Origin: Pseudanabaena sp. PCC 7367
Lineage (GTDB): Bacteria; Cyanobacteriota; Cyanobacteriia; Pseudanabaenales; Pseudanabaenaceae
Direction of reading: 5' to 3'
DNA: 64,000 nucleotides
Assembly (NCBI RefSeq): GCF_000317065.1
Contig: NC_019701.1
Span: forward strand, 1,674,001 to 1,738,000
A program made the translations under genes and the position numbers. The notes beneath the pieces are model-generated. The model saw only the letters and a program-made list of their open reading frames with translations, was not told where the DNA came from and did no database searches. Below, piece by piece: positions 1-64,000 of this stretch; the first letter of the stretch is position 1; the number at the start of each line of letters is the position of its first letter.

Positions 1-381
1 ATACTCAAAGCTGGATTCTAAGTTAGATCTAACCGGGCGATCGAAAAAATTTTTATCTTGGCCAGACTGATTGCCCAAGGCGATCGCCACCAGAAAAATT
101 GCCACGAACAGGGCAAAAATTTGTGCAGCTACGATGATCCTAAAAACAGTCTGAAAACTGGACTTGCGGGTTTTATGTCGAAACAGTTTTTGCCCCAGAA
201 TTGCGCCCAATGTGCCTCCCATTAATGTCAACAGGTGAAACGTATTCTCAGAGATACGCAGCCCTTTACGCTGGGCAGATTGCTTATCAAAGACATAGAG
301 AACCAAAACCAGGCCATTGACCACCATCAGATAGGCGATCGCTAGCGCGATCCGATTCAACAGGGCTGGGGTGATGGCCAT
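1..381 (-). CDS. DUF1294 family membrane protein, cut by the window edge
   Basis: The frame is open from an ATG at 381 down to base 1, so 127 residues of the N-terminal part are visible and the C-terminus lies outside the window. Two hydrophobic segments are seen, near residues 8-28 and 97-115. Between them is the DUF1294 signature: a Leu/Gly-rich stretch (GGTLGAILGQ) followed by FRHKTRKSSF. DUF1294 proteins are small bacterial inner-membrane proteins of unknown function. Some homologues carry an extra cold-shock domain, but none is seen in the visible part. The gene stands apart from the next gene, which diverges from it. Confidence 0.75.
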   Translation of the reverse strand, partial: MAITPALLNRIALAIAYLMVVNGLVLVLYVFDKQSAQRKGLRISENTFHLLTLMGGTLGAILGQKLFRHKTRKSSFQTVFRIIVAAQIFALFVAIFLVAIALGNQSGQDKNFFDRPVRSNLESSFEY

Positions 382-712
382 AACTTCAAAATGGGGGCAT
401 GGGGGTTTGTTCTTCTGATGTTTGATGTTTGATGTTTGATGTTTGATACTTAGTCCTATTTAATCCTATAGCTATTATATTTTTGGGACTGAATGCATAG
501 ATATTCAAAGTAACCGCAGCAATATGTCAGATATTGATGGTTAGAAAAGCTAGAAACAATAAAAAAATGCAACTTTGCTTGCGATCAACTTTTTGAACTA
601 ACTATGCTAGGGATTGTGCCCTGATTTTGTGGCTCCGTTTTCGTCTTGACCAGGCAGCCGTAAATTCAAAGTTTAATTGCGATCGATCGACTAACTTCGG
701 CAAGTTACCAAT
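382..712. other. Intergenic region between divergent genes
   Basis: This 331-bp spacer separates the DUF1294 gene from the divergent Excalibur-domain gene. Both promoters must lie here. The only structure I see is the 7-bp tandem repeat at 416-448; the rest is A+T-rich without a clear motif. Confidence 0.5.
416..448. repeat. 7-bp tandem repeat, four copies
   Basis: The unit TGATGTT occurs four times in a row from 416 to 443 and is followed by a partial fifth copy (TGATA). Heptanucleotide tandem repeats are a known class of short tandem repeats in cyanobacteria. It lies 35 bp upstream of the DUF1294 start. Confidence 0.9.
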
Positions 713-1456
713 ATGGCCAAAAATTATTCCTCAGATCCAAACAATCGCCCGAAACCTGCGAAGCCATCTAAGCCTCAGCGGCCTAGTGATTCGGCTCAAA
801 ATCGCAATCGCCCAGAAAAGCCAGTCAAAAACGAAGTTAGAAATCGATCCCAGGAATCATCGCTGTCTAGCAACTTGGAAAAAGCTGAAAACTTAGAACC
901 ACAAATAGCCTATCAAGAATTATCAAACCAGGGACATGCGGTGTATCAAAAGCCAATCACCAAGGCCGACAGACGAAATCAAATGCTTGCCTTGTCGATC
1001 GAGATTGTGGTGGTAATTATGGTTGGTTTACTGGGGGCAAAGTTTTTATTCCCGCAATCGGTCGGTAATCTTAGTAATGAGAGCAATTTAGAGACAGGAA
1101 ATCTCAACCCTAGCGATCGTGGTGATGATGTATTTACCGACAACAATTTTGACAACAGTAATGATGTTGCAGTAGCGCAAGATAGCAACCTTTCCCTTAA
1201 TTGCCAAGACTTTGCTGTTAAAAAGGCTGCTCAATATGTCTTGAACTCGAACCCAAGCGATCCGTTTGGGCTCGATCGTGACAAGAATAACCTTGCCTGT
1301 GAGCGTTTACCTGAGGGCGATCGCCCCAACAAAGAAGATTTAAATTGTGATGATTTTATTGCGCAAAAAGCAGCCCAACATGTGCTGGAGCTAGACCCAA
1401 GTGATCCATTTGGGCTCGATCGGGATGGCAATAAGCTGGCCTGCGAAAGTCTATAA
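713..1456 (+). CDS. Membrane-anchored protein with two Excalibur calcium-binding-like domains
   Basis: This 247-residue protein has a polar, Pro/Asn/Lys-rich N-terminal 90 residues, one membrane segment at about 91-113, an acidic Asn/Asp-rich linker, and two tandem copies of an Excalibur-type module at about 163-198 and 211-246. Each copy starts with a Cys in an NCxDF context, has an Ala-Gln pair, then DPFGLDRD and a final ACE. These features match the family, whose Asp-rich loop binds calcium and whose two cysteines probably pair. The polar N-terminus should be cytoplasmic and the Excalibur modules outside. A role in surface or calcium-dependent contacts is inference. The ATG at 713 lacks a strong Shine-Dalgarno sequence, so the start is less certain than the frame. 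Confidence 0.75.
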   Translation: MAKNYSSDPNNRPKPAKPSKPQRPSDSAQNRNRPEKPVKNEVRNRSQESSLSSNLEKAENLEPQIAYQELSNQGHAVYQKPITKADRRNQMLALSIEIVVVIMVGLLGAKFLFPQSVGNLSNESNLETGNLNPSDRGDDVFTDNNFDNSNDVAVAQDSNLSLNCQDFAVKKAAQYVLNSNPSDPFGLDRDKNNLACERLPEGDRPNKEDLNCDDFIAQKAAQHVLELDPSDPFGLDRDGNKLACESL

Positions 1457-1472
1457 GCCCATATTAGGCAAT

Positions 1473-1500
1473 AGTTACATAGCAGTAACTTGTATATTTT
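1473..1500 (+). terminator. Possible weak terminator after the Excalibur-domain gene
   Basis: A 6-bp perfect stem (AGTTAC/GTAACT) with a 6-nt loop begins 17 bp after the stop codon and is followed by a U-rich tail (TGTATATTTT). The stem is A+T-rich, so termination strength is doubtful. Confidence 0.35.
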
Positions 1501-1556
1501 AAGATTTTAATTAGTTAGAGGTAGCCTAATAGCCTAAGTATGTAAAAATACTGCGC

Positions 1557-2309
1557 CTAAACCGCTTTGTTTTTTTGCTTTTCCTCATCGGCTGGTTCCG
1601 TAATGCGCTGGAACAAGTAGCCAGTACCTCTGGCGGTGAGGATTAATTCTGGATTACTAGGGTCTTCCTCTAGCTTGGCACGCAGGCGGGAAATATGGAC
1701 ATCGACCACTCTGGTATCAACGTGGCGCTCCGGTGTATAACCCCACACTTCTTGCAAAATGTCCGATCGAGAAAATGCCTCGCCCGACTTACCCACCAGC
1801 AGCTCTAGCAAGCTAAATTCCATCCCGGTCAGCCGAATCCGTTCATCGCCCTTATAAACCTGGCGCTTGTTTGTGTCGATCCGGATATTGCCAATTTGAA
1901 TCACCCCAGAACTGGGAATGCCAGAAGTGCCATTGCGTTCAACCCGGCGCAGCACCGATCGAATCCTGGCTTCTAGCTCCTTGGGCGAAAATGGCTTGAC
2001 CACATAATCATCTGCGCCCAGTTCCAGGCCAGTAATGCGATCGGCCACATCACCAAGCGCGGTCAGCATAATAATTGGGATGTCTGATTCCTTGCGTAGC
2101 TCCTGGCAAACACCATAGCCATCTAGCTTAGGCATCATCACATCCAAAACCACTAAATCAGGAATCTCATGGTGGAACATGTCGATCGCCTCTTCACCAT
2201 CAGCAGCCGTGACAACCTCATAGCCAATCATAGAAAGCCTTGTTTCCAAGATCCGACGAATGCTAGCTTCGTCATCAACTACCAATATTTTTTCCTTGCG
2301 ACTTTCCAA
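1557..2309 (-). CDS. rpaB: Response regulator RpaB (OmpR/PhoB family)
   Basis: RpaB is the essential cyanobacterial OmpR-type regulator that binds HLR1 sites and sets light-dependent expression of psbA, hli and photosystem I genes. The sequence has a receiver domain (residues about 6-120) with the acidic pair DD12-13, phospho-acceptor Asp56 in VLDVMMP, the TALGD segment and Lys in VVKPFSP. A winged-helix domain follows (about 145-240) with the VVDVHISRLRAKL recognition region. I place the start at a TTG (2309) because this gives MESRKEKILVV, the usual RpaB N-terminus. A TTG at 2327 would add six residues. No ATG is available nearby, so a non-ATG start is unavoidable. The cognate kinase Hik33/NblS is not in the window. 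Confidence 0.93.
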   Translation of the reverse strand: MESRKEKILVVDDEASIRRILETRLSMIGYEVVTAADGEEAIDMFHHEIPDLVVLDVMMPKLDGYGVCQELRKESDIPIIMLTALGDVADRITGLELGADDYVVKPFSPKELEARIRSVLRRVERNGTSGIPSSGVIQIGNIRIDTNKRQVYKGDERIRLTGMEFSLLELLVGKSGEAFSRSDILQEVWGYTPERHVDTRVVDVHISRLRAKLEEDPSNPELILTARGTGYLFQRITEPADEEKQKNKAV

Positions 2310-3113
2310 ACTTCCTAACACTCCCAATATCGTGACTTAAATCTTGACAACTAAGTTAAGCGCTGCGTTTTGCTTAGCCTTGATTTGATCGACTTAATTC
2401 TATGCGTTCTACATGGTTTCGATGCGATCGATTCATCATGCAGAAAATCATCAGGCTCGATCATTCACTACCACTACTCATAACATTTGGATACATTCGC
2501 ATTCATCTATATAAATATACAAATATATAATATAAATATACAAAGCTCAGCCAAACATATATCAATGTGTAGGTGCACTCTGCCAGACAAATGTGCCTTA
2601 ATGAACTTCAATATGAGCTTCAATAAACCAGCTAAGTAGCGACTAACACGATCTGATTAACGATCGGCGAAAACCCGTGGTTAATTAAACCCGTGATTTG
2701 CAGTTAACCTCTAGATTTATAACCTGCAAAAGTGCTAAAGAGCTTTGCTAGATATATTAACCATTCTGCTAGGTTAAGCCCAAATAACCAATCAATTCAC
2801 TTCAGAGCTAGCCCTACGGCAACCAGTTACCACCCAATTAACTAACCAATTAACTAATAGTAATAAAAAATATCATTACTATATTAAGTATATTAAGCTT
2901 TGCTAGATTAATAAGTACCACTATTCTAGCTTGTAATCTAATCTATACTTAGCTTACAAGAGCTAGGCATCATTAATACAAAAACAAAACTTAAGAATCT
3001 GTAAATTCTACTCCTTAAAATTTTAAATTTCAATGTACTTAAATCGTGACAAAATTAAGATATATTAAGTTGCGATTAAATATTTCAACTAATTAGCGAA
3101 GGATAAATCCCCA
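2310..3113. other. Long A+T-rich intergenic region between rpaB and hli
   Basis: About 800 bp separate the divergent rpaB and hli genes. Both promoters are expected here. The segment 2507-2545 is almost pure A+T and contains a 13-bp direct repeat (ATAAATATACAAA at 2511 and 2532). From about 2860 to 3060 the DNA is again strongly A+T-rich. I see no perfect HLR1 pair, no RNA gene and no convincing small ORF. Confidence 0.5.
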
Positions 3114-3287
3114 ATGACTGAACCAACCGAAACACCTGATCTTAGTGATCCTAAGTTTGGCTTCAATAGCTATGCCGAGCGCCTCAATGGCCGTGCCGCC
3201 ATGATTGGCTTTTTAATTGCGGTGGTGATCGAATTTGTGACTGGCCAGGGCTTGCTCGATTGGCTGGGCATCATTAATGTCACATAA
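3114..3287 (+). CDS. High-light-inducible protein (one-helix chlorophyll a/b-binding-like, HLIP)
   Basis: This 57-residue protein has one membrane helix at about residues 29-46. The helix carries the chlorophyll-binding signature of the LHC superfamily: AERLNGRAAMIGF, with the Glu, Asn and Arg that ligate chlorophyll. A short polar N-terminus (EPTETPDLSDPKFGF) resembles other HLIPs. These proteins bind chlorophyll and carotenoid in thylakoid membranes, protect photosystem II assembly intermediates and dissipate excess energy. The start is supported by an AAGGA Shine-Dalgarno sequence at 3099-3103, ten bases upstream. The gene diverges from rpaB, whose product controls hli genes in other cyanobacteria. 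Which paralogue (A-D) it is cannot be decided from the sequence. Confidence 0.9.
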   Translation: MTEPTETPDLSDPKFGFNSYAERLNGRAAMIGFLIAVVIEFVTGQGLLDWLGIINVT

Positions 3288-3401
3288 GTGTCATGCCAAT
3301 ATTTGATTGATTGAGGGGGCGATCGTCCTTCTTTGGCTCCATATGATTCCTGGTAAACAATCCTAATTGTTAGCGATCGTTGATTTGCTAGCTAGATACT
3401 A

Positions 3402-3441
3402 TATACCTATGTTTAAGTGCTTATACCTATGTTTAGGTGCT
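3402..3441. repeat. 20-bp direct tandem repeat, two copies
   Basis: TATACCTATGTTTAAGTGCT is repeated immediately with one substitution (3402-3421 and 3422-3441). It lies between hli and lspA. Confidence 0.9.
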
Positions 3442-3504
3442 TGTTCAACGCTCTACTCATTCAAGCTCCAATGCATAAAGGAAACATGGGAAATAGCGTT
3501 CTAA

Positions 3505-3531
3505 CAATTCTCTGGCAATTCTCTGACAATT
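3505..3531. repeat. 11-bp tandem repeat, about 2.5 copies
   Basis: CAATTCTCTGG at 3505-3515, CAATTCTCTGA at 3516-3526 and CAATT at 3527-3531. It lies about 50 bp upstream of the lspA start codon and is one of several 11-bp-period intergenic repeats in this window. Confidence 0.8.
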
Positions 3532-3582
3532 ACTTTTGAGTTGATGTGCATTTATGCTGGTATCAGTTAGCTAAGGCTTGGC

Positions 3583-4113
3583 ATGGGTAAAAATATGATC
3601 TTTTGGGTAGCAGCCCTGATTTGTTTGGGTCTAGACCAGGCCACTAAACATGTGGTGATGACCCAAATGCAGTTATACGACGTAATCGAGCTAATCCCAG
3701 GTTTTTTTCAGTTCAACTATGTCACCAATAAGGGTGCTGCATTTAGTATGTTCAGTGAATCCGGTGAGTGGTTGAAGTGGGTATCTTTGGTCGTGAGTTT
3801 GGGGATTGCGTCGATCGGCTGTTTTGGCGGCAGGCTTAATCGGTGGGAGCAGTTGGGCTATGGCTGCATTCTGGGCGGTGCGATCGGTAATGGCATCGAT
3901 CGTTTTGCCTATGGCCATGTGATTGATTTTCTAGATTTTGAGCTAATTAATTTTCCCGTATTTAATATCGCTGATGTGTCGATCAACATTGGCTTATTTT
4001 TTATGTTTTTGGCTCTGCTGCGCAGTGGCACCAATGGCAACAGTGATAAGAATGGCAAGGGGCGATCGCTAGATCATGGCAATATCTCTACCGATGAGCC
4101 CCAGGATCAGTAA
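3583..4113 (+). CDS. lspA: Lipoprotein signal peptidase (signal peptidase II)
   Basis: LspA is the membrane aspartic protease that removes signal peptides from diacylglyceryl-modified prolipoproteins. Four hydrophobic segments are visible in 176 residues. The family motifs are present: LDQATKHV near the N-terminus, YVTNKGAAFS, the first catalytic Asp in GGAIGNGIDR, and the second in FNIADVSINIG. The C-terminal 30 residues are polar and not conserved. A second Met at residue 5 could also start the protein. Several predicted substrates are in the window: the peptide-binding lipoprotein at 39370-41016 and the lipoprotein at 61700-62587. The gene stands alone. Confidence 0.95.
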   Translation: MGKNMIFWVAALICLGLDQATKHVVMTQMQLYDVIELIPGFFQFNYVTNKGAAFSMFSESGEWLKWVSLVVSLGIASIGCFGGRLNRWEQLGYGCILGGAIGNGIDRFAYGHVIDFLDFELINFPVFNIADVSINIGLFFMFLALLRSGTNGNSDKNGKGRSLDHGNISTDEPQDQ

Positions 4114-4323
4114 CTGCTAGTAATTGCTAATTGAGATACTTGCAGATTTTTAGTTATAACTTTTCTGGCCTTGATTCCAAGTACAATCCTTATATAAATC
4201 ACTTGGCTGCAATAGTCTGTGGAGTTAAGTCTTTAAGATATTTAGATATTTATATCTTGATATTTAGATCTTGGGTCAACAGGATGATTTGATCGCACTG
4301 GGATTAGAGAGAGCATAGGGTAT

Positions 4324-5439
4324 ATGTCGGCCATAGATTCGATCGTAGACTCGATCCAAACCGCACAGTTTAATCAAGAAGATCTGGTTTGTTATTCCAG
4401 TGGCGGCATCGACTTGCAAATTAATGGTGCCTTAGGGGTCTCTTTTAATCAGCTAGACTCCAGCAATGCGCAGCGCTTGCCAGAAATTTGTCGTTTCCTG
4501 TGGCAGCAAGGCATCGATGGCTTTTTACCGACCCTGGTCACCACTTCGATCGACCAGTTGCATCAATCATTAGCGATCATTCGCACCGCAATGGCGCATG
4601 GGCGATCGCCCAACAGTGCCCAAATTTTGGGTGTCCATCTAGAAGGGCCATTCCTCAACCCCAAAAAGCGTGGCGCTCATCCACCGGAACATTTACTACC
4701 CCTAACCCTAGAGCAACTGCAAGTGGTTTTGGCAGATTATATTGATTTAGTGAAGCTAATCACCATTGCACCGGAATTAGATTCACAAGCAGTAGCAATT
4801 CCCTGGCTGGTCGATCGCGGCATTGTAGTCAGCCTGGGGCACTCGATCGCCAGCGCTAGCCAAACCCAAGCCGCCTTCCAACTAGGTGCCAAAATGATTA
4901 CCCATGCTGGCAATGCCATGCCAGTGATGCATCATCGGGAGCCAGGTCTATTGGGTAGTGCTTTATTAGAGCAAGACATCTTCTGTGGCTTGATTGCCGA
5001 TGGTGTGCATGTTCACCCCCAGATGGCGGATTTATTTATTCGGCTCAAGTCTAGCCATACGAATCGGATTGTGCTGGTGAGTGATGCACTGGCTCCATTG
5101 GGGCTGCCGGATGGTGATTATCCCTGGGATAACCGCCAGATTAGCTTGAATGAGGGGATCGCTAGGCTAGGTGATGGCACTTTGGCTGGCACTGCTTTAC
5201 CACTTTTTGCTGGGGTCAAAAATTTAGTTAGCTGGTTGGTTTGCGCCCCCACAAAGGCGATCGCCATGGCCACGGAAACACCACGCCAGTTAATCGGTTT
5301 ACCTATGCCGAAGTCTCATTCTTGTGTGTGGTATTGGCAGAGTCGGCAGCAGCGGTATCTAAATTGGCAACGTCTATCGGTGCCCCATCCTCTTGATGCT
5401 GATCTGAATCCGGAAGATCTGGATCTGCGCTCTGAATAG
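4324..5439 (+). CDS. nagA: N-acetylglucosamine-6-phosphate deacetylase
   Basis: NagA removes acetate from GlcNAc-6-phosphate, giving glucosamine-6-phosphate for amino-sugar and peptidoglycan recycling. Amidohydrolase motifs appear in order: [15 protein letters not shown] near the N-terminus, the metal site in HLEGPF (about residue 104), SLGHS, HAGNAM, DGVHVHP and the catalytic Asp in LVSDALAP. Canonical enzymes have THLFNAM where this one has THAGNAM. The recognisable family end is near YLNWQRL, about 22 residues before the stop. The last 137 bp of the gene overlap the 3' end of accD on the other strand, which is unusually long for two real genes. Confidence 0.9.
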
Positions 5440-6478
5440 GCTTAAGTGTAGGTTCAAGCGTAGCGATCGCGGTATTAGGATTAGTTACCTCTGCATGCCC
5501 ATTATGATGTGAACCATTGGCTGCGCCTAAGTTATCTTGCAAATGATCTTGTAAGTGATCTTGGTGTTGCTCTCGTTGCCGATCTTGGACTGCTAGGGCT
5601 TGATAAAACCGAGAACCAATGCCATCGACATGTAGACCAATGATCGTAGCCAGGGTTTGCTTAAGCTGAGTACGTGGCACCACTGCATCTACAAAACCAT
5701 GCTCAAGCAAGTATTCAGCGGTCTGGAATTCATCGGGCAACTTCTGGCGGATTGTTTGTTCAATCACCCGCTTGCCCGTAAATCCAATCATGGCTTTTGG
5801 TTCTGCCAGGATCAAATCACCTAGCATTGCAAAGCTAGCGGTCACACCGCCGGTGGTCGGGTGAGTCAGGATCGGAATATATAGCAATCTGGCTTGCCGA
5901 TGGCGATCGAGGGCAGCAGAGGTCTTAGCCATCTGCATCAAGCTCAATATTCCCTCTTGCATTCTGGCACCACCGGACGCACATACCAGAATTAAGGGTA
6001 AATGCCTGGCCGTGGCTGTTTCCACCAATCGAGTAATTTTTTCACCCACAGCAGAGCCCATGCTGGCTCCCATAAACCGAAAATCCATCACGCCCAGGGC
6101 AATTTCATAGCTAGCGAGTTTTCCAGTACCGGTGACGATCGCATCCACCAGGTCAGTTTTTTTACGATATTCCTTGAGCCGATCGCTGTAGGGCTTGCGA
6201 TCGACAAAAGTAAGCGGATCGCAAGAATGAATACCAGCATCCAACTCTTGCCAAGTACCGGGCTCAATCAATTGTTCAATCCGATCTGGTGCAGTAACCC
6301 TGATGTGGTGATTGCACTGGGGACAAACCATTTGATTTGTGCGTAAATCCTTCACATAGGTCATGGCTGAGCAAGATTCACACTTGTACCACAACCCATC
6401 GGGGATATCTCGTTCCCGCGAATTTTGGCCAATGGGGGCTGACTTACGGCGATTGGCAAACCAATCAAATAATGACAT
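5303..6478 (-). CDS. accD: Acetyl-CoA carboxylase carboxyltransferase subunit beta
   Basis: AccD pairs with AccA to move the carboxyl group from biotin to acetyl-CoA, forming malonyl-CoA for fatty acid synthesis. A four-Cys zinc ribbon lies at about residues 33-55 (CESC...CPQC). The crotonase-fold carboxyltransferase core follows, with SGGARMQEG, the [12 protein letters not shown] oxyanion segment and [12 protein letters not shown]. The core ends near residue 285. The remaining 105 residues are hydrophilic, begin with a Gln/His/Asp repeat (QDHL twice), and are rich in Asn, Asp and Thr. That tail looks disordered and is not needed by the family. It is encoded largely in the stretch shared with nagA. 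Confidence 0.95.
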
Positions 6479-6645
6479 GGGCTATTTCTAATCTAGCTTT
6501 ATAAATTTTTAATTATATATACTTAACAACTTACCTCAATCAGCTCCGCTCGCAAATTCAAATTACTTATCTAAAGCCAAATTCGGACTATTAATAATAG
6601 AGATCATATTGTAGCTGAGTTTTCATTGCGGCGGTTTGTAGCTAT

Positions 6646-6689
6646 GATTTGCCAATGATTTGCCAATGATTTACCAATGATTTGAGTGA
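6646..6689. repeat. 11-bp tandem repeat, three copies plus a partial one
   Basis: GATTTGCCAAT occurs at 6646-6656 and 6657-6667, then GATTTACCAAT at 6668-6678, followed by GATTTGAGTGA. It lies in the 282-bp spacer between accD and the histidine-kinase-like gene. Confidence 0.85.
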
Positions 6690-6760
6690 GGCATAGCTCG
6701 ATTGCAAAAAAATTAAGCAGAACTTGATCTGGTACAACCCTTTTAAGGCCCAGAGCAATA

Positions 6761-8038
6761 TTATTGATTTGCGTTTGCAAAGGGCAGGAAAATTGTTAGG
6801 ATTTCGCCATCATAGCCAGTAGCAGTTGGATGCAAGCGCACGGTTAACTTACCACCTAGAGACTGAAATAAAGCTTTGGTGATAGGCAAGCTGAGACTTA
6901 GAGTTCCTGTTTCTGGTTGTAGCATCAGCCATTGCCCCACGGATTTAAGCATTGGATATTCATCTTCACCAATGCTACCCAATCGGGATTGAAATTGCAG
7001 TTTGAGATGGTCTCCAGCCGTAGCCGCCGTGAGGGCGATCTTACTGCCAGAGGGCAAGCTACGCACCAGCCGATCGATAATTCCAGTTAGTAGCTGAGCC
7101 AGCAATTTGCTATTGCTACGAATTGGCGCGATCGATTCAGGAGTAATTATTTCCATACTGAGTTGCCGCCGTTCTGCCTGCATTTGCCAACGTTCTGTGT
7201 TTTGGCTCAGGATTTCCAGAATAGAGGTTGATTCCAGGGGGACAGGGGAGGTAGCCAGTTGGGCTGCTTCAAAAATCAGGCCAAAGCGATCGATTTGCTC
7301 GGTACATTCAACTACAATCCGCTCAATTCTGGGCTTGACTGCTTTGACAATATCTTTACGCCTTAGTAACGATTGAGCCAGAGTCCGAATTGTGGTTAGT
7401 GGCGTTTTGACCTCATGGGTCAGCGATTTAATAATATCGACTTCTTGAATTTCCGGCACCGGGAGTTCACGGCTGATGGGCTGACTCAGCATGATTGTAT
7501 ATAGCCTCGAAACCGTTGCATAAATGGGTTCTTGCAATTTAAATTGGGCAAATTGGCTTTCTAATTCCTGGCGTTGCTCTGGTTGCCGAAGGTGCGCCGT
7601 CAAATGGGCGATCGCTTGGCTGATGGGCTGAGGGTGGAGCGAAAAAAGACAACTGTGGTGGCTACCGGAATCGATCAGCAGCATATTAAAAGTTGAGGCG
7701 ATCGCAATACAAAACCATTCATGATTAGCAGGATTGCCAGCATCGATCGTAATGGAGTGGATTTGATCAGTTGGGAATGATTTGGTATTCAGCAGTGAGG
7801 ATTGTTTGGCAGTAAATACCCAGGTTTGAAAGCTAGCAGGAGGAGAGTAGGGGATCGCATTGGGATTATGGGTTAATACCAGACCCGCAAGGTTTTGTGG
7901 TTTACTTGGGCGATCGCAAGCTTCATAAAACAGGGATTGCAAAACAGTTAGCGATCGATACCAAAACTCCTTGGCATCAGTTTGATACATTTCCTCCACA
8001 AATTCGCTGTTTTGAACCAGCTCGTAAAGTGCTGACAA
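6761..8038 (-). CDS. Histidine-kinase-like protein with degenerate ATPase domain
   Basis: The 425-residue protein has no membrane segment. Residues 1-150 are an uncharacterised sensory-like region. A HisKA box follows with the phospho-acceptor His at about 208 in SLTHEVKTPL. The C-terminal HATPase region is hard to reconcile with a working kinase. The N-box Asn is absent (LLTGIIDRLVRSL where NLLxNA is expected), the DxGxG motif is not recognisable, and only a trace of the G2 box remains (TGTLSLSLPITK). It may be a pseudokinase, a phosphotransfer partner, or a divergent active kinase. It lies downstream of psbA on the same strand, but a terminator separates the two, so co-transcription is unlikely. 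Confidence 0.75.
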   Translation of the reverse strand: MSALYELVQNSEFVEEMYQTDAKEFWYRSLTVLQSLFYEACDRPSKPQNLAGLVLTHNPNAIPYSPPASFQTWVFTAKQSSLLNTKSFPTDQIHSITIDAGNPANHEWFCIAIASTFNMLLIDSGSHHSCLFSLHPQPISQAIAHLTAHLRQPEQRQELESQFAQFKLQEPIYATVSRLYTIMLSQPISRELPVPEIQEVDIIKSLTHEVKTPLTTIRTLAQSLLRRKDIVKAVKPRIERIVVECTEQIDRFGLIFEAAQLATSPVPLESTSILEILSQNTERWQMQAERRQLSMEIITPESIAPIRSNSKLLAQLLTGIIDRLVRSLPSGSKIALTAATAGDHLKLQFQSRLGSIGEDEYPMLKSVGQWLMLQPETGTLSLSLPITKALFQSLGGKLTVRLHPTATGYDGEILTIFLPFANANQ

Positions 8039-8118
8039 TATAAACCTACCCTAGAGCTAAATCTGTATGTGGCAAAAGCTAAACACCCACCGCATCGCCA
8101 TACTAGTTCAATAGTCGC

Positions 8119-8156
8119 AAAAAACATAGAGGGCTACCCAAACTAGGATAACCCTC
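8119..8156 (-). terminator. Rho-independent terminator of psbA
   Basis: On the minus strand an 11-bp imperfect stem (GAGGG core, 8129-8139 with 8146-8156) and a 6-nt loop are followed by a run of six T (complement of 8119-8124). It starts about 79 bp after the psbA stop codon. Confidence 0.85.
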
Positions 8157-8234
8157 CACATCTATTTGTTTGAATCAAACTTAGGTCTGATTTAAGCGAT
8201 TAAGCTTTTTACTTAGAGACTAAATCTAACTTAA

Positions 8235-9317
8235 CTAACCGTTGATGGCAGGAGCAGTAAGAGCAACAGGCTGCACATCAGCAGAAGCCAAATCAAGCGG
8301 GAAGTTGTGAGCATTGCGCTCGTGCATTACTTCCATACCCAAGTTAGCGCGGTTGATCACGTCTGCCCAAGATGGAACCACACGACCTTCACTGTCCACG
8401 ATCGACTGGTTGAAGTTGAAGCCATTCAAGTTGAATGCCATCGTGCTTACGCCCAGAGCAGTGAACCAAATACCGGCCACTGGCCACAGTGCCAAAAAGA
8501 AGTGCAAGCTACGGCTGTTGTTGAAGCTGGCATATTGGAAGATCAAGCGACCAAAGTAACCATGGGCGGCCACAATGTTGTAGGTCTCTTCTTCCTGACC
8601 AAACTTGTAACCATAGTTGGCAGACTCGTTCTCGGTCGTCTCACGAATCAAGCTGCTGGTCACCAAGCTACCGTGCATTGCACTGAACAAGGCACCACCG
8701 AACACACCGGCTACACCCAACATGTGGAAAGGATGCATCAAAATGTTGTGCTCTGCTTGGAATACGATCATGAAGTTGAACGTGCCACTGATTCCCAATG
8801 GCATACCATCGGAGAAACTACCTTGACCCAACGGGTAAATCAAGAATACGGCGGTGGCGGCGGCGACTGGTGCACTGTAGGCTACAGCGATCCATGGACG
8901 CATACCCAAGCGGTAGCTCAATTCCCACTCACGACCCATGTAGCAGAAAATACCAATCAAAAAGTGGAAGGCTACGAGCTGGTATGGACCACCGTTGTAG
9001 AGCCACTCGTCTAGGCTGGTTGCTTCCCAAATGGGGTAAAAGTGCAGGCCAATGGCGTTCGAACTTGGCACAACTGCTGCGGAAATCATGTTGTTGCCAT
9101 ACAGAAGTGAACCGGATACTGGCTCACGGATGCCGTCAATGTCCACGGGGGGAGCGGCGATGAAGGCGATTACGAAGCAGATGGTTGCAGTCAGCAAACA
9201 AGGAATCATCAGTACGCCAAACCAACCAATATATAGGCGGTTGTTGGTGCTGGTTACCCAGTTGCAAAACTGATCCCACAGGCTAGCGCTCTCGCGGCTT
9301 TGTACTGCAGTAGTCAT
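8235..9317 (-). CDS. psbA: Photosystem II reaction centre protein D1
   Basis: D1 carries the redox centres of photosystem II in the thylakoid. All key residues are in register in this 360-residue protein: redox-active Tyr161, Asp170, His190, His198, His215 and His272 (iron), Ser264/Phe265 (QB), His332, Glu333, His337, Asp342 and Ala344. A 16-residue C-terminal extension after Ala344 is removed by CtpA. Residue 130 is Glu (MGREWELS), the state found in high-light D1 isoforms; low-light forms have Gln. Only one psbA copy is in the window. Its promoter has an HLR1-like RpaB site, so high-light control is expected. Confidence 0.98.
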
Positions 9318-9380
9318 AATTGCGTATCTATAAAATGAACAATAAATGTAATAAATTCTGGCGAAGCGCCATTGAATATA

Positions 9381-9419
9381 ACATTACGGCATCTATTGAC
9401 TTTTGTAAAGCTTTGTAAG
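9381..9419 (-). promoter_or_regulatory. psbA promoter with HLR1-type RpaB binding site
   Basis: Read on the minus strand, CTTACAAAGCTTTACAAA (9402-9419) matches the HLR1 consensus of two (G/T)TTACA(T/A)(T/A) units two bases apart, with only the first base off. The second unit contains TTTACA (9404-9409), which fits a -35 element. It is followed after exactly 17 bp by TAATGT (9381-9386), a plausible -10 element. HLR1 sites are bound by RpaB at psbA and hli promoters in Synechocystis and Synechococcus. The transcription start would fall near 9374, about 57 bp upstream of the start codon. Confidence 0.75.
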
Positions 9420-9765
9420 CCTGGTTTACGGTAAATGTACCTGTAGAAATACTAGATCTAGCGATCGCCCCCGTTTAGCTCTATCGAATTGATTACTTGA
9501 TTACCTAAAGTAATTTTTGCCCCACCCTTATTGCTGCTAGCGTAATTCCCGATCGGCAAAGTTACGGGGATCGCTACAAGCTAAAATCTAAGAGATCAAA
9601 AAAAAGACAATAACCTACGTAAGTGCCTGCGTGTAAATCTATTGCCAAATCTATTTCCTAAACATAAATGCTAATGATTGCACACATCAAAACAGCTTAC
9701 TGATTCATAATTCAGGAAAACAGTAATTAGTCGAACCAATAGCTTAGGGTTGATCTAGAAATAAT
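9420..9765. other. Intergenic region upstream of psbA and downstream of murB
   Basis: These 346 bp lie between the psbA promoter and the murB stop codon. I see no RNA gene, ORF or strong terminator. Confidence 0.4.
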
Positions 9766-10662
9766 TTAGAACTGCCCCAGCATCCTTACTTCCGGTTTGA
9801 GCAAAAGTGACCATTGATTATTAACCTGCTCTTGCACATGGCCAATCAGACGGAAAATATCCTTAGCCGAAGCACCACCACAATTGAGAATGAAGTTAGC
9901 GTGGAGATTAGCAACCTGAGCTTGACCAATCTGATAGCCCTTTAGTCCAGTTTGCTCAATTAGCCATCCTGCGGCCTTTGGCGAAGGATTACGGAATACG
10001 CTGCCACAACTGGGCAGATGATAGGGTTGGGTGAGTCGTCGATATTTGTAATATTCAGTGGTGGTCGCTCTAACTTGATTGCGATCAAACCCTGGTGTGA
10101 GCTGAAAAGTAGCTTTAGTTACAATCAAATTGCTATTTTGCAAACTGGAATGGCGATAACTAAATTCCAGCTCGTCCGGCTGCATAATTCGTTTTGCACC
10201 ATCGATCGATACTACCTCGACATTAGCAAGGCAATCAGCGGCACAACTGCCCTGGGCTCCAGCATTCATCACGACTAAGCCGCCCACCGTGCCAGGAATA
10301 CCCACTGCCCACTCCAGGCCAGACCATCCCCTAGCCGCAGCCTGCCAGGCGATCCGGGCGATCGGTTCCCCAGCGGCAGCAGTAATTTGGCCTTGCTCTC
10401 GGTCAAACTTCAAGCCTTGGAAATGCCGCAGACACATCACCAGTCCATCAATACCCTCATCGCTGATCAGCAAATTGCTACCTGCACCAAGCAGGGTCAG
10501 CGGTAAACCTCTTTCATCTCCCCAAGCCAGACTAGCCTGGAGATCGTCCACAGATCTCGGCGCGCAGAACCACTCAGCCGCCCCGCCCACCCGAAAGGAA
10601 GTCAGGTTTGCCAGGGGGATCGATGATTGAATGCAAGTTGTGGGTCTTGAGTCTGTAATCAT
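9766..10662 (-). CDS. murB: UDP-N-acetylmuramate dehydrogenase (UDP-N-acetylenolpyruvoylglucosamine reductase)
   Basis: MurB is the cytosolic FAD enzyme that reduces UDP-GlcNAc-enolpyruvate to UDP-MurNAc using NADPH. The FAD-binding region is visible: TSFRVGG, LLGAGSNLLISDEG and GIPGTVGGLVVMNAGAQG. The proton-donor Ser lies in SCGSVFRNP, and the C-terminal Glu in KPEVRMLG. The ATG overlaps the murC stop as ATGA (10659-10662), so murC and murB are translationally coupled, murC first. The length of 298 residues is normal for the short-type enzymes. Confidence 0.96.
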   Translation of the reverse strand: MITDSRPTTCIQSSIPLANLTSFRVGGAAEWFCAPRSVDDLQASLAWGDERGLPLTLLGAGSNLLISDEGIDGLVMCLRHFQGLKFDREQGQITAAAGEPIARIAWQAAARGWSGLEWAVGIPGTVGGLVVMNAGAQGSCAADCLANVEVVSIDGAKRIMQPDELEFSYRHSSLQNSNLIVTKATFQLTPGFDRNQVRATTTEYYKYRRLTQPYHLPSCGSVFRNPSPKAAGWLIEQTGLKGYQIGQAQVANLHANFILNCGGASAKDIFRLIGHVQEQVNNQWSLLLKPEVRMLGQF

Positions 10663-12062
10663 TTAGAAAGAGCGGTTGGCTTACTACAGCAATCTGCCAT
10701 TGATTGGATCGTGGGAGCAATAATTTGATTCAGATTACCAGCACCTAGAAAGATAGCTAGATCATTAGCTCTTAGTTTGGTAACGAGGAAATTCTGAACC
10801 GACTGGAGGCTGCCCTGGTAATGGACATTGGGGTGCATCGAAGCGATCGCCGCTGTCACCTTAGCCCCGTCAATATTGCCGTGATTCTTTTCGCCAGCAG
10901 CATAGATGTCTGTTACCACCACTAGATCGGCATCAGCAAAGGCAGCACTAAATTCAGTTAGAAAACTAAGGATGCGGCTATAGCGATGGGGTTGGAAGAT
11001 CGCCACTACTCTGCCCTGGCTTTTTAACTTGGCTGAGGCTAGAGTTGCCCGAATTTCACTGGGATGATGGGCATAATCATCCACAAAAACTACACCAGAT
11101 TGACTGCCTTTATATTCAAACCTGCGCCTGGCTCCTTCAAACCCACCGATCGATGTGGCGATCGTTTCCCAATCGATGCCAATGTTTCTAGCCACTGCGA
11201 TCGCGGCCAGTGCGTTAGCAAGATTATGCTCACCAATAATACTTAGACGTAATCGACCCAGTAGCGTTCCTTGCTCAATAATGTTGGCTTCGGTCGCTGC
11301 CGCACCATACTGAATGTCAGTGGCAATGTAATCAGCGCCAGAAGCTGGCTCTATGCTGTAGGTCAAGTCCGCGTTAATCTGCTGCTGGGTGGTGGGGCAA
11401 TCAATACAGGCAATTACAGTTTGACAGCGCTTTACAAAAGCTTGAAATGTTTCGATCACCTGATCAAGACTGGTGTAGTGGTCGGGGTGATCCAGTTCAA
11501 TATTAGTAATAATGCCAATATGGGCATCGAATTTAGTTAATGAGCCATCTGACTCATCTGCTTCTGCGACTAAATAATGCCCTGCACCAAGCCGAGCATT
11601 ACCTTGCCAATCGCTAACTTCGCCACCGACAACGATGGTTGGATCAACTCCAGCTTTGAGGAGTAAATAGGCAACGAGGCTACTGGTGGTAGTTTTGCCA
11701 TGGGTGCCCGCAACCGCAATACTTTTAAACTCATGCATCAACGCGGCCAGAATATCAGAGCGATGCAGAACTGGCAGATCGGCTTCGATCGCCGTCTGAT
11801 ACTCAGGGTTTTGTTGATTGATTGCGGTTGAACAAACAATCTGCGGCTGTGCAGTAATGTCTAAATTAGTAGCACTATGCCCTTGATAAATCTTAGCTCC
11901 TAGTTTCTTAAGCCGGTCCGTATTTGCATTGCTATTGATGTCAGACCCGGATACAGAGTATCCCTGTTTGAGCAGGATATGCGCGATCGCAGACATCCCA
12001 ATTCCCCCAACACCAATAAAGTGAAACGGCCTGCCGCTGAAATCAACGGTTGGATTCAGCAT
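10659..12062 (-). CDS. murC: UDP-N-acetylmuramate--L-alanine ligase
   Basis: MurC adds L-alanine to UDP-MurNAc, the first step of the peptidoglycan stem peptide. Mur ligase features are seen in order in 467 residues: N-terminal Rossmann motif GVGGIGMSAIAH, the ATP loop AVAGTHGKTTTSSLV, EADESDGSL, the metal and nucleotide segment NIELDHPDHY, GEHNLANALAA and the C-terminal DDYAHHPSEI and FQPHRYSR. An in-register AAAGGAG precedes the ATG by 6 bases. The gene starts a two-gene operon with murB. Confidence 0.97.
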   Translation of the reverse strand: MLNPTVDFSGRPFHFIGVGGIGMSAIAHILLKQGYSVSGSDINSNANTDRLKKLGAKIYQGHSATNLDITAQPQIVCSTAINQQNPEYQTAIEADLPVLHRSDILAALMHEFKSIAVAGTHGKTTTSSLVAYLLLKAGVDPTIVVGGEVSDWQGNARLGAGHYLVAEADESDGSLTKFDAHIGIITNIELDHPDHYTSLDQVIETFQAFVKRCQTVIACIDCPTTQQQINADLTYSIEPASGADYIATDIQYGAAATEANIIEQGTLLGRLRLSIIGEHNLANALAAIAVARNIGIDWETIATSIGGFEGARRRFEYKGSQSGVVFVDDYAHHPSEIRATLASAKLKSQGRVVAIFQPHRYSRILSFLTEFSAAFADADLVVVTDIYAAGEKNHGNIDGAKVTAAIASMHPNVHYQGSLQSVQNFLVTKLRANDLAIFLGAGNLNQIIAPTIQSMADCCSKPTALSK

Positions 12063-12577
12063 CTAAACTCCTTTCACACCACACCCATAACGAGCGATAT
12101 CATACCAGTATTTCCTAAATAGTGCTATTCGTTATATACCCTAAGCGCGGTTTTGGCTAGTGGGCTGTGAAATTTCTTTCTCAAAGTAGTTTTTCTTAGT
12201 CAAGCTATACCTGGTAATGACATTATTTAATTTAAATGACATTATTTAATTTAATTGAAACTAATTTAATTAATGGGATAGAACTAAGGGATTAGATTAA
12301 GTTGGCCGGAATTTTAATGAAGCTTTTAATGGAGCTATGGTCGATCTGAAAGAATAGGTGAGAAATAGGACTAAATCAATTTTCAATTTAAATAAAAGGG
12401 TTACAGTCAATCCAAAGGATTTGCGCCAAAGGATTTAACCATCGTCTCATTGTCTGCCACAATTCGCGCGCTTACCCAGATTGAATAGTTAAGACAAATT
12501 AGCGATGGATTTGACTGGGCTGCAATTTACTAAAATCCTTTGAGATCCTTTAAAATCCTTCATTGCTGAGCCAGCAT
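12063..12577. other. Intergenic region upstream of murC with short direct repeats
   Basis: The 515-bp spacer contains a 19-bp tandem duplication, TGACATTATTTAATTTAAA at 12218-12236 and again, with one change, at 12237-12255. Near 12412-12437 CCAAAGGATTT occurs twice 14 bp apart. Around 12532-12560 a variant of AAATCCTTT recurs with a period of about 10 bp. No RNA gene is seen. Confidence 0.55.
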
Positions 12578-13279
12578 CTATGCCAAAAGATTTTCCAAGC
12601 CATTGGGATCGAGGATACATAGCACATCCCGATCGCCATCACGGGTAATTAAGCCCTTGCGCTCCAGTTTGCCTAGCACCCTGGTGACCGTCTCCCGAGC
12701 CAAGCCACTGAGGCTACTTAGCTCACGATGCGGCAGGTTGGGAATTTCCACCCCCGATGAAACCTTAGTCCCTTGACCTTCTGCCAAAAACAGCAACACA
12801 TCGGCCACCCGCGAAGTGCTATCGGATTCGCGCAATCGCAACCGCCGATTGACCTGACGCAATCGTTTCGCCATTAACCTAGCCAAGTGAATCCCGGCGA
12901 TCGGCTCGGTCTCAATCAACCTGACAAAGTCAGAAGCTGGCAGGCTACCAATCGTAGAGGGGGTAAGGGTAATTACGTCAGTCGATCGGGGCACTTGATC
13001 CAGCGGAGCCATCTCCCCAAACATTTCGCCTACGCCCAGAATGTTCAAGGTTACTTCTTTACCGTCTAGATTATAGGTGCGAATTTTTACCCAGCCGCTC
13101 AAAATAAAATAAACTGAGTTACCCCAATCATTCTCCAACAAAATCACCTGATGGGCAGGATGTTGGCGCGTCACCATTTTTGCAGTAGCTTTGGCCGCAG
13201 CTTCGCCAGGTAAACCGACAAAAAAGGGTGCTGATAATATTTTCTGTTGGGAATCTGGGCGATTTTGCTGCATATTCAT
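12578..13279 (-). CDS. Crp/Fnr family transcriptional regulator
   Basis: The protein has an N-terminal cyclic-nucleotide-binding domain (about residues 25-135) and a C-terminal winged helix with ELSSLSGLARETVTRVLGKL as the helix-turn-helix. The phosphate-binding cassette reads FGEMAPLDQVPRSTD, which keeps the Glu and Arg-Ser pair that contact cAMP in Crp. Cyclic-AMP binding is therefore plausible but unproven. It is not NtcA, whose effector domain and helix-turn-helix differ. I chose the ATG at 13279 (MNMQQNRPDS, 233 residues). A TTG at 13315 would add 12 residues. It is transcribed alone, with long spacers on both sides, and its targets cannot be read from this window. Confidence 0.88.
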   Translation of the reverse strand: MNMQQNRPDSQQKILSAPFFVGLPGEAAAKATAKMVTRQHPAHQVILLENDWGNSVYFILSGWVKIRTYNLDGKEVTLNILGVGEMFGEMAPLDQVPRSTDVITLTPSTIGSLPASDFVRLIETEPIAGIHLARLMAKRLRQVNRRLRLRESDSTSRVADVLLFLAEGQGTKVSSGVEIPNLPHRELSSLSGLARETVTRVLGKLERKGLITRDGDRDVLCILDPNGLENLLA

Positions 13280-13840
13280 CCAATTCAGCCTAGTTTGAAG
13301 CTTAATGCCAGCCAATCACAACCACTTTCTTGCCTTTAGGTTGCGATCGCCAGCGAGGGGATTAACCTAGCTTATCTAATCGTTGCTAATACTACTCTAA
13401 GCTTTATTACTTAAGTTTACTGCTCGAAACACCTAAACTGTGTAAAGAAACTGCTTCAGGTCAGTGATTATGCCAGGATCTACACAATTATTTTATAACT
13501 CTAGACGACTGTAACAGAAAACCAATAATCTTCATCTCTTTCAACAGGTTCGATGATTTGGGAATTAGGATTAAGGCCGATCGCCCTAATCATTAATTAT
13601 TCGATAATTATTAGATCAACTAACTCTAAACTTACCCCTAGCCAAGGTCGCGGTTTAGTAGCAGCGGTAACAAGTCGTCTACATACAGTCGTCTACATAC
13701 ATAGGCTTGAACAACACCAGACCAGTCAATCAGTTATCTGCTCTTACCTAACCTGTTGCCGGTCAAATAATTGTGCCAATAATATGAGTCCTAAATGGTC
13801 GTGAAACTCAAGCCAGCAGCAGCAGCAACCGCCAATGCCA
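13280..13840. other. Intergenic region upstream of the Crp-family gene
   Basis: 561 bp. A perfect 14-bp tandem repeat, AGTCGTCTACATAC, lies at 13673-13686 and 13687-13700. I see no tRNA, RNA gene or credible ORF. Confidence 0.5.
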
Positions 13841-14332
13841 TTACCTGGTAATTAACTGATGCAACTTGGCCGCCAGGGTTTGCACCAAACTACTACCTTC
13901 TTCATGATGTTCAAAATCAGGGATTACTTCTTCTTCCACATCAATTACATCATCGGGGGGCAGCTCCAACAATCGCTTTAATCTTTGATAGGCAGCGGCT
14001 TCATCCACATTCACCATTGGTTCACCCGGTTGGCGGCGACTGGCCTGGATTACTTGATAGCCAAGACTGAGTACCAATTTGCGATCGGCTTTGGTCTCTA
14101 GATTTGGGATTACTTCTTCAAGGGGAATATTTTGCCCCAAATATTCACGCATACTCTGCTTGAGCGATCGCTGGTCTTCTTCACCACTAGCAAACAATTG
14201 TGCTAGTTGATCTAAAATCAGTCTGATTTCATCCGGCTCTAGCTGACCATCAGCCCAAGCCATTGCCGTAGCGGCTCTGAGGATATCCATCTGGTGGGGC
14301 GTAATTGGTGGCGGGGAGGGTTGGTTAGGCAT
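13841..14332 (-). CDS. TerB-like domain protein
   Basis: This 163-residue soluble protein has the TerB/DjlA-type helical metal-binding fold at about residues 10-115. ATAMAWADGQLEPDEIRLI is typical of the first helices (alanine-rich helix, then DGxxxxxE). The acidic C-terminal part (DVIDVEEEVIPDFEHHEEG) is probably flexible. TerB domains occur in tellurite-resistance and phage-stress proteins and as stand-alone proteins of unknown role in cyanobacteria. No other ter gene is nearby, so tellurite resistance should not be assumed. Confidence 0.7.
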   Translation of the reverse strand: MPNQPSPPPITPHQMDILRAATAMAWADGQLEPDEIRLILDQLAQLFASGEEDQRSLKQSMREYLGQNIPLEEVIPNLETKADRKLVLSLGYQVIQASRRQPGEPMVNVDEAAAYQRLKRLLELPPDDVIDVEEEVIPDFEHHEEGSSLVQTLAAKLHQLITR

Positions 14333-14727
14333 AGGTTTTCAAGGATGGTTTAAATTATGATGGCGCTGAGATTGTTTGCTAACAGCTAGGCTCAACTCAA
14401 AACGATCGATCGCAATTTAGCTTAGAATGATTGCCTGGACTGGTGGATTTAAGCTAACGTTTAATTGTGCTTAAAGCGATCGTAATTCAATTACATAGTT
14501 AAACTGATTGCTTGCAGCTCTCAAATGCATGAGATAGCCGGATGAGACAACAAGGTTAATCACCTAGTCATTCTAACCCCATATATACCAGGGACTCTTA
14601 AATTTAAAGTTATACGAATAAACTTAAATAAAAGTTGATAGTGTTGATAGTTAAGGATGTGGCCATGCAGCATTACCAAAGTTTAAAACCATTCAATATT
14701 CGATATTAAAAAAAGAGGAAGTTAGCG
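14333..14727. other. Intergenic region upstream of tatA
   Basis: 395 bp between the divergent TerB-like gene and tatA. The last 100 bp are A+T-rich. Apart from the tatA ribosome binding site I see nothing that can be named. Confidence 0.4.
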
Positions 14728-14901
14728 ATGTTTGGTTTAGGATGGCCAGAGGCGATCGTAATTACAGTGGTAGCGCTGGCTCTATTTGGCGCAAAGCGAT
14801 TGCCAGAGCTTGGTCGAGGCATGGGCGAGACAATTAAAGGGTTTCGGGATGAGATGAAGGGCGATCCAGCGGAACCAAACTCAGAAGAAAGTAATAGCTA
14901 A
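14728..14901 (+). CDS. tatA: Sec-independent protein translocase TatA/E family protein
   Basis: This 57-residue protein has the TatA architecture: a short N-terminus MFGLGWPE, one membrane helix at about residues 8-22, a hinge ([15 protein letters not shown]) with the invariant Phe-Gly, and an amphipathic helix ending near residue 45. A short acidic tail follows. TatA forms the pore of the twin-arginine export system in plasma and thylakoid membranes. A strong AGAGGAAG lies 6 bp before the ATG. The stop codon is only 14 bp from the IS copy at 14916, so any original downstream partner or terminator has been displaced by the IS and the inversion described below. Confidence 0.92.
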
Positions 14902-14922
14902 ACTATTATTTATTGAGTAGTG

Positions 14923-15324
14923 CTATACAAGTAAGGATGAGTTGTAATGATGCACAAATAACCAGATAGCGCCAACATGGTTAGCTAACTTTTTCGAGAA
15001 AGAAAGAGATTTGCGAACCAGTCTTGAAGCTCTTTGCCTAAGAGTGCAATTAAATCGCTCAATTTTGTTTGTCAAGCCTGAACCTTTGTCCACTGGTTGA
15101 TGACGCATACTCGGAACTACCTGAGCATAGGCACGCCAGAAATCAGTGTAACAAACCGCACATTGTCGATAAACGGGTGGTAAAGACTGCCATAATCCTT
15201 GAGCACCAACCTCATCTCTAGACCCGATATGCACTCCTACGATCTCCTTAGTATTAACATCTATAGCTAACCAAACCCAAACCTTGACTCGTTTCTTGCC
15301 TACAAAAGACCACAGCTCATCCAT
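14923..15324 (-). CDS. insB: IS1-family transposase, InsB frame (DDE catalytic part)
   Basis: 133 residues. The DDE triad of IS1-family transposases is present: Asp in MDELWSFVGKK at the N-terminus, Asp in CYTDFWRAY and Glu in NKIERFNCTLRQR. The frame lies -1 relative to insA. A run of eight A on the coding strand (15343-15350) is the likely slippage site, producing the InsAB fusion, which is the active transposase. Compared with copy 2 it has Asn for Asp, His for Tyr and Lys for Arg at three positions. All catalytic residues are intact, so the element may still be active. Confidence 0.92.
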   Translation of the reverse strand: MDELWSFVGKKRVKVWVWLAIDVNTKEIVGVHIGSRDEVGAQGLWQSLPPVYRQCAVCYTDFWRAYAQVVPSMRHQPVDKGSGLTNKIERFNCTLRQRASRLVRKSLSFSKKLANHVGAIWLFVHHYNSSLLV

Positions 15325-15332
15325 TTGAATGG

Positions 15333-15644
15333 TTAAGTGCCCTTTTTTTTAGCCTGTACCTGCACTTGTTGGGGCACTTGAGCATATTTGTGATTAACAT
15401 ATTGCTGTAGCCATCTTGGTGATACACCTACAACTCTGGCAATACCTGCGAGTGAAACCCTCTCTAGCAGAAGTTTGTCGATTTGAGCTTTAGTCTCATT
15501 AGCGATATATTTCTTCTTAGAATTGGCTACAAATTGTCTATTGCATTGTTTACATTTGAAGTTTTGTTTACCGTTGTGAATTTTGCCATTTTTGACAATT
15601 TTGAGTGAATTGCATCTTGGACAAGTTAGCTTAGATGTATCCAT
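15333..15644 (-). CDS. insA: IS1-family InsA protein (zinc finger and helix-turn-helix)
   Basis: 103 residues with an N-terminal zinc ribbon (CPRCNS...CKQCNRQF) and a helix-turn-helix (LAGIARVVGVSPRWLQQYV). In IS1, InsA binds the terminal repeats and represses transposition, and it supplies the N-terminus of the frameshifted transposase. Its protein sequence is identical to that of copy 2. The ATG lies 54 bp inside the element's end. Confidence 0.92.
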   Translation of the reverse strand: MDTSKLTCPRCNSLKIVKNGKIHNGKQNFKCKQCNRQFVANSKKKYIANETKAQIDKLLLERVSLAGIARVVGVSPRWLQQYVNHKYAQVPQQVQVQAKKKGT

Positions 15645-15804
15645 GAGAGAGAATTTTTGTATCTTCTATCCCATTATCCTTACTTCTGCATGACTACCGA
15701 TTCATAATATACCCTTACCTTATGTCTCTTTGAGGTTGCCATTTGGATGTCCCACTCTGCCAATGGCTCAATAGCCTATAAATTCTCAGCTATCAGTTTT
15801 AAAT

Positions 15805-16593
15805 ATGCGACACATCATTAAAGTGGCTCAAACCCTGATGAACGTCTATTACGCCTATATGTTGGAATATCGAGCGGAGATTATTCTATGGGTATTTACG
15901 GGCACATTTCCAATTATCCTGATGGGGGTGTGGATTAAAGCCTCTGAGGGCGGGCAATTTGGGTTTACGGCGGTGGAATTTGCCCGCTACTTTATTGCTG
16001 TGTTTCTGGTGCGCCAGTTTAACATTGTCTGGGTGGTGTGGGAGTTTGAAAAGGAAGTGGTGAAAGGCACCCTGTCCAATCGCCTACTCCAGCCGATCGA
16101 TCCGGTGTGGCATCATTTTGCCAGTCATGTCTCGGAGCGAATTACGCGGTTGCCAATTATTCTGGTTTTGATCGCCCTGTTCTTTGCACTTTACCCCCAG
16201 GCGTTTTGGGTTCCCAGTTGGTCTAACGTGTTATTGGCAATTTTGGTTTGCAGCATGTCCTTTTGCCTGCGCTTTTTAATGCAATATACCTCGGCGATGA
16301 TGGCCTTTTGGACAGAGCGAGCCAGTGCGATCGAGCAATTGATGCTGATGCCCTACTTTTTCCTGTCGGGTTTGGTTGCGCCCCTAACCGTTTATCCCGA
16401 TGCGGTGCGGGAAGTAATCATGTGGACTCCGTTTCCCTATATGATCTTTTTTCCGGCTTCGCTGCTGGTTGGTTTGCCCGTAAATATTGGTCGCGGCTTG
16501 CTCACAATTCTGGCCTGGGGGATCGCTTTCTTCTTGCTCAATCGCTACCTGTGGCGCTTAGGACTAAGAAAATACTCCGGCATGGGCGCTTAG
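15805..16593 (+). CDS. ABC-2 type transporter permease
   Basis: The 262-residue protein has six hydrophobic segments and the features of the ABC-2 permease group that cyanobacteria use in export of polyketides, polysaccharides or unknown substrates. It has a charged loop after helix 2 (WEFEKEVVKGTLSNRLLQPI) and FFLSGLVAPLTVYP before the last helices. No ATPase gene or second permease, which normally accompany it, is adjacent. Its start is 107 bp from the inner end of IS copy 1, at a rearrangement breakpoint. In the inferred ancestral order it lay downstream of murJ in the same direction. Confidence 0.82.
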   Translation: MRHIIKVAQTLMNVYYAYMLEYRAEIILWVFTGTFPIILMGVWIKASEGGQFGFTAVEFARYFIAVFLVRQFNIVWVVWEFEKEVVKGTLSNRLLQPIDPVWHHFASHVSERITRLPIILVLIALFFALYPQAFWVPSWSNVLLAILVCSMSFCLRFLMQYTSAMMAFWTERASAIEQLMLMPYFFLSGLVAPLTVYPDAVREVIMWTPFPYMIFFPASLLVGLPVNIGRGLLTILAWGIAFFLLNRYLWRLGLRKYSGMGA

Positions 16594-16622
16594 ATGCGGC
16601 TGATGTGACTGATGTGATGAGG

Positions 16623-19502
16623 TTATTGAGCTGAGGATTGAAAATTAAGGTTGATTAAAATCTGCGTAGCTCGGTCTAAAAAGTAGGGCTCAAAAAACAC
16701 CGAGGCGATCGCATTGTCTTGCAGTGGCAGTAGGTCAGTGGGATCGGGGCCGTCTTCATGGCGAGCCAGAATGCCAAACCCAGGTCGGGCGGTGCGATAT
16801 TCCCGTAATAGCGGAGTGCCAATTACTGGATCGGTGAGCCAGGCTAGAAAGCTGTTCGATCGATTCATCCGCTCCACGATCGCGGCGATTTGCACTTGCT
16901 CAAATTCACTCGGCAATCGCTTTTGGGCAGTAGCCCAGGCACGGGTAATCAATGCTCCTCTGGTGGCAGGATCGCTATCGGTAAACCAGGCCGCAATTAA
17001 CATCTCGATCGCAGTTTGGGGATTTTCAATTGTGCTAGTTAAATTCTGGGGCTGATTGGCGATCGCATCCGCCAGCAAAGAAATTGGTTGATGCTCCAGT
17101 TCCCTGAGATCGGTGAGTAACTGTTGTCGATCGCGGTTGGCGGCAGTCCAAAAATGAATCAGGGTTTGCACTAGCTTAACTGTGCGATATTTGGCGGGGT
17201 GATCGGTTAATTTTGCCAGGGCTTCGTCATAGTGGCGATCGACTTCGCTTAATACCTGTGGAAAGAATGGGGCGGCTTGCAAGCCAGGATTAGTGATAAA
17301 AATGGGGTTATATAAACATTCCTGGGCGATCGCCGCGATGGCTTCCTCTGGTCTTTGTTGTTGCAACCAACTTAAACCCAGACCAAAATTGAGCGATCGG
17401 CGAATTGGTAATAACTCCAGGGCACGCTCAAATTTATCGGCAGGATTGGTGCGATCAATTTCACTTTGTGTGATCAACTGGAGCCAGCCCGCATTGGTAT
17501 AGCCAAATTCTTGATTGGGGTCAGCTTCAATGCCGGATTTAAACCAACCATAAGCATTAGTTTGCATTTGTTGGGCAACATCAGGAGGAATGCCTAAACC
17601 TGCTGCTCGGATGCCAAGATCCCCCAAATTCCAACCTAGTTGATAGGCATAGTAGGGCTCCCAGGGGGCAAGATTATGGGCTCGCTCCAGGCTTTTGGCA
17701 AACCGATCGAGGTTCTCAAGTCCAGCGGTGGGGTCTTGTTCTTCTTCAAGATAATATCTGGCATTGTCTAAAAATATAAATCCTACGCTGGAGGACTGCC
17801 AGGCCATATGTACAGGTGTTAGCCAAACTAACCCCGCTAACAAAAATACGGTGGCGGCAGGGGCGACAAGGTTCCTGGGGCGATCGCCTAATTGGGGCAA
17901 TAATCTGGGCCGTAATATTTGCTCTGATGAAGGTTGAGGTGATTGATCTGGTGTAGGAGTGATAGTTGATACTTCGATCGGATCTGCTAGATCTTCATTT
18001 ACAGTCGATTCATTTTGCTCGTCTTGATCATTGGGTTCGTTTGATTGATCTGGCTCTAGATTTTCGCTCGACCCATTAGCTGGGAGTTCGCCATAACCAT
18101 AAACCTGTCCCAGGTGGGCAATGCAAGCCAGAATGAGAATCAAGCTGCCACTGATCGCAAAAATATCCAGTTGATAGTCAGTGATGGCGATCGTGCCATA
18201 GCCCAGCAAACTGCCATAGAGGCAATAGGTAAAAACTTGCGCTTGGCGATCGGCCTGCCACTTGGGTTGGCGATGTAGCCTAATTAATAGAGCAAGTAGG
18301 AGAATGATCGCCAGAAAACTAGTCACAATGCCCCATAGCCCTAGTTCTGCCCAGATTTGCACCGGGGTGCTGTGTAGTTGGGCGATCATCTCGGCCATTC
18401 TTGCTGCCCAGACCGGGCGAAACTTTTGATAGAGCATTGGCGTAGCGCCTGCCCCCGCCCCCACCAGCCAATGATGCAAGCCGATCTGCCAGCCTGTGTA
18501 GGTGGTGATCGCCCTGAAGCCAGGGTTATCAATGCCGCTGCCGGATAGCCAGTTGCCCAGCGAGGCGATCGAAAAAGAGAGTGAATAGCGCAGACGCTGG
18601 TTAAATACAAAGGTGAGGGCGATCGCGGTAATAAAGCCCAAGCCACCTAAACCCAACCACAAGCGCTTAATCTGGCTCCGCCACAATAACAACAGCAAAG
18701 CTGCACTACCCACCACCGTGAGCGCCAGAATGCCGCCCCGTGAACTGGTGGTGTAAAGGTCAACTAGACCTAAAACAACTCCAGCAGCCCAAACCTTGCG
18801 CCAGATTCCTTTCTGGGCGATCGCCAAGCCAACTAGAATCGGCATTGACAGCAACAAAAAACCAGCCACATAGTTTTGATGTCCTAGGGGCGCAGCATTC
18901 CGGTTGGCCAGATCAAAAAAGTCGAACGATGCCTTAACACCCGCTTGCCGCAGTTGTTGAATTTCGCCCAGCTTGGGAAATAACACCGTAACTAGCCAGT
19001 TTGCCAGACTCTCTACGATGAAAACCAAACTGAGGATGCCTTGAAACGTGAGCAGGTTAATTAGTTTGGGGCTATATTTTGCCCTGAGCTTGGGGGCAGC
19101 AATAGTAATTGTTTCCGACCATCTTTCCTTAACACTCTTGGTTTGATCGCTGGTGATCACATCCTGGCTGAGGTAGTTATTTACTGCATAGATCGCCGCC
19201 AAGCAACCAAAGGCGATCAAACTTTGCCAGAGGGCTTGCGATCGAAAGGGCGCAAAGATAACCCCCAGACAGAGATTGATAAACAACAGAGTAATCGGCC
19301 AATCCAGGTGATGCCCCAGCCAATAGAACGGTGATTGCTTGCGCCATAGTCCCAACAGCGCCGCGATCGCCATACAGAGCAATCCCACCTGAGCGATCAT
19401 TACCCAGGGCCAGCGATATGCTTCGGTGCTGGCATTTGGCAACAGGGTAAAGACAAAGTAAATCAGAGCCCCTAGCAGCCCCAGCAGTTTTCCTGATCCC
19501 AT
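16623..19502 (-). CDS. O-antigen ligase-like membrane protein with C-terminal TPR-like region
   Basis: The first 460 of 959 residues are a polytopic membrane domain with about 11 helices and a large loop containing GIDNPGFRAITTYTGWQIG, typical of the Wzy/O-antigen ligase (WaaL) superfamily. These enzymes join or polymerise lipid-linked glycans on the outer face of the plasma membrane. A Glu/Asp/Asn-rich linker (about 470-530) and one more helix (about 548-565) follow. The C-terminal 390 residues are helical and contain TPR-like units (for example NLGDLGIRAAGL, ERALELLPIRRSLNFGLGLSWL). This fused layout occurs in other cyanobacteria; the glycan is unknown. It converges with the ABC permease, 29 bp apart. 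Confidence 0.8.
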   Translation of the reverse strand: MGSGKLLGLLGALIYFVFTLLPNASTEAYRWPWVMIAQVGLLCMAIAALLGLWRKQSPFYWLGHHLDWPITLLFINLCLGVIFAPFRSQALWQSLIAFGCLAAIYAVNNYLSQDVITSDQTKSVKERWSETITIAAPKLRAKYSPKLINLLTFQGILSLVFIVESLANWLVTVLFPKLGEIQQLRQAGVKASFDFFDLANRNAAPLGHQNYVAGFLLLSMPILVGLAIAQKGIWRKVWAAGVVLGLVDLYTTSSRGGILALTVVGSAALLLLLWRSQIKRLWLGLGGLGFITAIALTFVFNQRLRYSLSFSIASLGNWLSGSGIDNPGFRAITTYTGWQIGLHHWLVGAGAGATPMLYQKFRPVWAARMAEMIAQLHSTPVQIWAELGLWGIVTSFLAIILLLALLIRLHRQPKWQADRQAQVFTYCLYGSLLGYGTIAITDYQLDIFAISGSLILILACIAHLGQVYGYGELPANGSSENLEPDQSNEPNDQDEQNESTVNEDLADPIEVSTITPTPDQSPQPSSEQILRPRLLPQLGDRPRNLVAPAATVFLLAGLVWLTPVHMAWQSSSVGFIFLDNARYYLEEEQDPTAGLENLDRFAKSLERAHNLAPWEPYYAYQLGWNLGDLGIRAAGLGIPPDVAQQMQTNAYGWFKSGIEADPNQEFGYTNAGWLQLITQSEIDRTNPADKFERALELLPIRRSLNFGLGLSWLQQQRPEEAIAAIAQECLYNPIFITNPGLQAAPFFPQVLSEVDRHYDEALAKLTDHPAKYRTVKLVQTLIHFWTAANRDRQQLLTDLRELEHQPISLLADAIANQPQNLTSTIENPQTAIEMLIAAWFTDSDPATRGALITRAWATAQKRLPSEFEQVQIAAIVERMNRSNSFLAWLTDPVIGTPLLREYRTARPGFGILARHEDGPDPTDLLPLQDNAIASVFFEPYFLDRATQILINLNFQSSAQ

Positions 19503-19665
19503 AATTGCTCTATTTGTGTCCAGTAATTGCCAGCCCAGTTAGTCTGCCACATTTTAGATCAATAGACATGGCTGACTTCCTCATCTTTCCCTGACTTGAG
19601 GGTACTTAGCGCAATCGATCGCCTGGGGTTTATTTCAGCCATTAGGCAAGATCGATATCACCTCA

Positions 19666-19760
19666 TAATTGCTCAGTAATTGCTCAGTAATTGCTCAGTA
19701 ATTGCTCAGTAATTGCTCAGTAATTGCTCAGTAATTGCTCAGTAATTGCTCAGTAATTGC
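19666..19760. repeat. 11-bp tandem repeat, eight perfect copies
   Basis: TAATTGCTCAG is repeated eight times without a mismatch (19666-19753), followed by the first seven bases of a ninth copy. The perfection suggests recent expansion by slippage and likely length variation between strains. Confidence 0.97.
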
Positions 19761-20047
19761 AACCAAGCATCGCAAAAAGCCTCAGTCAAAAAGAGTCAAA
19801 AAGAATAGTTCATAAACTCAGCTCAACCCGATATACTAGGTATATATTTGGGACTAAATTCAATAAATGCTAATCGATTTATGGAACTAGATGGCTCCCG
19901 ATCGCCAATGGGAATATGCGATCGCTATGTAATCGCCGTTTAGTTTTAACTAGAATTTAATCCTCAAAATTAAGCATATCCTGATTATCTTTACAGCTAA
20001 ATCCCGATCTTTGATCCAGGTTCAATCAAGCTCAAGTCAGGTATCTC

Positions 20048-20170
20048 ATGCCGAGGTATCTGGAGCTGAATCCTTGTCAAGCGATCGCTGCGATTGGTGC
20101 TAAACATAATTGTCAGGTGACCTTACTGGGAGAAGGGTTTATTAATGGGTGGCTTGCGATCGGATTATAG
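20048..20170 (+). CDS. Possible 40-residue peptide upstream of the pentapeptide gene
   Basis: An ATG at 20048 opens a 40-codon frame ending at 20170, 26 bp before the next start. The predicted product is a mix of polar and hydrophobic residues ending in GFINGWLAIGL. There is no strong Shine-Dalgarno sequence and I recognise no family. It could be a leader peptide, or chance. Confidence 0.2.
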   Translation: MPRYLELNPCQAIAAIGAKHNCQVTLLGEGFINGWLAIGL

Positions 20171-20196
20171 CAACGACCTCATATTTAGTAAGGGAC

Positions 20197-20889
20197 ATGA
20201 AACTAAAAAATATTGCCACTGGATTGTTGGTTGCAACTAGCCTGACTTTTAGCTTTGGCAGTCAAGCTAAAGCCGAAGACCCAGGCCATCTTCTCTATTT
20301 AATGAAGCACCTGGTTTGTGAGCGCTGCGCCCTCGATAATATTGACGTGAGTGATGCCAATCTGGCTGGCGCTTTCCTCAATGGGGTAGACATGCGCGAC
20401 AGCAGGTTAAGCGGTGTAAATCTAGCGTTTGCGGAATTGGTGGAAGCTAATTTGAAACGCGCTACCTTAATTGATGCCAACTTGCGTAATGCCTTCATGA
20501 TGGGAATCACGCTTAATGATGCCAGACTCACGGGTGCCAGAATTGATAGCAGCCGACTGAATTATGCCCAACTGGTCGGAGCCGATCTCTCTGCCACCAG
20601 CATGATCAGCACCGATCTCACTAAGGCCGATTTGAGCCGGGCTAATCTCACGGGAGCCAGTATGCGCTTTGCCAAAGCTCCCGGCGCTGACTTTAGCGGA
20701 GCCGATCTCAGCGATGCTAATCTCTATTTTGCCGATCTGCGTGGTGCTGACCTGCGTGGCGCTAATTTAACGGGTGCTGATTTGAGCAAGGCCAAATTGG
20801 CTGGTGCAAAACTGACTGGCGCTAACCTCTGTCGGGCGATCATGCCAGATGGCATTCCTTCGCTGTCTGACTGTGGCCCCGAAGAATAG
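20197..20889 (+). CDS. Exported pentapeptide-repeat protein
   Basis: The first 26 residues form a Sec signal peptide (MKLKNIATGL...SQAKA, cleavage before ED). A short region with two cysteines (VCERCALDN) follows. Then comes a continuous array of about 30 A(D/N)LXX pentapeptides (SDANL, TGADL, RGADL and so on), which fold into a right-handed quadrilateral beta-helix. Periplasmic or lumenal pentapeptide proteins are common in cyanobacteria and their function is mostly unknown. A GTG 48 bp upstream would put 16 polar residues before the signal peptide, so I prefer the ATG at 20197. A good terminator follows, so it is probably monocistronic. Confidence 0.85.
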   Translation: MKLKNIATGLLVATSLTFSFGSQAKAEDPGHLLYLMKHLVCERCALDNIDVSDANLAGAFLNGVDMRDSRLSGVNLAFAELVEANLKRATLIDANLRNAFMMGITLNDARLTGARIDSSRLNYAQLVGADLSATSMISTDLTKADLSRANLTGASMRFAKAPGADFSGADLSDANLYFADLRGADLRGANLTGADLSKAKLAGAKLTGANLCRAIMPDGIPSLSDCGPEE

Positions 20890-21288
20890 CGGAATAGCGA
20901 CACCAATCCTTCAATACTTTTAATTAATAATTACTTCGATTACCAGGTATAAGATCGCCAAAGGATCTGAAACCAGATTCTCGATCGCTGATTAGTAATT
21001 AAGAACTTACTGCCGTAGCTGCACAGTTACGGTTTTTTGTTGCTTTTAATTATTCTAAGCCTGCCTTAAGATATAGCAGCCATGGGGATATTTAGGACAT
21101 GATTTACGCAGAGACTATTCCAGTGAACTAGCAAACATATCTACTTTTAGTCCTCATAAACTCTTCAAGTGCTATAGCCTTGGCTATTAGACTTCTTACA
21201 TAAATCATAAATGCTTATTTAAGCGCTGAGATCGTAACTCCCAGGCTACGATATTCGACTTTTGCAAGAGTTCTACTGGCTTGATCTT
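20890..21288. other. Intergenic region between the pentapeptide gene and hisC
   Basis: 399 bp between convergent genes. Apart from the terminator at 21013-21038 no feature is recognised. Confidence 0.4.
21013..21038 (+). terminator. Rho-independent terminator of the pentapeptide gene
   Basis: A stem of CCGTA with TACGG, extended by a G-T pair and CTG/CAG, is followed directly by six T (21033-21038). It lies about 125 bp after the stop codon. Confidence 0.8.
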
Positions 21289-22359
21289 CTAAAGAGAATT
21301 AAGGCAATCGCCCATTCGTTCAATTAAGCGTTGATTTTGCGATCGAGTGCCCACCGTGATCCGCAAACCACCGCCAGTCTGACGAATTAAAGTTCCTTTT
21401 TGTTTGAGCGCCTGGGCGATCGCTTTGTTATCCTGACCACGGGCATACAAGAAATTGCCAGCACTCGGCCACACCCTTAAACCCAAATTGCTTAATTCCC
21501 GATAGAGGCGATCGCGTTCCTGCCTGATTTCTGGCACTAGTTCCAGGAGTCGATCGCGGTTGTCCATAGCCAACTCTGCCGCAGTATGGGCAATTGTAGG
21601 CAGGTTATAGGGCAGGCGCACTTTTTCTAGGGCTTCAATCAACTCATTGGCCGCAAAGGCATAGCCCACCCGATAGGCCGCCAATCGAAACGCCTTGGAG
21701 AAGGTACGCATAATCAACCAGTTGGGATGCTGGTCTAGCTCGGCTGCCAGGGTGTGACTAGCAAATTCAAAGTAGGCTTCATCAATCACCACCAGGATGT
21801 TGCTGGGCAGCGATCGCACCCAATCTAGTTCCGCTGAGTTGAGAAGATTCCCCGTAGGAGAGTTAGGATGCACCAGGCCGATCGCGGCCACATGATGCTG
21901 TTCGATCGCAGCTTGGGCGGCGGCTAAGTCAATTTGGAAATTTTGGTCATGGCGTGGCACCTTCACCACTGGAATGCCAAGGCTGCGAGCTAAGATGTCG
22001 TACATCGAAAAGGTGGGCTCAGCTACCATGATGCTGCCGCGATGCAGACAGGCCACAACCAAGAGCGATCGAATAATTTCATCGGAGCCACAGCCGATCG
22101 AAATCTGGGACGACGTAATCCCATGCCCCACATAGTTAGCAATTAACTGTTTGAGGTGAGCATATTCGCCATCTGGATAGCGATTGGCTTTAATTTGATC
22201 ACTGGCGATCGTGCCGAGTTGGGACTTAAACCAATCCGGTAGATCGCTAGATACCTCATTAGCATCAATTTTATCAATCTCGGTGGCGGTAATATCAGCC
22301 AGGCTTTCAGCTTTGTAGGCAGAAAGGGTGGCGATGTCGGGGCGCACTAGTTGCTGCAT
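21289..22359 (-). CDS. hisC: Histidinol-phosphate aminotransferase
   Basis: HisC is a PLP enzyme that converts imidazole acetol phosphate plus glutamate to histidinol phosphate. Fold-type I motifs are in place in 356 residues: GCGSDEII at the cofactor cup, HPNSPTGN (Asn contacting PLP), DEAYFEF (Asp pairing with the pyridine nitrogen), the Schiff-base Lys in RTFSKAFRLAAYRVGY and the C-terminal Arg in GGLRITVGT. Closely related enzymes also act on aromatic amino acids. It stands alone; no other his gene is in the window. Confidence 0.92.
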   Translation of the reverse strand: MQQLVRPDIATLSAYKAESLADITATEIDKIDANEVSSDLPDWFKSQLGTIASDQIKANRYPDGEYAHLKQLIANYVGHGITSSQISIGCGSDEIIRSLLVVACLHRGSIMVAEPTFSMYDILARSLGIPVVKVPRHDQNFQIDLAAAQAAIEQHHVAAIGLVHPNSPTGNLLNSAELDWVRSLPSNILVVIDEAYFEFASHTLAAELDQHPNWLIMRTFSKAFRLAAYRVGYAFAANELIEALEKVRLPYNLPTIAHTAAELAMDNRDRLLELVPEIRQERDRLYRELSNLGLRVWPSAGNFLYARGQDNKAIAQALKQKGTLIRQTGGGLRITVGTRSQNQRLIERMGDCLNSL

Positions 22360-22650
22360 TTTGTGCTCTGGTTTAGTTGGTTAAACTGAGAGATTTTTAA
22401 AGATTTTTAGAGACTTAAAACTCATGAAATTCTCGAACCAAAAAATTTGGTAGCCCTGAACGTGTCAGGATATCTGGCTATGGGAGCAAGACTGAATCCA
22501 GCATCCACTCCTAGAAATCCTTACTTTTAGATCAATACCAAAAATTCAAAATCTCAGGCTCTTAAATTATAGGCTTATAGGCTGATGTGCCGATCGCTAA
22601 GCTCTCAACTCAGCCACCTCTACACATATTGAGCATATATTAAACACATA

Positions 22651-25600
22651 TTAAGCATATTCCCTTGCCACAAACTCAGGGAATACCAACGGCTCCGCCA
22701 GGGTTTGCTGCATATTCGAGACGATCGTTTGCAGGTAGCTATTCAGCAGTTGTAACTTTTGTAAATTGGGTTGATAGGTGCCATCGGTTTGGAACTCAAA
22801 TAGCTGTCCCGCAAATAGTTCTGGCGATAGGGTGGGGTCATTTAAGATTATTTCTTTCTCTGGTTCCTGCCAGGGGAACAAACCAGCCGGTAGCTCACCT
22901 TGCAGAATATTCATGATCCGATCGCGGCAAGCATTGGCATTCACGCCCCGCGCCTGGAGCTGTTGAATCAGGCGATTGTGGCTCACCGGATTACGCAAAT
23001 TAAGCTTGCAAATTTCCTGGAGCAAGAAGTAATCGGAATATTGTTGCCGGGAAATATCAATCAAATGGCGATAGAGCGGCACCAGCGACAAGCCAGCCGC
23101 GTTAGTATATTTAGCCAACCGCTCAACCTGGGCATTCGGCAGCTTTTGCACCAACCAGCGGTTTAAGGATGGTAACAGGGTGGTGTCACCCACCAGCCAG
23201 ACGGAACGAACCTCAGTGGCCGCGATTCCAGAGTTGCTGAGCAGGTTATTTAAGTGGCGATTGATTAATTGAATATAGGGGTGCAACACCTGATTTTCTA
23301 GCTCACGGCGTAACACGGTTAAGGGCAAGTCCTGGACTGTGGTGCTCCATTCTTCCAGATTCTTATCGATCGTGAAGGCCACCTTAAGCTTGGCTGCCGC
23401 TTGCAGAAATTCACGCCCTACCTTGCTGCTGAGTAAATATTGCTGCAAAATAGCCCGCTGTGATGGGGCAGGATCACCTGACTCCGGCAGCGCAAATTGG
23501 GTTAAATCAAATTCTGGCTGGTCAACGGCGGCGATCAATTGCCAGTGGGGGTAGAGTAAATGGGTGACAATATCTTGCTCTAGGGCATTGCCAGCATAAT
23601 CCAGGCCAATGTTCTTAATATAGCTGCGATGTACCTTGCCACCACTGGCTCTGACCAGGCATAAACTGGTGGCAGCCGCACCAGCATCGATCGCTAAGGT
23701 GGATGGAGCCAAATCAGCTTGGGTATGAATCCTGAGCAGCAAAGGCGCGATCGCCCGATCGACCACCATCACCTTCTCTGCCGCATCAACCAATCCCGCA
23801 CTTAAAACCGCCTCGCGCAGATTGAGCCCATAGGTATCTGGCCACCCGGTCGGATGCCCCAAAAGCACCCCATTTAGATGTTGGAGAATATCGCCCAGGT
23901 TTGGCAATAGGCTGTGAATTGCCTCAGCCCTCAGCTTGACCAGCAATTGTTTGAGCGTTCCTTGTACCCACCGCAGCGGTAGCGATTGTTGTTTGCTTTG
24001 TTGCACGATCGGTTGCCAAGCGCTAATACCTCGATAGGGCAGACCGAGCTTTAGTAACGACTTAAAGTGACTGATATGACTCTGGTTCAGGGTTGCTGCC
24101 GTGATGCCAACTGCAATATTAGCCTGGAGCGGGTCAGCATTCTCCTGCGCATCACTACTATGTATCCCCACCGTGGGAATAGTCGGCGTGGCATTACTAG
24201 GATCACCAAAGGAAAGGGGATAAATGCTGCCGCTATTGGCATTCACCAGCGTGGCGCTGAGATGATTGCTGCCAAAATCGATCCCCAAAAACCAGGTATC
24301 TGAAACATCGGTTGGGGTGGGGGTAGGGTTACCGATCGCTGGTAAGACTAAATCTAGCTGCGATCCGGTTAGCTCTGGTGGCTCTGGCTCAACTTCCACT
24401 GCCTCTACGTCAAGGAAATTAGCGGGGCGATCGAAGGTATTTGGATCAGCGTCTGGATCGGTGAATCTGAGATCAGTGGATGCGGAAGTTTGATCGGTTG
24501 CTGAATTAATTTGGAAGTCGGGCAAGTTATAAATAGCTTCATTCCAGGCTGGGTCTTGGCTCAGATCGGCCACATCCGCCTCAGTGGGGGAGAAACCCTG
24601 CCAGGTGTAGTCTTGGGCTTCTTGATCGGCTAGTTCGGTTAACTTCAGTTCTGCCTCACTCAAAACTGGTTCTGGCTCAGCTACATTTTGATCGCTTGAA
24701 GCAATGGGATCACTCAAATCAGTGCCAAAATCTTGATTGAGCCCGGTTTCTAATTCAGCCAAAGCATTTAGCTCTGCATCAAGGGCTAATGCCGGATCAG
24801 ATTCATCTGATTCATTAAACTGGTCAGATTCGCTAGATTCAACCGATTCATCCAATTCATGATTAATAAAACCATGATCGATCGTTTGACCATCTGCTTG
24901 GTTTGATTGATTTGCTAAATCATCGGCAAATTGATTTAATTGCTGATCTTGTTCATCTTCTAAGGATGCATAAAAGTCTTTCTCAGCATCAGGATCAGCA
25001 TTGTCTGAATCGGCTTCATCGAAACGATCGCCATTGTAGCTTTCAATTTCAGTTTCTTGGTCAGTGAGCAAATCCGCAGTTAAGGCACTGAGCATTTCTG
25101 CCGCATCTTCATTCTGCTCCACTTCTGGCAAGCCTTCTAGCACCGTATCCATGTCTGTATCCACATCAAGGCCGTCGATTCCCTGCAAAATGGTATCGAG
25201 TTCTTGATCGACATCAATATTGCGATCGAGTCCCTGGACTAACTCATCTAACTCTCGATTCAGATCTTGTACACCACCACTAGGCTCAGGAGTAGATGTC
25301 TGTGGCGCATTGGCATTAGTGAGCAGATCAAAACTATGATCCTGCTCTTGGGCTAATTGCTCTAGTTCAAATTTCAAATCTTGCTCTAGCCTTGATTCCA
25401 GGTCCGGCAAGTCCGGTAATAGGGGCTCGGTATTGGACTCTAGATTCTCTAAATTAAGATCGCTATCGTTGCTGTAATCACTATTAAATGTTGGCAGTGG
25501 GATCTCGGCATCTAGATCTACGTCAGCCAAGCCCAGTAAATCATCGATCGTGCGATCGGTTATTGCCTCAGCATCATTGAAACTATCAAAACCACTAGAG

Positions 25601-28600
25601 CTTGTTTCTGAATTAAATAACTGATCAGGAAAGGTATTTAAGTTAGCATCTTCCAGCAGATCCGACTCGGAACCAGGGCGATCGGCCTCAGCACTATTAG
25701 CTTTAGTGCCAAACAAAGCCGCCGAGTCATCTACGATCTGGGGGATCTCCGCCGATTGATCTGAGCCTTCTCTGCTATCTAGATTGTCTAGATTGTCTAG
25801 ATTGTCTAGATTGTCTAAGCCAAGATCTAAACCGAGGTCATCTAGTTCATCTAGTTCACTGCGATCGCTTGCTTGGTCTGGCTGCTGGTCGGCTTGATCC
25901 CGGTCAAATAAAACTGCCGCATCATCAATGATCGCCGGAATTTGCGCGAACAGATCGCTGTCTTCGTTGTCACTATCTATCCCAGTACGCTTAAGGCTTT
26001 CATCACTATCCTTAGCCACAAACTCAGTGCCAGCAAATAAATCCTGTGAGTTATCCGTTGTCTCAGCTACATTTTGCTCAGGTTCGTTGCTCTGAGCGAT
26101 CGATTCAGCTTGTTCATCTGCACCACTATCGAATGGGGTATTACGAACCGCCAGATCCAGATTCGCCGCTACGATCGGGTTTACGCCAGTGCCAATATCC
26201 AGGCTTTCCAAGTCTTGATCCAGTTCTGCTAGCAGGATTTCATCTTCAGTCAGGCTCACTGACCGTTGCTCCTCTGTCTCTTCTGGCAGCAGAATTAATG
26301 ATTCATCTAACTTCTCTGCATCATCTTCTGCCTCTAGGTAGGCAATCTGGGCATTATCTGCCTCCGACTCCAATGTTTCCACTGCCTCTACTAGGATCAC
26401 ATCTGGCGCATCTGGCTCCAGGCGATCGCTATCGTCCTCACTGGTTAGCCAGGACATAAAATCTGGATCGGGGGTAGGTGCAGCACTAGAGCGATCGATT
26501 GGTTGATCGCTGCGATTCTCTTGGCTAATTTGCTCTGGCTGAGAACCACTAATGCCAAACTTGTCACCAAAATCTTTACTAAAGCTATCTTCCGAACCAG
26601 TTGCCACATCGCCGACAGACTGTTCTGATTGATCTGGTTGATCCCGCTGCTCTAGCCAGGCTAGCAAATCTGGATCTTCATCGAGCAAGTCTGTATTGCT
26701 AGCACTCAAGCCCGATTGCAAATTCAAATTATCCCGATCGCTTAGAGCGCTGGGAGCATCTAGATCGCCTAGCTCACTTAGATCACCTAGCTCAGGAACA
26801 TTAGTTTGCAAATTTTCTACTTCAGATGCCGACAATTTATCGGCGCTGCTTTCTAACCAGGACATCAAATCATCTGATCCAGCAGGGGATTCAACCGCTT
26901 GGCTCACATCGCTGGCGATCGACTCATTAGGATCTGGCTCCGTAAACGCTGCAATCTGAGTATCTGCATCAGGGTCAAAATCCTGGGCATTGATTTGACT
27001 AGCTAGAATTTGAGGCTCGGCAATTTCGGTATCAATATCATCATCTATATTTGTAGCTATATTCGTATCTGTGCCTGTGGTTAGGCCGCTGCCTGAGTAA
27101 CTATCCTCTGCGTTTACCTGCTCAGATAGCTGATTAGCAAAATCATCAAGCTCAACCTCAATTGAACCGCTTTGCAAGTCCTCGATGAAATCGCCAAAAC
27201 TATCATCTTGAGACCGTTGATCTTGAACACCAGTAATGTTGATGTCATCTGTGGCTGCCCCCTGATCGAGGTCTAAATCAGAGCTACTATCGATCGCTGC
27301 ATCATTACCCTCTGGTTGGTGCGATTGCAGGGAACGGTTATAAAAATTATCGATTAGACTATCAAGATTTTCCTGGCTTAGATCGGCACTAAATTTAGAC
27401 TCACTGGTTGCACTTTCAGTTAGCTCGATCGCCTTGTTTACATCAGCTTGAACCGAGGCGGAATCAAGATCTGGTTCATTAATATCCCCATTAATATCAT
27501 TGATATCGCTAACGGGCTCGGCATAGTCTGGCTCGAAACCTGCCAGGGGTTCTAGCTGATCCTGATCCGACGTAGCAATATTATCAACTTGGTCGTTAAG
27601 TTGGGCATTTAGCTCTAGACCAGATTGATTGACATTGTTGAGCCCAATCAGGTTGCTAAGATCATCTAGGCCATCCAAATCAGTCGAATCATCTAGATCA
27701 CCAGGTAGGTCAGTATCGGCTAGATTTACATCTGGATTGGCGCTGGAGGCAGGCAAATCTAAGCCAATATTAAGCTCTGCCAGGGTGCTACCAATATCAT
27801 TGCCAAATGCGGTACTAGTCTCAAATTCGATCGTTTGCTCAGCTTGTTCAGTTTGTTCAAACTGCTCCGCCGAGTCAGATGACACAGCAGGATCAGCAAT
27901 ATCAGCACCAAGACCAAGGTTGGCACTGCGATTTAGGGGGAAATTAACCAGATTGGATTCGATCGCTGCATCTGGATCGCTATCATTACTGAGCAGACTA
28001 TCGATTGTTACTTGGTCAAACTCAGGATCATCTAAATTTAGATCAATATCAATATCTTCATCTATATCTGTATCTGTGGTGCTTGTTTGGGCATCGGTTG
28101 TGGTGTAATTATCCTGATCATTACCCTGACTGGAAGCCTGATTTGAGTCTTGATTACTTGCCGACCCAGAGCGCGATTGAGGTGGCATATTTTGGACTTC
28201 GTTACCCATCCGATCGACCAGGGCTTGTAATAACATTTCGCCGCGCTGTTCTGCCTCCTGCATCTGATCGAGTTGCTCTTGCAAAGAACTACGATAGCCC
28301 TGAATATTATTTTCCAAGGACTTGAGGGTGGCATGGAACATTGCGTCCAGATTCAGCAAGAACTGATCCGATCGTTGCTTTACTTCCTCCACCATGGCCT
28401 CTTGATTAGGCCGCTGATTGGGTAGCTCCACCAGATCAGGCGTTGTGGCAGGCTCTGGCTGAATATTCTGGATCGCCTGACTTACTTCATTGGTAATCTG
28501 GGACAGCAGTTGCTGATTAGAGGTTTGAATATAGCTAACAAACTCCTGCTCTTGCTGTTTGTGGCGATCGAGCAGTTGATCAAGTTGCGATTGATATTTG

Positions 28601-29286
28601 TTTTCTAGTTTGGCAATTTCTTCATAGAGCAATTGCTGCTGTTGCTGCTCGACCTCAAAGGGGGAAACATCGGGCGAGTCGGGTTGATTGGTCTCCACAA
28701 TGCCGCGTAAATTGGCCGTCACTTCGGCGATCATCAACGCCCGCTCCACTGGCAGGGTTCGCTCCAGTACCTGCTGAACCGTTTGTTGGACTGCCTGTTC
28801 GACCACGGGGGCAAGCTGTTCTTTGAGCTGAGCCAGATCCGCGGGCGGGGTTGCTGCGTTTTTCTGCGCCATGTTGGGTGTTTCCTTGATCCAGTTCGAT
28901 TCCGCCGCCGACAGAATTGACTGATATTTGCTGAGATCTTGTTTGGCGGTGGGGCGATCGCCAAGCGCATTTTTAGCAGCCGATTTAGGAGCTTGAAAAG
29001 ACTTAGAAGCGGGGGCTTGGGTTGAACTAGATGAACTTGACTCAGTCAGGGAAAATTTGGTGGAGCCTGGATTTTGCATCTGCGCGATTAATTGATTGCA
29101 ATCTTGCTCGATCGCCTGGATATCATCGGTATCTTGCAAATTGGCCAACCGCGATCGCAACTGTTTGAGCTGCTCCCGTTGTTGGATTTCTTCCTGGGGG
29201 AAACCCCTGGCCGCCGAACCCAATGGCCTGGCCAGCAAATGATTAATCTGCTGTACTAGTTGATCGCGGATCTGGCTGTTCGACAT
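22651..29286 (-). CDS. Giant acidic protein with C-terminal Hsp70/actin-like ATPase domain
   Basis: 2211 residues in one frame. Residues 1-70 are a charged helical region. Residues about 150-400 are Gln/Glu-rich coiled coil (EEIAKLENKYQSQLDQLLDR and similar). From about 405 to 1650 the sequence is low-complexity, dominated by Asp, Ser, Glu, Leu and Asn, and probably disordered. It contains recurring short motifs such as MSWL/LAWL (three times) and I-DDxAxLF (twice), and a run of LDN repeats near residue 1160. From about 1663 to the end a domain resembles the Hsp70/actin ATPase fold, with GIDFGSNHLSATL (phosphate 1), LAIDAGAAATSLCLV (phosphate 2) and VWLVGDTTLLPSL (adenosine). Function is unknown; scaffold or chaperone-like roles are guesses. 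It has no signal peptide. Confidence 0.8.
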   Translation of the reverse strand: MSNSQIRDQLVQQINHLLARPLGSAARGFPQEEIQQREQLKQLRSRLANLQDTDDIQAIEQDCNQLIAQMQNPGSTKFSLTESSSSSSTQAPASKSFQAPKSAAKNALGDRPTAKQDLSKYQSILSAAESNWIKETPNMAQKNAATPPADLAQLKEQLAPVVEQAVQQTVQQVLERTLPVERALMIAEVTANLRGIVETNQPDSPDVSPFEVEQQQQQLLYEEIAKLENKYQSQLDQLLDRHKQQEQEFVSYIQTSNQQLLSQITNEVSQAIQNIQPEPATTPDLVELPNQRPNQEAMVEEVKQRSDQFLLNLDAMFHATLKSLENNIQGYRSSLQEQLDQMQEAEQRGEMLLQALVDRMGNEVQNMPPQSRSGSASNQDSNQASSQGNDQDNYTTTDAQTSTTDTDIDEDIDIDLNLDDPEFDQVTIDSLLSNDSDPDAAIESNLVNFPLNRSANLGLGADIADPAVSSDSAEQFEQTEQAEQTIEFETSTAFGNDIGSTLAELNIGLDLPASSANPDVNLADTDLPGDLDDSTDLDGLDDLSNLIGLNNVNQSGLELNAQLNDQVDNIATSDQDQLEPLAGFEPDYAEPVSDINDINGDINEPDLDSASVQADVNKAIELTESATSESKFSADLSQENLDSLIDNFYNRSLQSHQPEGNDAAIDSSSDLDLDQGAATDDINITGVQDQRSQDDSFGDFIEDLQSGSIEVELDDFANQLSEQVNAEDSYSGSGLTTGTDTNIATNIDDDIDTEIAEPQILASQINAQDFDPDADTQIAAFTEPDPNESIASDVSQAVESPAGSDDLMSWLESSADKLSASEVENLQTNVPELGDLSELGDLDAPSALSDRDNLNLQSGLSASNTDLLDEDPDLLAWLEQRDQPDQSEQSVGDVATGSEDSFSKDFGDKFGISGSQPEQISQENRSDQPIDRSSAAPTPDPDFMSWLTSEDDSDRLEPDAPDVILVEAVETLESEADNAQIAYLEAEDDAEKLDESLILLPEETEEQRSVSLTEDEILLAELDQDLESLDIGTGVNPIVAANLDLAVRNTPFDSGADEQAESIAQSNEPEQNVAETTDNSQDLFAGTEFVAKDSDESLKRTGIDSDNEDSDLFAQIPAIIDDAAVLFDRDQADQQPDQASDRSELDELDDLGLDLGLDNLDNLDNLDNLDSREGSDQSAEIPQIVDDSAALFGTKANSAEADRPGSESDLLEDANLNTFPDQLFNSETSSSGFDSFNDAEAITDRTIDDLLGLADVDLDAEIPLPTFNSDYSNDSDLNLENLESNTEPLLPDLPDLESRLEQDLKFELEQLAQEQDHSFDLLTNANAPQTSTPEPSGGVQDLNRELDELVQGLDRNIDVDQELDTILQGIDGLDVDTDMDTVLEGLPEVEQNEDAAEMLSALTADLLTDQETEIESYNGDRFDEADSDNADPDAEKDFYASLEDEQDQQLNQFADDLANQSNQADGQTIDHGFINHELDESVESSESDQFNESDESDPALALDAELNALAELETGLNQDFGTDLSDPIASSDQNVAEPEPVLSEAELKLTELADQEAQDYTWQGFSPTEADVADLSQDPAWNEAIYNLPDFQINSATDQTSASTDLRFTDPDADPNTFDRPANFLDVEAVEVEPEPPELTGSQLDLVLPAIGNPTPTPTDVSDTWFLGIDFGSNHLSATLVNANSGSIYPLSFGDPSNATPTIPTVGIHSSDAQENADPLQANIAVGITAATLNQSHISHFKSLLKLGLPYRGISAWQPIVQQSKQQSLPLRWVQGTLKQLLVKLRAEAIHSLLPNLGDILQHLNGVLLGHPTGWPDTYGLNLREAVLSAGLVDAAEKVMVVDRAIAPLLLRIHTQADLAPSTLAIDAGAAATSLCLVRASGGKVHRSYIKNIGLDYAGNALEQDIVTHLLYPHWQLIAAVDQPEFDLTQFALPESGDPAPSQRAILQQYLLSSKVGREFLQAAAKLKVAFTIDKNLEEWSTTVQDLPLTVLRRELENQVLHPYIQLINRHLNNLLSNSGIAATEVRSVWLVGDTTLLPSLNRWLVQKLPNAQVERLAKYTNAAGLSLVPLYRHLIDISRQQYSDYFLLQEICKLNLRNPVSHNRLIQQLQARGVNANACRDRIMNILQGELPAGLFPWQEPEKEIILNDPTLSPELFAGQLFEFQTDGTYQPNLQKLQLLNSYLQTIVSNMQQTLAEPLVFPEFVAREYA

Positions 29287-29428
29287 GATGCCCCCTGAAT
29301 ATAGATCGGCTCAACAGAAATAAACTAGTCCCTCGGTGAAAAGTTATAGTCTTATTTTTGTCAATAGACAATATGTTTGCTATGATTTGCGCTATTTTGA
29401 GGCAAACATTTGTATTAGGTGTGAGAGC

Positions 29429-29788
29429 ATGAGATTTAAAACCCCAACTCGTTGGATAAGCTATATAGCATCTTTGGCATTATTGGCAACTGCTTTTCCA
29501 GCAGCGGCGGAGCGCAAAGAGGTTGACTTGCGCCTGCCCACCAGGAATGGCGAAGATTATACAGTTTTGGTTAGACGTGCTGAAACCCTGGCCAGAACAG
29601 CAGCTCAGAGCATGTTCGATCGTGAAATTCTCGTCTCGGATGTTTCTATTAAGATAACAGCAGAAGATCAAGCGCAGGCAGCTTTGGTGTTGCAGATGAA
29701 TGTGACCCGATCGGACTGGTATAGCCGTCCTGATCCACGCATCTGGTCCACTTACTTTCCGGTCGCCCAAGATCTGCTACAGCTCTAG
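29429..29788 (+). CDS. Small exported protein of unknown function
   Basis: The 119-residue product begins with a signal peptide (MRFKTPTRWISYIASLAL...PAAA, cleavage near residue 27). About 90 mature residues follow with alternating polar and hydrophobic positions (LVSDVSIKITAE, AALVLQMNVTRSDW), suggesting a beta-rich fold. I chose the ATG at 29429 because it starts the signal peptide; a GTG at 29336 would place 31 unlikely residues ahead of it. It diverges from the giant acidic protein, 142 bp apart. I do not recognise the family. Confidence 0.7.
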   Translation: MRFKTPTRWISYIASLALLATAFPAAAERKEVDLRLPTRNGEDYTVLVRRAETLARTAAQSMFDREILVSDVSIKITAEDQAQAALVLQMNVTRSDWYSRPDPRIWSTYFPVAQDLLQL

Positions 29789-30453
29789 CTCAGTGATGAT
29801 CAGGCTTAGCATTGAAACTCAAATCTAGTTTGCATCGATCTAGCTAGTCGATCGAATTGGCTGCTAATTGTTAAGTCTATTAGTGTTTGTTAGTAACTAA
29901 GTTTATTACCTGAATCTAAGCTTGCTGGTTTTATTAGTAACAATTATTAACTTTTACTATTGGTTGGTTGGTATGTTTAGTTAGAGCCGGAATTAATCAA
30001 CTTGGCTTAAATCTATGTACCAATCCAATCTCTATTTTAATAAATGCGGATTGGGATAAATTGCCTAGATATTTACTTGTATATGCTTTTGCTGAACCAG
30101 GTTACACCAGCTAGAACTAGATTGTTAATTAGCTATGAATGGGGTTAATTCCTAATAGTTCCAGCTCTGCTTGGCTTCTTGGGGTTAATCTTTTATTGCT
30201 AACTAATATTAATAACTAATATTTTGGCAATTATGGTGACGATCGTAATCCAACTAAATCCTTTTCTTGACCCACCTGGGGGAAGTGAAAGCTGGCCGAT
30301 CGCCGTAGCCTTAAATATTCTTAAATTTTTTGTTTATGCTAAGCCATGCTGCGGTAGCCTCCAGCCTCGTATTTTCATGCAACCAACCAGCATTCAAGCA
30401 TTTGTTTCTTTGCATTTCGTTTACATTATTTGCATTTGTACTGACTAGCCAAT
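29789..30453. other. Long intergenic region upstream of pdxJ
   Basis: 665 bp, A+T-rich, with several short TTAGT/TAACT-type direct repeats between 29870 and 29960. An open frame at about 30224-30448 has no ribosome binding site and no protein-like pattern. No RNA gene is recognised. Confidence 0.4.
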
Positions 30454-31179
30454 ATGTCGATCGCCACCACCCTAGGAGTTAATATTGACCACATTGCCAC
30501 CATTCGCCAGGCGCGGCGCGGGGTGGAGCCAGATCCAGTGGCAGCCGCAGTGATTGCTGAATTGGCGGGTGCAGATGGCATCACTGTGCATTTGCGCGAA
30601 GATCGCCGCCATATTCAAGACCGTGATGTAAAAATTTTGCGGCAGACCGTACGCACCCATTTAAATTTGGAAATGGCAGCCACCGATGAAATGGTGGAAA
30701 TTGCCCTGGCCGTAAAACCAGATTATGTCACCCTGGTGCCCGAAAAGCGGGAAGAGGTGACCACTGAGGGCGGCTTGGACATCCTAGGACAAATCGATCG
30801 CCTCACTAAAATAGTTGGCCAACTGCAAACCGCCCAGATTCCGGTTAGTTTGTTTGTTGACCCAGATATCGATCAGCTAGAAGCCTCAGCGCAAACTGGA
30901 GCCAAACTGGTCGAGCTGCATACTGGCACCTATGCCAATGCCACTAATGCGATCGAGCAACAGCAAGAGCTAGAAGTTCTGCAAACCGGTGGGGCAAGGG
31001 CGATCGCCCTAGGGCTGCGGCTCAATGCTGGGCATGGTCTCACCTATTGGAATACCAAGCCGGTGGCAGCGATTCCGGGCATGGAGGAGCTGAATATTGG
31101 CCATAGCATTATCTCCCGTGCGGCTCTGGTGGGGCTGGACAAGGCGGTGCGGGAAATGAAGCAGTTGATTGATAGTTAA
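30454..31179 (+). CDS. pdxJ: Pyridoxine 5'-phosphate synthase
   Basis: PdxJ condenses 1-deoxyxylulose 5-phosphate with aminoacetone phosphate to make pyridoxine 5'-phosphate, the last step of DXP-dependent vitamin B6 synthesis. The (beta/alpha)8 barrel motifs are clear: [16 protein letters not shown] (substrate His and Arg), [12 protein letters not shown] (active-site His and Glu/Asp), [28 protein letters not shown] and [11 protein letters not shown]. At 241 residues the length is typical. The stop is 19 bp before IS copy 2. Before the inferred inversion the gene would have faced tatA across a single IS boundary. Confidence 0.96.
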
Positions 31180-31252
31180 CTTAAATAGTTAATAAATAGG
31201 TAGTCATGCAGAAGTAAGGATAATGGGATAGAAGATACAAAAATTCTCTCTC

Positions 31253-31564
31253 ATGGATACATCTAAGCTAACTTGTCCAAGATGCAATTCACTCAAAATT
31301 GTCAAAAATGGCAAAATTCACAACGGTAAACAAAACTTCAAATGTAAACAATGCAATAGACAATTTGTAGCCAATTCTAAGAAGAAATATATCGCTAATG
31401 AGACTAAAGCTCAAATCGACAAACTTCTGCTAGAGAGGGTTTCACTCGCAGGTATTGCCAGAGTTGTAGGTGTATCACCAAGATGGCTACAGCAATATGT
31501 TAATCACAAATATGCTCAAGTGCCCCAACAAGTGCAGGTACAGGCTAAAAAAAAGGGCACTTAA
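31253..31564 (+). CDS. insA: IS1-family InsA protein
   Basis: 103 residues, identical in protein sequence to the InsA of copy 1. It has the N-terminal zinc ribbon with two CxxC pairs and the helix-turn-helix. The frame ends just after a run of eight A followed by GGG (31547-31557). This is the probable site for -1 frameshifting into insB: slippage there would give a continuous reading through KKKGHLTIQMDELW. Confidence 0.92.
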   Translation: MDTSKLTCPRCNSLKIVKNGKIHNGKQNFKCKQCNRQFVANSKKKYIANETKAQIDKLLLERVSLAGIARVVGVSPRWLQQYVNHKYAQVPQQVQVQAKKKGT

Positions 31565-31572
31565 CCATTCAA

Positions 31573-31974
31573 ATGGATGAGCTGTGGTCTTTTGTAGGCA
31601 AGAAACGAGTCAAGGTTTGGGTTTGGTTAGCTATAGATGTTGATACTAAGGAGATCGTAGGAGTGTATATCGGTTCTAGAGATGAGGTTGGTGCTCAAGG
31701 ATTATGGCAGTCTTTACCACCCGTTTATCGACAATGTGCTGTTTGTTACACTGATTTCTGGCGTGCCTATGCTCAGGTAGTTCCGAGTATGCGTCATCAA
31801 CCAGTGGACAAAGGTTCAGGCTTGACTAATAGAATTGAGCGATTTAATTGCACTCTTAGGCAAAGAGCTTCAAGACTGGTTCGCAAATCTCTTTCTTTCT
31901 CGAAAAAGTTAGCTAACCATGTTGGCGCTATCTGGTTATTTGTGCATCATTACAACTCATCCTTACTTGTATAG
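31573..31974 (+). CDS. insB: IS1-family transposase, InsB frame
   Basis: 133 residues with the complete DDE set (MDELW, CYTDFW, NRIERFN). The own ATG lacks a strong ribosome binding site, consistent with expression through frameshifting from insA. It ends 7 bp inside the right end of the element. Three residues differ from copy 1. Confidence 0.92.
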   Translation: MDELWSFVGKKRVKVWVWLAIDVDTKEIVGVYIGSRDEVGAQGLWQSLPPVYRQCAVCYTDFWRAYAQVVPSMRHQPVDKGSGLTNRIERFNCTLRQRASRLVRKSLSFSKKLANHVGAIWLFVHHYNSSLLV

Positions 31975-31989
31975 CACTACCTATGAATC

Positions 31990-32356
31990 TTATGATTCCA
32001 TAAACCCACATCAAAGTGATAACTACTGTGATCGAATGATCGAATGTCTGATTAAAGGACTTGTTTTCTCATTCCTGACGATCGGACCAGTCCCAAAGAT
32101 GATTACGACCCAGAGAATAAAGAAAAAGATAAATTCGTTTTTTAAACTATCCATAGTACCTAATCTAACCTCTGCTAATTATCAGCAAAGCATTAAGTGT
32201 ATTGGCATTTACGCCTAAACTTACTGTTAAAAAATGCTCAAGTTGGGATCGTTTTAATTTTTTTATCAACCCTTACGATATCTATAGCTACCTGCAATTA
32301 GACAATATCTATTTACATCTTCAGAAATATACTACTAAGGGTGTATTTAGTAAGAT
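31990..32356. other. Intergenic region between IS copy 2 and murJ
   Basis: 367 bp, A+T-rich, with no recognised gene. In the inferred pre-inversion order this DNA adjoined the region upstream of the ABC-2 permease, so it may hold the remainder of that gene's original leader. Confidence 0.4.
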
Positions 32357-34156
32357 CTATCTAAACACAGGTAATTTTTGTTTGATCATACGCCAAGCCC
32401 GATCGACCTCTGGCAATCTCAGCCGCACGATCAACAGCCCAAACACCAGCAAACCACCACCACCAGCCAGAGCTAGCTGCACAATTTGGATCAGCGCTCC
32501 ATCTGACTGCCAGAGTTGGGCGATCCCCCACAGAACTCCCCAACTGGTTGCCCCAGCGATCGCACTGATCACCGTAATTCCCAAGAGCGGCTTCATCCAG
32601 CTCTGCCAGCCCAGGCCATTCAGTTTGCGATCGAGTAGCCATACCAGGGCGATCAGCGAAAATAAATTTACCCCCGCCGTAGACAAAGCCAGCCCCGGCG
32701 CACCAAATTGTTGCACAAAAATATAGTCAAACAGGGCATTCAAACCCACCCCCACCATGCTGACCTTAAACGGTGTACTGCCATCACCCAGGGCATAGAA
32801 CACCCGCACCATTACATCACGCCCCAAATACACAAACATGCCAGCGCCATAGGCCACCAGCACCGATGCCACCAATCTAGAGGCCGATTGATCGAAGGCA
32901 AACCGTTCATAGACCAAGCGCACCGCCGGCAATGCCAGGGTCATGATCAAGGCACTGAGCGGGAGCATGGCGATCGCGGTTAGCATCATTCCCTGCCGGA
33001 TGCGTACTTTTAGCTCATCCCAATCCTCTGGTTCGGTCAGCCGACAAAAAACTGGCAGTAAAGGCACCAGAATAATATTCGAGAGCAAGCCCAATGGGGT
33101 TTGGACTAATAATTGGGCATAACCAAGGGCGGCAGCAGCCTGGGGAATATAGGAAGCAAAAAACAGATCGGTATAGACATTGATGTGCAGCAGCCCCGAT
33201 GAGAAGGTGGCTGGGAGCATGATTTTGAGGATTTGCCTTACGCCCGGCAATCGAAAATTAAACCGCAAGCGCAAGCTACCCATGCCCGATCGCCATTGGG
33301 CACTAATCTGCGCCAGCCATTGAAAGATCGCCCCCGCCAAGGTTCCCCAGGCCAGGATCATGCCGCCACGCACCGCATAGGCATTGGAACCCACCTCCCC
33401 CCCAGGAGCCAGGGCAAAGAAGCCGATCGCCAACAGCACCGCCAAGCTCGAAAACATCGGGCTGACCGAAGGCAACCAATATTGATTCGAAGCATTGAGC
33501 GTACCAAACCCGATCCCAATTAACCCAGCTAGCACCGCCATTGGTGCCATGATCCGCAACTGCTGCACCGCGATCGCCCTGATTTCCATTCCCTCTGGGC
33601 TACCAGCCAATCCGGGCGCAACCAGATCGATCATTGGTTGGGCAAAAAACACCAGCGCAATACTCACCAACAGCAATGCACCGGCTACCAGCGTGGTGAT
33701 TGTTTCTACCAGTGGTGCCGCTTCTTTTTGATTGCGCTTGGATAGCACACTGACGATCGCACTGTGGAATGGGCCATTAATCCCCCCCAGCAGCACCAAC
33801 AAAAAGCCTGGCACCACATAGGCATAGTTATAGGCATCCACCGCTGCACCCACCCCAAAGGCAGCCGCGATCGCCATTTGCCGAAAGAGGCCAAACACCT
33901 TACTGAGCAAAGTCGCCAAGGCCACGATCCCAGCAATGCTAAATAGCGATCGCCTGGCATTTGCTTTGCCCTGGTCAGGCTCTGAAGCAGGATCAACCGG
34001 ATCAATTGGAACAGCTTCCGGCTCGCAATTTAAATTTTTGTCTGAAGCCTGAGCTGAATCTAGTTGCTCATCTCGCTCATCCTGATTATTTTGATCGCCT
34101 TGATCACTATGGGGCTGCGATCGATCGGAACCGTGGGAACTCTCTGGTAATGCCAA
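32357..34156 (-). CDS. murJ: Lipid II flippase MurJ (MviN)
   Basis: MurJ of the MOP superfamily moves lipid II across the plasma membrane for peptidoglycan synthesis. About 14 membrane helices are visible. The family motif near the start of the core is present (LSKVFGLFRQMAIAAAFG), as are GPFHSAIVSVL and YALGDGSTPFKVS. The first 65 residues form a polar, Asp/Gln/Asn-rich extension that should be cytoplasmic and is not conserved. The start is a TTG, supported by an AGGAG nine bases upstream; no ATG precedes it. With murB and murC in the window it adds to the peptidoglycan set. Confidence 0.93.
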   Translation of the reverse strand: MALPESSHGSDRSQPHSDQGDQNNQDERDEQLDSAQASDKNLNCEPEAVPIDPVDPASEPDQGKANARRSLFSIAGIVALATLLSKVFGLFRQMAIAAAFGVGAAVDAYNYAYVVPGFLLVLLGGINGPFHSAIVSVLSKRNQKEAAPLVETITTLVAGALLLVSIALVFFAQPMIDLVAPGLAGSPEGMEIRAIAVQQLRIMAPMAVLAGLIGIGFGTLNASNQYWLPSVSPMFSSLAVLLAIGFFALAPGGEVGSNAYAVRGGMILAWGTLAGAIFQWLAQISAQWRSGMGSLRLRFNFRLPGVRQILKIMLPATFSSGLLHINVYTDLFFASYIPQAAAALGYAQLLVQTPLGLLSNIILVPLLPVFCRLTEPEDWDELKVRIRQGMMLTAIAMLPLSALIMTLALPAVRLVYERFAFDQSASRLVASVLVAYGAGMFVYLGRDVMVRVFYALGDGSTPFKVSMVGVGLNALFDYIFVQQFGAPGLALSTAGVNLFSLIALVWLLDRKLNGLGWQSWMKPLLGITVISAIAGATSWGVLWGIAQLWQSDGALIQIVQLALAGGGGLLVFGLLIVRLRLPEVDRAWRMIKQKLPVFR

Positions 34157-34257
34157 TGCTGTTTACTCCTGCTGCCTTGCCCCCCAAACAATAACAAATA
34201 ATCTAGTGGTTATTGCTGGTAATCAAAATTTAAATCAACTCTTGAGAATGCACTTAA

Positions 34258-34312
34258 CCAATGCCTGACCAATGCCTGACCAATGCCTGACCAATGCCTG
34301 ACCAATGCCTGC
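34258..34312. repeat. 11-bp tandem repeat, five copies
   Basis: CCAATGCCTGA occurs four times perfectly (34258-34301) and a fifth time with the last base changed (34302-34312). It lies about 100 bp upstream of murJ. The remainder of the 34157-34688 spacer holds the petF terminator and a 15-bp direct repeat around 34569-34600. Confidence 0.95.
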
Positions 34313-34495
34313 TAACAAGATGCAAGCACCTTTAGCTCAAAGCTGTTATATTGCCACTGACTATACAAAATATTTCTGGTGGTGTAGCGCCAAGCAAGCG
34401 ATCGCCCCAATCAGGGGAATCAGGATTAGGATTACTTTAATAATTCACCCCGATCAGAAAAGCTACAATAGAAATCTAATAAACCCCCAATAAAG

Positions 34496-34529
34496 CAAAA
34501 ACTCCGCCGCTCGTTTAGCAGGTCGGAGT
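34496..34529 (-). terminator. Rho-independent terminator downstream of petF
   Basis: On the minus strand ACTCCG pairs with CGGAGT. The stem is extended by CC/GG and GCT/AGC with single bulges, has an AAACG loop, and is followed by TTTTTG. It lies about 160 bp after the petF stop. Confidence 0.8.
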
Positions 34530-34688
34530 AAGGAAAGTAGAAAGAATACTTACCCATGCATACCATTAACTAATCAAATAATAACTAATCAAATAACTTA
34601 GTTAATTAAGTAAGAATCAGGTGATCCAAAGTTTGGCGGGGCACTGGGTCTAGCACCTGCCAAACAATCGATTGGATCAGTAGATCAA

Positions 34689-35867
<1,179 letters not shown>

Positions 35868-37214
35868 GTGCTGCAATCGGATCAGATCCTCCACGATCGC
35901 TATCAACTGCAACGTCAACTCGGCCACAACGCGGGTAGGCAAACCTGGTTGGCGATCGATCTTGAACTAAAAGAGCAAGTAGTGGTTAAGCTGCTCACCT
36001 TTGGCGGCGATGTGCAATGGGATGACCTCAAACTTTTTGAGCGGGAAGCCCAGGTCTTGCAACAACTCGATCACCCCTGCATACCCAAGTACCGCGATTA
36101 CTTTTCGATCGACGATCGGGCGCTGTGGTTTGGTCTGGTGCAGGATTATATCCCTGGTAACTCGCTCAAGGATTTGTTGGTTCAGGGTAAAAAGTTCACT
36201 GAAGCTGAAGTCAAGCAGATTGCGATCGAGATTTTAGAAATCCTCACCTATCTGCATGAGCTAAATCCAGCGGTGTTGCATCGAGATATCAAGCCCAGCA
36301 ATATTATTTATGGTGAGGATCAAAAGGTTTATTTAGTAGACTTTGGCGCAGTGCAGGATAAAGCCTCCGCCGAGGGTAAAACCTTCACCGTGGTGGGGAC
36401 ATATGGCTACGCACCGATCGAGCAGTTTGGTGGTCGGGCTGTCCCTGCGTCGGATCTTTATGCTTTGGGCGCAACGCTGATTCATTTGCTCACAGGGGTT
36501 TCGCCAGCGGAGCTACCCCAGGAGAATTTGAAGATTAAGTTTAAGAATCGCACTAGTTGCGATCGTAAGTTTGCTAAGTGGATTGATTATCTGATCGAAC
36601 CCTCAGTGGAAAAGCGTGTGCAGATTGCGAGGCAAGCCTCAGACCACTTATTAAATTTAAATGGCTATTTAGCTTCAGGATTTACACAGGAAAGAATTAG
36701 TAAGCCCAACAACAGTAGAATTATTGTCCAGCGAACCAGTGGAATACTTACGATCGTCATGCCAAGATTGAAATTCTCTATAGAAACTTTTGGTGTATAC
36801 TCCTTAGTCTTAATGTTTCTTTTTAGCTGGTTTCTGTCTATATTCTTTGAAGTTTTGAATTATACAAATGGAGCACTTAGATTATTTACTACAGTAGTAT
36901 TCTGGATTTTAATCGCAGCTATTTTTGGTGTTGTCATATACAAGTGTGTTTCCAGAGAAATTATTCATATAAGACGGCTTGGATATTTAATTGAGGAAGA
37001 TTTCTTGGGGCTAAGAATGAAACATTCAGAAAGCGACTACCCCATAACTTCAATAAATCAGCAAATGGCAATGTTTGATCATGAAGGAGATAAAGCGAAA
37101 TCTTTTATACGTTTAAAGACAAGTGAAGGGAACCATTATTTTGGTGCAGGGTTAACAAATGCTGAATATATTTGGCTTGAGCAAGAAATTAAGGACTTTT
37201 TAGGGCTTGAATAA
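35868..37214 (+). CDS. Serine/threonine protein kinase with C-terminal membrane segments
   Basis: A Hanks-type kinase domain spans about residues 12-260. It has a divergent glycine loop (QLGHNAGRQTWLAID), the ATP-binding Lys in VVVKLL, HRDIKPSNII (catalytic loop), VDFGAVQD (DFG), GTYGYAPIEQFGG (activation segment) and SDLYALGATLIHLLTG. Two hydrophobic segments follow at about 310-330 and 340-362, then a cytosolic tail of about 85 residues. The GTG at 35868 gives the N-terminus usual for cyanobacterial kinases (LQSDQILHDRYQLQRQLG) and has GAGGA upstream. A TTG at 35847 would add seven residues. Substrate unknown. The tail has lower G+C than the kinase domain. Confidence 0.88.
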   Translation: MLQSDQILHDRYQLQRQLGHNAGRQTWLAIDLELKEQVVVKLLTFGGDVQWDDLKLFEREAQVLQQLDHPCIPKYRDYFSIDDRALWFGLVQDYIPGNSLKDLLVQGKKFTEAEVKQIAIEILEILTYLHELNPAVLHRDIKPSNIIYGEDQKVYLVDFGAVQDKASAEGKTFTVVGTYGYAPIEQFGGRAVPASDLYALGATLIHLLTGVSPAELPQENLKIKFKNRTSCDRKFAKWIDYLIEPSVEKRVQIARQASDHLLNLNGYLASGFTQERISKPNNSRIIVQRTSGILTIVMPRLKFSIETFGVYSLVLMFLFSWFLSIFFEVLNYTNGALRLFTTVVFWILIAAIFGVVIYKCVSREIIHIRRLGYLIEEDFLGLRMKHSESDYPITSINQQMAMFDHEGDKAKSFIRLKTSEGNHYFGAGLTNAEYIWLEQEIKDFLGLE

Positions 37215-37271
37215 CAATCGATCGCAGCAATAAACCCCTGCTAAGTAAATAACAAGGGCCTGCAAAAAAAA

Positions 37272-37662
37272 TGGGGGTGGAGGGACTTGAACCCTCACGA
37301 CTTATAAGGTCAACGGATTTTCATTCTCCCGCAGCTTTCGCCACTGCCATGATTAAAAAACATCTATTAATCACGATCGGCTTTGAGAATTGGACTCTCC
37401 CTTTACCCTCGCCCTGGTTTATTTCCAGTCAAGCCAGAAAAAACACCACGTTAGGGTAGCTCCCGTCGAGTCTCTGCACCTTCCCACTGCTAAATAATTC
37501 AACAATGGGCTTGGCTCAGGATTGCCATACCAGCATTAGATCGCAAAATCTAAACTTACCAGGCTTAGGTTTCCCTGAATTTGAGAGCTGACACTTGCAA
37601 AATTTCTTTAGCAAGGCTCAATTTTCTTAAGTCCGCAGCGTCTACCATTCCGCCACACCCCC
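37272..37662 (-). tRNA. trnL-UAA: tRNA-Leu(UAA), interrupted by a group I intron
   Basis: The 5' exon is 37629-37662 (34 nt, GGGGGTGTGGCGG at its start) and the 3' exon 37272-37321 (50 nt). The spliced 84-nt molecule folds as a class II tRNA: 7-bp acceptor stem GGGGGTG/CACCCCC with A73, anticodon stem GCGGA/TCCGT, 7-nt loop CTTAAAA with anticodon TAA, a long variable arm and T-arm GTTCAAGTC. CCA is not encoded. The intron interrupts the anticodon after its first base, as in other cyanobacteria and chloroplasts. Confidence 0.95.
37322..37628 (-). ncRNA. Group I self-splicing intron in tRNA-Leu(UAA), 307 nt
   Basis: The exon upstream ends in U and the intron ends in G, as group I splicing requires. 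The interior contains the conserved core segment GACTCGACGGGAGCTACCC known from the Anabaena and chloroplast trnL introns. No endonuclease ORF is present. This intron is an ancient, vertically inherited element of cyanobacteria and plastids, used as a phylogenetic marker. Confidence 0.93.
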
Positions 37663-37772
37663 AAGCTTTGCTATTTTAGCGCAATCATTGCAAACCGGAG
37701 CGAAAAGATCGCCAACTTTGCCATTTCCTTTAGATTTAATAGTTTGAGTCAATTTGCTCAGGGCGATCGCTA

Positions 37773-38120
37773 CTAATCATTGCCATCGAGATCATCGGTT
37801 CGATCGGAACGGGGCACGATCGCTTCAAACTCCTGCGCCAGAGTGGGTACTTGCACCTCATCGGCGGCAATCTCCTTCAGCTCCTGTAACTTGGCCTCCA
37901 GGCGAGAAATCCGCTCGCCCAGGCGTTGTTGAATCCCCGCCGAGCCCGATCGCGTACAACTGCGGCACACCTCACCCAAAACCTTATCTCGATCGTTATG
38001 CAAGGCCGCAAACAAAAACTGATTATTCTTAGCCCGAATCGGCGTTGCTCTTTGGCCACAAATCACGCATTCAACCGGCACCTTGCCACCATAAACGCTC
38101 TTTTCCCAGCTAATGTGCAT
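37773..38120 (-). CDS. Small zinc-ribbon-like protein with C-terminal coiled coil
   Basis: 115 residues. Two CxxC pairs (CVIC near residue 18 and CRSC near 52) suggest a single zinc site. A predicted coiled coil follows at about 62-90 (LGERISRLEAKLQELKEIAAD), then an acidic tail. A GGAG lies just upstream of the ATG. The length and layout resemble conserved cyanobacterial proteins of unknown function. The neighbours (tRNA-Leu and a glycosyltransferase) give no functional hint. Confidence 0.7.
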   Translation of the reverse strand: MHISWEKSVYGGKVPVECVICGQRATPIRAKNNQFLFAALHNDRDKVLGEVCRSCTRSGSAGIQQRLGERISRLEAKLQELKEIAADEVQVPTLAQEFEAIVPRSDRTDDLDGND

Positions 38121-38248
38121 GTGCTCCTCTCATTTACCGACTTCACCAACTGCCAGTTTAGTTAGAAATATGCCTAATCTAAGCTCGATATTTAACCTTT
38201 ATCTCTAGGCTAACCTGTTTTGCTGGGATTATTAAGTATTTGAGATGA

Positions 38249-39097
38249 CTACAACAAGCCCCGATTGAAATGATTGCCCTTATATACCCAGAATGGTCGC
38301 ATAAAGGGGAAGGCAATTTCTGACCATTTGGTTACCTTGCGATCGCGGATACCCCGTAGCAACTTAGTATAATTTTTCAGCACCAATGCATCACGGATAC
38401 AATCAATCAGTGGATAGCTCTCGCCCACCAACCGCCAGCCATAGCCCTCATCCTGGCAGCGTTTTTTAAGTTGCTTGTAGGTGTAGTCGTGGGTGTGATA
38501 GACCCAGCCTTCACCATAGACAATTTCATTACCCTGGTGGTGTACCTGGCGCTGAAATCCTTTGTCCTCAAAGATCGACATCTTGCCAAAGGGGTGCTGC
38601 TGCCAGGCCGATCGGCGGATCGCTGCATTCACGGTCGAAAAGCCCATGTTGTGAAAACGGCTAATCCAGTTTTTAGACTCGGAAGTAAAATAAAACGTCT
38701 CGCCGCAGGAATCCCAGAAAAAACGATGCATATCAAGGCGCTCACGGATGCCACCCTGCACCGCCAGCAAATTCTCATCCTGGTTAAAGGGCTCCACCAT
38801 TTGCTCAAGCCAGTTTCGATCGCCTGGTTCGGCATCTTGATTAATAAAAATCAACACCTTGCCAGAGGCAGCAGCGGCGGCCTGATCACGGGTGAGGCCA
38901 TGATTAAAAGTGCTATTGGGGATTTCCAACAGCTTGACCGGAAATTCATTGATGATGGCGATCGTATCTGGCCGGGAACCCGAATCAATGATCACTACCT
39001 CATATGCTTTGTTGGTCTGCTGTGCATAAATCGCTTGAAGGGTTTTACGCAGCAACTCGCCGCCATTGTAGGTGGGGATAATAATACTTGCTTCCAT
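38249..39097 (-). CDS. Glycosyltransferase family 2, rhamnosyltransferase-like
   Basis: 282 residues with a GT-A fold. The nucleotide-sugar motifs are ASIIIPTYNGG at the N-terminus, VIIDSGS, and NQDAEP (metal-binding region) near residue 100. GFSTVNAAIRRSAW and FEDKGFQRQVHHQG form the acceptor side with the catalytic acidic residue. The pattern HGLTRDQAAAAA is typical of rhamnosyltransferases of the RfbF/RfbN group. dTDP-sugar supply is suggested by rfbB 10 kb away. Probably membrane-associated, acting on surface polysaccharide. Confidence 0.82.
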   Translation of the reverse strand: MEASIIIPTYNGGELLRKTLQAIYAQQTNKAYEVVIIDSGSRPDTIAIINEFPVKLLEIPNSTFNHGLTRDQAAAAASGKVLIFINQDAEPGDRNWLEQMVEPFNQDENLLAVQGGIRERLDMHRFFWDSCGETFYFTSESKNWISRFHNMGFSTVNAAIRRSAWQQHPFGKMSIFEDKGFQRQVHHQGNEIVYGEGWVYHTHDYTYKQLKKRCQDEGYGWRLVGESYPLIDCIRDALVLKNYTKLLRGIRDRKVTKWSEIAFPFMRPFWVYKGNHFNRGLL

Positions 39098-39270
39098 TGG
39101 TTCAGACTAGATGCCCACTTGGTATAAGAACAATTCTGAGTTGCTTGATTAGCTTGATTACTTAACAGAATAATTGAAATGCAATTACCCGATCGTGAGG
39201 ATTCGGCAAGATTAGATGCTGATAAGCGATCCCGTGAAAATATCTATGGTGCAGTTTACCGCTAATCCTT

Positions 39271-39302
39271 AATATTTTGTAACTTAAATATTTTGTAACT
39301 TA
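39271..39302. repeat. 16-bp direct tandem repeat, two copies
   Basis: AATATTTTGTAACTTA occurs at 39271-39286 and again at 39287-39302 without mismatch. It lies in the spacer between the peptide-binding lipoprotein gene and the glycosyltransferase gene. Confidence 0.9.
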
Positions 39303-39369
39303 ATATGTCCCTCAGCACAACTCAGGGGCAAAGCGATCGCAATTAAATTGGTTAGTAACTGACTCGATA

Positions 39370-41016
39370 TCACTTACTAATCGACCAATAGGGTAATTGT
39401 TGGGTTGGCTCGATCGTTACGCCCTTTATGCCTTTCCCAGCAAATGCATATTCTTTGTTTTGCCACAGCGGAATAAACGGCACATCCCGCGCCAGGATTT
39501 CTTGAATTCTTCCTAACATCTGGTTTCGCTCGATCGGGTCTTGCTCGATTCGCTGCTGGGCGATCAATTTGTTCATCTCTTCATTGTTGTAAAAAGAACC
39601 CCAATATTTGGTGCTGCCATCAATGCAACCATTTTCGTCGGCCTCATTACAGCGGAGAAAAGGCGAGATGAAGTTGTCAGGGTCAAAAAAGTCAGGAATC
39701 CAATCCAGCAAAAAGGTGGGATATGCGCCCTCTTCAATGAAAGCATAGGCGGTGGTTTTCGGCACTTTATCTAATTTCACCTTGATGATATTGCCCAAAT
39801 TACGCTCGATCACTGCCTTGAGCGTACTAACCACCAGATCGCCACTACCGGCATATTGGGGGGGATACCACAAATTCAATAGCAAAGGATTTTGGTCAGA
39901 ATAGCCAGCCTCTGCTAGTAATTGCCGCGCCAGTTCACCATTGCCATCGCCATATCGTTCTTGAAAAGTAGGCTTATAGGCATTGAATGTGATCGGCACC
40001 ATGCTATAAACCGGCGTGCGTTGATTCAGGAATACCCGTTTTTGCAGCAAAGGCCGATCGATCGCCGCCGCGATCGCCTGTCGCACTCGCACATCATCCA
40101 AGGGTGGCTGCTTCACATTTACCACCATAAATAAAAGCGTTGCCCCCTGGCCCGATGTCACTGTCCAACCTTCGGCAGCAGCGTTATCTTCAATATTCTT
40201 GATCTGGGTGGGGCTGAGGGTTTGAAATGCCACATCCACCGCCCCGGTTTTAAAGGCATTGAGCAGATTGCCATTGGAGGAAATAAACTGCATGTCGATC
40301 CCAGCGTTGGCAGGCTTTTCGCCCCAATAATCCGCGAACGCATCCAGGCGCAATACATTGCCTTCTTTATATTCAATGAGCTGATATGGGCCAGTGCCGA
40401 CCAGGTTATTCGGCTGAAATTCTGTACTTTCAGCATAGGCCGTCGGGGAGATCGCCCCCGCTCCCGTAAAGGCAAGCAGCTTGGGGAAAAATTGCAGCGG
40501 CTGTTTGAGTTTGATTACCAGTTCTGTGACTGAGGTAGCCTCCACCGATTCCACATCATCGAGCAGGAAAGAAGGAGAACCATCTAGATCGATAAACCGT
40601 TGCAACGAAAACGCCATCGCCGTCGCATCAAAATCAGTCCCATCATGGAATTTAACCCCCTCCCGAATTGGGATCCGATAGGTTAAACCATCGGCGCTAA
40701 TCTCAGGTAGGGCAGTTGCCAATTGGGGCACAATTTCGGTTGTACCGGGGGCATAGGTATAGAGCCGATCGAGCGTATTAAATAATATATTGCCGGAGAG
40801 TAACTCAAAGGCATCGGCGGGATCGAGGGTACGCAATTCACCGATCGTGCCGATCGTGATCCGGTTCGCTGCATTCGTGCCAGTGGGATCAGGGGCATTG
40901 GGCTGATTACCAACATTACTACAAGCAAAAAGAATGCTGACTAGCAGCAGGCTAACCAGCACATATTTTAAAAACTTGAAGCCACGCTTAAACCAACGTT
41001 TGATCGTGTAATTCAC
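39370..41016 (-). CDS. Peptide-type ABC transporter substrate-binding lipoprotein (SBP_bac_5)
   Basis: 548 residues. The N-terminus has positive residues, a hydrophobic segment and a lipobox ending in LFAC (about residue 32), so it should be lipid-anchored at the periplasmic face. The mature part matches family 5 solute-binding proteins (DppA/OppA/NikA): REGVKFHDGTDF, NNLVGTGPYQLIEY, QAIAAAIDRPLL and FLPIPLWQ-like FIPLWQNKEYAF. The start is GTG. It lies 24 bp downstream of the A-type Fe-S protein gene on the same strand, so the two are probably co-transcribed. No permease or ATPase gene is adjacent. Confidence 0.9.
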   Translation of the reverse strand: MNYTIKRWFKRGFKFLKYVLVSLLLVSILFACSNVGNQPNAPDPTGTNAANRITIGTIGELRTLDPADAFELLSGNILFNTLDRLYTYAPGTTEIVPQLATALPEISADGLTYRIPIREGVKFHDGTDFDATAMAFSLQRFIDLDGSPSFLLDDVESVEATSVTELVIKLKQPLQFFPKLLAFTGAGAISPTAYAESTEFQPNNLVGTGPYQLIEYKEGNVLRLDAFADYWGEKPANAGIDMQFISSNGNLLNAFKTGAVDVAFQTLSPTQIKNIEDNAAAEGWTVTSGQGATLLFMVVNVKQPPLDDVRVRQAIAAAIDRPLLQKRVFLNQRTPVYSMVPITFNAYKPTFQERYGDGNGELARQLLAEAGYSDQNPLLLNLWYPPQYAGSGDLVVSTLKAVIERNLGNIIKVKLDKVPKTTAYAFIEEGAYPTFLLDWIPDFFDPDNFISPFLRCNEADENGCIDGSTKYWGSFYNNEEMNKLIAQQRIEQDPIERNQMLGRIQEILARDVPFIPLWQNKEYAFAGKGIKGVTIEPTQQLPYWSISK

Positions 41017-41040
41017 TTAATGGCACTTAAATTTAAATAA

Positions 41041-41394
41041 CTAGCTACAGCTAACTGGCTCGCCCACTTCTTTGGGGGTTGCGAACGAAGTACCACAGCT
41101 ACAGGACTTACTAGCATTGGGATTGCGGAATCTAAACCCACCCCCCATCAGATCTTCGGTGTAGTCAAGCTCTAGCCCCTTAAGCTGGCCTAAATCTTCT
41201 TCACCAATCACAATATTCACGCCACTACATTCATACTCATGATCGGTGGCTTGTAGCTGATCGGCAAATTCCATCACATAGGACAGGCCAGAACACCCCC
41301 CCTTTTTGATCCCTAACCTCAATGGCGCTGTGGTACTTTTTTGATTTTGCAGGCTTCTAACCCGGCTAACTGCGGCTTCAGTAAGAACGATCAT
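41041..41394 (-). CDS. A-type iron-sulfur cluster carrier (IscA/SufA/ErpA family)
   Basis: This 117-residue protein has the HesB fold and the three ligand cysteines: one in KKGGCSGLSYVM and two in the C-terminal SCSCGTSF. A-type carriers deliver iron or Fe-S clusters to target proteins; in cyanobacteria IscA and SufA are non-essential and linked to iron and redox sensing. It is the first gene of a probable two-gene unit with the peptide-binding lipoprotein. An 11-bp triple repeat lies immediately upstream of the ATG. Confidence 0.93.
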   Translation of the reverse strand: MIVLTEAAVSRVRSLQNQKSTTAPLRLGIKKGGCSGLSYVMEFADQLQATDHEYECSGVNIVIGEEDLGQLKGLELDYTEDLMGGGFRFRNPNASKSCSCGTSFATPKEVGEPVSCS

Positions 41395-41425
41395 ATCCAG
41401 AACCTCTTTGTTTATCTATACTATG

Positions 41426-41458
41426 CAATATTTGGGCAATATTTGGGCAATATTTGGG
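41426..41458. repeat. 11-bp tandem repeat, three perfect copies
   Basis: CAATATTTGGG occurs at 41426-41436, 41437-41447 and 41448-41458. It lies 32 bp upstream of the start codon of the A-type Fe-S carrier gene, so it falls inside its leader or promoter. Confidence 0.93.
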
Positions 41459-41639
41459 CGATGAGCTGATTAATCTGCAAGTAAATCCAGATGTTATGTG
41501 AGTCATGGGTTTGATTGTTCTAGACAACCAACCCAGGTTTGGAGCGATTAGCCAGATGAATTTAGGCAAAGATATCACCAATCCGCAACCAGCTAATTAT
41601 CTTTGAGCCATCTGCATGGGCAGATCTATGCTAATCAGC

Positions 41640-41843
41640 TTAATCATCAACTACAACCAAAGCTATACTAGCAAGAGCAACATTGGTATATCCGGCTACC
41701 TTTACAAACTTATACAAAGGCTTAGTCAGTAAACACTTGTGAACACCCAGTTTACGCACTCCCTTATCCAGGAATAGGCCAGAGAACAGGTGGAAATCGC
41801 GGTGGGCTCTGATTACCTTAGCTAGTTTCTTTTTACAAAGCAT
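41640..41843 (-). CDS. Doubtful small basic protein
   Basis: A 67-codon frame with ATG at 41843 and a GGGAAAG about ten bases upstream. The product is basic at the N-terminus (MLCKKKLAKVIRAHRD) with a weakly hydrophobic end (VALASIALVVV). No family is recognised and the surrounding DNA is otherwise non-coding. It may be a gene remnant or chance. Confidence 0.3.
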   Translation of the reverse strand: MLCKKKLAKVIRAHRDFHLFSGLFLDKGVRKLGVHKCLLTKPLYKFVKVAGYTNVALASIALVVVDD

Positions 41844-42202
41844 ATTTTCTACTTTCCCGATCGCGTCTAATTGAAATCTAACTTAAGCGGATTTAACAGA
41901 GTCTAGACTTATAATTTTACTACGATCGGATTGGGGTTGGTTTATGTAGCCAATTATAGACAAATATATATGGCTGTGCGATTTATTAGCGATTTTGTTT
42001 ATGGCTAATGAAGATATATTAACTTGAAAGCCAGGTAGTTGGGAGTTAAGCAATTTAGTAGATGTTGCCACTGTATTGATTCATAACTCAGGTCATCCAG
42101 GTCATTTGTAATGCCGATCCATTACCGATCCATTTAAGTCCCTTCAAGCCATTTGATTTCTTTGATTCATAAGTATTTTAGTGTTTTGATCCCCTAAGTA
42201 TT

Positions 42203-43369
42203 ATGCAGTTTGCCGATCGCCTTAAATCTCTGAGTGCCAATGTATTTGCCGACATGGATGTGGCCAAGGCAGCCGCGATCGCAGCAGACCAGCACTTAAT
42301 CGATCTGTCTTTGGGTTCCTCTGACCTGCCGACGGAAGGGTATATTCTGGAAGCGATCGCCCAGGCACTCCAAGACCCCACCACCCACGGCTATGCATTG
42401 TTCCAAAGCACTAGAGATTTTCGGGTGGCGGCAGCAAATTGGTATGCCCAAAAGTTTGGGATTACGGTTGACCCAGATACGGAAGTTCTGGCGCTAATTG
42501 GCTCCCAAGAAGGCACTGCCCATTTGCCCTTAGCATTGCTCAACCCCGGTGATTTTGCCCTGTTGCAAGATCCTGGCTACCCCTCTCACTATGGCGGTGT
42601 TTATTTAGCCAGTGGTCAAATGTATGGGATGCCGCTGCTGGCGGAGCATAATTTTTTGCCTGTGTTTAGTGATATCCCTACGCCTGTATTACAATCGGCC
42701 AAAATGATGGTGTTGAGCTATCCCCACAATCCCACCGCCGCGATCGCTAACTTAGACTTTTTCACTGAGGCCGTGGAATTTTGCCAGCAGTATAACCTTG
42801 CGCTGGTGCATGATTTTCCCTATGTAGATCTGGTGTTTGATCGCAGTCAACCGCCTTCGATTTTGCAAGCCGATCGGCAGCGGCAAGTGGCGATCGAATT
42901 TTTCACCATGTCCAAGTCCTATAATATGGGCGGCTTTCGGGTTGGCTTTGCGATCGGTAATCAGGCTTTAATCAAGGCATTGCGGCAGGTGAAGGCGGCA
43001 GTTGATTTTAATCAATATCGGGGCATTTTGCGGGGCGCGATCGTTGCTTTAGCAGGAAGTCAAGAGCCGATCGATCGGATGGTGCAAACTTTTCAGGATC
43101 GCCGCGATGCAATGGTCAAGGCTTTGGCGGAAATTGGCTGGAAAGTACCAACCCCAAGCGCAACGATGTATATCTGGGCGCGATTGCCAGAGCGGTTTGC
43201 ATCTGACTCAGTTAAATTCTGCCAGGATTTAGTTCAGGCCACTGGGGTTGCCCTCTCACCTGGTAAAGGGTTTGGCAAAAGTGGCGAAGGTTATGTGCGT
43301 TTTGCCCTGGTGCATCCGCCATCGGTGTTGCAGGAGTCGGCGCGGCGGATTGGTGAGTTTATTAACTAA
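42203..43369 (+). CDS. PLP-dependent class I/II aminotransferase (LL-diaminopimelate or aspartate aminotransferase-like)
   Basis: 388 residues of fold-type I. The key sites are IGSQEGTAH, LQDPGYPSHYGGV, SYPHNPTAA (Asn contacting PLP), VHDFPYVDLVF (Asp), the Schiff-base Lys in FFTMSKSYNMGGFRVGF and a C-terminal Arg in GYVRFALVHP. The order and spacing match the aminotransferases annotated in cyanobacteria as LL-diaminopimelate aminotransferase paralogues. The exact substrate cannot be read from the sequence. It converges with the zeta-toxin-like gene, 18 bp apart. Confidence 0.85.
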   Translation: MQFADRLKSLSANVFADMDVAKAAAIAADQHLIDLSLGSSDLPTEGYILEAIAQALQDPTTHGYALFQSTRDFRVAAANWYAQKFGITVDPDTEVLALIGSQEGTAHLPLALLNPGDFALLQDPGYPSHYGGVYLASGQMYGMPLLAEHNFLPVFSDIPTPVLQSAKMMVLSYPHNPTAAIANLDFFTEAVEFCQQYNLALVHDFPYVDLVFDRSQPPSILQADRQRQVAIEFFTMSKSYNMGGFRVGFAIGNQALIKALRQVKAAVDFNQYRGILRGAIVALAGSQEPIDRMVQTFQDRRDAMVKALAEIGWKVPTPSATMYIWARLPERFASDSVKFCQDLVQATGVALSPGKGFGKSGEGYVRFALVHPPSVLQESARRIGEFIN

Positions 43370-43387
43370 CCTTCAATTAAACATTAA

Positions 43388-44653
43388 CTAAAGCTGGCCT
43401 GCTTTCAATCGCGCCAGGAAGTCAGCATTCCGAAATTGGGGCTCCCCCTTTTCATACCTGGCCACCAGGGGCGGTTCCTTGCCAAACTCCACGTTAGTGT
43501 CATAGAGATAACCGCGATCGGCAGCGATCACGACCTGTTCGGCATGTTGCGCGATTTTTTCATAGGAATCTGTTACCACCTCTAGCGGGATAAACCGACC
43601 AGTGCGTTCCCCCCGGTTGATCACCCGTTCCACACCAATTTGGGCAGGCAACATTGCCCCAATCACGGTCACATGGTAGCCCCGCGATTGCAGGATACTA
43701 ATTAACTTCAGCGCCTCTTCACGATCAGAAAGAGTGCCATCCCAGCAAAAACTCCGCTGAGTTTGGATCGACTCATTGCGGGTACGTCTGGCCAACAAAG
43801 ATGATTCCTCATGGACACGACTGGCAGTGAGGCGATCTTTCGCTGCCAAACCTGCCTGGTATTCGGCAAAATCAGCCTTGAAATCATCGGCATTAATGAT
43901 CGTGCCCGCCTGGCATAGATCGAGCTGCCGCAGTACCGTGCTTTTACCAGAACCAGGGCCACCCATGGTTAGGATCGCTTCTAGTTGTTCACTTTGAGCC
44001 ACAGACTGCGCCAAGCGTTGCGCCACCAGAAATTCATATAGTAACTGCCGCTCGATATTGTCTGCGTAGGTGGTCAGGGTGCCGTTACGATCGACCCTGG
44101 GGTCAACCATCCCATCCAAACCATCCCGCCAGGGGGAATAGGTGGGATTCAGCTCGGCAATGAAGCGATCGGTAGAGTCGATTTTCTCCGCATATTGTTT
44201 AATAATTCCATAGCACGATGTCCCTTCACCACAGGGATCAAACCGCCGTTGGTTGGCCTCCGCTAACATCAGCCCTACGATCGTCTGGCGATATTCAAAT
44301 GCCCGTTCTAAGCGTGGGTCAATCGCGCCCTGTGATCGCTCAAGCGAGGGAGCAATTTCAGCGGCGATCGCATTATTACCAAGGTCAATCAGACGCTTAG
44401 CAGAATTAGGGGCATTATTATCATGACCGCTAAGGCGAGATGGGGAGAGGTTTTGCCCTGGATTTGCAGCAACTGTACTCGTGATCAGACTGGCTGATTT
44501 GGCAGGATTAGCATGGGTTAAAAACAGGCGATCGCCATTGCTATCAATGTTATTAAAGGCAATGGGCATAATCGCAAACACGATCGCTGCCAAAATAAAT
44601 AGCTTGCTCTTTTTGAGGATTTTGGTGCTTAGTCGGCTTTGGGATCGCGGCAT
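43388..44653 (-). CDS. Zeta-toxin-like P-loop kinase with N-terminal membrane anchor
   Basis: The 421-residue protein starts with a basic segment and one hydrophobic helix (about 17-33) with no clear cleavage site, so it is probably a signal anchor. Residues 40-225 are a helical region of unknown role. From 226 the sequence matches zeta-type kinases: Walker A GGPGSGKST (231-239), INADDFK (253-259), a helix with conserved ASRVHEES, CWDGTLSD, then GYHVTVIGAMLP and Arg residues (VINRGERTGR) where zeta toxins have theirs. Zeta toxins phosphorylate UDP-GlcNAc. No epsilon-type antitoxin gene is adjacent. The membrane topology is unusual for an ATP-using enzyme. Confidence 0.72.
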   Translation of the reverse strand: MPRSQSRLSTKILKKSKLFILAAIVFAIMPIAFNNIDSNGDRLFLTHANPAKSASLITSTVAANPGQNLSPSRLSGHDNNAPNSAKRLIDLGNNAIAAEIAPSLERSQGAIDPRLERAFEYRQTIVGLMLAEANQRRFDPCGEGTSCYGIIKQYAEKIDSTDRFIAELNPTYSPWRDGLDGMVDPRVDRNGTLTTYADNIERQLLYEFLVAQRLAQSVAQSEQLEAILTMGGPGSGKSTVLRQLDLCQAGTIINADDFKADFAEYQAGLAAKDRLTASRVHEESSLLARRTRNESIQTQRSFCWDGTLSDREEALKLISILQSRGYHVTVIGAMLPAQIGVERVINRGERTGRFIPLEVVTDSYEKIAQHAEQVVIAADRGYLYDTNVEFGKEPPLVARYEKGEPQFRNADFLARLKAGQL

Positions 44654-45211
44654 AGTTCTGTATTGGGCTTGAAATGGCTATTTAGTTTAAATATTCTTTG
44701 GCCAGAGCATATTTTAATCTGCTCACAAGACCAGCATCTTAGCAATAGCATACCCACCTTAAATCCAGCTTAATTTGGGCAAGGGCAATTGAGCCCCATA
44801 GTTAAACATGCTTAAATATTAGGGCACAGATTGGGTACTATCTAACGTAATTGCCTTGCAACTGGATCAATTTCAACTCGATCGATTGGGCAGAATATTA
44901 CTTGGTATTACTTGGTATTACTTATGCATTGCCTGGTGCTATGCGCTATGCCTATAGTTCGATCGGTCAAGAGCATAAATGGTTAAAAATACTTGCATAA
45001 TCATTTATGGCTATTGGTTTGGTTGTTTAGAATCAGACAGGCAAAATAATTAAGAGGTTTTGAGATTTAATAACCTTATCTAGACCTGGGTGATTAGTTC
45101 AGGTGCTTAGGATGCAATTAAGCGATTAATAGCAATTAACTGCAATTAACCAAGCTGCGGCTAACCGCCATCAAAATAAAAAACCTCAAAACACAAATCT
45201 AAGGAGCTAAC
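44654..45211. other. Intergenic region between divergent genes
   Basis: 558 bp upstream of both the zeta-toxin-like gene and the exported repeat protein. A 10-bp direct repeat (TATTACTTGG twice plus TATTACTTAT) lies near 44906-44935. The last 90 bp hold A+T-rich AATTAAC repeats. No further feature is recognised. Confidence 0.45.
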
Positions 45212-45661
45212 GTGAGAATTATTGCTTTTGCCCTATCACTACTGATTGGCTTTCTATCCTTCTTGCCTGTAGCCTGGGCCGCAGACATGAACATCAGCAT
45301 TCAGGGTGACGATCGCTACATCACCATAAAAGATGACGGCACCCTTTATGGGCCTGGCCAAAGTCTGGTGGGTAAAGTAAAGCGCAATGGTGAATATGCC
45401 GATCTTGAGGGCAATGTTTTATTTAAGCTAGAAAAAAATGGTAAGCTGCTCGATCGCAATGGTGACTTACTGTTCACGATCGAGAATACTGGCAAAATGA
45501 TCAATATGGCTGGTCAAGAAATCGGCAAGATGGACAAGGAAGGCAATATTTTGACTCCCAATGGCGACAAGGTGGGCGTAATTACCAATTGCTGCAAGAG
45601 TGCGACCAAGATGCAAAAGGCGGCAGCTTTCATGCTTACGTTCGTGAGTGTGAAAAAATAG
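45212..45661 (+). CDS. Exported protein with five 17-residue repeats
   Basis: 149 residues. A Sec signal peptide (MRIIAFALSLLIG...AWA, cleavage before ADM) is followed by five units of about 17 residues: DDGTLYGPGQSLVGKV, NGEYADLEGNVLFKLEK, NGKLLDRNGDLLFTIEN, TGKMINMAGQEIGKMDK and EGNILTPNGDKVGVITN. Each has a Gly near the start, a second Gly and a V/L/I-G/F pair, suggesting stacked beta-hairpins. Two cysteines (NCCK) and a short basic end follow. The GTG start is well supported by AAGGAG five bases upstream. I do not recognise a named family. Confidence 0.78.
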   Translation: MRIIAFALSLLIGFLSFLPVAWAADMNISIQGDDRYITIKDDGTLYGPGQSLVGKVKRNGEYADLEGNVLFKLEKNGKLLDRNGDLLFTIENTGKMINMAGQEIGKMDKEGNILTPNGDKVGVITNCCKSATKMQKAAAFMLTFVSVKK

Positions 45662-46083
45662 AGCGATATAGAGCGATCTATTTAAGTGATTGGTTCTTAG
45701 TCAAGACTTTTTGCTTGATTTTGATGCAATACAATTCCATCTAATATTTAATTATTTAATTATTTAATCTGGCAGGGCGATCACTTCGACTCTGCCATTT
45801 TGCTTACTTACTGGAGTTTAAACAAAAAATTCCCAATAAAAAACCGACAACATTGCTGCCGGTCACCCAGGTATGTGTGGAGAGATGTAAGTGTGCTTGA
45901 TTAATAGATTAATCCCAATTAAGGTCTAGAGCATCGCCCAGGCGGGTAGTCCGTTTGGGTGATATCGCTGATATCTTGTCAGGCAAGCAAAAGTAAGTTT
46001 AATTTGGGGCGATCGCTTTAGCTAAATACAAGCTAAATACAAATTAGTAAAAATTAGTAAAAATTAGTGCAAATCAACTCAAA
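45662..46083. other. Intergenic region between convergent genes
   Basis: 422 bp. It holds the terminator for the gamma carbonic anhydrase-like gene (45837-45863) and a 10-bp-period repeat of AAATTAGTAA near 46042-46070. A stem TGGCAG/CTGCCA at 45770-45797 followed by TTTT could end the exported-protein transcript, but its loop is long. Confidence 0.4.
45837..45863 (-). terminator. Rho-independent terminator for the gamma carbonic anhydrase-like gene
   Basis: On the minus strand ACCG/CGGT, extended by a CA/TG pair step around single mismatches, is followed by six T (complement of 45838-45843). It lies about 220 bp downstream of the stop codon at 46084. Confidence 0.65.
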
Positions 46084-46614
46084 TCAATAAAAGCCTTTAT
46101 CAGTACCAGTTCCCGCATGAACTTGTGCCAACTTATAATATTTTTCAGCATGGGTAATTAAATCTGCGATCTCAGGTTCGCTCAGCTCGCGCCGTACCTT
46201 CGCCGGAATCCCAGCCACCACCACACCATCGGGCACATTTTTAGTTACCACTGCGCCAGCGCCCACAATGCTACCCACGCCCACTTTCACCCCTTCCAAA
46301 ATAATTGCGCCGATGCCAATCAGGCTACCGCGACCGATCGCCAGGCCATGAATCGTAGCGCGGTGGCCGATCGTCACATAATCATCAATTTCGAGGGCGG
46401 GGCCAGGATCACCATGCAAGATCGCACCATCTTGAATATTGCTACACCGACCCACATGAATTGCATTAACATCAGCCCGCACCACTGCGCCATACCAAAT
46501 ACTGGTTTGCTCCGCCAGCATTACATCCCCCACCACGATCGCATCAGCAGCCACAAACGCAGCCGCACTGAGATCAGGAATTAGCAAACTTGAATTGGAA
46601 TCTGGTTGGAGCAT
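46084..46614 (-). CDS. Gamma carbonic anhydrase family protein (left-handed beta-helix)
   Basis: 176 residues of hexapeptide repeats forming a left-handed beta-helix, with the gamma-carbonic anhydrase layout: SIWYGAVVRADVN, SNIQDGAILHGDPG (first His), VTIGHRATIHGL (two further His ligands) and AGAVVTKNVPDGVVVAGIPAK, then a C-terminal helix. The three zinc ligands are present. Many such proteins (YrdA/PaaY type) show little or no carbonic anhydrase activity, so the family name should not be read as a proven function. It is distinct from the carboxysomal protein CcmM, which carries extra RbcS-like domains. Confidence 0.85.
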   Translation of the reverse strand: MLQPDSNSSLLIPDLSAAAFVAADAIVVGDVMLAEQTSIWYGAVVRADVNAIHVGRCSNIQDGAILHGDPGPALEIDDYVTIGHRATIHGLAIGRGSLIGIGAIILEGVKVGVGSIVGAGAVVTKNVPDGVVVAGIPAKVRRELSEPEIADLITHAEKYYKLAQVHAGTGTDKGFY

Positions 46615-46712
46615 AGTGAAATAGGTTCTTAAATGCTAGGTAATTGGTAATGCTTAATATTACCAACTGCGCTACCAGCTAAAAGAAAATCCTGGCGATC
46701 GCCTTCACTCAG

Positions 46713-48572
46713 TTACTTTTTTGCGGTTGCCTGTTTGATCGGAATTATAATTGTAAACTCAGCGCCACCACCATGTATGTCAGAACTGCAGGTTAGAATC
46801 CCATTGTGGGTTTCAGTCACAATTTGATGGGAGATCGCCATCCCCAGCCCAGTGCCCTGACCAACTGGCTTGGTGGTAAAGAATGGATCGAACAGCTTGT
46901 CAACCACATCCAGACTCATACCAGGGCCATTGTCGGCAATTCGGATCTCAACGTATTTACCCTCTATAACCGTGGTTGAAATCTTAATCTGGCTGGGATT
47001 TTCCTTTACCTGGTTATAGGTTCGCCTGCTATTCTGCTCGTCGATCGCATCGATCGCATTAGAGAGAATATTCATAAACACCTGATTCATCTGTCCGGCA
47101 TAGCATTCTACCTTGGGCAGGTTGCCATATTCCTTGGTTACCTGAATCGCCGGATGCTCTGATTTCACTTTCAAGCGATTGTGCAGAATTACCAGGGTGC
47201 TATTGAGGCCTTCATGGAGATCGACTTCCTTCACATCAGCTTCATCCAGACGCGAGAAGGTACGCAGTGATTTCACAATATCGCGGATTCTGACCGAACC
47301 AGTATTCATTGATTCCAGCATTTTAGAGAAGTCTTCTTTCATGAAGTCCAGCTCGATCGCCTCGATCTCTGCTTCGATCTCAGGGGTGGGGTTAGGATAA
47401 TGTTTTTGGTAAAGTTCAACCAACCCTAGCAAATCCTGGCTATAGCCACGTACGTGGGAAAGATTGCCATGAATAAAATTAACTGGGTTATTGATTTCGT
47501 GGGCGATCCCAGCTACCAATTGCCCCAAACTAGACATTTTCTCGGTTTGCACCAATCTGGCTTCTGCGGCCTTGCGCTCGGTTAATAACTTCCTGACCCG
47601 ATTGATTAGTTTATTGAGTGAGGCAGTTAGCACACCAACTTCATCGCCAGTGGTCACTGGAGCCTGGAGCGTGAAATCTTCTTCATTAGTAACTCTTTCG
47701 GCGATCGCAGTAGTCTCGGCCAGCGGATTAGCGATCGCTCTTGACATCCAGTAGGCGATTGCACTGGCAAGCAGCGCAGAAATGATCAGCGAGATGGCAA
47801 TAATGCTGTTACGCAATTTTATGACCTGAGCAGTTGAATCCTCAACTTCTTCCTCTTCCTGTTCAAGTACATGCTCTAATTCTCTTATAGTTTTGACAAA
47901 GTTGCGAACATCATTAGCATGGTTATCTTGGGATAATAAACCAATTAATGCGGTGATTCCCTCTATATCTTCTGCTTGCAGGTTCACCGCATCAAACTGA
48001 TTGAGCACTGCCTCGATCTTGCTAAAGTGGCCTACCAGGGTTTGGTCATAAATATCTGTTAACTCTTCAATTAATTCTGTTTTCTCTTCGCTCTCCTCTA
48101 CCAGTGATTCCTGGCTTATTTGCTGCATAAGTTGGATATGCTTTTCCAGCCCATCTAGATTTTCATAAAATCCAGAAACATCTACCCTAAATAGTTCTGG
48201 GTCAAATTCCCTGGCCCCCAGACGAGCCGAGGAAACTTCCAGTCTCAGCAGCGAAGATTCAACGCCATGAATAACATGCAATTCTTCCATGATATCTTGC
48301 CGAGCTTCCCTGGTACTTTTTAAATGGGAGTTGCCAATTACCAGACCCACAACCGCACCTAAGGTAGAAATGCCGATCGCTACAATAAAGCCAGTGGCCA
48401 CCTTTTTGCCAATCGACCAATTAGAAAACGTCAAGCCATTCCCCCCCTTACGACTCTTGGTATTCTGACTTTTTGATTTGCTTGCAGCCGGTGGAAAACC
48501 ACTGGTAAGGGCGATCGGCTGATTTTTAGCTCGATCGTCTGCTTCCATATATTTGCTGTTTGACGGAACCAT
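46713..48572 (-). CDS. Membrane-bound sensor histidine kinase with HAMP domain
   Basis: 619 residues. A membrane helix lies at about 52-74 and a second at about 250-272, enclosing a mostly helical Glu-rich periplasmic sensor. A HAMP linker follows (about 273-325), then a coiled coil. HisKA has the phospho-acceptor His358 in GIAHEINNPVNFI, and the HATPase domain is intact: NILSNAIDAI (N-box), DNGPGMS (G1), FDPFFTTKP (F-box) and GTGLGMAIS (G2). The subtype resembles NtrB/ZraS-like kinases of cyanobacteria. No response regulator is adjacent, so it is an orphan kinase here. Confidence 0.92.
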   Translation of the reverse strand: MVPSNSKYMEADDRAKNQPIALTSGFPPAASKSKSQNTKSRKGGNGLTFSNWSIGKKVATGFIVAIGISTLGAVVGLVIGNSHLKSTREARQDIMEELHVIHGVESSLLRLEVSSARLGAREFDPELFRVDVSGFYENLDGLEKHIQLMQQISQESLVEESEEKTELIEELTDIYDQTLVGHFSKIEAVLNQFDAVNLQAEDIEGITALIGLLSQDNHANDVRNFVKTIRELEHVLEQEEEEVEDSTAQVIKLRNSIIAISLIISALLASAIAYWMSRAIANPLAETTAIAERVTNEEDFTLQAPVTTGDEVGVLTASLNKLINRVRKLLTERKAAEARLVQTEKMSSLGQLVAGIAHEINNPVNFIHGNLSHVRGYSQDLLGLVELYQKHYPNPTPEIEAEIEAIELDFMKEDFSKMLESMNTGSVRIRDIVKSLRTFSRLDEADVKEVDLHEGLNSTLVILHNRLKVKSEHPAIQVTKEYGNLPKVECYAGQMNQVFMNILSNAIDAIDEQNSRRTYNQVKENPSQIKISTTVIEGKYVEIRIADNGPGMSLDVVDKLFDPFFTTKPVGQGTGLGMAISHQIVTETHNGILTCSSDIHGGGAEFTIIIPIKQATAKK

Positions 48573-48887
48573 AAGTCTGTATTTCCAGAGAACAATGTCT
48601 CGATCACATAAATCCTGCTTTAGTAAATCAGTTTAGATATATTGGTTGGCAAGCGTCAGTGGGAAAAAGTGGGTTTCCTCCCAAGCAGCAAGATATCTAG
48701 ACAAAGATTAAGCAAAAATTAAAATAAGCTGATTACAAAAAATTCAAAGTCTGTATTTTTGTCTGTATTTTTACAAAAGAGTAAATTTTTGATTTCAGCT
48801 TCATTGATTTTATTTAAGAGTGGCGCATAGGCTGGCAGAATCCGCAAAAGTCACTCAACAAATTATATTGTTGAAACCTGATTGTAA
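48573..48887. other. Intergenic region between rfbB and the sensor kinase
   Basis: 315 bp, A+T-rich. I see no terminator with a clear U-run and no RNA gene. Confidence 0.35.
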
Positions 48888-49970
48888 TTAGCGCTGCCCA
48901 TAGTTTTGCTGGAGCCAATCCTGGTATGCTCCCGATCGCACCTGTTCGATCCAGAAGCCATTGGCCAAATACCATTCGATCGTTTTGCGTAGGCCCGACT
49001 TAAAGCTTTCCTGCGGTTGCCAGCCCAGATCTTGTTTGAGTTTGCGACAATCGATCGCATAGCGGCGATCGTGGCCAGGGCGATCGGTGACGAAGGTAAT
49101 CAGGCTTTTTCTTTCTAATCCTGGTTGAGGCTTAATTTCGTCGAGAAGATTACAAATCAGGGTGACCACGTCTATATTGGCCTCTTCGCTTTCACCGCCA
49201 ATATTATAAGTAGTACCGATCGCAGCATTATTTAAAACCGTGTAGATCGCATCGCAATGATCTTCCACATACAACCAATCGCGGATATTCTGGCCATCAC
49301 CATAAACAGGCAGGGGCTTGCCTTCGAGGGCATTGAGAATCATCAATGGAATTAGTTTTTCGGGGAATTGGAACGGCCCATAATTATTTGAGCAATTGGT
49401 GGTGAGCGTGGGCAGGCCATAGGTGTGGTGATAGGCTCGCACCAGATGATCGGCCGCCGCCTTGGAAGCCGCATAGGGGCTGTTGGGAGCATAGGCGGTA
49501 GTCTCGGAAAAAGCGGGATCGGTGCGATCGAGTGATCCATAGACCTCATCGGTGGACACATGCAAAAAGCGAAACTGCTCAGGATTAGCTAAACCCTGCC
49601 AATATTTACGTGTTGCTTCGAGCAGGTCAAATGTGCCCACCACATTAGTGTGAATAAATTGGCCAGGATTGACGATCGAGCGATCGACATGGCTCTCCGC
49701 CGCAAAGTTGACGATCGCATCGGGTTGATACTGCTGCAACAGGTAGCTAACTAATTCTTGATTGCCAATATCACCACGCACAAATACATAACCCGGATCA
49801 TCAACCAGGCTAGCCAGGGTTTGCAGGTTGCCAGCATAGGTGAGTTTATCTAGATTAATAATTCGCTCGACCCAATTTTGTTGTCGCGCCTTCAGCACAA
49901 AGTTAGCGCCAATAAACCCAGCTCCACCCGTGACTAAGTAGGTTTTGCGATCGCCTTTTGCTACATCCAT
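48888..49970 (-). CDS. rfbB: dTDP-glucose 4,6-dehydratase
   Basis: RfbB converts dTDP-glucose to dTDP-4-keto-6-deoxyglucose, the second step towards dTDP-rhamnose. The extended SDR fold is clear in 360 residues: [13 protein letters not shown] (NAD), [11 protein letters not shown], the catalytic HVSTDEVYG (Thr, Asp, Glu), [10 protein letters not shown] (Tyr and Lys) and [15 protein letters not shown]. The C-terminal [13 protein letters not shown] binds the dTDP-sugar. The other rml genes (rfbA, rfbC, rfbD) are not in the window. It may supply sugars for the rhamnosyltransferase-like protein at 38249-39097. Confidence 0.95.
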
Positions 49971-50130
49971 AAATTAATTTGATCACTCAATTGATTTAAC
50001 TTGCCAGGATTAGTTTAGCTGTTTGGGTAGCGCATCTCACTATTTGCCAGCAGTTGCGTCTAACGACCTAATATTGGCGATCGCCATACTTTAAGTCAAC
50101 CAAAACTCAAGCAAAACGCAACCAGGTTAC

Positions 50131-50898
50131 TTACAAAAAGCGCTTGCGGAAAATTGCCTCGATCGGATTGAAGCTATAATTACCCAACCACCGCTCATAG
50201 GCCGTTTTTTGGCGCATCTTCAACGCAAACTCAGTCGAAAAAATTTCGCCATCCTCATAAAAATTGATCGGCAGTTCCTCAATCTCCGGGATCGTTTGCT
50301 GTTCCAGTGAGGTGATGTAGTTGGAGACTAGCTCCCGCTGTTTTGAGGTATCGCCATACTCAGATTTGATACTCTCGATCGTGGATAGCACTTCATTGGC
50401 CTTGGGTGGACTAATATCATCCCGGCTAAAGAACTGGTCATAGTTCGGCTTAGATTCCGGTTCGGGTAGCTCTGCTGCGGCAAAACAACGATTAACAATC
50501 CTGAGCCCAGTGGCATGGGCAGTCTGGCGGCTGATATGGGCATCGAAAAAGGCGATCGCCTTGACCACCCGATCAAACGAATCTAAATCAAAATAGCCCT
50601 GGATTGAATCACCATGACCTGAGCTATTGGCATCAACTAACCCAAAATTTCCTAACACAATAGGGCGATCGCTGGCCGCTAGCTTACGGGCACTTTTTTT
50701 GAATTTGAGCGACTGGGTTTCCTGGCCATAGCGCCATTCCCAACCAGTCGAGCGATCGCTCTGGTCAATGCTATGCATACAATCCAAATTTGCAAAAGCC
50801 TGGCATAGGGTGGAGCGATCGGCAATGCCGTAATATAACCTGGCCGGTTGATACAGCTCTCCTGTGCTTGTAATTGCTGGCGATCGTCGCAATTTCAC
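50131..50898 (-). CDS. Conserved-looking protein of unknown function
   Basis: 255 residues, soluble, no signal peptide. The first 150 residues are mixed alpha/beta, with phrases such as YYGIADRST, WRYGQETQSLKFKKSARKL, VLGNFGLVD and GYFDLDSFDRVVKAIAFFD. The C-terminal half is helical and acidic, and it ends with FNPIEAIFRKRFL. I do not recognise the family. A GTG at 50898 is the longest start; a TTG at codon 3 has AGGG at better spacing, so the first residues are uncertain. It stands alone between rfbB and cysC. Confidence 0.65.
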   Translation of the reverse strand: MKLRRSPAITSTGELYQPARLYYGIADRSTLCQAFANLDCMHSIDQSDRSTGWEWRYGQETQSLKFKKSARKLAASDRPIVLGNFGLVDANSSGHGDSIQGYFDLDSFDRVVKAIAFFDAHISRQTAHATGLRIVNRCFAAAELPEPESKPNYDQFFSRDDISPPKANEVLSTIESIKSEYGDTSKQRELVSNYITSLEQQTIPEIEELPINFYEDGEIFSTEFALKMRQKTAYERWLGNYSFNPIEAIFRKRFL

Positions 50899-51553
50899 CC
50901 TTAATATTATTTAAATATATAAACAAAGAATTGATGTTGCTAGTTAAGTTTAACCAATAATTTAAGCAACATGGCAATATGTTTTCGGGTTGTTAAATAT
51001 TCAAAGAATGGCAGATTAAAGTAACTTACTAGCCAACCTATCAGCATCTACACTCAGCATCTACGCTAGATGTATTTCCAAATGCACAGACAAATTCTTT
51101 AGTCAGAATCCAAGATCATAAAACAAGATCATAAAAAGTTATCGCTTGCCTAGCCCAACGGCTTTTTTAGGCATATTGTTCTAACTTATAACGCAAAGAG
51201 AGAGCCGATAACTTTCCGTGTTTCGTTTCGGCTCTCAGCTTCGGTTCGCTCCTCACACTGAAAAAAAGTATAGCGTATAATTGCACCACCTTTGATCCTA
51301 AAACAGCAAAATATAGCGCCAAACTCTACCACTTTAGGCATACATCTAGTTAATCAAGTATGGCTTCAACCATCTTTTGGGCTGATTTGTGAGCCATAGA
51401 TCTTAAGCGTTATGCTTACACGGCAATTGTTGTTATCTCAAACTTCCAAAAAGGTATTATTATTTTCGCTAGCGTTTTAGTTCCGGTTAGTTTTACGAGC
51501 TAAACACCTAGCATAATCAATCATGATCCAGTCAAACTAATAATTGAGATTAA
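50899..51553. other. Intergenic region between divergent genes with a stable hairpin
   Basis: 655 bp between the unknown-function gene and cysC. The hairpin at 51200-51236 and the sequence after it are described separately. Elsewhere I find no ORF or tRNA. Confidence 0.45.
51195..51262 (+). ncRNA. Candidate small RNA with 5' hairpin and Yfr1-like motif
   Basis: A TATAAC box at 51187-51192 would start transcription near 51198. The first transcribed bases form a perfect 9-bp stem (GAGAGCCGA 51200-51208 with TCGGCTCTC 51228-51236) and a 19-nt loop. Further on is CTCCTCACAC (about 51250-51259), ten of the eleven bases of the single-stranded element ACUCCUCACAC that defines the cyanobacterial sRNA Yfr1. 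A 3' terminator hairpin, expected in Yfr1, is missing, so the assignment is weak. Confidence 0.3.
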
Positions 51554-52096
51554 ATGGAAAAATTCGGCACAACAATTTGGTTCACAGGGCTAAGTGGGGC
51601 TGGCAAAACTACGATCGGTTCCCAGGTAGCTAAAGAACTGCGCGATCGGCAATATAAAGTCGAAGTCCTCGATGGAGATATTGTGCGCGAAAACCTGACC
51701 AAAGGGTTGGGATTCAGCCGCGAAGATCGAGATGAAAATATTCGCCGAATTGGTTTCGTGGCTAATTTACTCACTCGTAATGGCGTGGTGGTAATTGTGT
51801 CAGCGATCTCTCCCTACAATGAAATCCGCCAACATATTAAAGAAACGATCGGTAACTTTATTGAGGTTTTTGTTAATTCACCTTTGTCAGTGTGCGAAGC
51901 CAGGGATGTGAAGGGCTTATATAAACGAGCCAGAGCCGGTGAGATTAAGAATTTTACTGGCATTGATGACCCTTACGAAGCGCCGATCGATCCGGAGGTG
52001 GAATGTAGAACCGATCAAGAAACCGAGGCACAAAGCATAGCTAAGGTGATCGCTAAGTTTGAGGAACTACAAGCCCAATTGCAGAAAGACAGTTAA
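51554..52096 (+). CDS. cysC: Adenylylsulfate kinase (APS kinase)
   Basis: CysC phosphorylates adenosine 5'-phosphosulfate to PAPS in sulfate assimilation. The P-loop GLSGAGKTT is at about residues 12-20, and LDGDIVRENL, FSREDRDENIRRIG (APS-binding lid), SPYNEIR and KGLYKRARAGEIKNFTGIDDPYE follow in the family order. The length of 180 residues is normal for the single-domain enzyme. It is monocistronic, with a terminator about 190 bp downstream and an 11-bp repeat array in between. Confidence 0.95.
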   Translation: MEKFGTTIWFTGLSGAGKTTIGSQVAKELRDRQYKVEVLDGDIVRENLTKGLGFSREDRDENIRRIGFVANLLTRNGVVVIVSAISPYNEIRQHIKETIGNFIEVFVNSPLSVCEARDVKGLYKRARAGEIKNFTGIDDPYEAPIDPEVECRTDQETEAQSIAKVIAKFEELQAQLQKDS

Positions 52097-52149
52097 CTGA
52101 GCTAGCATTTTGCCATAGAGTTACTTGGTAAAAACTCTTTGAATAACCG

Positions 52150-52204
52150 TTCAATACCAGTTCAATATTGGTTCAATATTGATTCAATGTTAATTCAATA
52201 AAAA
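52150..52204. repeat. 11-bp tandem repeat, five degenerate copies
   Basis: TTCAATACCAG, TTCAATATTGG, TTCAATATTGA, TTCAATGTTAA and TTCAATAAAAA follow one another without gaps. The first six bases are constant and the last five vary, so the array is older than the perfect ones elsewhere. Confidence 0.9.
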
Positions 52205-52282
52205 ACAACGATCGCTACAGCCGCAATCGGGTTTTCAGGCGATCGCCAGTAATGACAAATTAACAATTCCAAGGCTCGATCG

Positions 52283-52306
52283 AACTCAAATTATTTGAGT
52301 TTTTTT
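52283..52306 (+). terminator. Rho-independent terminator of cysC
   Basis: An 8-bp perfect stem (AACTCAAA/TTTGAGTT) with a TTA loop runs into a T-run ending at 52306. It overlaps the stop codon of the convergent gene by two bases. Confidence 0.75.
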
Positions 52307-54266
52307 ATTGCCGTCGTACATAAGTCGCCAGGCTGCCATAGGTATGCAACTTGGTGTAATTAGCTTGAATACATTGATCTAAAATCGGCAACACATCTGC
52401 GAGCAAGTGGGTATGGCGATCGCCAAAACTAAGTTTCTCCACCGCGTCATGCACAATTAGCTTAGGTTTGGCAGCAGCTAATTCACTACAGATCCGTTCT
52501 TGTTTTTGGGCAGTGGGGCGAGCATATAAATCAATCAGGGAATCGTAATAGGTGGGATTAGAGCGTTGCGAAAGCCCATAGAAAGGGAACGTAAAAGGAA
52601 TCACAAAAATTGGCTCACCCGGTTGGGTATAGGTTTCGATTTCCTGGATTACCCGCTGCACAAACTCAGCTTCACCTTGCCGGAGCATAAACTGTCCTGC
52701 AGGAGCCGAGATCTGGGTCACCTGCCGATTAGTTGAAATCAGCAATCGCGGCAGATTATAGACCAGCAAGATCGCTAGCGGCAAGCCAATCACTAACAGC
52801 ATCCTTTGATACCAAAAAGCCAATCTAGCTTGGTGTCGCCTTGGTGAATCTAAATCTTGCGCATTTTTTGTCTGGCATCTAGTCTGATCAACATCAGGGA
52901 TATAAATATACGGAAGCGATCGCCACTTTTGCCATATCACCATAACTAGGAACGGAGCCAGAACCAGTAGCGGAAATAGCACATAGGTTAGATAACCAAA
53001 ATCACTGCGCCCCAGGCAACGGGGAAAACTCAAGCAAATCCAGCCAATTAATAGTAAAACTTTGTTAACCGCAGTTCGGGTTAAATAATTCTGGTACAAC
53101 ACGAAAGCAACAGAGATCGCCACCAAAAATGGAAAGCTGTATAGCGTAAGCTTAGGCACAATCCAATTTAGATATGCTATACCGCTGGCAAGATTTATAT
53201 CTATCGGCGGTTTCACTGCCACGACATTATAAAAGTAGGGCAGATTCAAGGATGTACCATGTTGGATTGCATCAATGAATATAGCCGGAAGCATTGCTTT
53301 AAAAAATGAAAAGCAAGCGATCGCCATAATCGCCAGGGTCAAACCAAACCCGCTACTTAGAGCCAATATATCGCTTAAACATGAGTGCGATCGCTCTAGT
53401 CGCTGCGATCGGTTACATTCATTTAACAGCTCTGATTGCTCTATTTGCAATAACTGCGGCGATTTTCCAGCTTGTTTAATATTCTGGGGAGCAATATTCT
53501 GAGGAGCAATATTTTTGAAATCTGGTAAGCCACTATTTAAACATTGGTAATGTCGATGATCCGGCTCACTAGTTGTTGCTAAATCAGCACGAGCATAATT
53601 TCGAGCATAATTTTTAAGTAAGTAGCGATCGGCCAGAAGCGTAATAACTACAGCCACAAAAAAAACACTGGCTAGTTCAAATCTAATCGAAAAAGCTAGG
53701 GCAATGAAACAACCAGCGATTGCTAAGGCAATAGATAGGCTCTGTTTTTTGGGCGTAGCTAATTGCTCTATTACTCGAGAATCATCGATCTTCGCATCAA
53801 AGTGCTCAAAAATCAATAAACAAGCAATCAAGAGCGGAATTATATAAATATTAATTAAGGTAATAATATTGGTATAAATTAAAACTGCCGTAATGATCGC
53901 AGTGATGTTATTGCCCAGTTTCCGAGCCAGTTGGAATCCCAATAGACTAGCCAAAATTTTAACAGCAGCAAAAAAAAACGGAATAATATCCAGCCGATCG
54001 CCAAACAATTTCACAAAGAAGGCTGGTAAATAGACTTCGCCAGGCGGAAAAAGCAGCCAAAAATCCCGATAGGGCAGATCACCCTTTAGCACCCGATAGA
54101 CATTATTAACATATTCACCATAATCACCAGTGCTGAGCAGATTATGTTGGCTCTGAAAGGCATGATTAGTAAAAATCAACCCTAAACATAGGATTATATA
54201 AATACTATTAACCTGATTCAGGTACTTGATGCAGTTATTGATATATGTATAGAGAGATTTATACAC
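52305..54266 (-). CDS. Polytopic membrane protein, GT-C glycosyltransferase-like
   Basis: 653 residues with about 11 membrane helices. After the first helix an extracytoplasmic loop contains TGDYGEYVNNVYRVLKGDLPYRDFWLLFPPG. The layout (acidic residue, then YRDFW...PPG) is common to ArnT/PMT-like GT-C transferases, where the Asp is the catalytic or lipid-binding residue. A long polar cytoplasmic insert lies at about 225-300 and the C-terminal 150 residues form a soluble domain. The start is GTG, 11 bp after the stop of the upstream oxidoreductase gene, so both form an operon. Substrates are unknown; lipid-linked sugars are likely by family. Confidence 0.7.
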   Translation of the reverse strand: MYKSLYTYINNCIKYLNQVNSIYIILCLGLIFTNHAFQSQHNLLSTGDYGEYVNNVYRVLKGDLPYRDFWLLFPPGEVYLPAFFVKLFGDRLDIIPFFFAAVKILASLLGFQLARKLGNNITAIITAVLIYTNIITLINIYIIPLLIACLLIFEHFDAKIDDSRVIEQLATPKKQSLSIALAIAGCFIALAFSIRFELASVFFVAVVITLLADRYLLKNYARNYARADLATTSEPDHRHYQCLNSGLPDFKNIAPQNIAPQNIKQAGKSPQLLQIEQSELLNECNRSQRLERSHSCLSDILALSSGFGLTLAIMAIACFSFFKAMLPAIFIDAIQHGTSLNLPYFYNVVAVKPPIDINLASGIAYLNWIVPKLTLYSFPFLVAISVAFVLYQNYLTRTAVNKVLLLIGWICLSFPRCLGRSDFGYLTYVLFPLLVLAPFLVMVIWQKWRSLPYIYIPDVDQTRCQTKNAQDLDSPRRHQARLAFWYQRMLLVIGLPLAILLVYNLPRLLISTNRQVTQISAPAGQFMLRQGEAEFVQRVIQEIETYTQPGEPIFVIPFTFPFYGLSQRSNPTYYDSLIDLYARPTAQKQERICSELAAAKPKLIVHDAVEKLSFGDRHTHLLADVLPILDQCIQANYTKLHTYGSLATYVRRQ

Positions 54267-54277
54267 TTTGAATTCGT

Positions 54278-55732
54278 CTAAGTCTCGTTTGCTGCTTCTT
54301 GATATTCACTATCAGAATTAACAGACCATAAGTTATGTTTATTGGGGTTAATTACATTCTCTGCCGCTAGAATCCCCATCAACAAACTATGGTCTTGATT
54401 GTTATATTTAAATGCACCATATCGGCCAATCAATTGCAGATTAGCAAAGCGATCTAAGTAGTTCTGAATAGTTGCCAGCGCTTCTTTGTAATTACCCGTA
54501 TAAACCGGATAAGTGCGGGGCAATCGCATCACAAATCCATCTGTTACTTGGTTATTTAATTGGTTATTTAATTGGTCGTTTTGAATTAATTTGATCTGCC
54601 GTAATTCCTGAGTGGCGCGATCGATGAGGCTGGCCTCAGACTCCTGCCAGATCGGATCATTGAAATTACACCAATATTCGCAACAAATCGGCGTTTGGTT
54701 TGCATTGGTTGGCAGCATTTCGGGTGACCAATTAGCAAAATTCGTGACTCGACCCACCAAAACCGCAGGATCATTAATATAAAGCCAATTGTCTGGGAAT
54801 AGGTCAAGTTGATCGATAAATAAATAGACCAGAATTGTATTCCGAAAAATTAGCGATCGGGCTGCCTCAATTACCCTTGGCGGTGGGGGTGGCTCCATCT
54901 GTTGGAGCAAAATGGTGATCGGAATCGAGGAAATAATCCGATCGCACTCATATTCTGTCTCTATGCCAGATTCACGATCGCGGGTGACAATGTAGGTTAC
55001 TTTTACACCATTGTGGTGGAGTTTAACTACTTCTGCACCCAACATCACCGTTTGGTCATGATCGCGCAGGTTGGCTTCAATGCGATCGTAAAGTTGGCCA
55101 GAGCCGAGGCGGGGGAACTGGAACTGATCGATCATATTTTTAGCCCCACCCCCACTACCTAGCAAGGCTTTGCGGATCGCCCCAGAGAGCGATAACCCTC
55201 TAATTCGCTGAGATGCCCACTCGGTACTAATTTCAGAACACTTGATTCCCCATAGTTTTTCGGTGTAGCCCTCAAAAAAAATCTCAAACAGCCGTTGGCC
55301 AAATTTAGCTGTGACCCATTCAGCAAAGTTTTGAGGATTATCATTTGGAAATAATTTGGTTTGCAAGTAAGACCAGAGAATCCGCAGGGTTTCAGCCATG
55401 CCCAGACTGATCATTACTTCACGCGATCGAATTGGATAGCGGAAATATTTCTCACGGTAATAAATACGGGTGAGGCGATCGATCGTCACTTGCTCAGAGC
55501 CAAGCACCTCATGCCACAGCTCCAAAACTGGTTTTAGTTTAGTGAAAAAGCGATGCGGCCCATAATCAAGGATGAATCCCTGATAGTTGATGCTTTTAGC
55601 CAGACCTCCCACCCGGCGATCGCGCTCAATGATGGTAACTTTTTGCTGCTTTTTGGTGAGCGTGTAGGCAGCAGCAAGTCCAGCCGGACCTGCGCCAAGA
55701 ATATGAACCGAGGCAGAACTTTCTGGTGGCAT
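54278..55732 (-). CDS. NAD(P)/FAD-dependent amine oxidase-type or UDP-galactopyranose-mutase-like protein
   Basis: 484 residues. The N-terminal dinucleotide-binding motif is HILGAGPAGLAAAY, with IIERDRRVGGLAKS next to it, followed by DYGPHRFFTK, RYPIRSREV and a C-terminal FAD-contact segment LIGRYGAFKYNNQDHSLLMGILAAE. The order of motifs is shared by UDP-galactopyranose mutases and protoporphyrinogen-oxidase-like proteins found in polysaccharide clusters. A sugar-related role fits the downstream membrane glycosyltransferase-like gene, 11 bp away. The exact reaction is not determined. Confidence 0.78.
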   Translation of the reverse strand: MPPESSASVHILGAGPAGLAAAYTLTKKQQKVTIIERDRRVGGLAKSINYQGFILDYGPHRFFTKLKPVLELWHEVLGSEQVTIDRLTRIYYREKYFRYPIRSREVMISLGMAETLRILWSYLQTKLFPNDNPQNFAEWVTAKFGQRLFEIFFEGYTEKLWGIKCSEISTEWASQRIRGLSLSGAIRKALLGSGGGAKNMIDQFQFPRLGSGQLYDRIEANLRDHDQTVMLGAEVVKLHHNGVKVTYIVTRDRESGIETEYECDRIISSIPITILLQQMEPPPPPRVIEAARSLIFRNTILVYLFIDQLDLFPDNWLYINDPAVLVGRVTNFANWSPEMLPTNANQTPICCEYWCNFNDPIWQESEASLIDRATQELRQIKLIQNDQLNNQLNNQVTDGFVMRLPRTYPVYTGNYKEALATIQNYLDRFANLQLIGRYGAFKYNNQDHSLLMGILAAENVINPNKHNLWSVNSDSEYQEAANET

Positions 55733-56255
55733 AGGTTAGAAAATAGTAGCGATCGCAACCAAGCTGCAGGCTCCGCGATTGATAGCGTCCTTAGCAGCTA
55801 GACACACCGACAGAATATTTTTAGTTAATGAATGGCCATGAATCCGAATCAAAACACAGAAAGCAACAGCATTGATAATCTATAAGGCTCATATGGCATT
55901 TATCCTAAAACACTTAGCCTATAAGAGTCACAGTCAATCGGTTTGCTCTGCTAACTGCTAAGTTAGGATGACTTAAAGAATTCCATATAGTTTCCATATA
56001 GCTGTTGATTACCATCACTACTCTAAACCTACACGTTCAACCCAGGTAGTTCAGTGATCATGATCAGGCCAGCATAATACATTAATCGGCAAACTGGTAA
56101 TCATTCCACCAAAGCTTTCATATAGTTGAGGTTAAGTTGACTGAATGACTAAACCTAAAATCAAAAGCACCCCCATCATTTAGAGGGTGCTTTTGATATT
56201 GATTAAAGTAAATTTAATCGATTGTCTAGCTACTAACTAACTAATTACTAATTAC
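55733..56255. other. Intergenic region between the porin A gene and the oxidoreductase gene
   Basis: 523 bp. Besides the porin terminator (56157-56197) it contains an 11-bp duplication, TTCCATATAGT at 55981-55991 and TTCCATATAGC at 55992-56002. No RNA gene is recognised. Confidence 0.45.
56157..56197 (-). terminator. Rho-independent terminator of porin A
   Basis: On the minus strand ATCAAAAGCACCC pairs with GGGTGCTTTTGAT (13 bp) across a 12-nt loop and runs into TTTT. It lies about 60 bp after the stop codon. Confidence 0.9.
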
Positions 56256-58019
56256 TTAGAAGCTAAAGGTGGTGCGCAAAGTACCCACAAAAATGGTGTC
56301 ATTGGCACTGTTGTTATTCGGATTGAAGATCACCTGCACATCTGGGGTGATGTGGATGTTGTCAGAGATCGGGAAACGATAGAACGCTTCTAGATTGCTC
56401 TGGGTCGAATCTCCCACCGAGTCATCAATGAATGGTGAACCATAGGCGATCGCTGCCATCGAGCCTTCTCGGAACAAGTCAGGGAAGGCTAAACCAACCA
56501 TGTAGGTCTGAGGACTGATGCTGTCATCGGTGGTATCTGGGTTCACAAATCCAGACAATGATGGGTTCAAGCTGACTGGCACACCATTGCGGCTGTCGAT
56601 GCTACCAAAGCCATAGCGACCGAAGAAGGCGACGCGCTCAGAGAATGCCCATTCAACGTTTACGCCACCGGCATCAATATCCAAGTTAGAAATTGAACCT
56701 GCGGTGTATTGCAAGCGAATCGCAAACGGACGATCGCCATCTTCGTTCGGCGGCGCATACTCAAGTTCGACACTACCTTGGTATGGGTCACCGGTTAAAC
56801 CACGGTTGGTTTGGAAACCAGCAATGTTAGCGCCATCGGTTGGGTCAGCGCCATTGGCTGCCAGGTACAGGGCACGGAAGCTGAATGCGCCTTGCTTGGG
56901 ATTCCAGTCGATCGCTGCACCAGCGCCACCTTCTAGGGGATTGATCAACACCATCAACGGGTTGTTAATAAAGAAGGTGCTCGAAAAATCACTCGCTTCA
57001 TCGTTGGCGTAGCTGTTGGCATCGATGTGATCATAGACGTGCATCACAGGGCCGATCGATACGCGGAAATCTTCGCTGAAGACATTGAAGTCATAGCGCA
57101 ATTTAGCCAGGTTGAAGCTATTTTGCACACCAGCGAAGTCCTGACCAAAGGTGTCAAAACCAAGGTTGCCGGTGTCGCCTGGAGGCGCAGAACCAAGGAA
57201 GTTGGGACCACTGCCACCATTTCCTGCTTCAAGGCGAGTAATTAACAAATCATCGCCGGTAAAGCTGGTGTTGAAGTTCAATCGAACTCTGGCATTGAAG
57301 GTGACATTGGTATCACCATCATCGGCAATCACCGAAGCACTAAAAGGGTTACCGCCAGTAACATCAGAACCATAGATAGTGCTGCTGGCACTGGCACCAG
57401 TGAGCGAGAGGATCGCTTCACCTTCTAGCTTGGTGGTGGTCGAAAACTGCTGGGCTTCTAGTTGAGCGGTTTTTGCTTCGAGGGCATCAACCCGACCACG
57501 CAAGGCGGCCAATTCTGCGGCAAACTCTTCTTGTAAACGTTGCAGGGCAGCCAGGTCTTCTTTGCTAACCTTATCGGCTAAGCCAGCAGAGATAATTTCA
57601 TTGATGCGATCCAAGCAAGCATTAACCCCAGCGGCGAACTCATAACGAGTTAAAGCTCTTTGACCACGATAGACACGGGTGGTTTGCTTGAGACGAGGTA
57701 CGGTACGGCTAGGGGCAGCACCACTGATTTCATAACCAGCAATACAACCATAGCGCTCAACCAAAGATTGCAGAGCGGTGAACGCCCAGTCGGTTGGTTG
57801 CACATCCGAAAGCTGGGATACAGAGGTCACACCCTGACTCACCAAGTCGGGATTGGAATCAAAGTAAAGATCACTATTGACCTGCTGAACGATCTGAGCC
57901 ACTTCTTCTGTTTGGGAAACAGTTGTGGTCTCAGCCGTAGCTGGCTTAATCATACTTGCAGACGTAGCGATCGCTATTAAGCCAACGCTACCTGCCAAAG
58001 ACAGGTTAAAATTTTTCAT
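56256..58019 (-). CDS. Outer-membrane porin, SLH plus OprB-type (porin A)
   Basis: 587 residues. A signal peptide (MKNFNLSLAGSVGLIAIATSA...ATA) is followed by an SLH domain (about 55-145) that binds peptidoglycan-linked polymer, a coiled coil (AALQRLQEEFAAELAALRGRVDALEAK), and a C-terminal beta-barrel of the cyanobacterial carbohydrate-selective porin family, ending in aromatic TTFSF. Such proteins (SomA/SomB, iron-uptake porins) are the major outer-membrane channels. I chose the ATG at 58019, preceded by GAGGAG. The SLH domain carries an insert of about 20 residues (EISGAAPSRTVPRLKQTTR) absent from porin B. The last 1328 bp are identical to porin B. Confidence 0.92.
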   Translation of the reverse strand: MKNFNLSLAGSVGLIAIATSASMIKPATAETTTVSQTEEVAQIVQQVNSDLYFDSNPDLVSQGVTSVSQLSDVQPTDWAFTALQSLVERYGCIAGYEISGAAPSRTVPRLKQTTRVYRGQRALTRYEFAAGVNACLDRINEIISAGLADKVSKEDLAALQRLQEEFAAELAALRGRVDALEAKTAQLEAQQFSTTTKLEGEAILSLTGASASSTIYGSDVTGGNPFSASVIADDGDTNVTFNARVRLNFNTSFTGDDLLITRLEAGNGGSGPNFLGSAPPGDTGNLGFDTFGQDFAGVQNSFNLAKLRYDFNVFSEDFRVSIGPVMHVYDHIDANSYANDEASDFSSTFFINNPLMVLINPLEGGAGAAIDWNPKQGAFSFRALYLAANGADPTDGANIAGFQTNRGLTGDPYQGSVELEYAPPNEDGDRPFAIRLQYTAGSISNLDIDAGGVNVEWAFSERVAFFGRYGFGSIDSRNGVPVSLNPSLSGFVNPDTTDDSISPQTYMVGLAFPDLFREGSMAAIAYGSPFIDDSVGDSTQSNLEAFYRFPISDNIHITPDVQVIFNPNNNSANDTIFVGTLRTTFSF

Positions 58020-58498
58020 ACACTCACTCCTCACTTGACTAGTCGGAATAGTTAACTAACTGTTTTTTACTTAACACAGATTCAAAGTCAACGTCCCAAA
58101 TAATATATTACACCTGATATTCTAAATTGTAATTCACAGTTACAAAAAACAGGAAAAAGTCAGTAAAGCTTGACCGATTCTAATTAATGGTTCATTTCTA
58201 GCATGAGAGCTGCAATTAGATGTAGATCACACTTTGGGACAATTAGACCGATCAGGGGCTCAATGCTTTAATAACAGCGATCGTAGTGATTTTTCTCCAG
58301 GATACTTAACCAGACTTGCATATTAAGCACTAGCCAGAGGGCGATCGATTACATTTACTAAGTCAAAGCGATCGATCAGTTAAGTAATTAAAAACAATGA
58401 GCAATGAATAACCTCCCACACAAAACACCCCCCTGTAGAAGGGGAGTGCTTTTACAATAAAACGTTTTAGCTAGCTAGAGTAGTTATTATTTAACAGC
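58020..58498. other. Intergenic region between the two porin genes
   Basis: 479 bp that include the porin A leader and the porin B terminator. The sequence is unlike the leader of porin B beyond the first 20 bp upstream of the start (the shared AAGTGAGGAG), so the two promoters have diverged. Confidence 0.5.
58421..58453 (-). terminator. Rho-independent terminator of porin B
   Basis: On the minus strand AAAAGCACTCCCC pairs with GGGGGGTGTTTT, with one or two mismatches and a 7-nt loop, ending in a T-rich stretch. It lies about 45 bp after the stop codon. Confidence 0.85.
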
Positions 58499-60214
58499 CT
58501 AGAAGCTAAAGGTGGTGCGCAAAGTACCCACAAAAATGGTGTCATTGGCACTGTTGTTATTCGGATTGAAGATCACCTGCACATCTGGGGTGATGTGGAT
58601 GTTGTCAGAGATCGGGAAACGATAGAACGCTTCTAGATTGCTCTGGGTCGAATCTCCCACCGAGTCATCAATGAATGGTGAACCATAGGCGATCGCTGCC
58701 ATCGAGCCTTCTCGGAACAAGTCAGGGAAGGCTAAACCAACCATGTAGGTCTGAGGACTGATGCTGTCATCGGTGGTATCTGGGTTCACAAATCCAGACA
58801 ATGATGGGTTCAAGCTGACTGGCACACCATTGCGGCTGTCGATGCTACCAAAGCCATAGCGACCGAAGAAGGCGACGCGCTCAGAGAATGCCCATTCAAC
58901 GTTTACGCCACCGGCATCAATATCCAAGTTAGAAATTGAACCTGCGGTGTATTGCAAGCGAATCGCAAACGGACGATCGCCATCTTCGTTCGGCGGCGCA
59001 TACTCAAGTTCGACACTACCTTGGTATGGGTCACCGGTTAAACCACGGTTGGTTTGGAAACCAGCAATGTTAGCGCCATCGGTTGGGTCAGCGCCATTGG
59101 CTGCCAGGTACAGGGCACGGAAGCTGAATGCGCCTTGCTTGGGATTCCAGTCGATCGCTGCACCAGCGCCACCTTCTAGGGGATTGATCAACACCATCAA
59201 CGGGTTGTTAATAAAGAAGGTGCTCGAAAAATCACTCGCTTCATCGTTGGCGTAGCTGTTGGCATCGATGTGATCATAGACGTGCATCACAGGGCCGATC
59301 GATACGCGGAAATCTTCGCTGAAGACATTGAAGTCATAGCGCAATTTAGCCAGGTTGAAGCTATTTTGCACACCAGCGAAGTCCTGACCAAAGGTGTCAA
59401 AACCAAGGTTGCCGGTGTCGCCTGGAGGCGCAGAACCAAGGAAGTTGGGACCACTGCCACCATTTCCTGCTTCAAGGCGAGTAATTAACAAATCATCGCC
59501 GGTAAAGCTGGTGTTGAAGTTCAATCGAACTCTGGCATTGAAGGTGACATTGGTATCACCATCATCGGCAATCACCGAAGCACTAAAAGGGTTACCGCCA
59601 GTAACATCAGAACCATAGATAGTGCTGCTGGCACTGGCACCAGTGAGCGAGAGGATCGCTTCACCTTCTAGCTTGGTGGTGGTCGAAAACTGCTGGGCTT
59701 CTAGTTGAGCGGTTTTTGCTTCGAGGGCATCAACCCGACCACGCAAGGCGGCCAATTCTGCGGCAAACTCTTCTTGTAAACGTTGCAGGGCAGCCAGGTC
59801 TTCTTTGCTAACCTTATCGGCTAAGCCGGAGGCAATGATCTCGTTGATTTTGTCCAAACAGGCATTTAGGCCAGCCGCAAATTCATACCGGGTCATGGCA
59901 CGTTGGCCACGGTAGGTACGATCGGGATAACCAGCAATACAGCCGTAGCGCTCAACCAAGGATTGCAGAGCGGTGAACGCCCAGTCGGTTGGTTGCACGT
60001 CGGAAAGCTGGGATACCGAGGTTACACCCTGGCTTACAAATGCGGGGTTGGACTCAAAGTAAAGATCACTATTGACCTGCTGAACGACCTGAGCCACTTC
60101 TTCTGTTTGGGAAACAGTTGTGGTCTCAGCGGTGGCTGGCTTGGCGACACCTGCGGAGGTGGCGATCGCTATTAAGCCAACACTACCTGCTAATGACAGG
60201 TTAAATTTTTTCAT
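58499..60214 (-). CDS. Outer-membrane porin, SLH plus OprB-type (porin B)
   Basis: 571 residues with the same architecture as porin A: signal peptide, SLH domain with YPDRTYRGQRAMTRYEFAAG, coiled coil and 16- to 18-strand type barrel ending in TTFSF. The start at 60214 is preceded by GAGGAG. The 5' part differs from porin A at many positions, but from 59827 to the end both genes are identical. SLH-containing porins of this type bind peptidoglycan and let small solutes or iron through. The gene has its own terminator. Confidence 0.92.
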   Translation of the reverse strand: MKKFNLSLAGSVGLIAIATSAGVAKPATAETTTVSQTEEVAQVVQQVNSDLYFESNPAFVSQGVTSVSQLSDVQPTDWAFTALQSLVERYGCIAGYPDRTYRGQRAMTRYEFAAGLNACLDKINEIIASGLADKVSKEDLAALQRLQEEFAAELAALRGRVDALEAKTAQLEAQQFSTTTKLEGEAILSLTGASASSTIYGSDVTGGNPFSASVIADDGDTNVTFNARVRLNFNTSFTGDDLLITRLEAGNGGSGPNFLGSAPPGDTGNLGFDTFGQDFAGVQNSFNLAKLRYDFNVFSEDFRVSIGPVMHVYDHIDANSYANDEASDFSSTFFINNPLMVLINPLEGGAGAAIDWNPKQGAFSFRALYLAANGADPTDGANIAGFQTNRGLTGDPYQGSVELEYAPPNEDGDRPFAIRLQYTAGSISNLDIDAGGVNVEWAFSERVAFFGRYGFGSIDSRNGVPVSLNPSLSGFVNPDTTDDSISPQTYMVGLAFPDLFREGSMAAIAYGSPFIDDSVGDSTQSNLEAFYRFPISDNIHITPDVQVIFNPNNNSANDTIFVGTLRTTFSF

Positions 60215-61077
60215 ACCCTTGCTCCTCACTTGGTTGTTTTGGGACAATTAGCTAACACACAGATAACCAATTATTAACACAGATTTAAATTCAACATCCC
60301 AGCCACTATCTTACACCTGATGCCTTGAATTGTGACCAACCAGCCTGAAGGCAATTAGCATAATCAGCAAAAAGCCCTACCAGAGAGGATTTCAGCAAAA
60401 TCAATCCATAGCTTCAGCAGCTAAATCCTGGCTATTTGGTAACAATCGCTACATCCTATCAACGGTTTTTCTTAACTTTTGCTTAGGCTAACAAGCAGCG
60501 ATCGTTAAATTTTACTTATGGTTGCTATAGATAAATAGATAAAACGATTACCATCACTGGCTATAAGGTATTGCCGCCAGAATTACAGCAATAGGTTCCG
60601 TTTCTTCTCAGGATTCAGGTAAAGGGCTTACAATAAATATGTAGAGGTACTTTTAGAATCACACCAGAGTACAATTGCCACTGCGATCACGCCTTAATTA
60701 ATTCGGTTAAAACCATTGCAGAGATTGCAAGCCATGCGAAAGCGCTTACTTTGCCTTAGGGAACCAAGTAATACGATCATTAACCATCAAGATATCCTTA
60801 TATATCCTCTACTAGTTTAGATACTTTGGATTTGGATATTGATGCGGAAAACACTTAATTTAGCGCTGAGAAGCACTACTGAAAGCCGCAATCCAACCTT
60901 GGTGGGGCTGCGTATACATAATAAATAGATTCCCTGGATGGAGAATCAAACAGCGGCTGTCCTAAAGTAGCTTAGGTATTATGTATGGCAAATCTAATCA
61001 CCTATATGTGCAACTGTACAGGCGCAAAACGTATTATCTTTTGTAATCTAGATGGGTTAAGGGTTAGGTGAATAATT
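60215..61077. other. Long intergenic region between divergent genes
   Basis: 863 bp upstream of porin B and of the exported protein gene. The structured element at 60914-60986 is described separately. The remainder shows no ORF with a ribosome binding site. Confidence 0.45.
60914..60986. other. 73-bp element with cloverleaf-like (four-way junction) folding
   Basis: A perfect 10-bp inverted repeat (ATACATAATA 60914-60923 with TATTATGTAT 60977-60986) encloses three hairpins: GATTC/GAATC (60928-60947), ACAG/CTGT (60950-60960) and CCTAA/TTAGG (60961-60976). The second and third hairpins and the outer stem abut without a gap. It lies 91 bp upstream of the next start codon. It is not a tRNA: stem lengths are wrong and no T-arm motif exists. 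Confidence 0.55.
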
Positions 61078-61482
61078 ATGATTAGATTTTCTTCGACTTT
61101 GGTAACGATCGCAACCTTGGGCTTTGTGGCGGCTGGAACCACCAATACTGCGATCGCCAGTGATGTAAACGATCTAAAAGATCTATCAACGGTGCAGATT
61201 GTGGCTCAAAATACTTCAGCTACTAGTGATGTGGGCAGTAGTCCTACCGCTCAACCTGGAGACGCGGAGTTTTTGAAATCTGATGATGGTAGGTTGCTTT
61301 CAAATCAAGCTAGTACGCCAGTGCGACTAGGTGGCAAGTTTCCACCAGTGCGGGAAATTGTGATTTCGCCCAATCGCCCTGATGTGGATCTTTTTCCTGT
61401 GAATGTGGAGATCAATCAACAAATCCAAGGCCCTAGCGGCTATGAGACTAAGTCTAATCCTGCGGTTTTAGTGATTCAGTAG
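61078..61482 (+). CDS. Small exported protein of unknown function
   Basis: 134 residues. A signal peptide (MIRFSSTLVTIATLGFVAAGTTNTAIA) is followed by an Asp/Ser/Ala-rich stretch and a C-terminal region with VREIVISPNRPDVDLFPVNVEINQ, probably beta-structured. I recognise no family. It diverges from porin B across 863 bp and lies downstream of the cloverleaf-like element, which may be part of its leader. Confidence 0.65.
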   Translation: MIRFSSTLVTIATLGFVAAGTTNTAIASDVNDLKDLSTVQIVAQNTSATSDVGSSPTAQPGDAEFLKSDDGRLLSNQASTPVRLGGKFPPVREIVISPNRPDVDLFPVNVEINQQIQGPSGYETKSNPAVLVIQ

Positions 61483-61699
61483 GTTTACCTTTTTACATGG
61501 ATCAACTCTATTGGGTTGATGTCCTCGTAATTAATTCTGCTGAGATCAAATCTGCGATCAGATCCAAGAATAAGCTTATCCCACCGAGAGAGATACTTAA
61601 AATATGTCTTATATATTGATATATTGCCAAGGCTTCTAGAGGCTAAGTGATTCACACGAATCATTCAAATCAAGTTGGCACAATACCTAGCTTATTAGC

Positions 61700-62587
61700 C
61701 TAATCACCAGCGGGGATATGGAGAATTTGCCACTCCCCATTAACCTGGCCAAAAATTATTCTTGGGTCTAGGGGTTGGTAAGACTGGAACTCATCAACAT
61801 AGCCAGACTCACCATTGGGAAGAACCACTGGAGTCCACTCCTTCAGGATTGGTGATTCCTGAAAATCCACCTCAGCCATAATTGCTTCCCACCGATCGCG
61901 GTCGAATTCCACCACTTCATTACTCAGGATCGCAATGATCCGGCTATCTTGATCGGCTTGCTCATGCACATTCACCGCATTCCCATAGACGATCACCTTG
62001 GTAAATTCGTATTCAATGCCAATATTCTCCTCTGGGGGTAGCACCTCAGCATAAAAACGATCGGCAATATTCGGACAGACCCAACCAGTAGTATTAGCGT
62101 CAACTTGAGCATAATAGTCCACTGCGGTTTGACTACAACCAGGCACGATCGCCTTATCCAGCAGTTCCCAGAACCAGGCATCGGGATTATCTAGCTCCAG
62201 ATCGGCCAATGTTTGGGGAATGCCAAAGCCGATCGGCAATCCATCCGCAGGAATCAGCGGCGCAATGAAGTTGGCATCCCGATCGCGCACCGCCTGTTTA
62301 AAGCTTTCCCGAAATTGACCAAATTCGCTATCTGGATCTACCGCATCACTTAGATCTAGCTTTTGACGGGGGAAATCACCCAGAGCCGGTTGGGTGGGCT
62401 GTGGCTCAACCGCTTGACCAGATGTTTGCGGTTGACTGACTGGTTCACTGGTGGGCTGATTGGTTGGTGTAGTTGATTGCGGCTGATCAGGTGCTGCTCC
62501 TTCGGGATTAGGGACAGTGCAACCGATCGCGCCGATCGCAATAATTAAGCTGATCAGCAGCGGTGATTTGATAATTGATTTAGGCAT
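61700..62587 (-). CDS. Lipoprotein with SH3-like C-terminal domain
   Basis: 295 residues. A lipobox (IGAIGC, Cys at about residue 23) marks it as a lipoprotein. A Gln/Pro/Thr/Ser-rich spacer follows (about 25-70), then a domain of about 100 residues, and from about 190 a bacterial SH3-like segment (VNVHEQADQDSRIIAIL, with the typical NVR-like start) ending in GESGYVDEFQS and FGQVNGEWQIL. SH3b lipoproteins bind the cell wall in many bacteria. It follows lptC on the same strand, 65 bp away, so the two may be co-transcribed. Confidence 0.78.
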   Translation of the reverse strand: MPKSIIKSPLLISLIIAIGAIGCTVPNPEGAAPDQPQSTTPTNQPTSEPVSQPQTSGQAVEPQPTQPALGDFPRQKLDLSDAVDPDSEFGQFRESFKQAVRDRDANFIAPLIPADGLPIGFGIPQTLADLELDNPDAWFWELLDKAIVPGCSQTAVDYYAQVDANTTGWVCPNIADRFYAEVLPPEENIGIEYEFTKVIVYGNAVNVHEQADQDSRIIAILSNEVVEFDRDRWEAIMAEVDFQESPILKEWTPVVLPNGESGYVDEFQSYQPLDPRIIFGQVNGEWQILHIPAGD

Positions 62588-62652
62588 GGGTTAATTGTTA
62601 AACAGATCGATCGCCATAACTAGATCGATTAGACGTGTCAGTAGCTAAAAAG

Positions 62653-63870
62653 TTACTCTGGCGTAATCTGGGTAATACTGTCGGTAACCCGCACCGTTTG
62701 ATCGGTGAGGTTGGCAACGGCGCGATCGCCCGATACGTTCACATCATTTTCGGCTTGGCGATAATTAACATTACCCACCGCCGTGACGGTATTATCTTCG
62801 ATTAGCCATTCAACGCTATTGGCTGTAATTACGGCTTGATCGGGATCGGAGGTGGCACGCACCGCACCATCCAGAGTAAGACGTTGTTCTGCCAGGAAAA
62901 CCATCCCCTGATTAGCAACCACATTAAAACCGCGATCGCTATCGGTGGCATCTAGCGCTTCGGGTAATTGCACAATTTGATTTGTGATCTCCCAGATCGC
63001 CCTGGCAGTATTAACCTCCAGGTTGGACTTTTTATCCCTGGCTCTAACTTCGCCTTCTAGTAAAATTTCCTGCTTGGTTACATCCCATGCACCCTTATCG
63101 GCTCTAACCCGTAAATCATCCTCGGTTTGTACCACTCGAAATGGATAGGGGGCAGTGACGATATTGGTATTAGCATCCCAGGTCAGGGTTGGCCCCTCTA
63201 GCAGTAATGGCGGATCAACCACTTCGCCCTTTACATCTTCAGCGATCGAAAAAATGTTTTTATTGGGATTGGCAATTAGGCTTTTGCCAGTCAAGATAAT
63301 GTCGGCATCGGTTTTTTCTAGCTTAATGTTGCCCTTACCCGTAAGTAAATCCTCATCCGCCAGCCACACCACCCGATCGGCAGTGAGCACAATATTTTCT
63401 TCGACCGCGATCGCCTTCACATTACCCTCGATCGCAATTTCCCGATTATCCTGGTCAACTGCGCCACCTTCGCCACTCACTTCGATGATCGGCACCCCAT
63501 CGCGGTAGAGCTTGCCAGTGACAATAAACACATCGGCGGCTCTGGTTTCGGAGCTATAGTCGGCGCGGCGAGCCGTAATTTCGTAGAGGGGTTTGCCGTT
63601 TTCGTCCACATCGGTGAGGGTGACATTGGACAAACTAGAACCGATCGGCTCGTCTGATTCTTCGACTACGGCGGGGCTGCGCTGCAAAATACCATTATTA
63701 GAGAACAGAGCGGTTAACCCCCATCCCCCCAGGGCGATCGCACCCAGAAACCCAACTATATAGATCGATCGTTTGGCTTTGCCCGTTGTTTCGGTTTCGT
63801 AGGTTTCGACGGTCTCTGGCGCTTCTGATGATTCTTGCTGTTCTGGGGTTTCCGGGGTTTCGTCCGACAT
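62653..63870 (-). CDS. lptC: LPS export ABC transporter periplasmic protein LptC
   Basis: 405 residues. A Thr/Glu-rich cytoplasmic N-terminus precedes one membrane helix (about 34-53). A long beta-jellyroll region with repeated LptA/LptC/OstA-type strands follows (ITARRADYSS, GDGGAVD-like GEGGAVDQDNREIAIEGNV, LTADRVVWLADEDLLTGKG, LTADGAVRATSD-like segments). LptC docks on the LptBFG transporter and passes LPS to LptA. The protein is about twice as long as E. coli LptC, consistent with the cyanobacterial form in which the periplasmic bridge is extended. The lptB, lptF and lptG genes are outside the window. Confidence 0.85.
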   Translation of the reverse strand: MSDETPETPEQQESSEAPETVETYETETTGKAKRSIYIVGFLGAIALGGWGLTALFSNNGILQRSPAVVEESDEPIGSSLSNVTLTDVDENGKPLYEITARRADYSSETRAADVFIVTGKLYRDGVPIIEVSGEGGAVDQDNREIAIEGNVKAIAVEENIVLTADRVVWLADEDLLTGKGNIKLEKTDADIILTGKSLIANPNKNIFSIAEDVKGEVVDPPLLLEGPTLTWDANTNIVTAPYPFRVVQTEDDLRVRADKGAWDVTKQEILLEGEVRARDKKSNLEVNTARAIWEITNQIVQLPEALDATDSDRGFNVVANQGMVFLAEQRLTLDGAVRATSDPDQAVITANSVEWLIEDNTVTAVGNVNYRQAENDVNVSGDRAVANLTDQTVRVTDSITQITPE

Positions 63871-64000
63871 GATTTAAATCTGTCCTGAGTTTATGGTGGG
63901 AAGGGGTGGTTAGATATTTACTAAATGCGATAAGCAGATCTTGCAGGTTTAGCATACCAACCATCTTAACGCTGTCAATCTTTTACCTTTACATTGGCGC

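Follow-up and report, generated by a model that had tools for sequence, protein, structure and literature searches.

Within the window, by which we mean the whole 64,000-nucleotide stretch of Pseudanabaena sp. PCC 7367 DNA analyzed here, a single minus-strand gene encodes a protein of 2,211 amino acids (Table 1). Its ATG follows a GGGGG stretch at a distance of about 5 bases, and with 19% Asp plus Glu, against a median of 11%, the product is the most acidic among the 37 long frames of the window. The anatomy of the protein in three parts, a helical N-terminal region, an acidic linker and an ATPase-type domain, is near certain. An initial sequence-only reading had described a long coiled coil, an Asp/Ser-rich stretch and a C-terminal ATPase joined in one protein without a signal peptide, and the parts do sit where it placed them; inspection by eye revealed no evident signal peptide or transmembrane stretch. 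A low-complexity linker could conceal a frame error in a single genome; however, many independently assembled genomes have this architecture in an open frame. Because the C-terminal domain, the N-terminal region and the make-up of the linker are conserved together, we regard the frame as real and not a product of chance. The existence of conserved fused relatives, along with the presence of the C-terminal domain in 50 of 58 related genomes, rules out that the long frame arose by chance or through a fusion made in annotation, to which we attach a negligible probability. The gene lies in a stretch bounded by two near-identical two-frame transposase gene pairs that point in opposite directions.

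Table 1. Features of the gene for the 2,211-residue protein and its surroundings (coordinates are those of the window)
Feature	Residues	Coordinates	Strand	Basis or remarks
Whole gene	1-2211	22651..29286	minus	ATG start; stop codon at 22651-22653; homologues exist
N-terminal helical region	1-385	28132..29286	minus	single-sequence phmmer and HMM matches in fused and split relatives; AF2
Acidic, K/R-poor linker, presumed disordered	386-1655	24322..28131	minus	composition
DNFYNRSL	646-653	27328..27351	minus	possible equivalent of D-x-[FL]-Y-x-S-L-F-G, by position and likeness only
Conserved linker segment containing DESLILLP	~988-1052	26131..26325	minus	BLAST against Pseudanabaena relatives
Hsp70-type nucleotide-binding fold	1664-2068	23083..24297	minus	AF2, Foldseek, VIA-align 2, profile matches to DnaK chains
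Phosphate-1-like LGIDFGSN	1667-1674	24265..24288	minus	Asp1670 invariant (67/67)
Phosphate-2-like IDAGAAATS	1866-1874	23665..23691	minus	Asp1867 in 23/67 relatives (Asn 21, Ser 21)
Adenosine-motif-like LVGDTTLLP	2031-2039	23170..23196	minus	Gly2033 invariant
Conserved C-terminal extension	2069-2211	22654..23082	minus	QQYSDYFLL, RGVN..ACRDRI, EPLVFP
Aminotransferase (neighbor)		21289-22359	minus	
Short uncharacterized protein (neighbor)		29336-29788	plus	hydrophobic N-terminus
Transposase gene pair		14923-15644	minus	two frames
Transposase gene pair		31253-31974	plus	two frames

Comparison of the predicted structure with known ones settles the fold of the C-terminal domain as the Hsp70-type nucleotide-binding fold. 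An AlphaFold2 (AF2) model of residues 1664 to 2211, based on an alignment of 67 relatives, reached a pLDDT of 91.6 and a pTM of 0.91, and when it was compared with the PDB by Foldseek, the best 50 matches were all of Hsp70 type, with DnaK at the top (E = 3.2e-14). VIA-align 2 superposed the model on DnaK with a Z score of 24.9 (3.9 Å rmsd over 368 residues), and the nucleotide-binding domain of Hsp110 and MreB gave Z scores of 23.3 and 21.3, respectively. At the sequence level, the kinship is faint for the single protein, for which Pfam HSP70 scored 15.5 bits, under the gathering score of 20.6, and a search of the PDB gave a weak Hsp70 match (E = 0.14). A profile of 25 relatives matched DnaK chains in the PDB with an E value of 3.6e-7, followed by PilM (2.7e-4) and MreB (2.8e-4), and weak Pfam matches among 25 family members were to HSP70 in 19 and to PilM_2 in 16 (best PilM_2 E value, 3e-4). 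Alignment with one cyanobacterial DnaK by hhalign (E = 1.3e-4; probability, 54%) brought the EPTAA, phosphate-2, EAAEKAK and GGST regions into register. A relation to the Hsp70/actin fold had been named beforehand as the test of the sequence-only reading, and it is upheld by DnaK being the top match both by profile and by structure. The reading was also right that the arrangement is far from that of canonical DnaK: the domain is C-terminal, and beyond the fold the AF2 model contains helices and one short strand pair but no β-sandwich, so that a substrate-binding domain is absent from it and is replaced by about 140 conserved extra residues. Pfam and NCBIfam hold no curated model for the family, all matches being below threshold, and identity with a known curated family was therefore rejected. 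We would class the family with the Hsp70/actin-type ATPases, as a variant of them, and not as a DnaK. The genome of Pseudanabaena sp. PCC 7367 itself carries three canonical DnaK genes and further divergent Hsp70-like frames of 539 to 581 amino acids (C2:4141206-4141877, C2:782235-783116 and C2:2922912-2923697). In two metagenome bins (L092 and L099), the ATPase is spread over more than one reading frame, and these copies are either broken or faultily assembled.

The motifs expected around a nucleotide can be located in the domain in differing states of conservation (Table 1). In addition to the invariant positions, the candidate Lys1742, assigned from sequence position alone, is retained in 63 of the 67 relatives, and at the Glu position of EPTAA, 55 have Glu and 9 have Asp (64/67). 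Since the phosphate-2 Asp is missing in about two thirds of the relatives, the domain may bind nucleotide without hydrolyzing it.

The N-terminal region is less well defined. Its AF2 model (residues 1 to 385) is weak, with a pLDDT of 69 and a pTM of 0.37, and places helices at residues 150 to 200, 209 to 275 and 293 to 366. Two blocks, the first comprising residues ~1 to 71, are conserved across fused and split relatives. No PDB fold matched the model at an E value of 0.001 or better, which is uninformative given the pTM, and with a model of this quality, oligomerization through the N-terminus is a guess. A J-domain at this end of the protein was rejected, as inspection of the N-terminal alignment revealed no HPD signature.

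The linker, to which the proposed ~1,200 disordered Asp/Ser-rich residues correspond, is 1,270 residues long, its disorder being judged from composition. It has a net charge of -295, with 26% Asp plus Glu and only 2.7% Lys plus Arg, and its main constituents are Asp (16%), Leu (11%), Ser (10%) and Glu (10%). In relatives, the linkers range from 205 to 1,699 residues, and the acidic, K/R-poor make-up is kept while the sequence turns over. Two short motifs nevertheless stand far above shuffled sequence, namely, a Y.SLFG-type motif, with the family form D-x-[FL]-Y-x-S-L-F-G, among 22 relatives listed, and YI.A.P.E.LL, among 20 listed. The conserved linker segment of the window protein shares ~50% identity over 65 amino acids with Pseudanabaena relatives (BLAST E value, ~1e-9) and is related to the YI.A.P.E.LL segment of other relatives, although it fell below threshold in a profile of the latter region. 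Another motif suggested by the window protein, DD[SA].A.LF, had no match in the set of relatives and was dropped. The conserved linker motifs lend indirect support to the earlier proposal that the acidic region may recruit partners; the same proposal had raised, as an alternative, that the region might form a condensate.

In many relatives, the ATPase has a gene of its own, directly preceded on that strand by a gene for the helical N-terminus and the acidic linker. Of 112 loci scored by script, several of which come from the same species so that the counts are not independent, 58 were fused (N-terminal region detected), 7 were fused but truncated at a contig end, 28 were split, and in 19 a partner was undetected. 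When these 19 were viewed by eye, 4 proved to be split pairs and about 8 lay near contig ends; in most of the remainder, a long acidic stretch precedes the ATPase, and the N-terminal region was not matched. Among 67 ATPase domains arranged on a tree, there are 7 switches between the fused and the split label, of which well-supported branches force at least 6; misassembly may account for some of the splits in metagenome bins. A frame split in related genomes had been expected to refute the sequence-only reading. The frame is indeed split in many of them, yet as adjacent same-strand genes that repeatedly fuse and separate, and this strengthens the idea of a single unit. That the halves have joined and parted so often argues strongly, on evolutionary grounds, for their acting together, and from these genomic patterns, the scaffold half and the ATPase half look like one functional unit. 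A KKK-type tail ends 11 of 22 split partners, though the linker otherwise contains little lysine; partners carrying it include L031, L033, L095, L097, L103, L109, L113, L118, L132 and L136. Among the fused proteins, 4 of 55 retain a KKK-type stretch before the ATPase, within ~60 residues of it in 3 of the 4, and this stretch may be a trace of fusion.

Outside Pseudanabaena, the recurrent neighbors of the gene or gene pair encode a Crp-like regulator (32 loci), a DUF2232 protein (26 loci) and a CobT-like protein (22 loci). The Crp-like regulator gene lies divergently beside the gene or pair in many families (L118, L124, L148, L169, L173 and others), and its recurrence hints at shared regulation. 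The neighbors in the window differ, being an aminotransferase and a short uncharacterized protein (Table 1). The gene for the latter is divergent from that of the 2,211-residue protein, and proteins of about its length adjoin the family gene in ~20 loci, mostly of Pseudanabaena. No PilN-type or other pilus or division partner gene was recognized in the neighborhood of the family gene. A defense system was considered and discarded, as PADLOC gave no match.

The sequence-only reading had treated the protein as a one-protein oddity. This part did not hold, for what emerges is a widespread family of N-terminal, linker and ATPase modules, and the proposed check for the protein in other cyanobacteria came out positive. 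Among 290 Cyanobacteriia genomes, 213 matched at 1e-8, of which 53 were set aside as probable ordinary DnaK on their E range alone (~1e-8 to 1e-15), leaving ~160. In a sample of the phylum, all 37 matches fell inside this same class, and in a scan of named genomes, the 80 loci listed were all cyanobacterial. Outside the Pseudanabaenaceae, the window's own taxonomic family, 122 genomes had both the protein family and HetR, which marks filamentous cyanobacteria, 6 had the protein family only, 26 had HetR only and 104 had neither, in a comparison that ignores relatedness and genome size; larger genomes may hold both. HetR is absent from the Pseudanabaenaceae, which we take to be Pseudanabaena-like and filamentous. 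The hetR gene was found in all 12 filamentous strains examined in previous work, as well as in two unicellular ones (PMC3141437). As its distribution follows HetR, the family may belong to the filamentous-growth genes of cyanobacteria, a set about which little is known.

The mechanism that we favor, tentatively and with the anatomy left untouched, is that the two modules form an acidic hub, oligomeric and carrying short binding motifs, whose gate is a tethered switch of the Hsp70 type. The helical N-terminus would form oligomers, and the acidic linker would recruit partners by displaying short hydrophobic-acidic motifs. The tethered Hsp70-derived domain would bind ATP and change shape with the nucleotide, hydrolysis probably being slow or variable, and the assembly of the hub or the binding of partners would thereby become nucleotide dependent. 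From the distribution, the likely setting would be a process of filamentous life, be it at cell poles or septa, in motility or in morphogenesis. The broader claim, that this is a filamentous-cyanobacterial module in which an Hsp70-derived ATPase without a substrate-binding domain switches an acidic oligomeric scaffold and which is needed for a filamentous-growth trait, is doubtful at present.

Several other explanations must be weighed against the gated hub. The Hsp70-type fold and sequence signature, together with two genes that adjoin or are fused, would also suit a dedicated chaperone pair, in which a specialized chaperone or co-chaperone, the Hsp70-like domain, has the acidic coiled-coil protein as its client, its holdase or its substitute for a J-protein. 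We consider this rather unlikely, given that the model is devoid of a substrate-binding domain, that the N-terminal alignment does not display the HPD signature and that the genome already has its canonical DnaK genes. Alternatively, the domain could be an assembly ATPase of the PilM/FtsA/MreB type that polymerizes or docks on a machine in the membrane (type IV pilus, divisome or elongasome), for which the acidic protein would be the adaptor. The PilM_2 matches, the place of MreB in the structural list and the distribution along the filamentous marker all speak for it, and on the MreB score, the modeled domain may behave in a cytoskeletal rather than an Hsp70-like manner. However, Hsp70 chains come first by both sequence and structure, and the recurrent neighbors are the Crp-like, DUF2232 and CobT-like proteins, with no pilus partner recognized alongside, which makes this reading an unlikely one. 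Least probable of these is a pseudo-ATPase, in which the fold survives for structural or binding purposes and ATP is not used as a switch. That 42 of the 67 relatives have Asn or Ser in place of the phosphate-2 Asp would be in line with it, but the phosphate-1 Asp never varies and the lysine and the EPTAA Glu hardly do, which would be unexpected were the nucleotide irrelevant.

Full-text literature searches for atypical or actin-like Hsp70 proteins in filamentous cyanobacteria brought up no description of the family; two filament-specific gene lists include many hypothetical proteins (PMC2821919, PMC3141437), which are unmapped with respect to it. What is new here is that the ATPase and scaffold halves occur as neighboring genes in many relatives and interchange with the fused form. 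With Hsp70/DnaK and its divergent kin Hsp110 and Ssz1, the family shares the nucleotide-binding fold and the order of motifs; it differs from Hsp70/DnaK in the C-terminal position of the domain, which has no substrate-binding domain and an extra conserved C-terminal region, in the attached or adjacent acidic scaffold and in the variable phosphate-2 Asp. A cyanobacterial DnaK (Hsp70) system, DnaK1/DnaJ3 of Nostoc punctiforme, has been connected with motility and type IV pili; DnaK1 is treated there as a DnaK chaperone that has its own cognate DnaJ, and as conserved also in unicellular Synechocystis (PMC9239167). The family described here is separate from this system and divergent, the two being set apart by description and not by sequence. 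PilM, FtsA and MreB have the same superfamily fold and give weak profile matches, but they rank below Hsp70 in sequence searches, and their partner genes are unrecognized in the neighborhood. PopZ, HubP and FimV are acidic bacterial hub proteins that combine an oligomerizing helical part with a D/E-rich disordered region recruiting partners. Their resemblance to the family is proposed purely as an analogy in the way of working, and we know of no hub of this type with an Hsp70-type domain. To these systems, the family adds a divergent Hsp70-type domain that has, instead of a substrate-binding domain, an acidic scaffold in the same chain or encoded by the neighboring gene.
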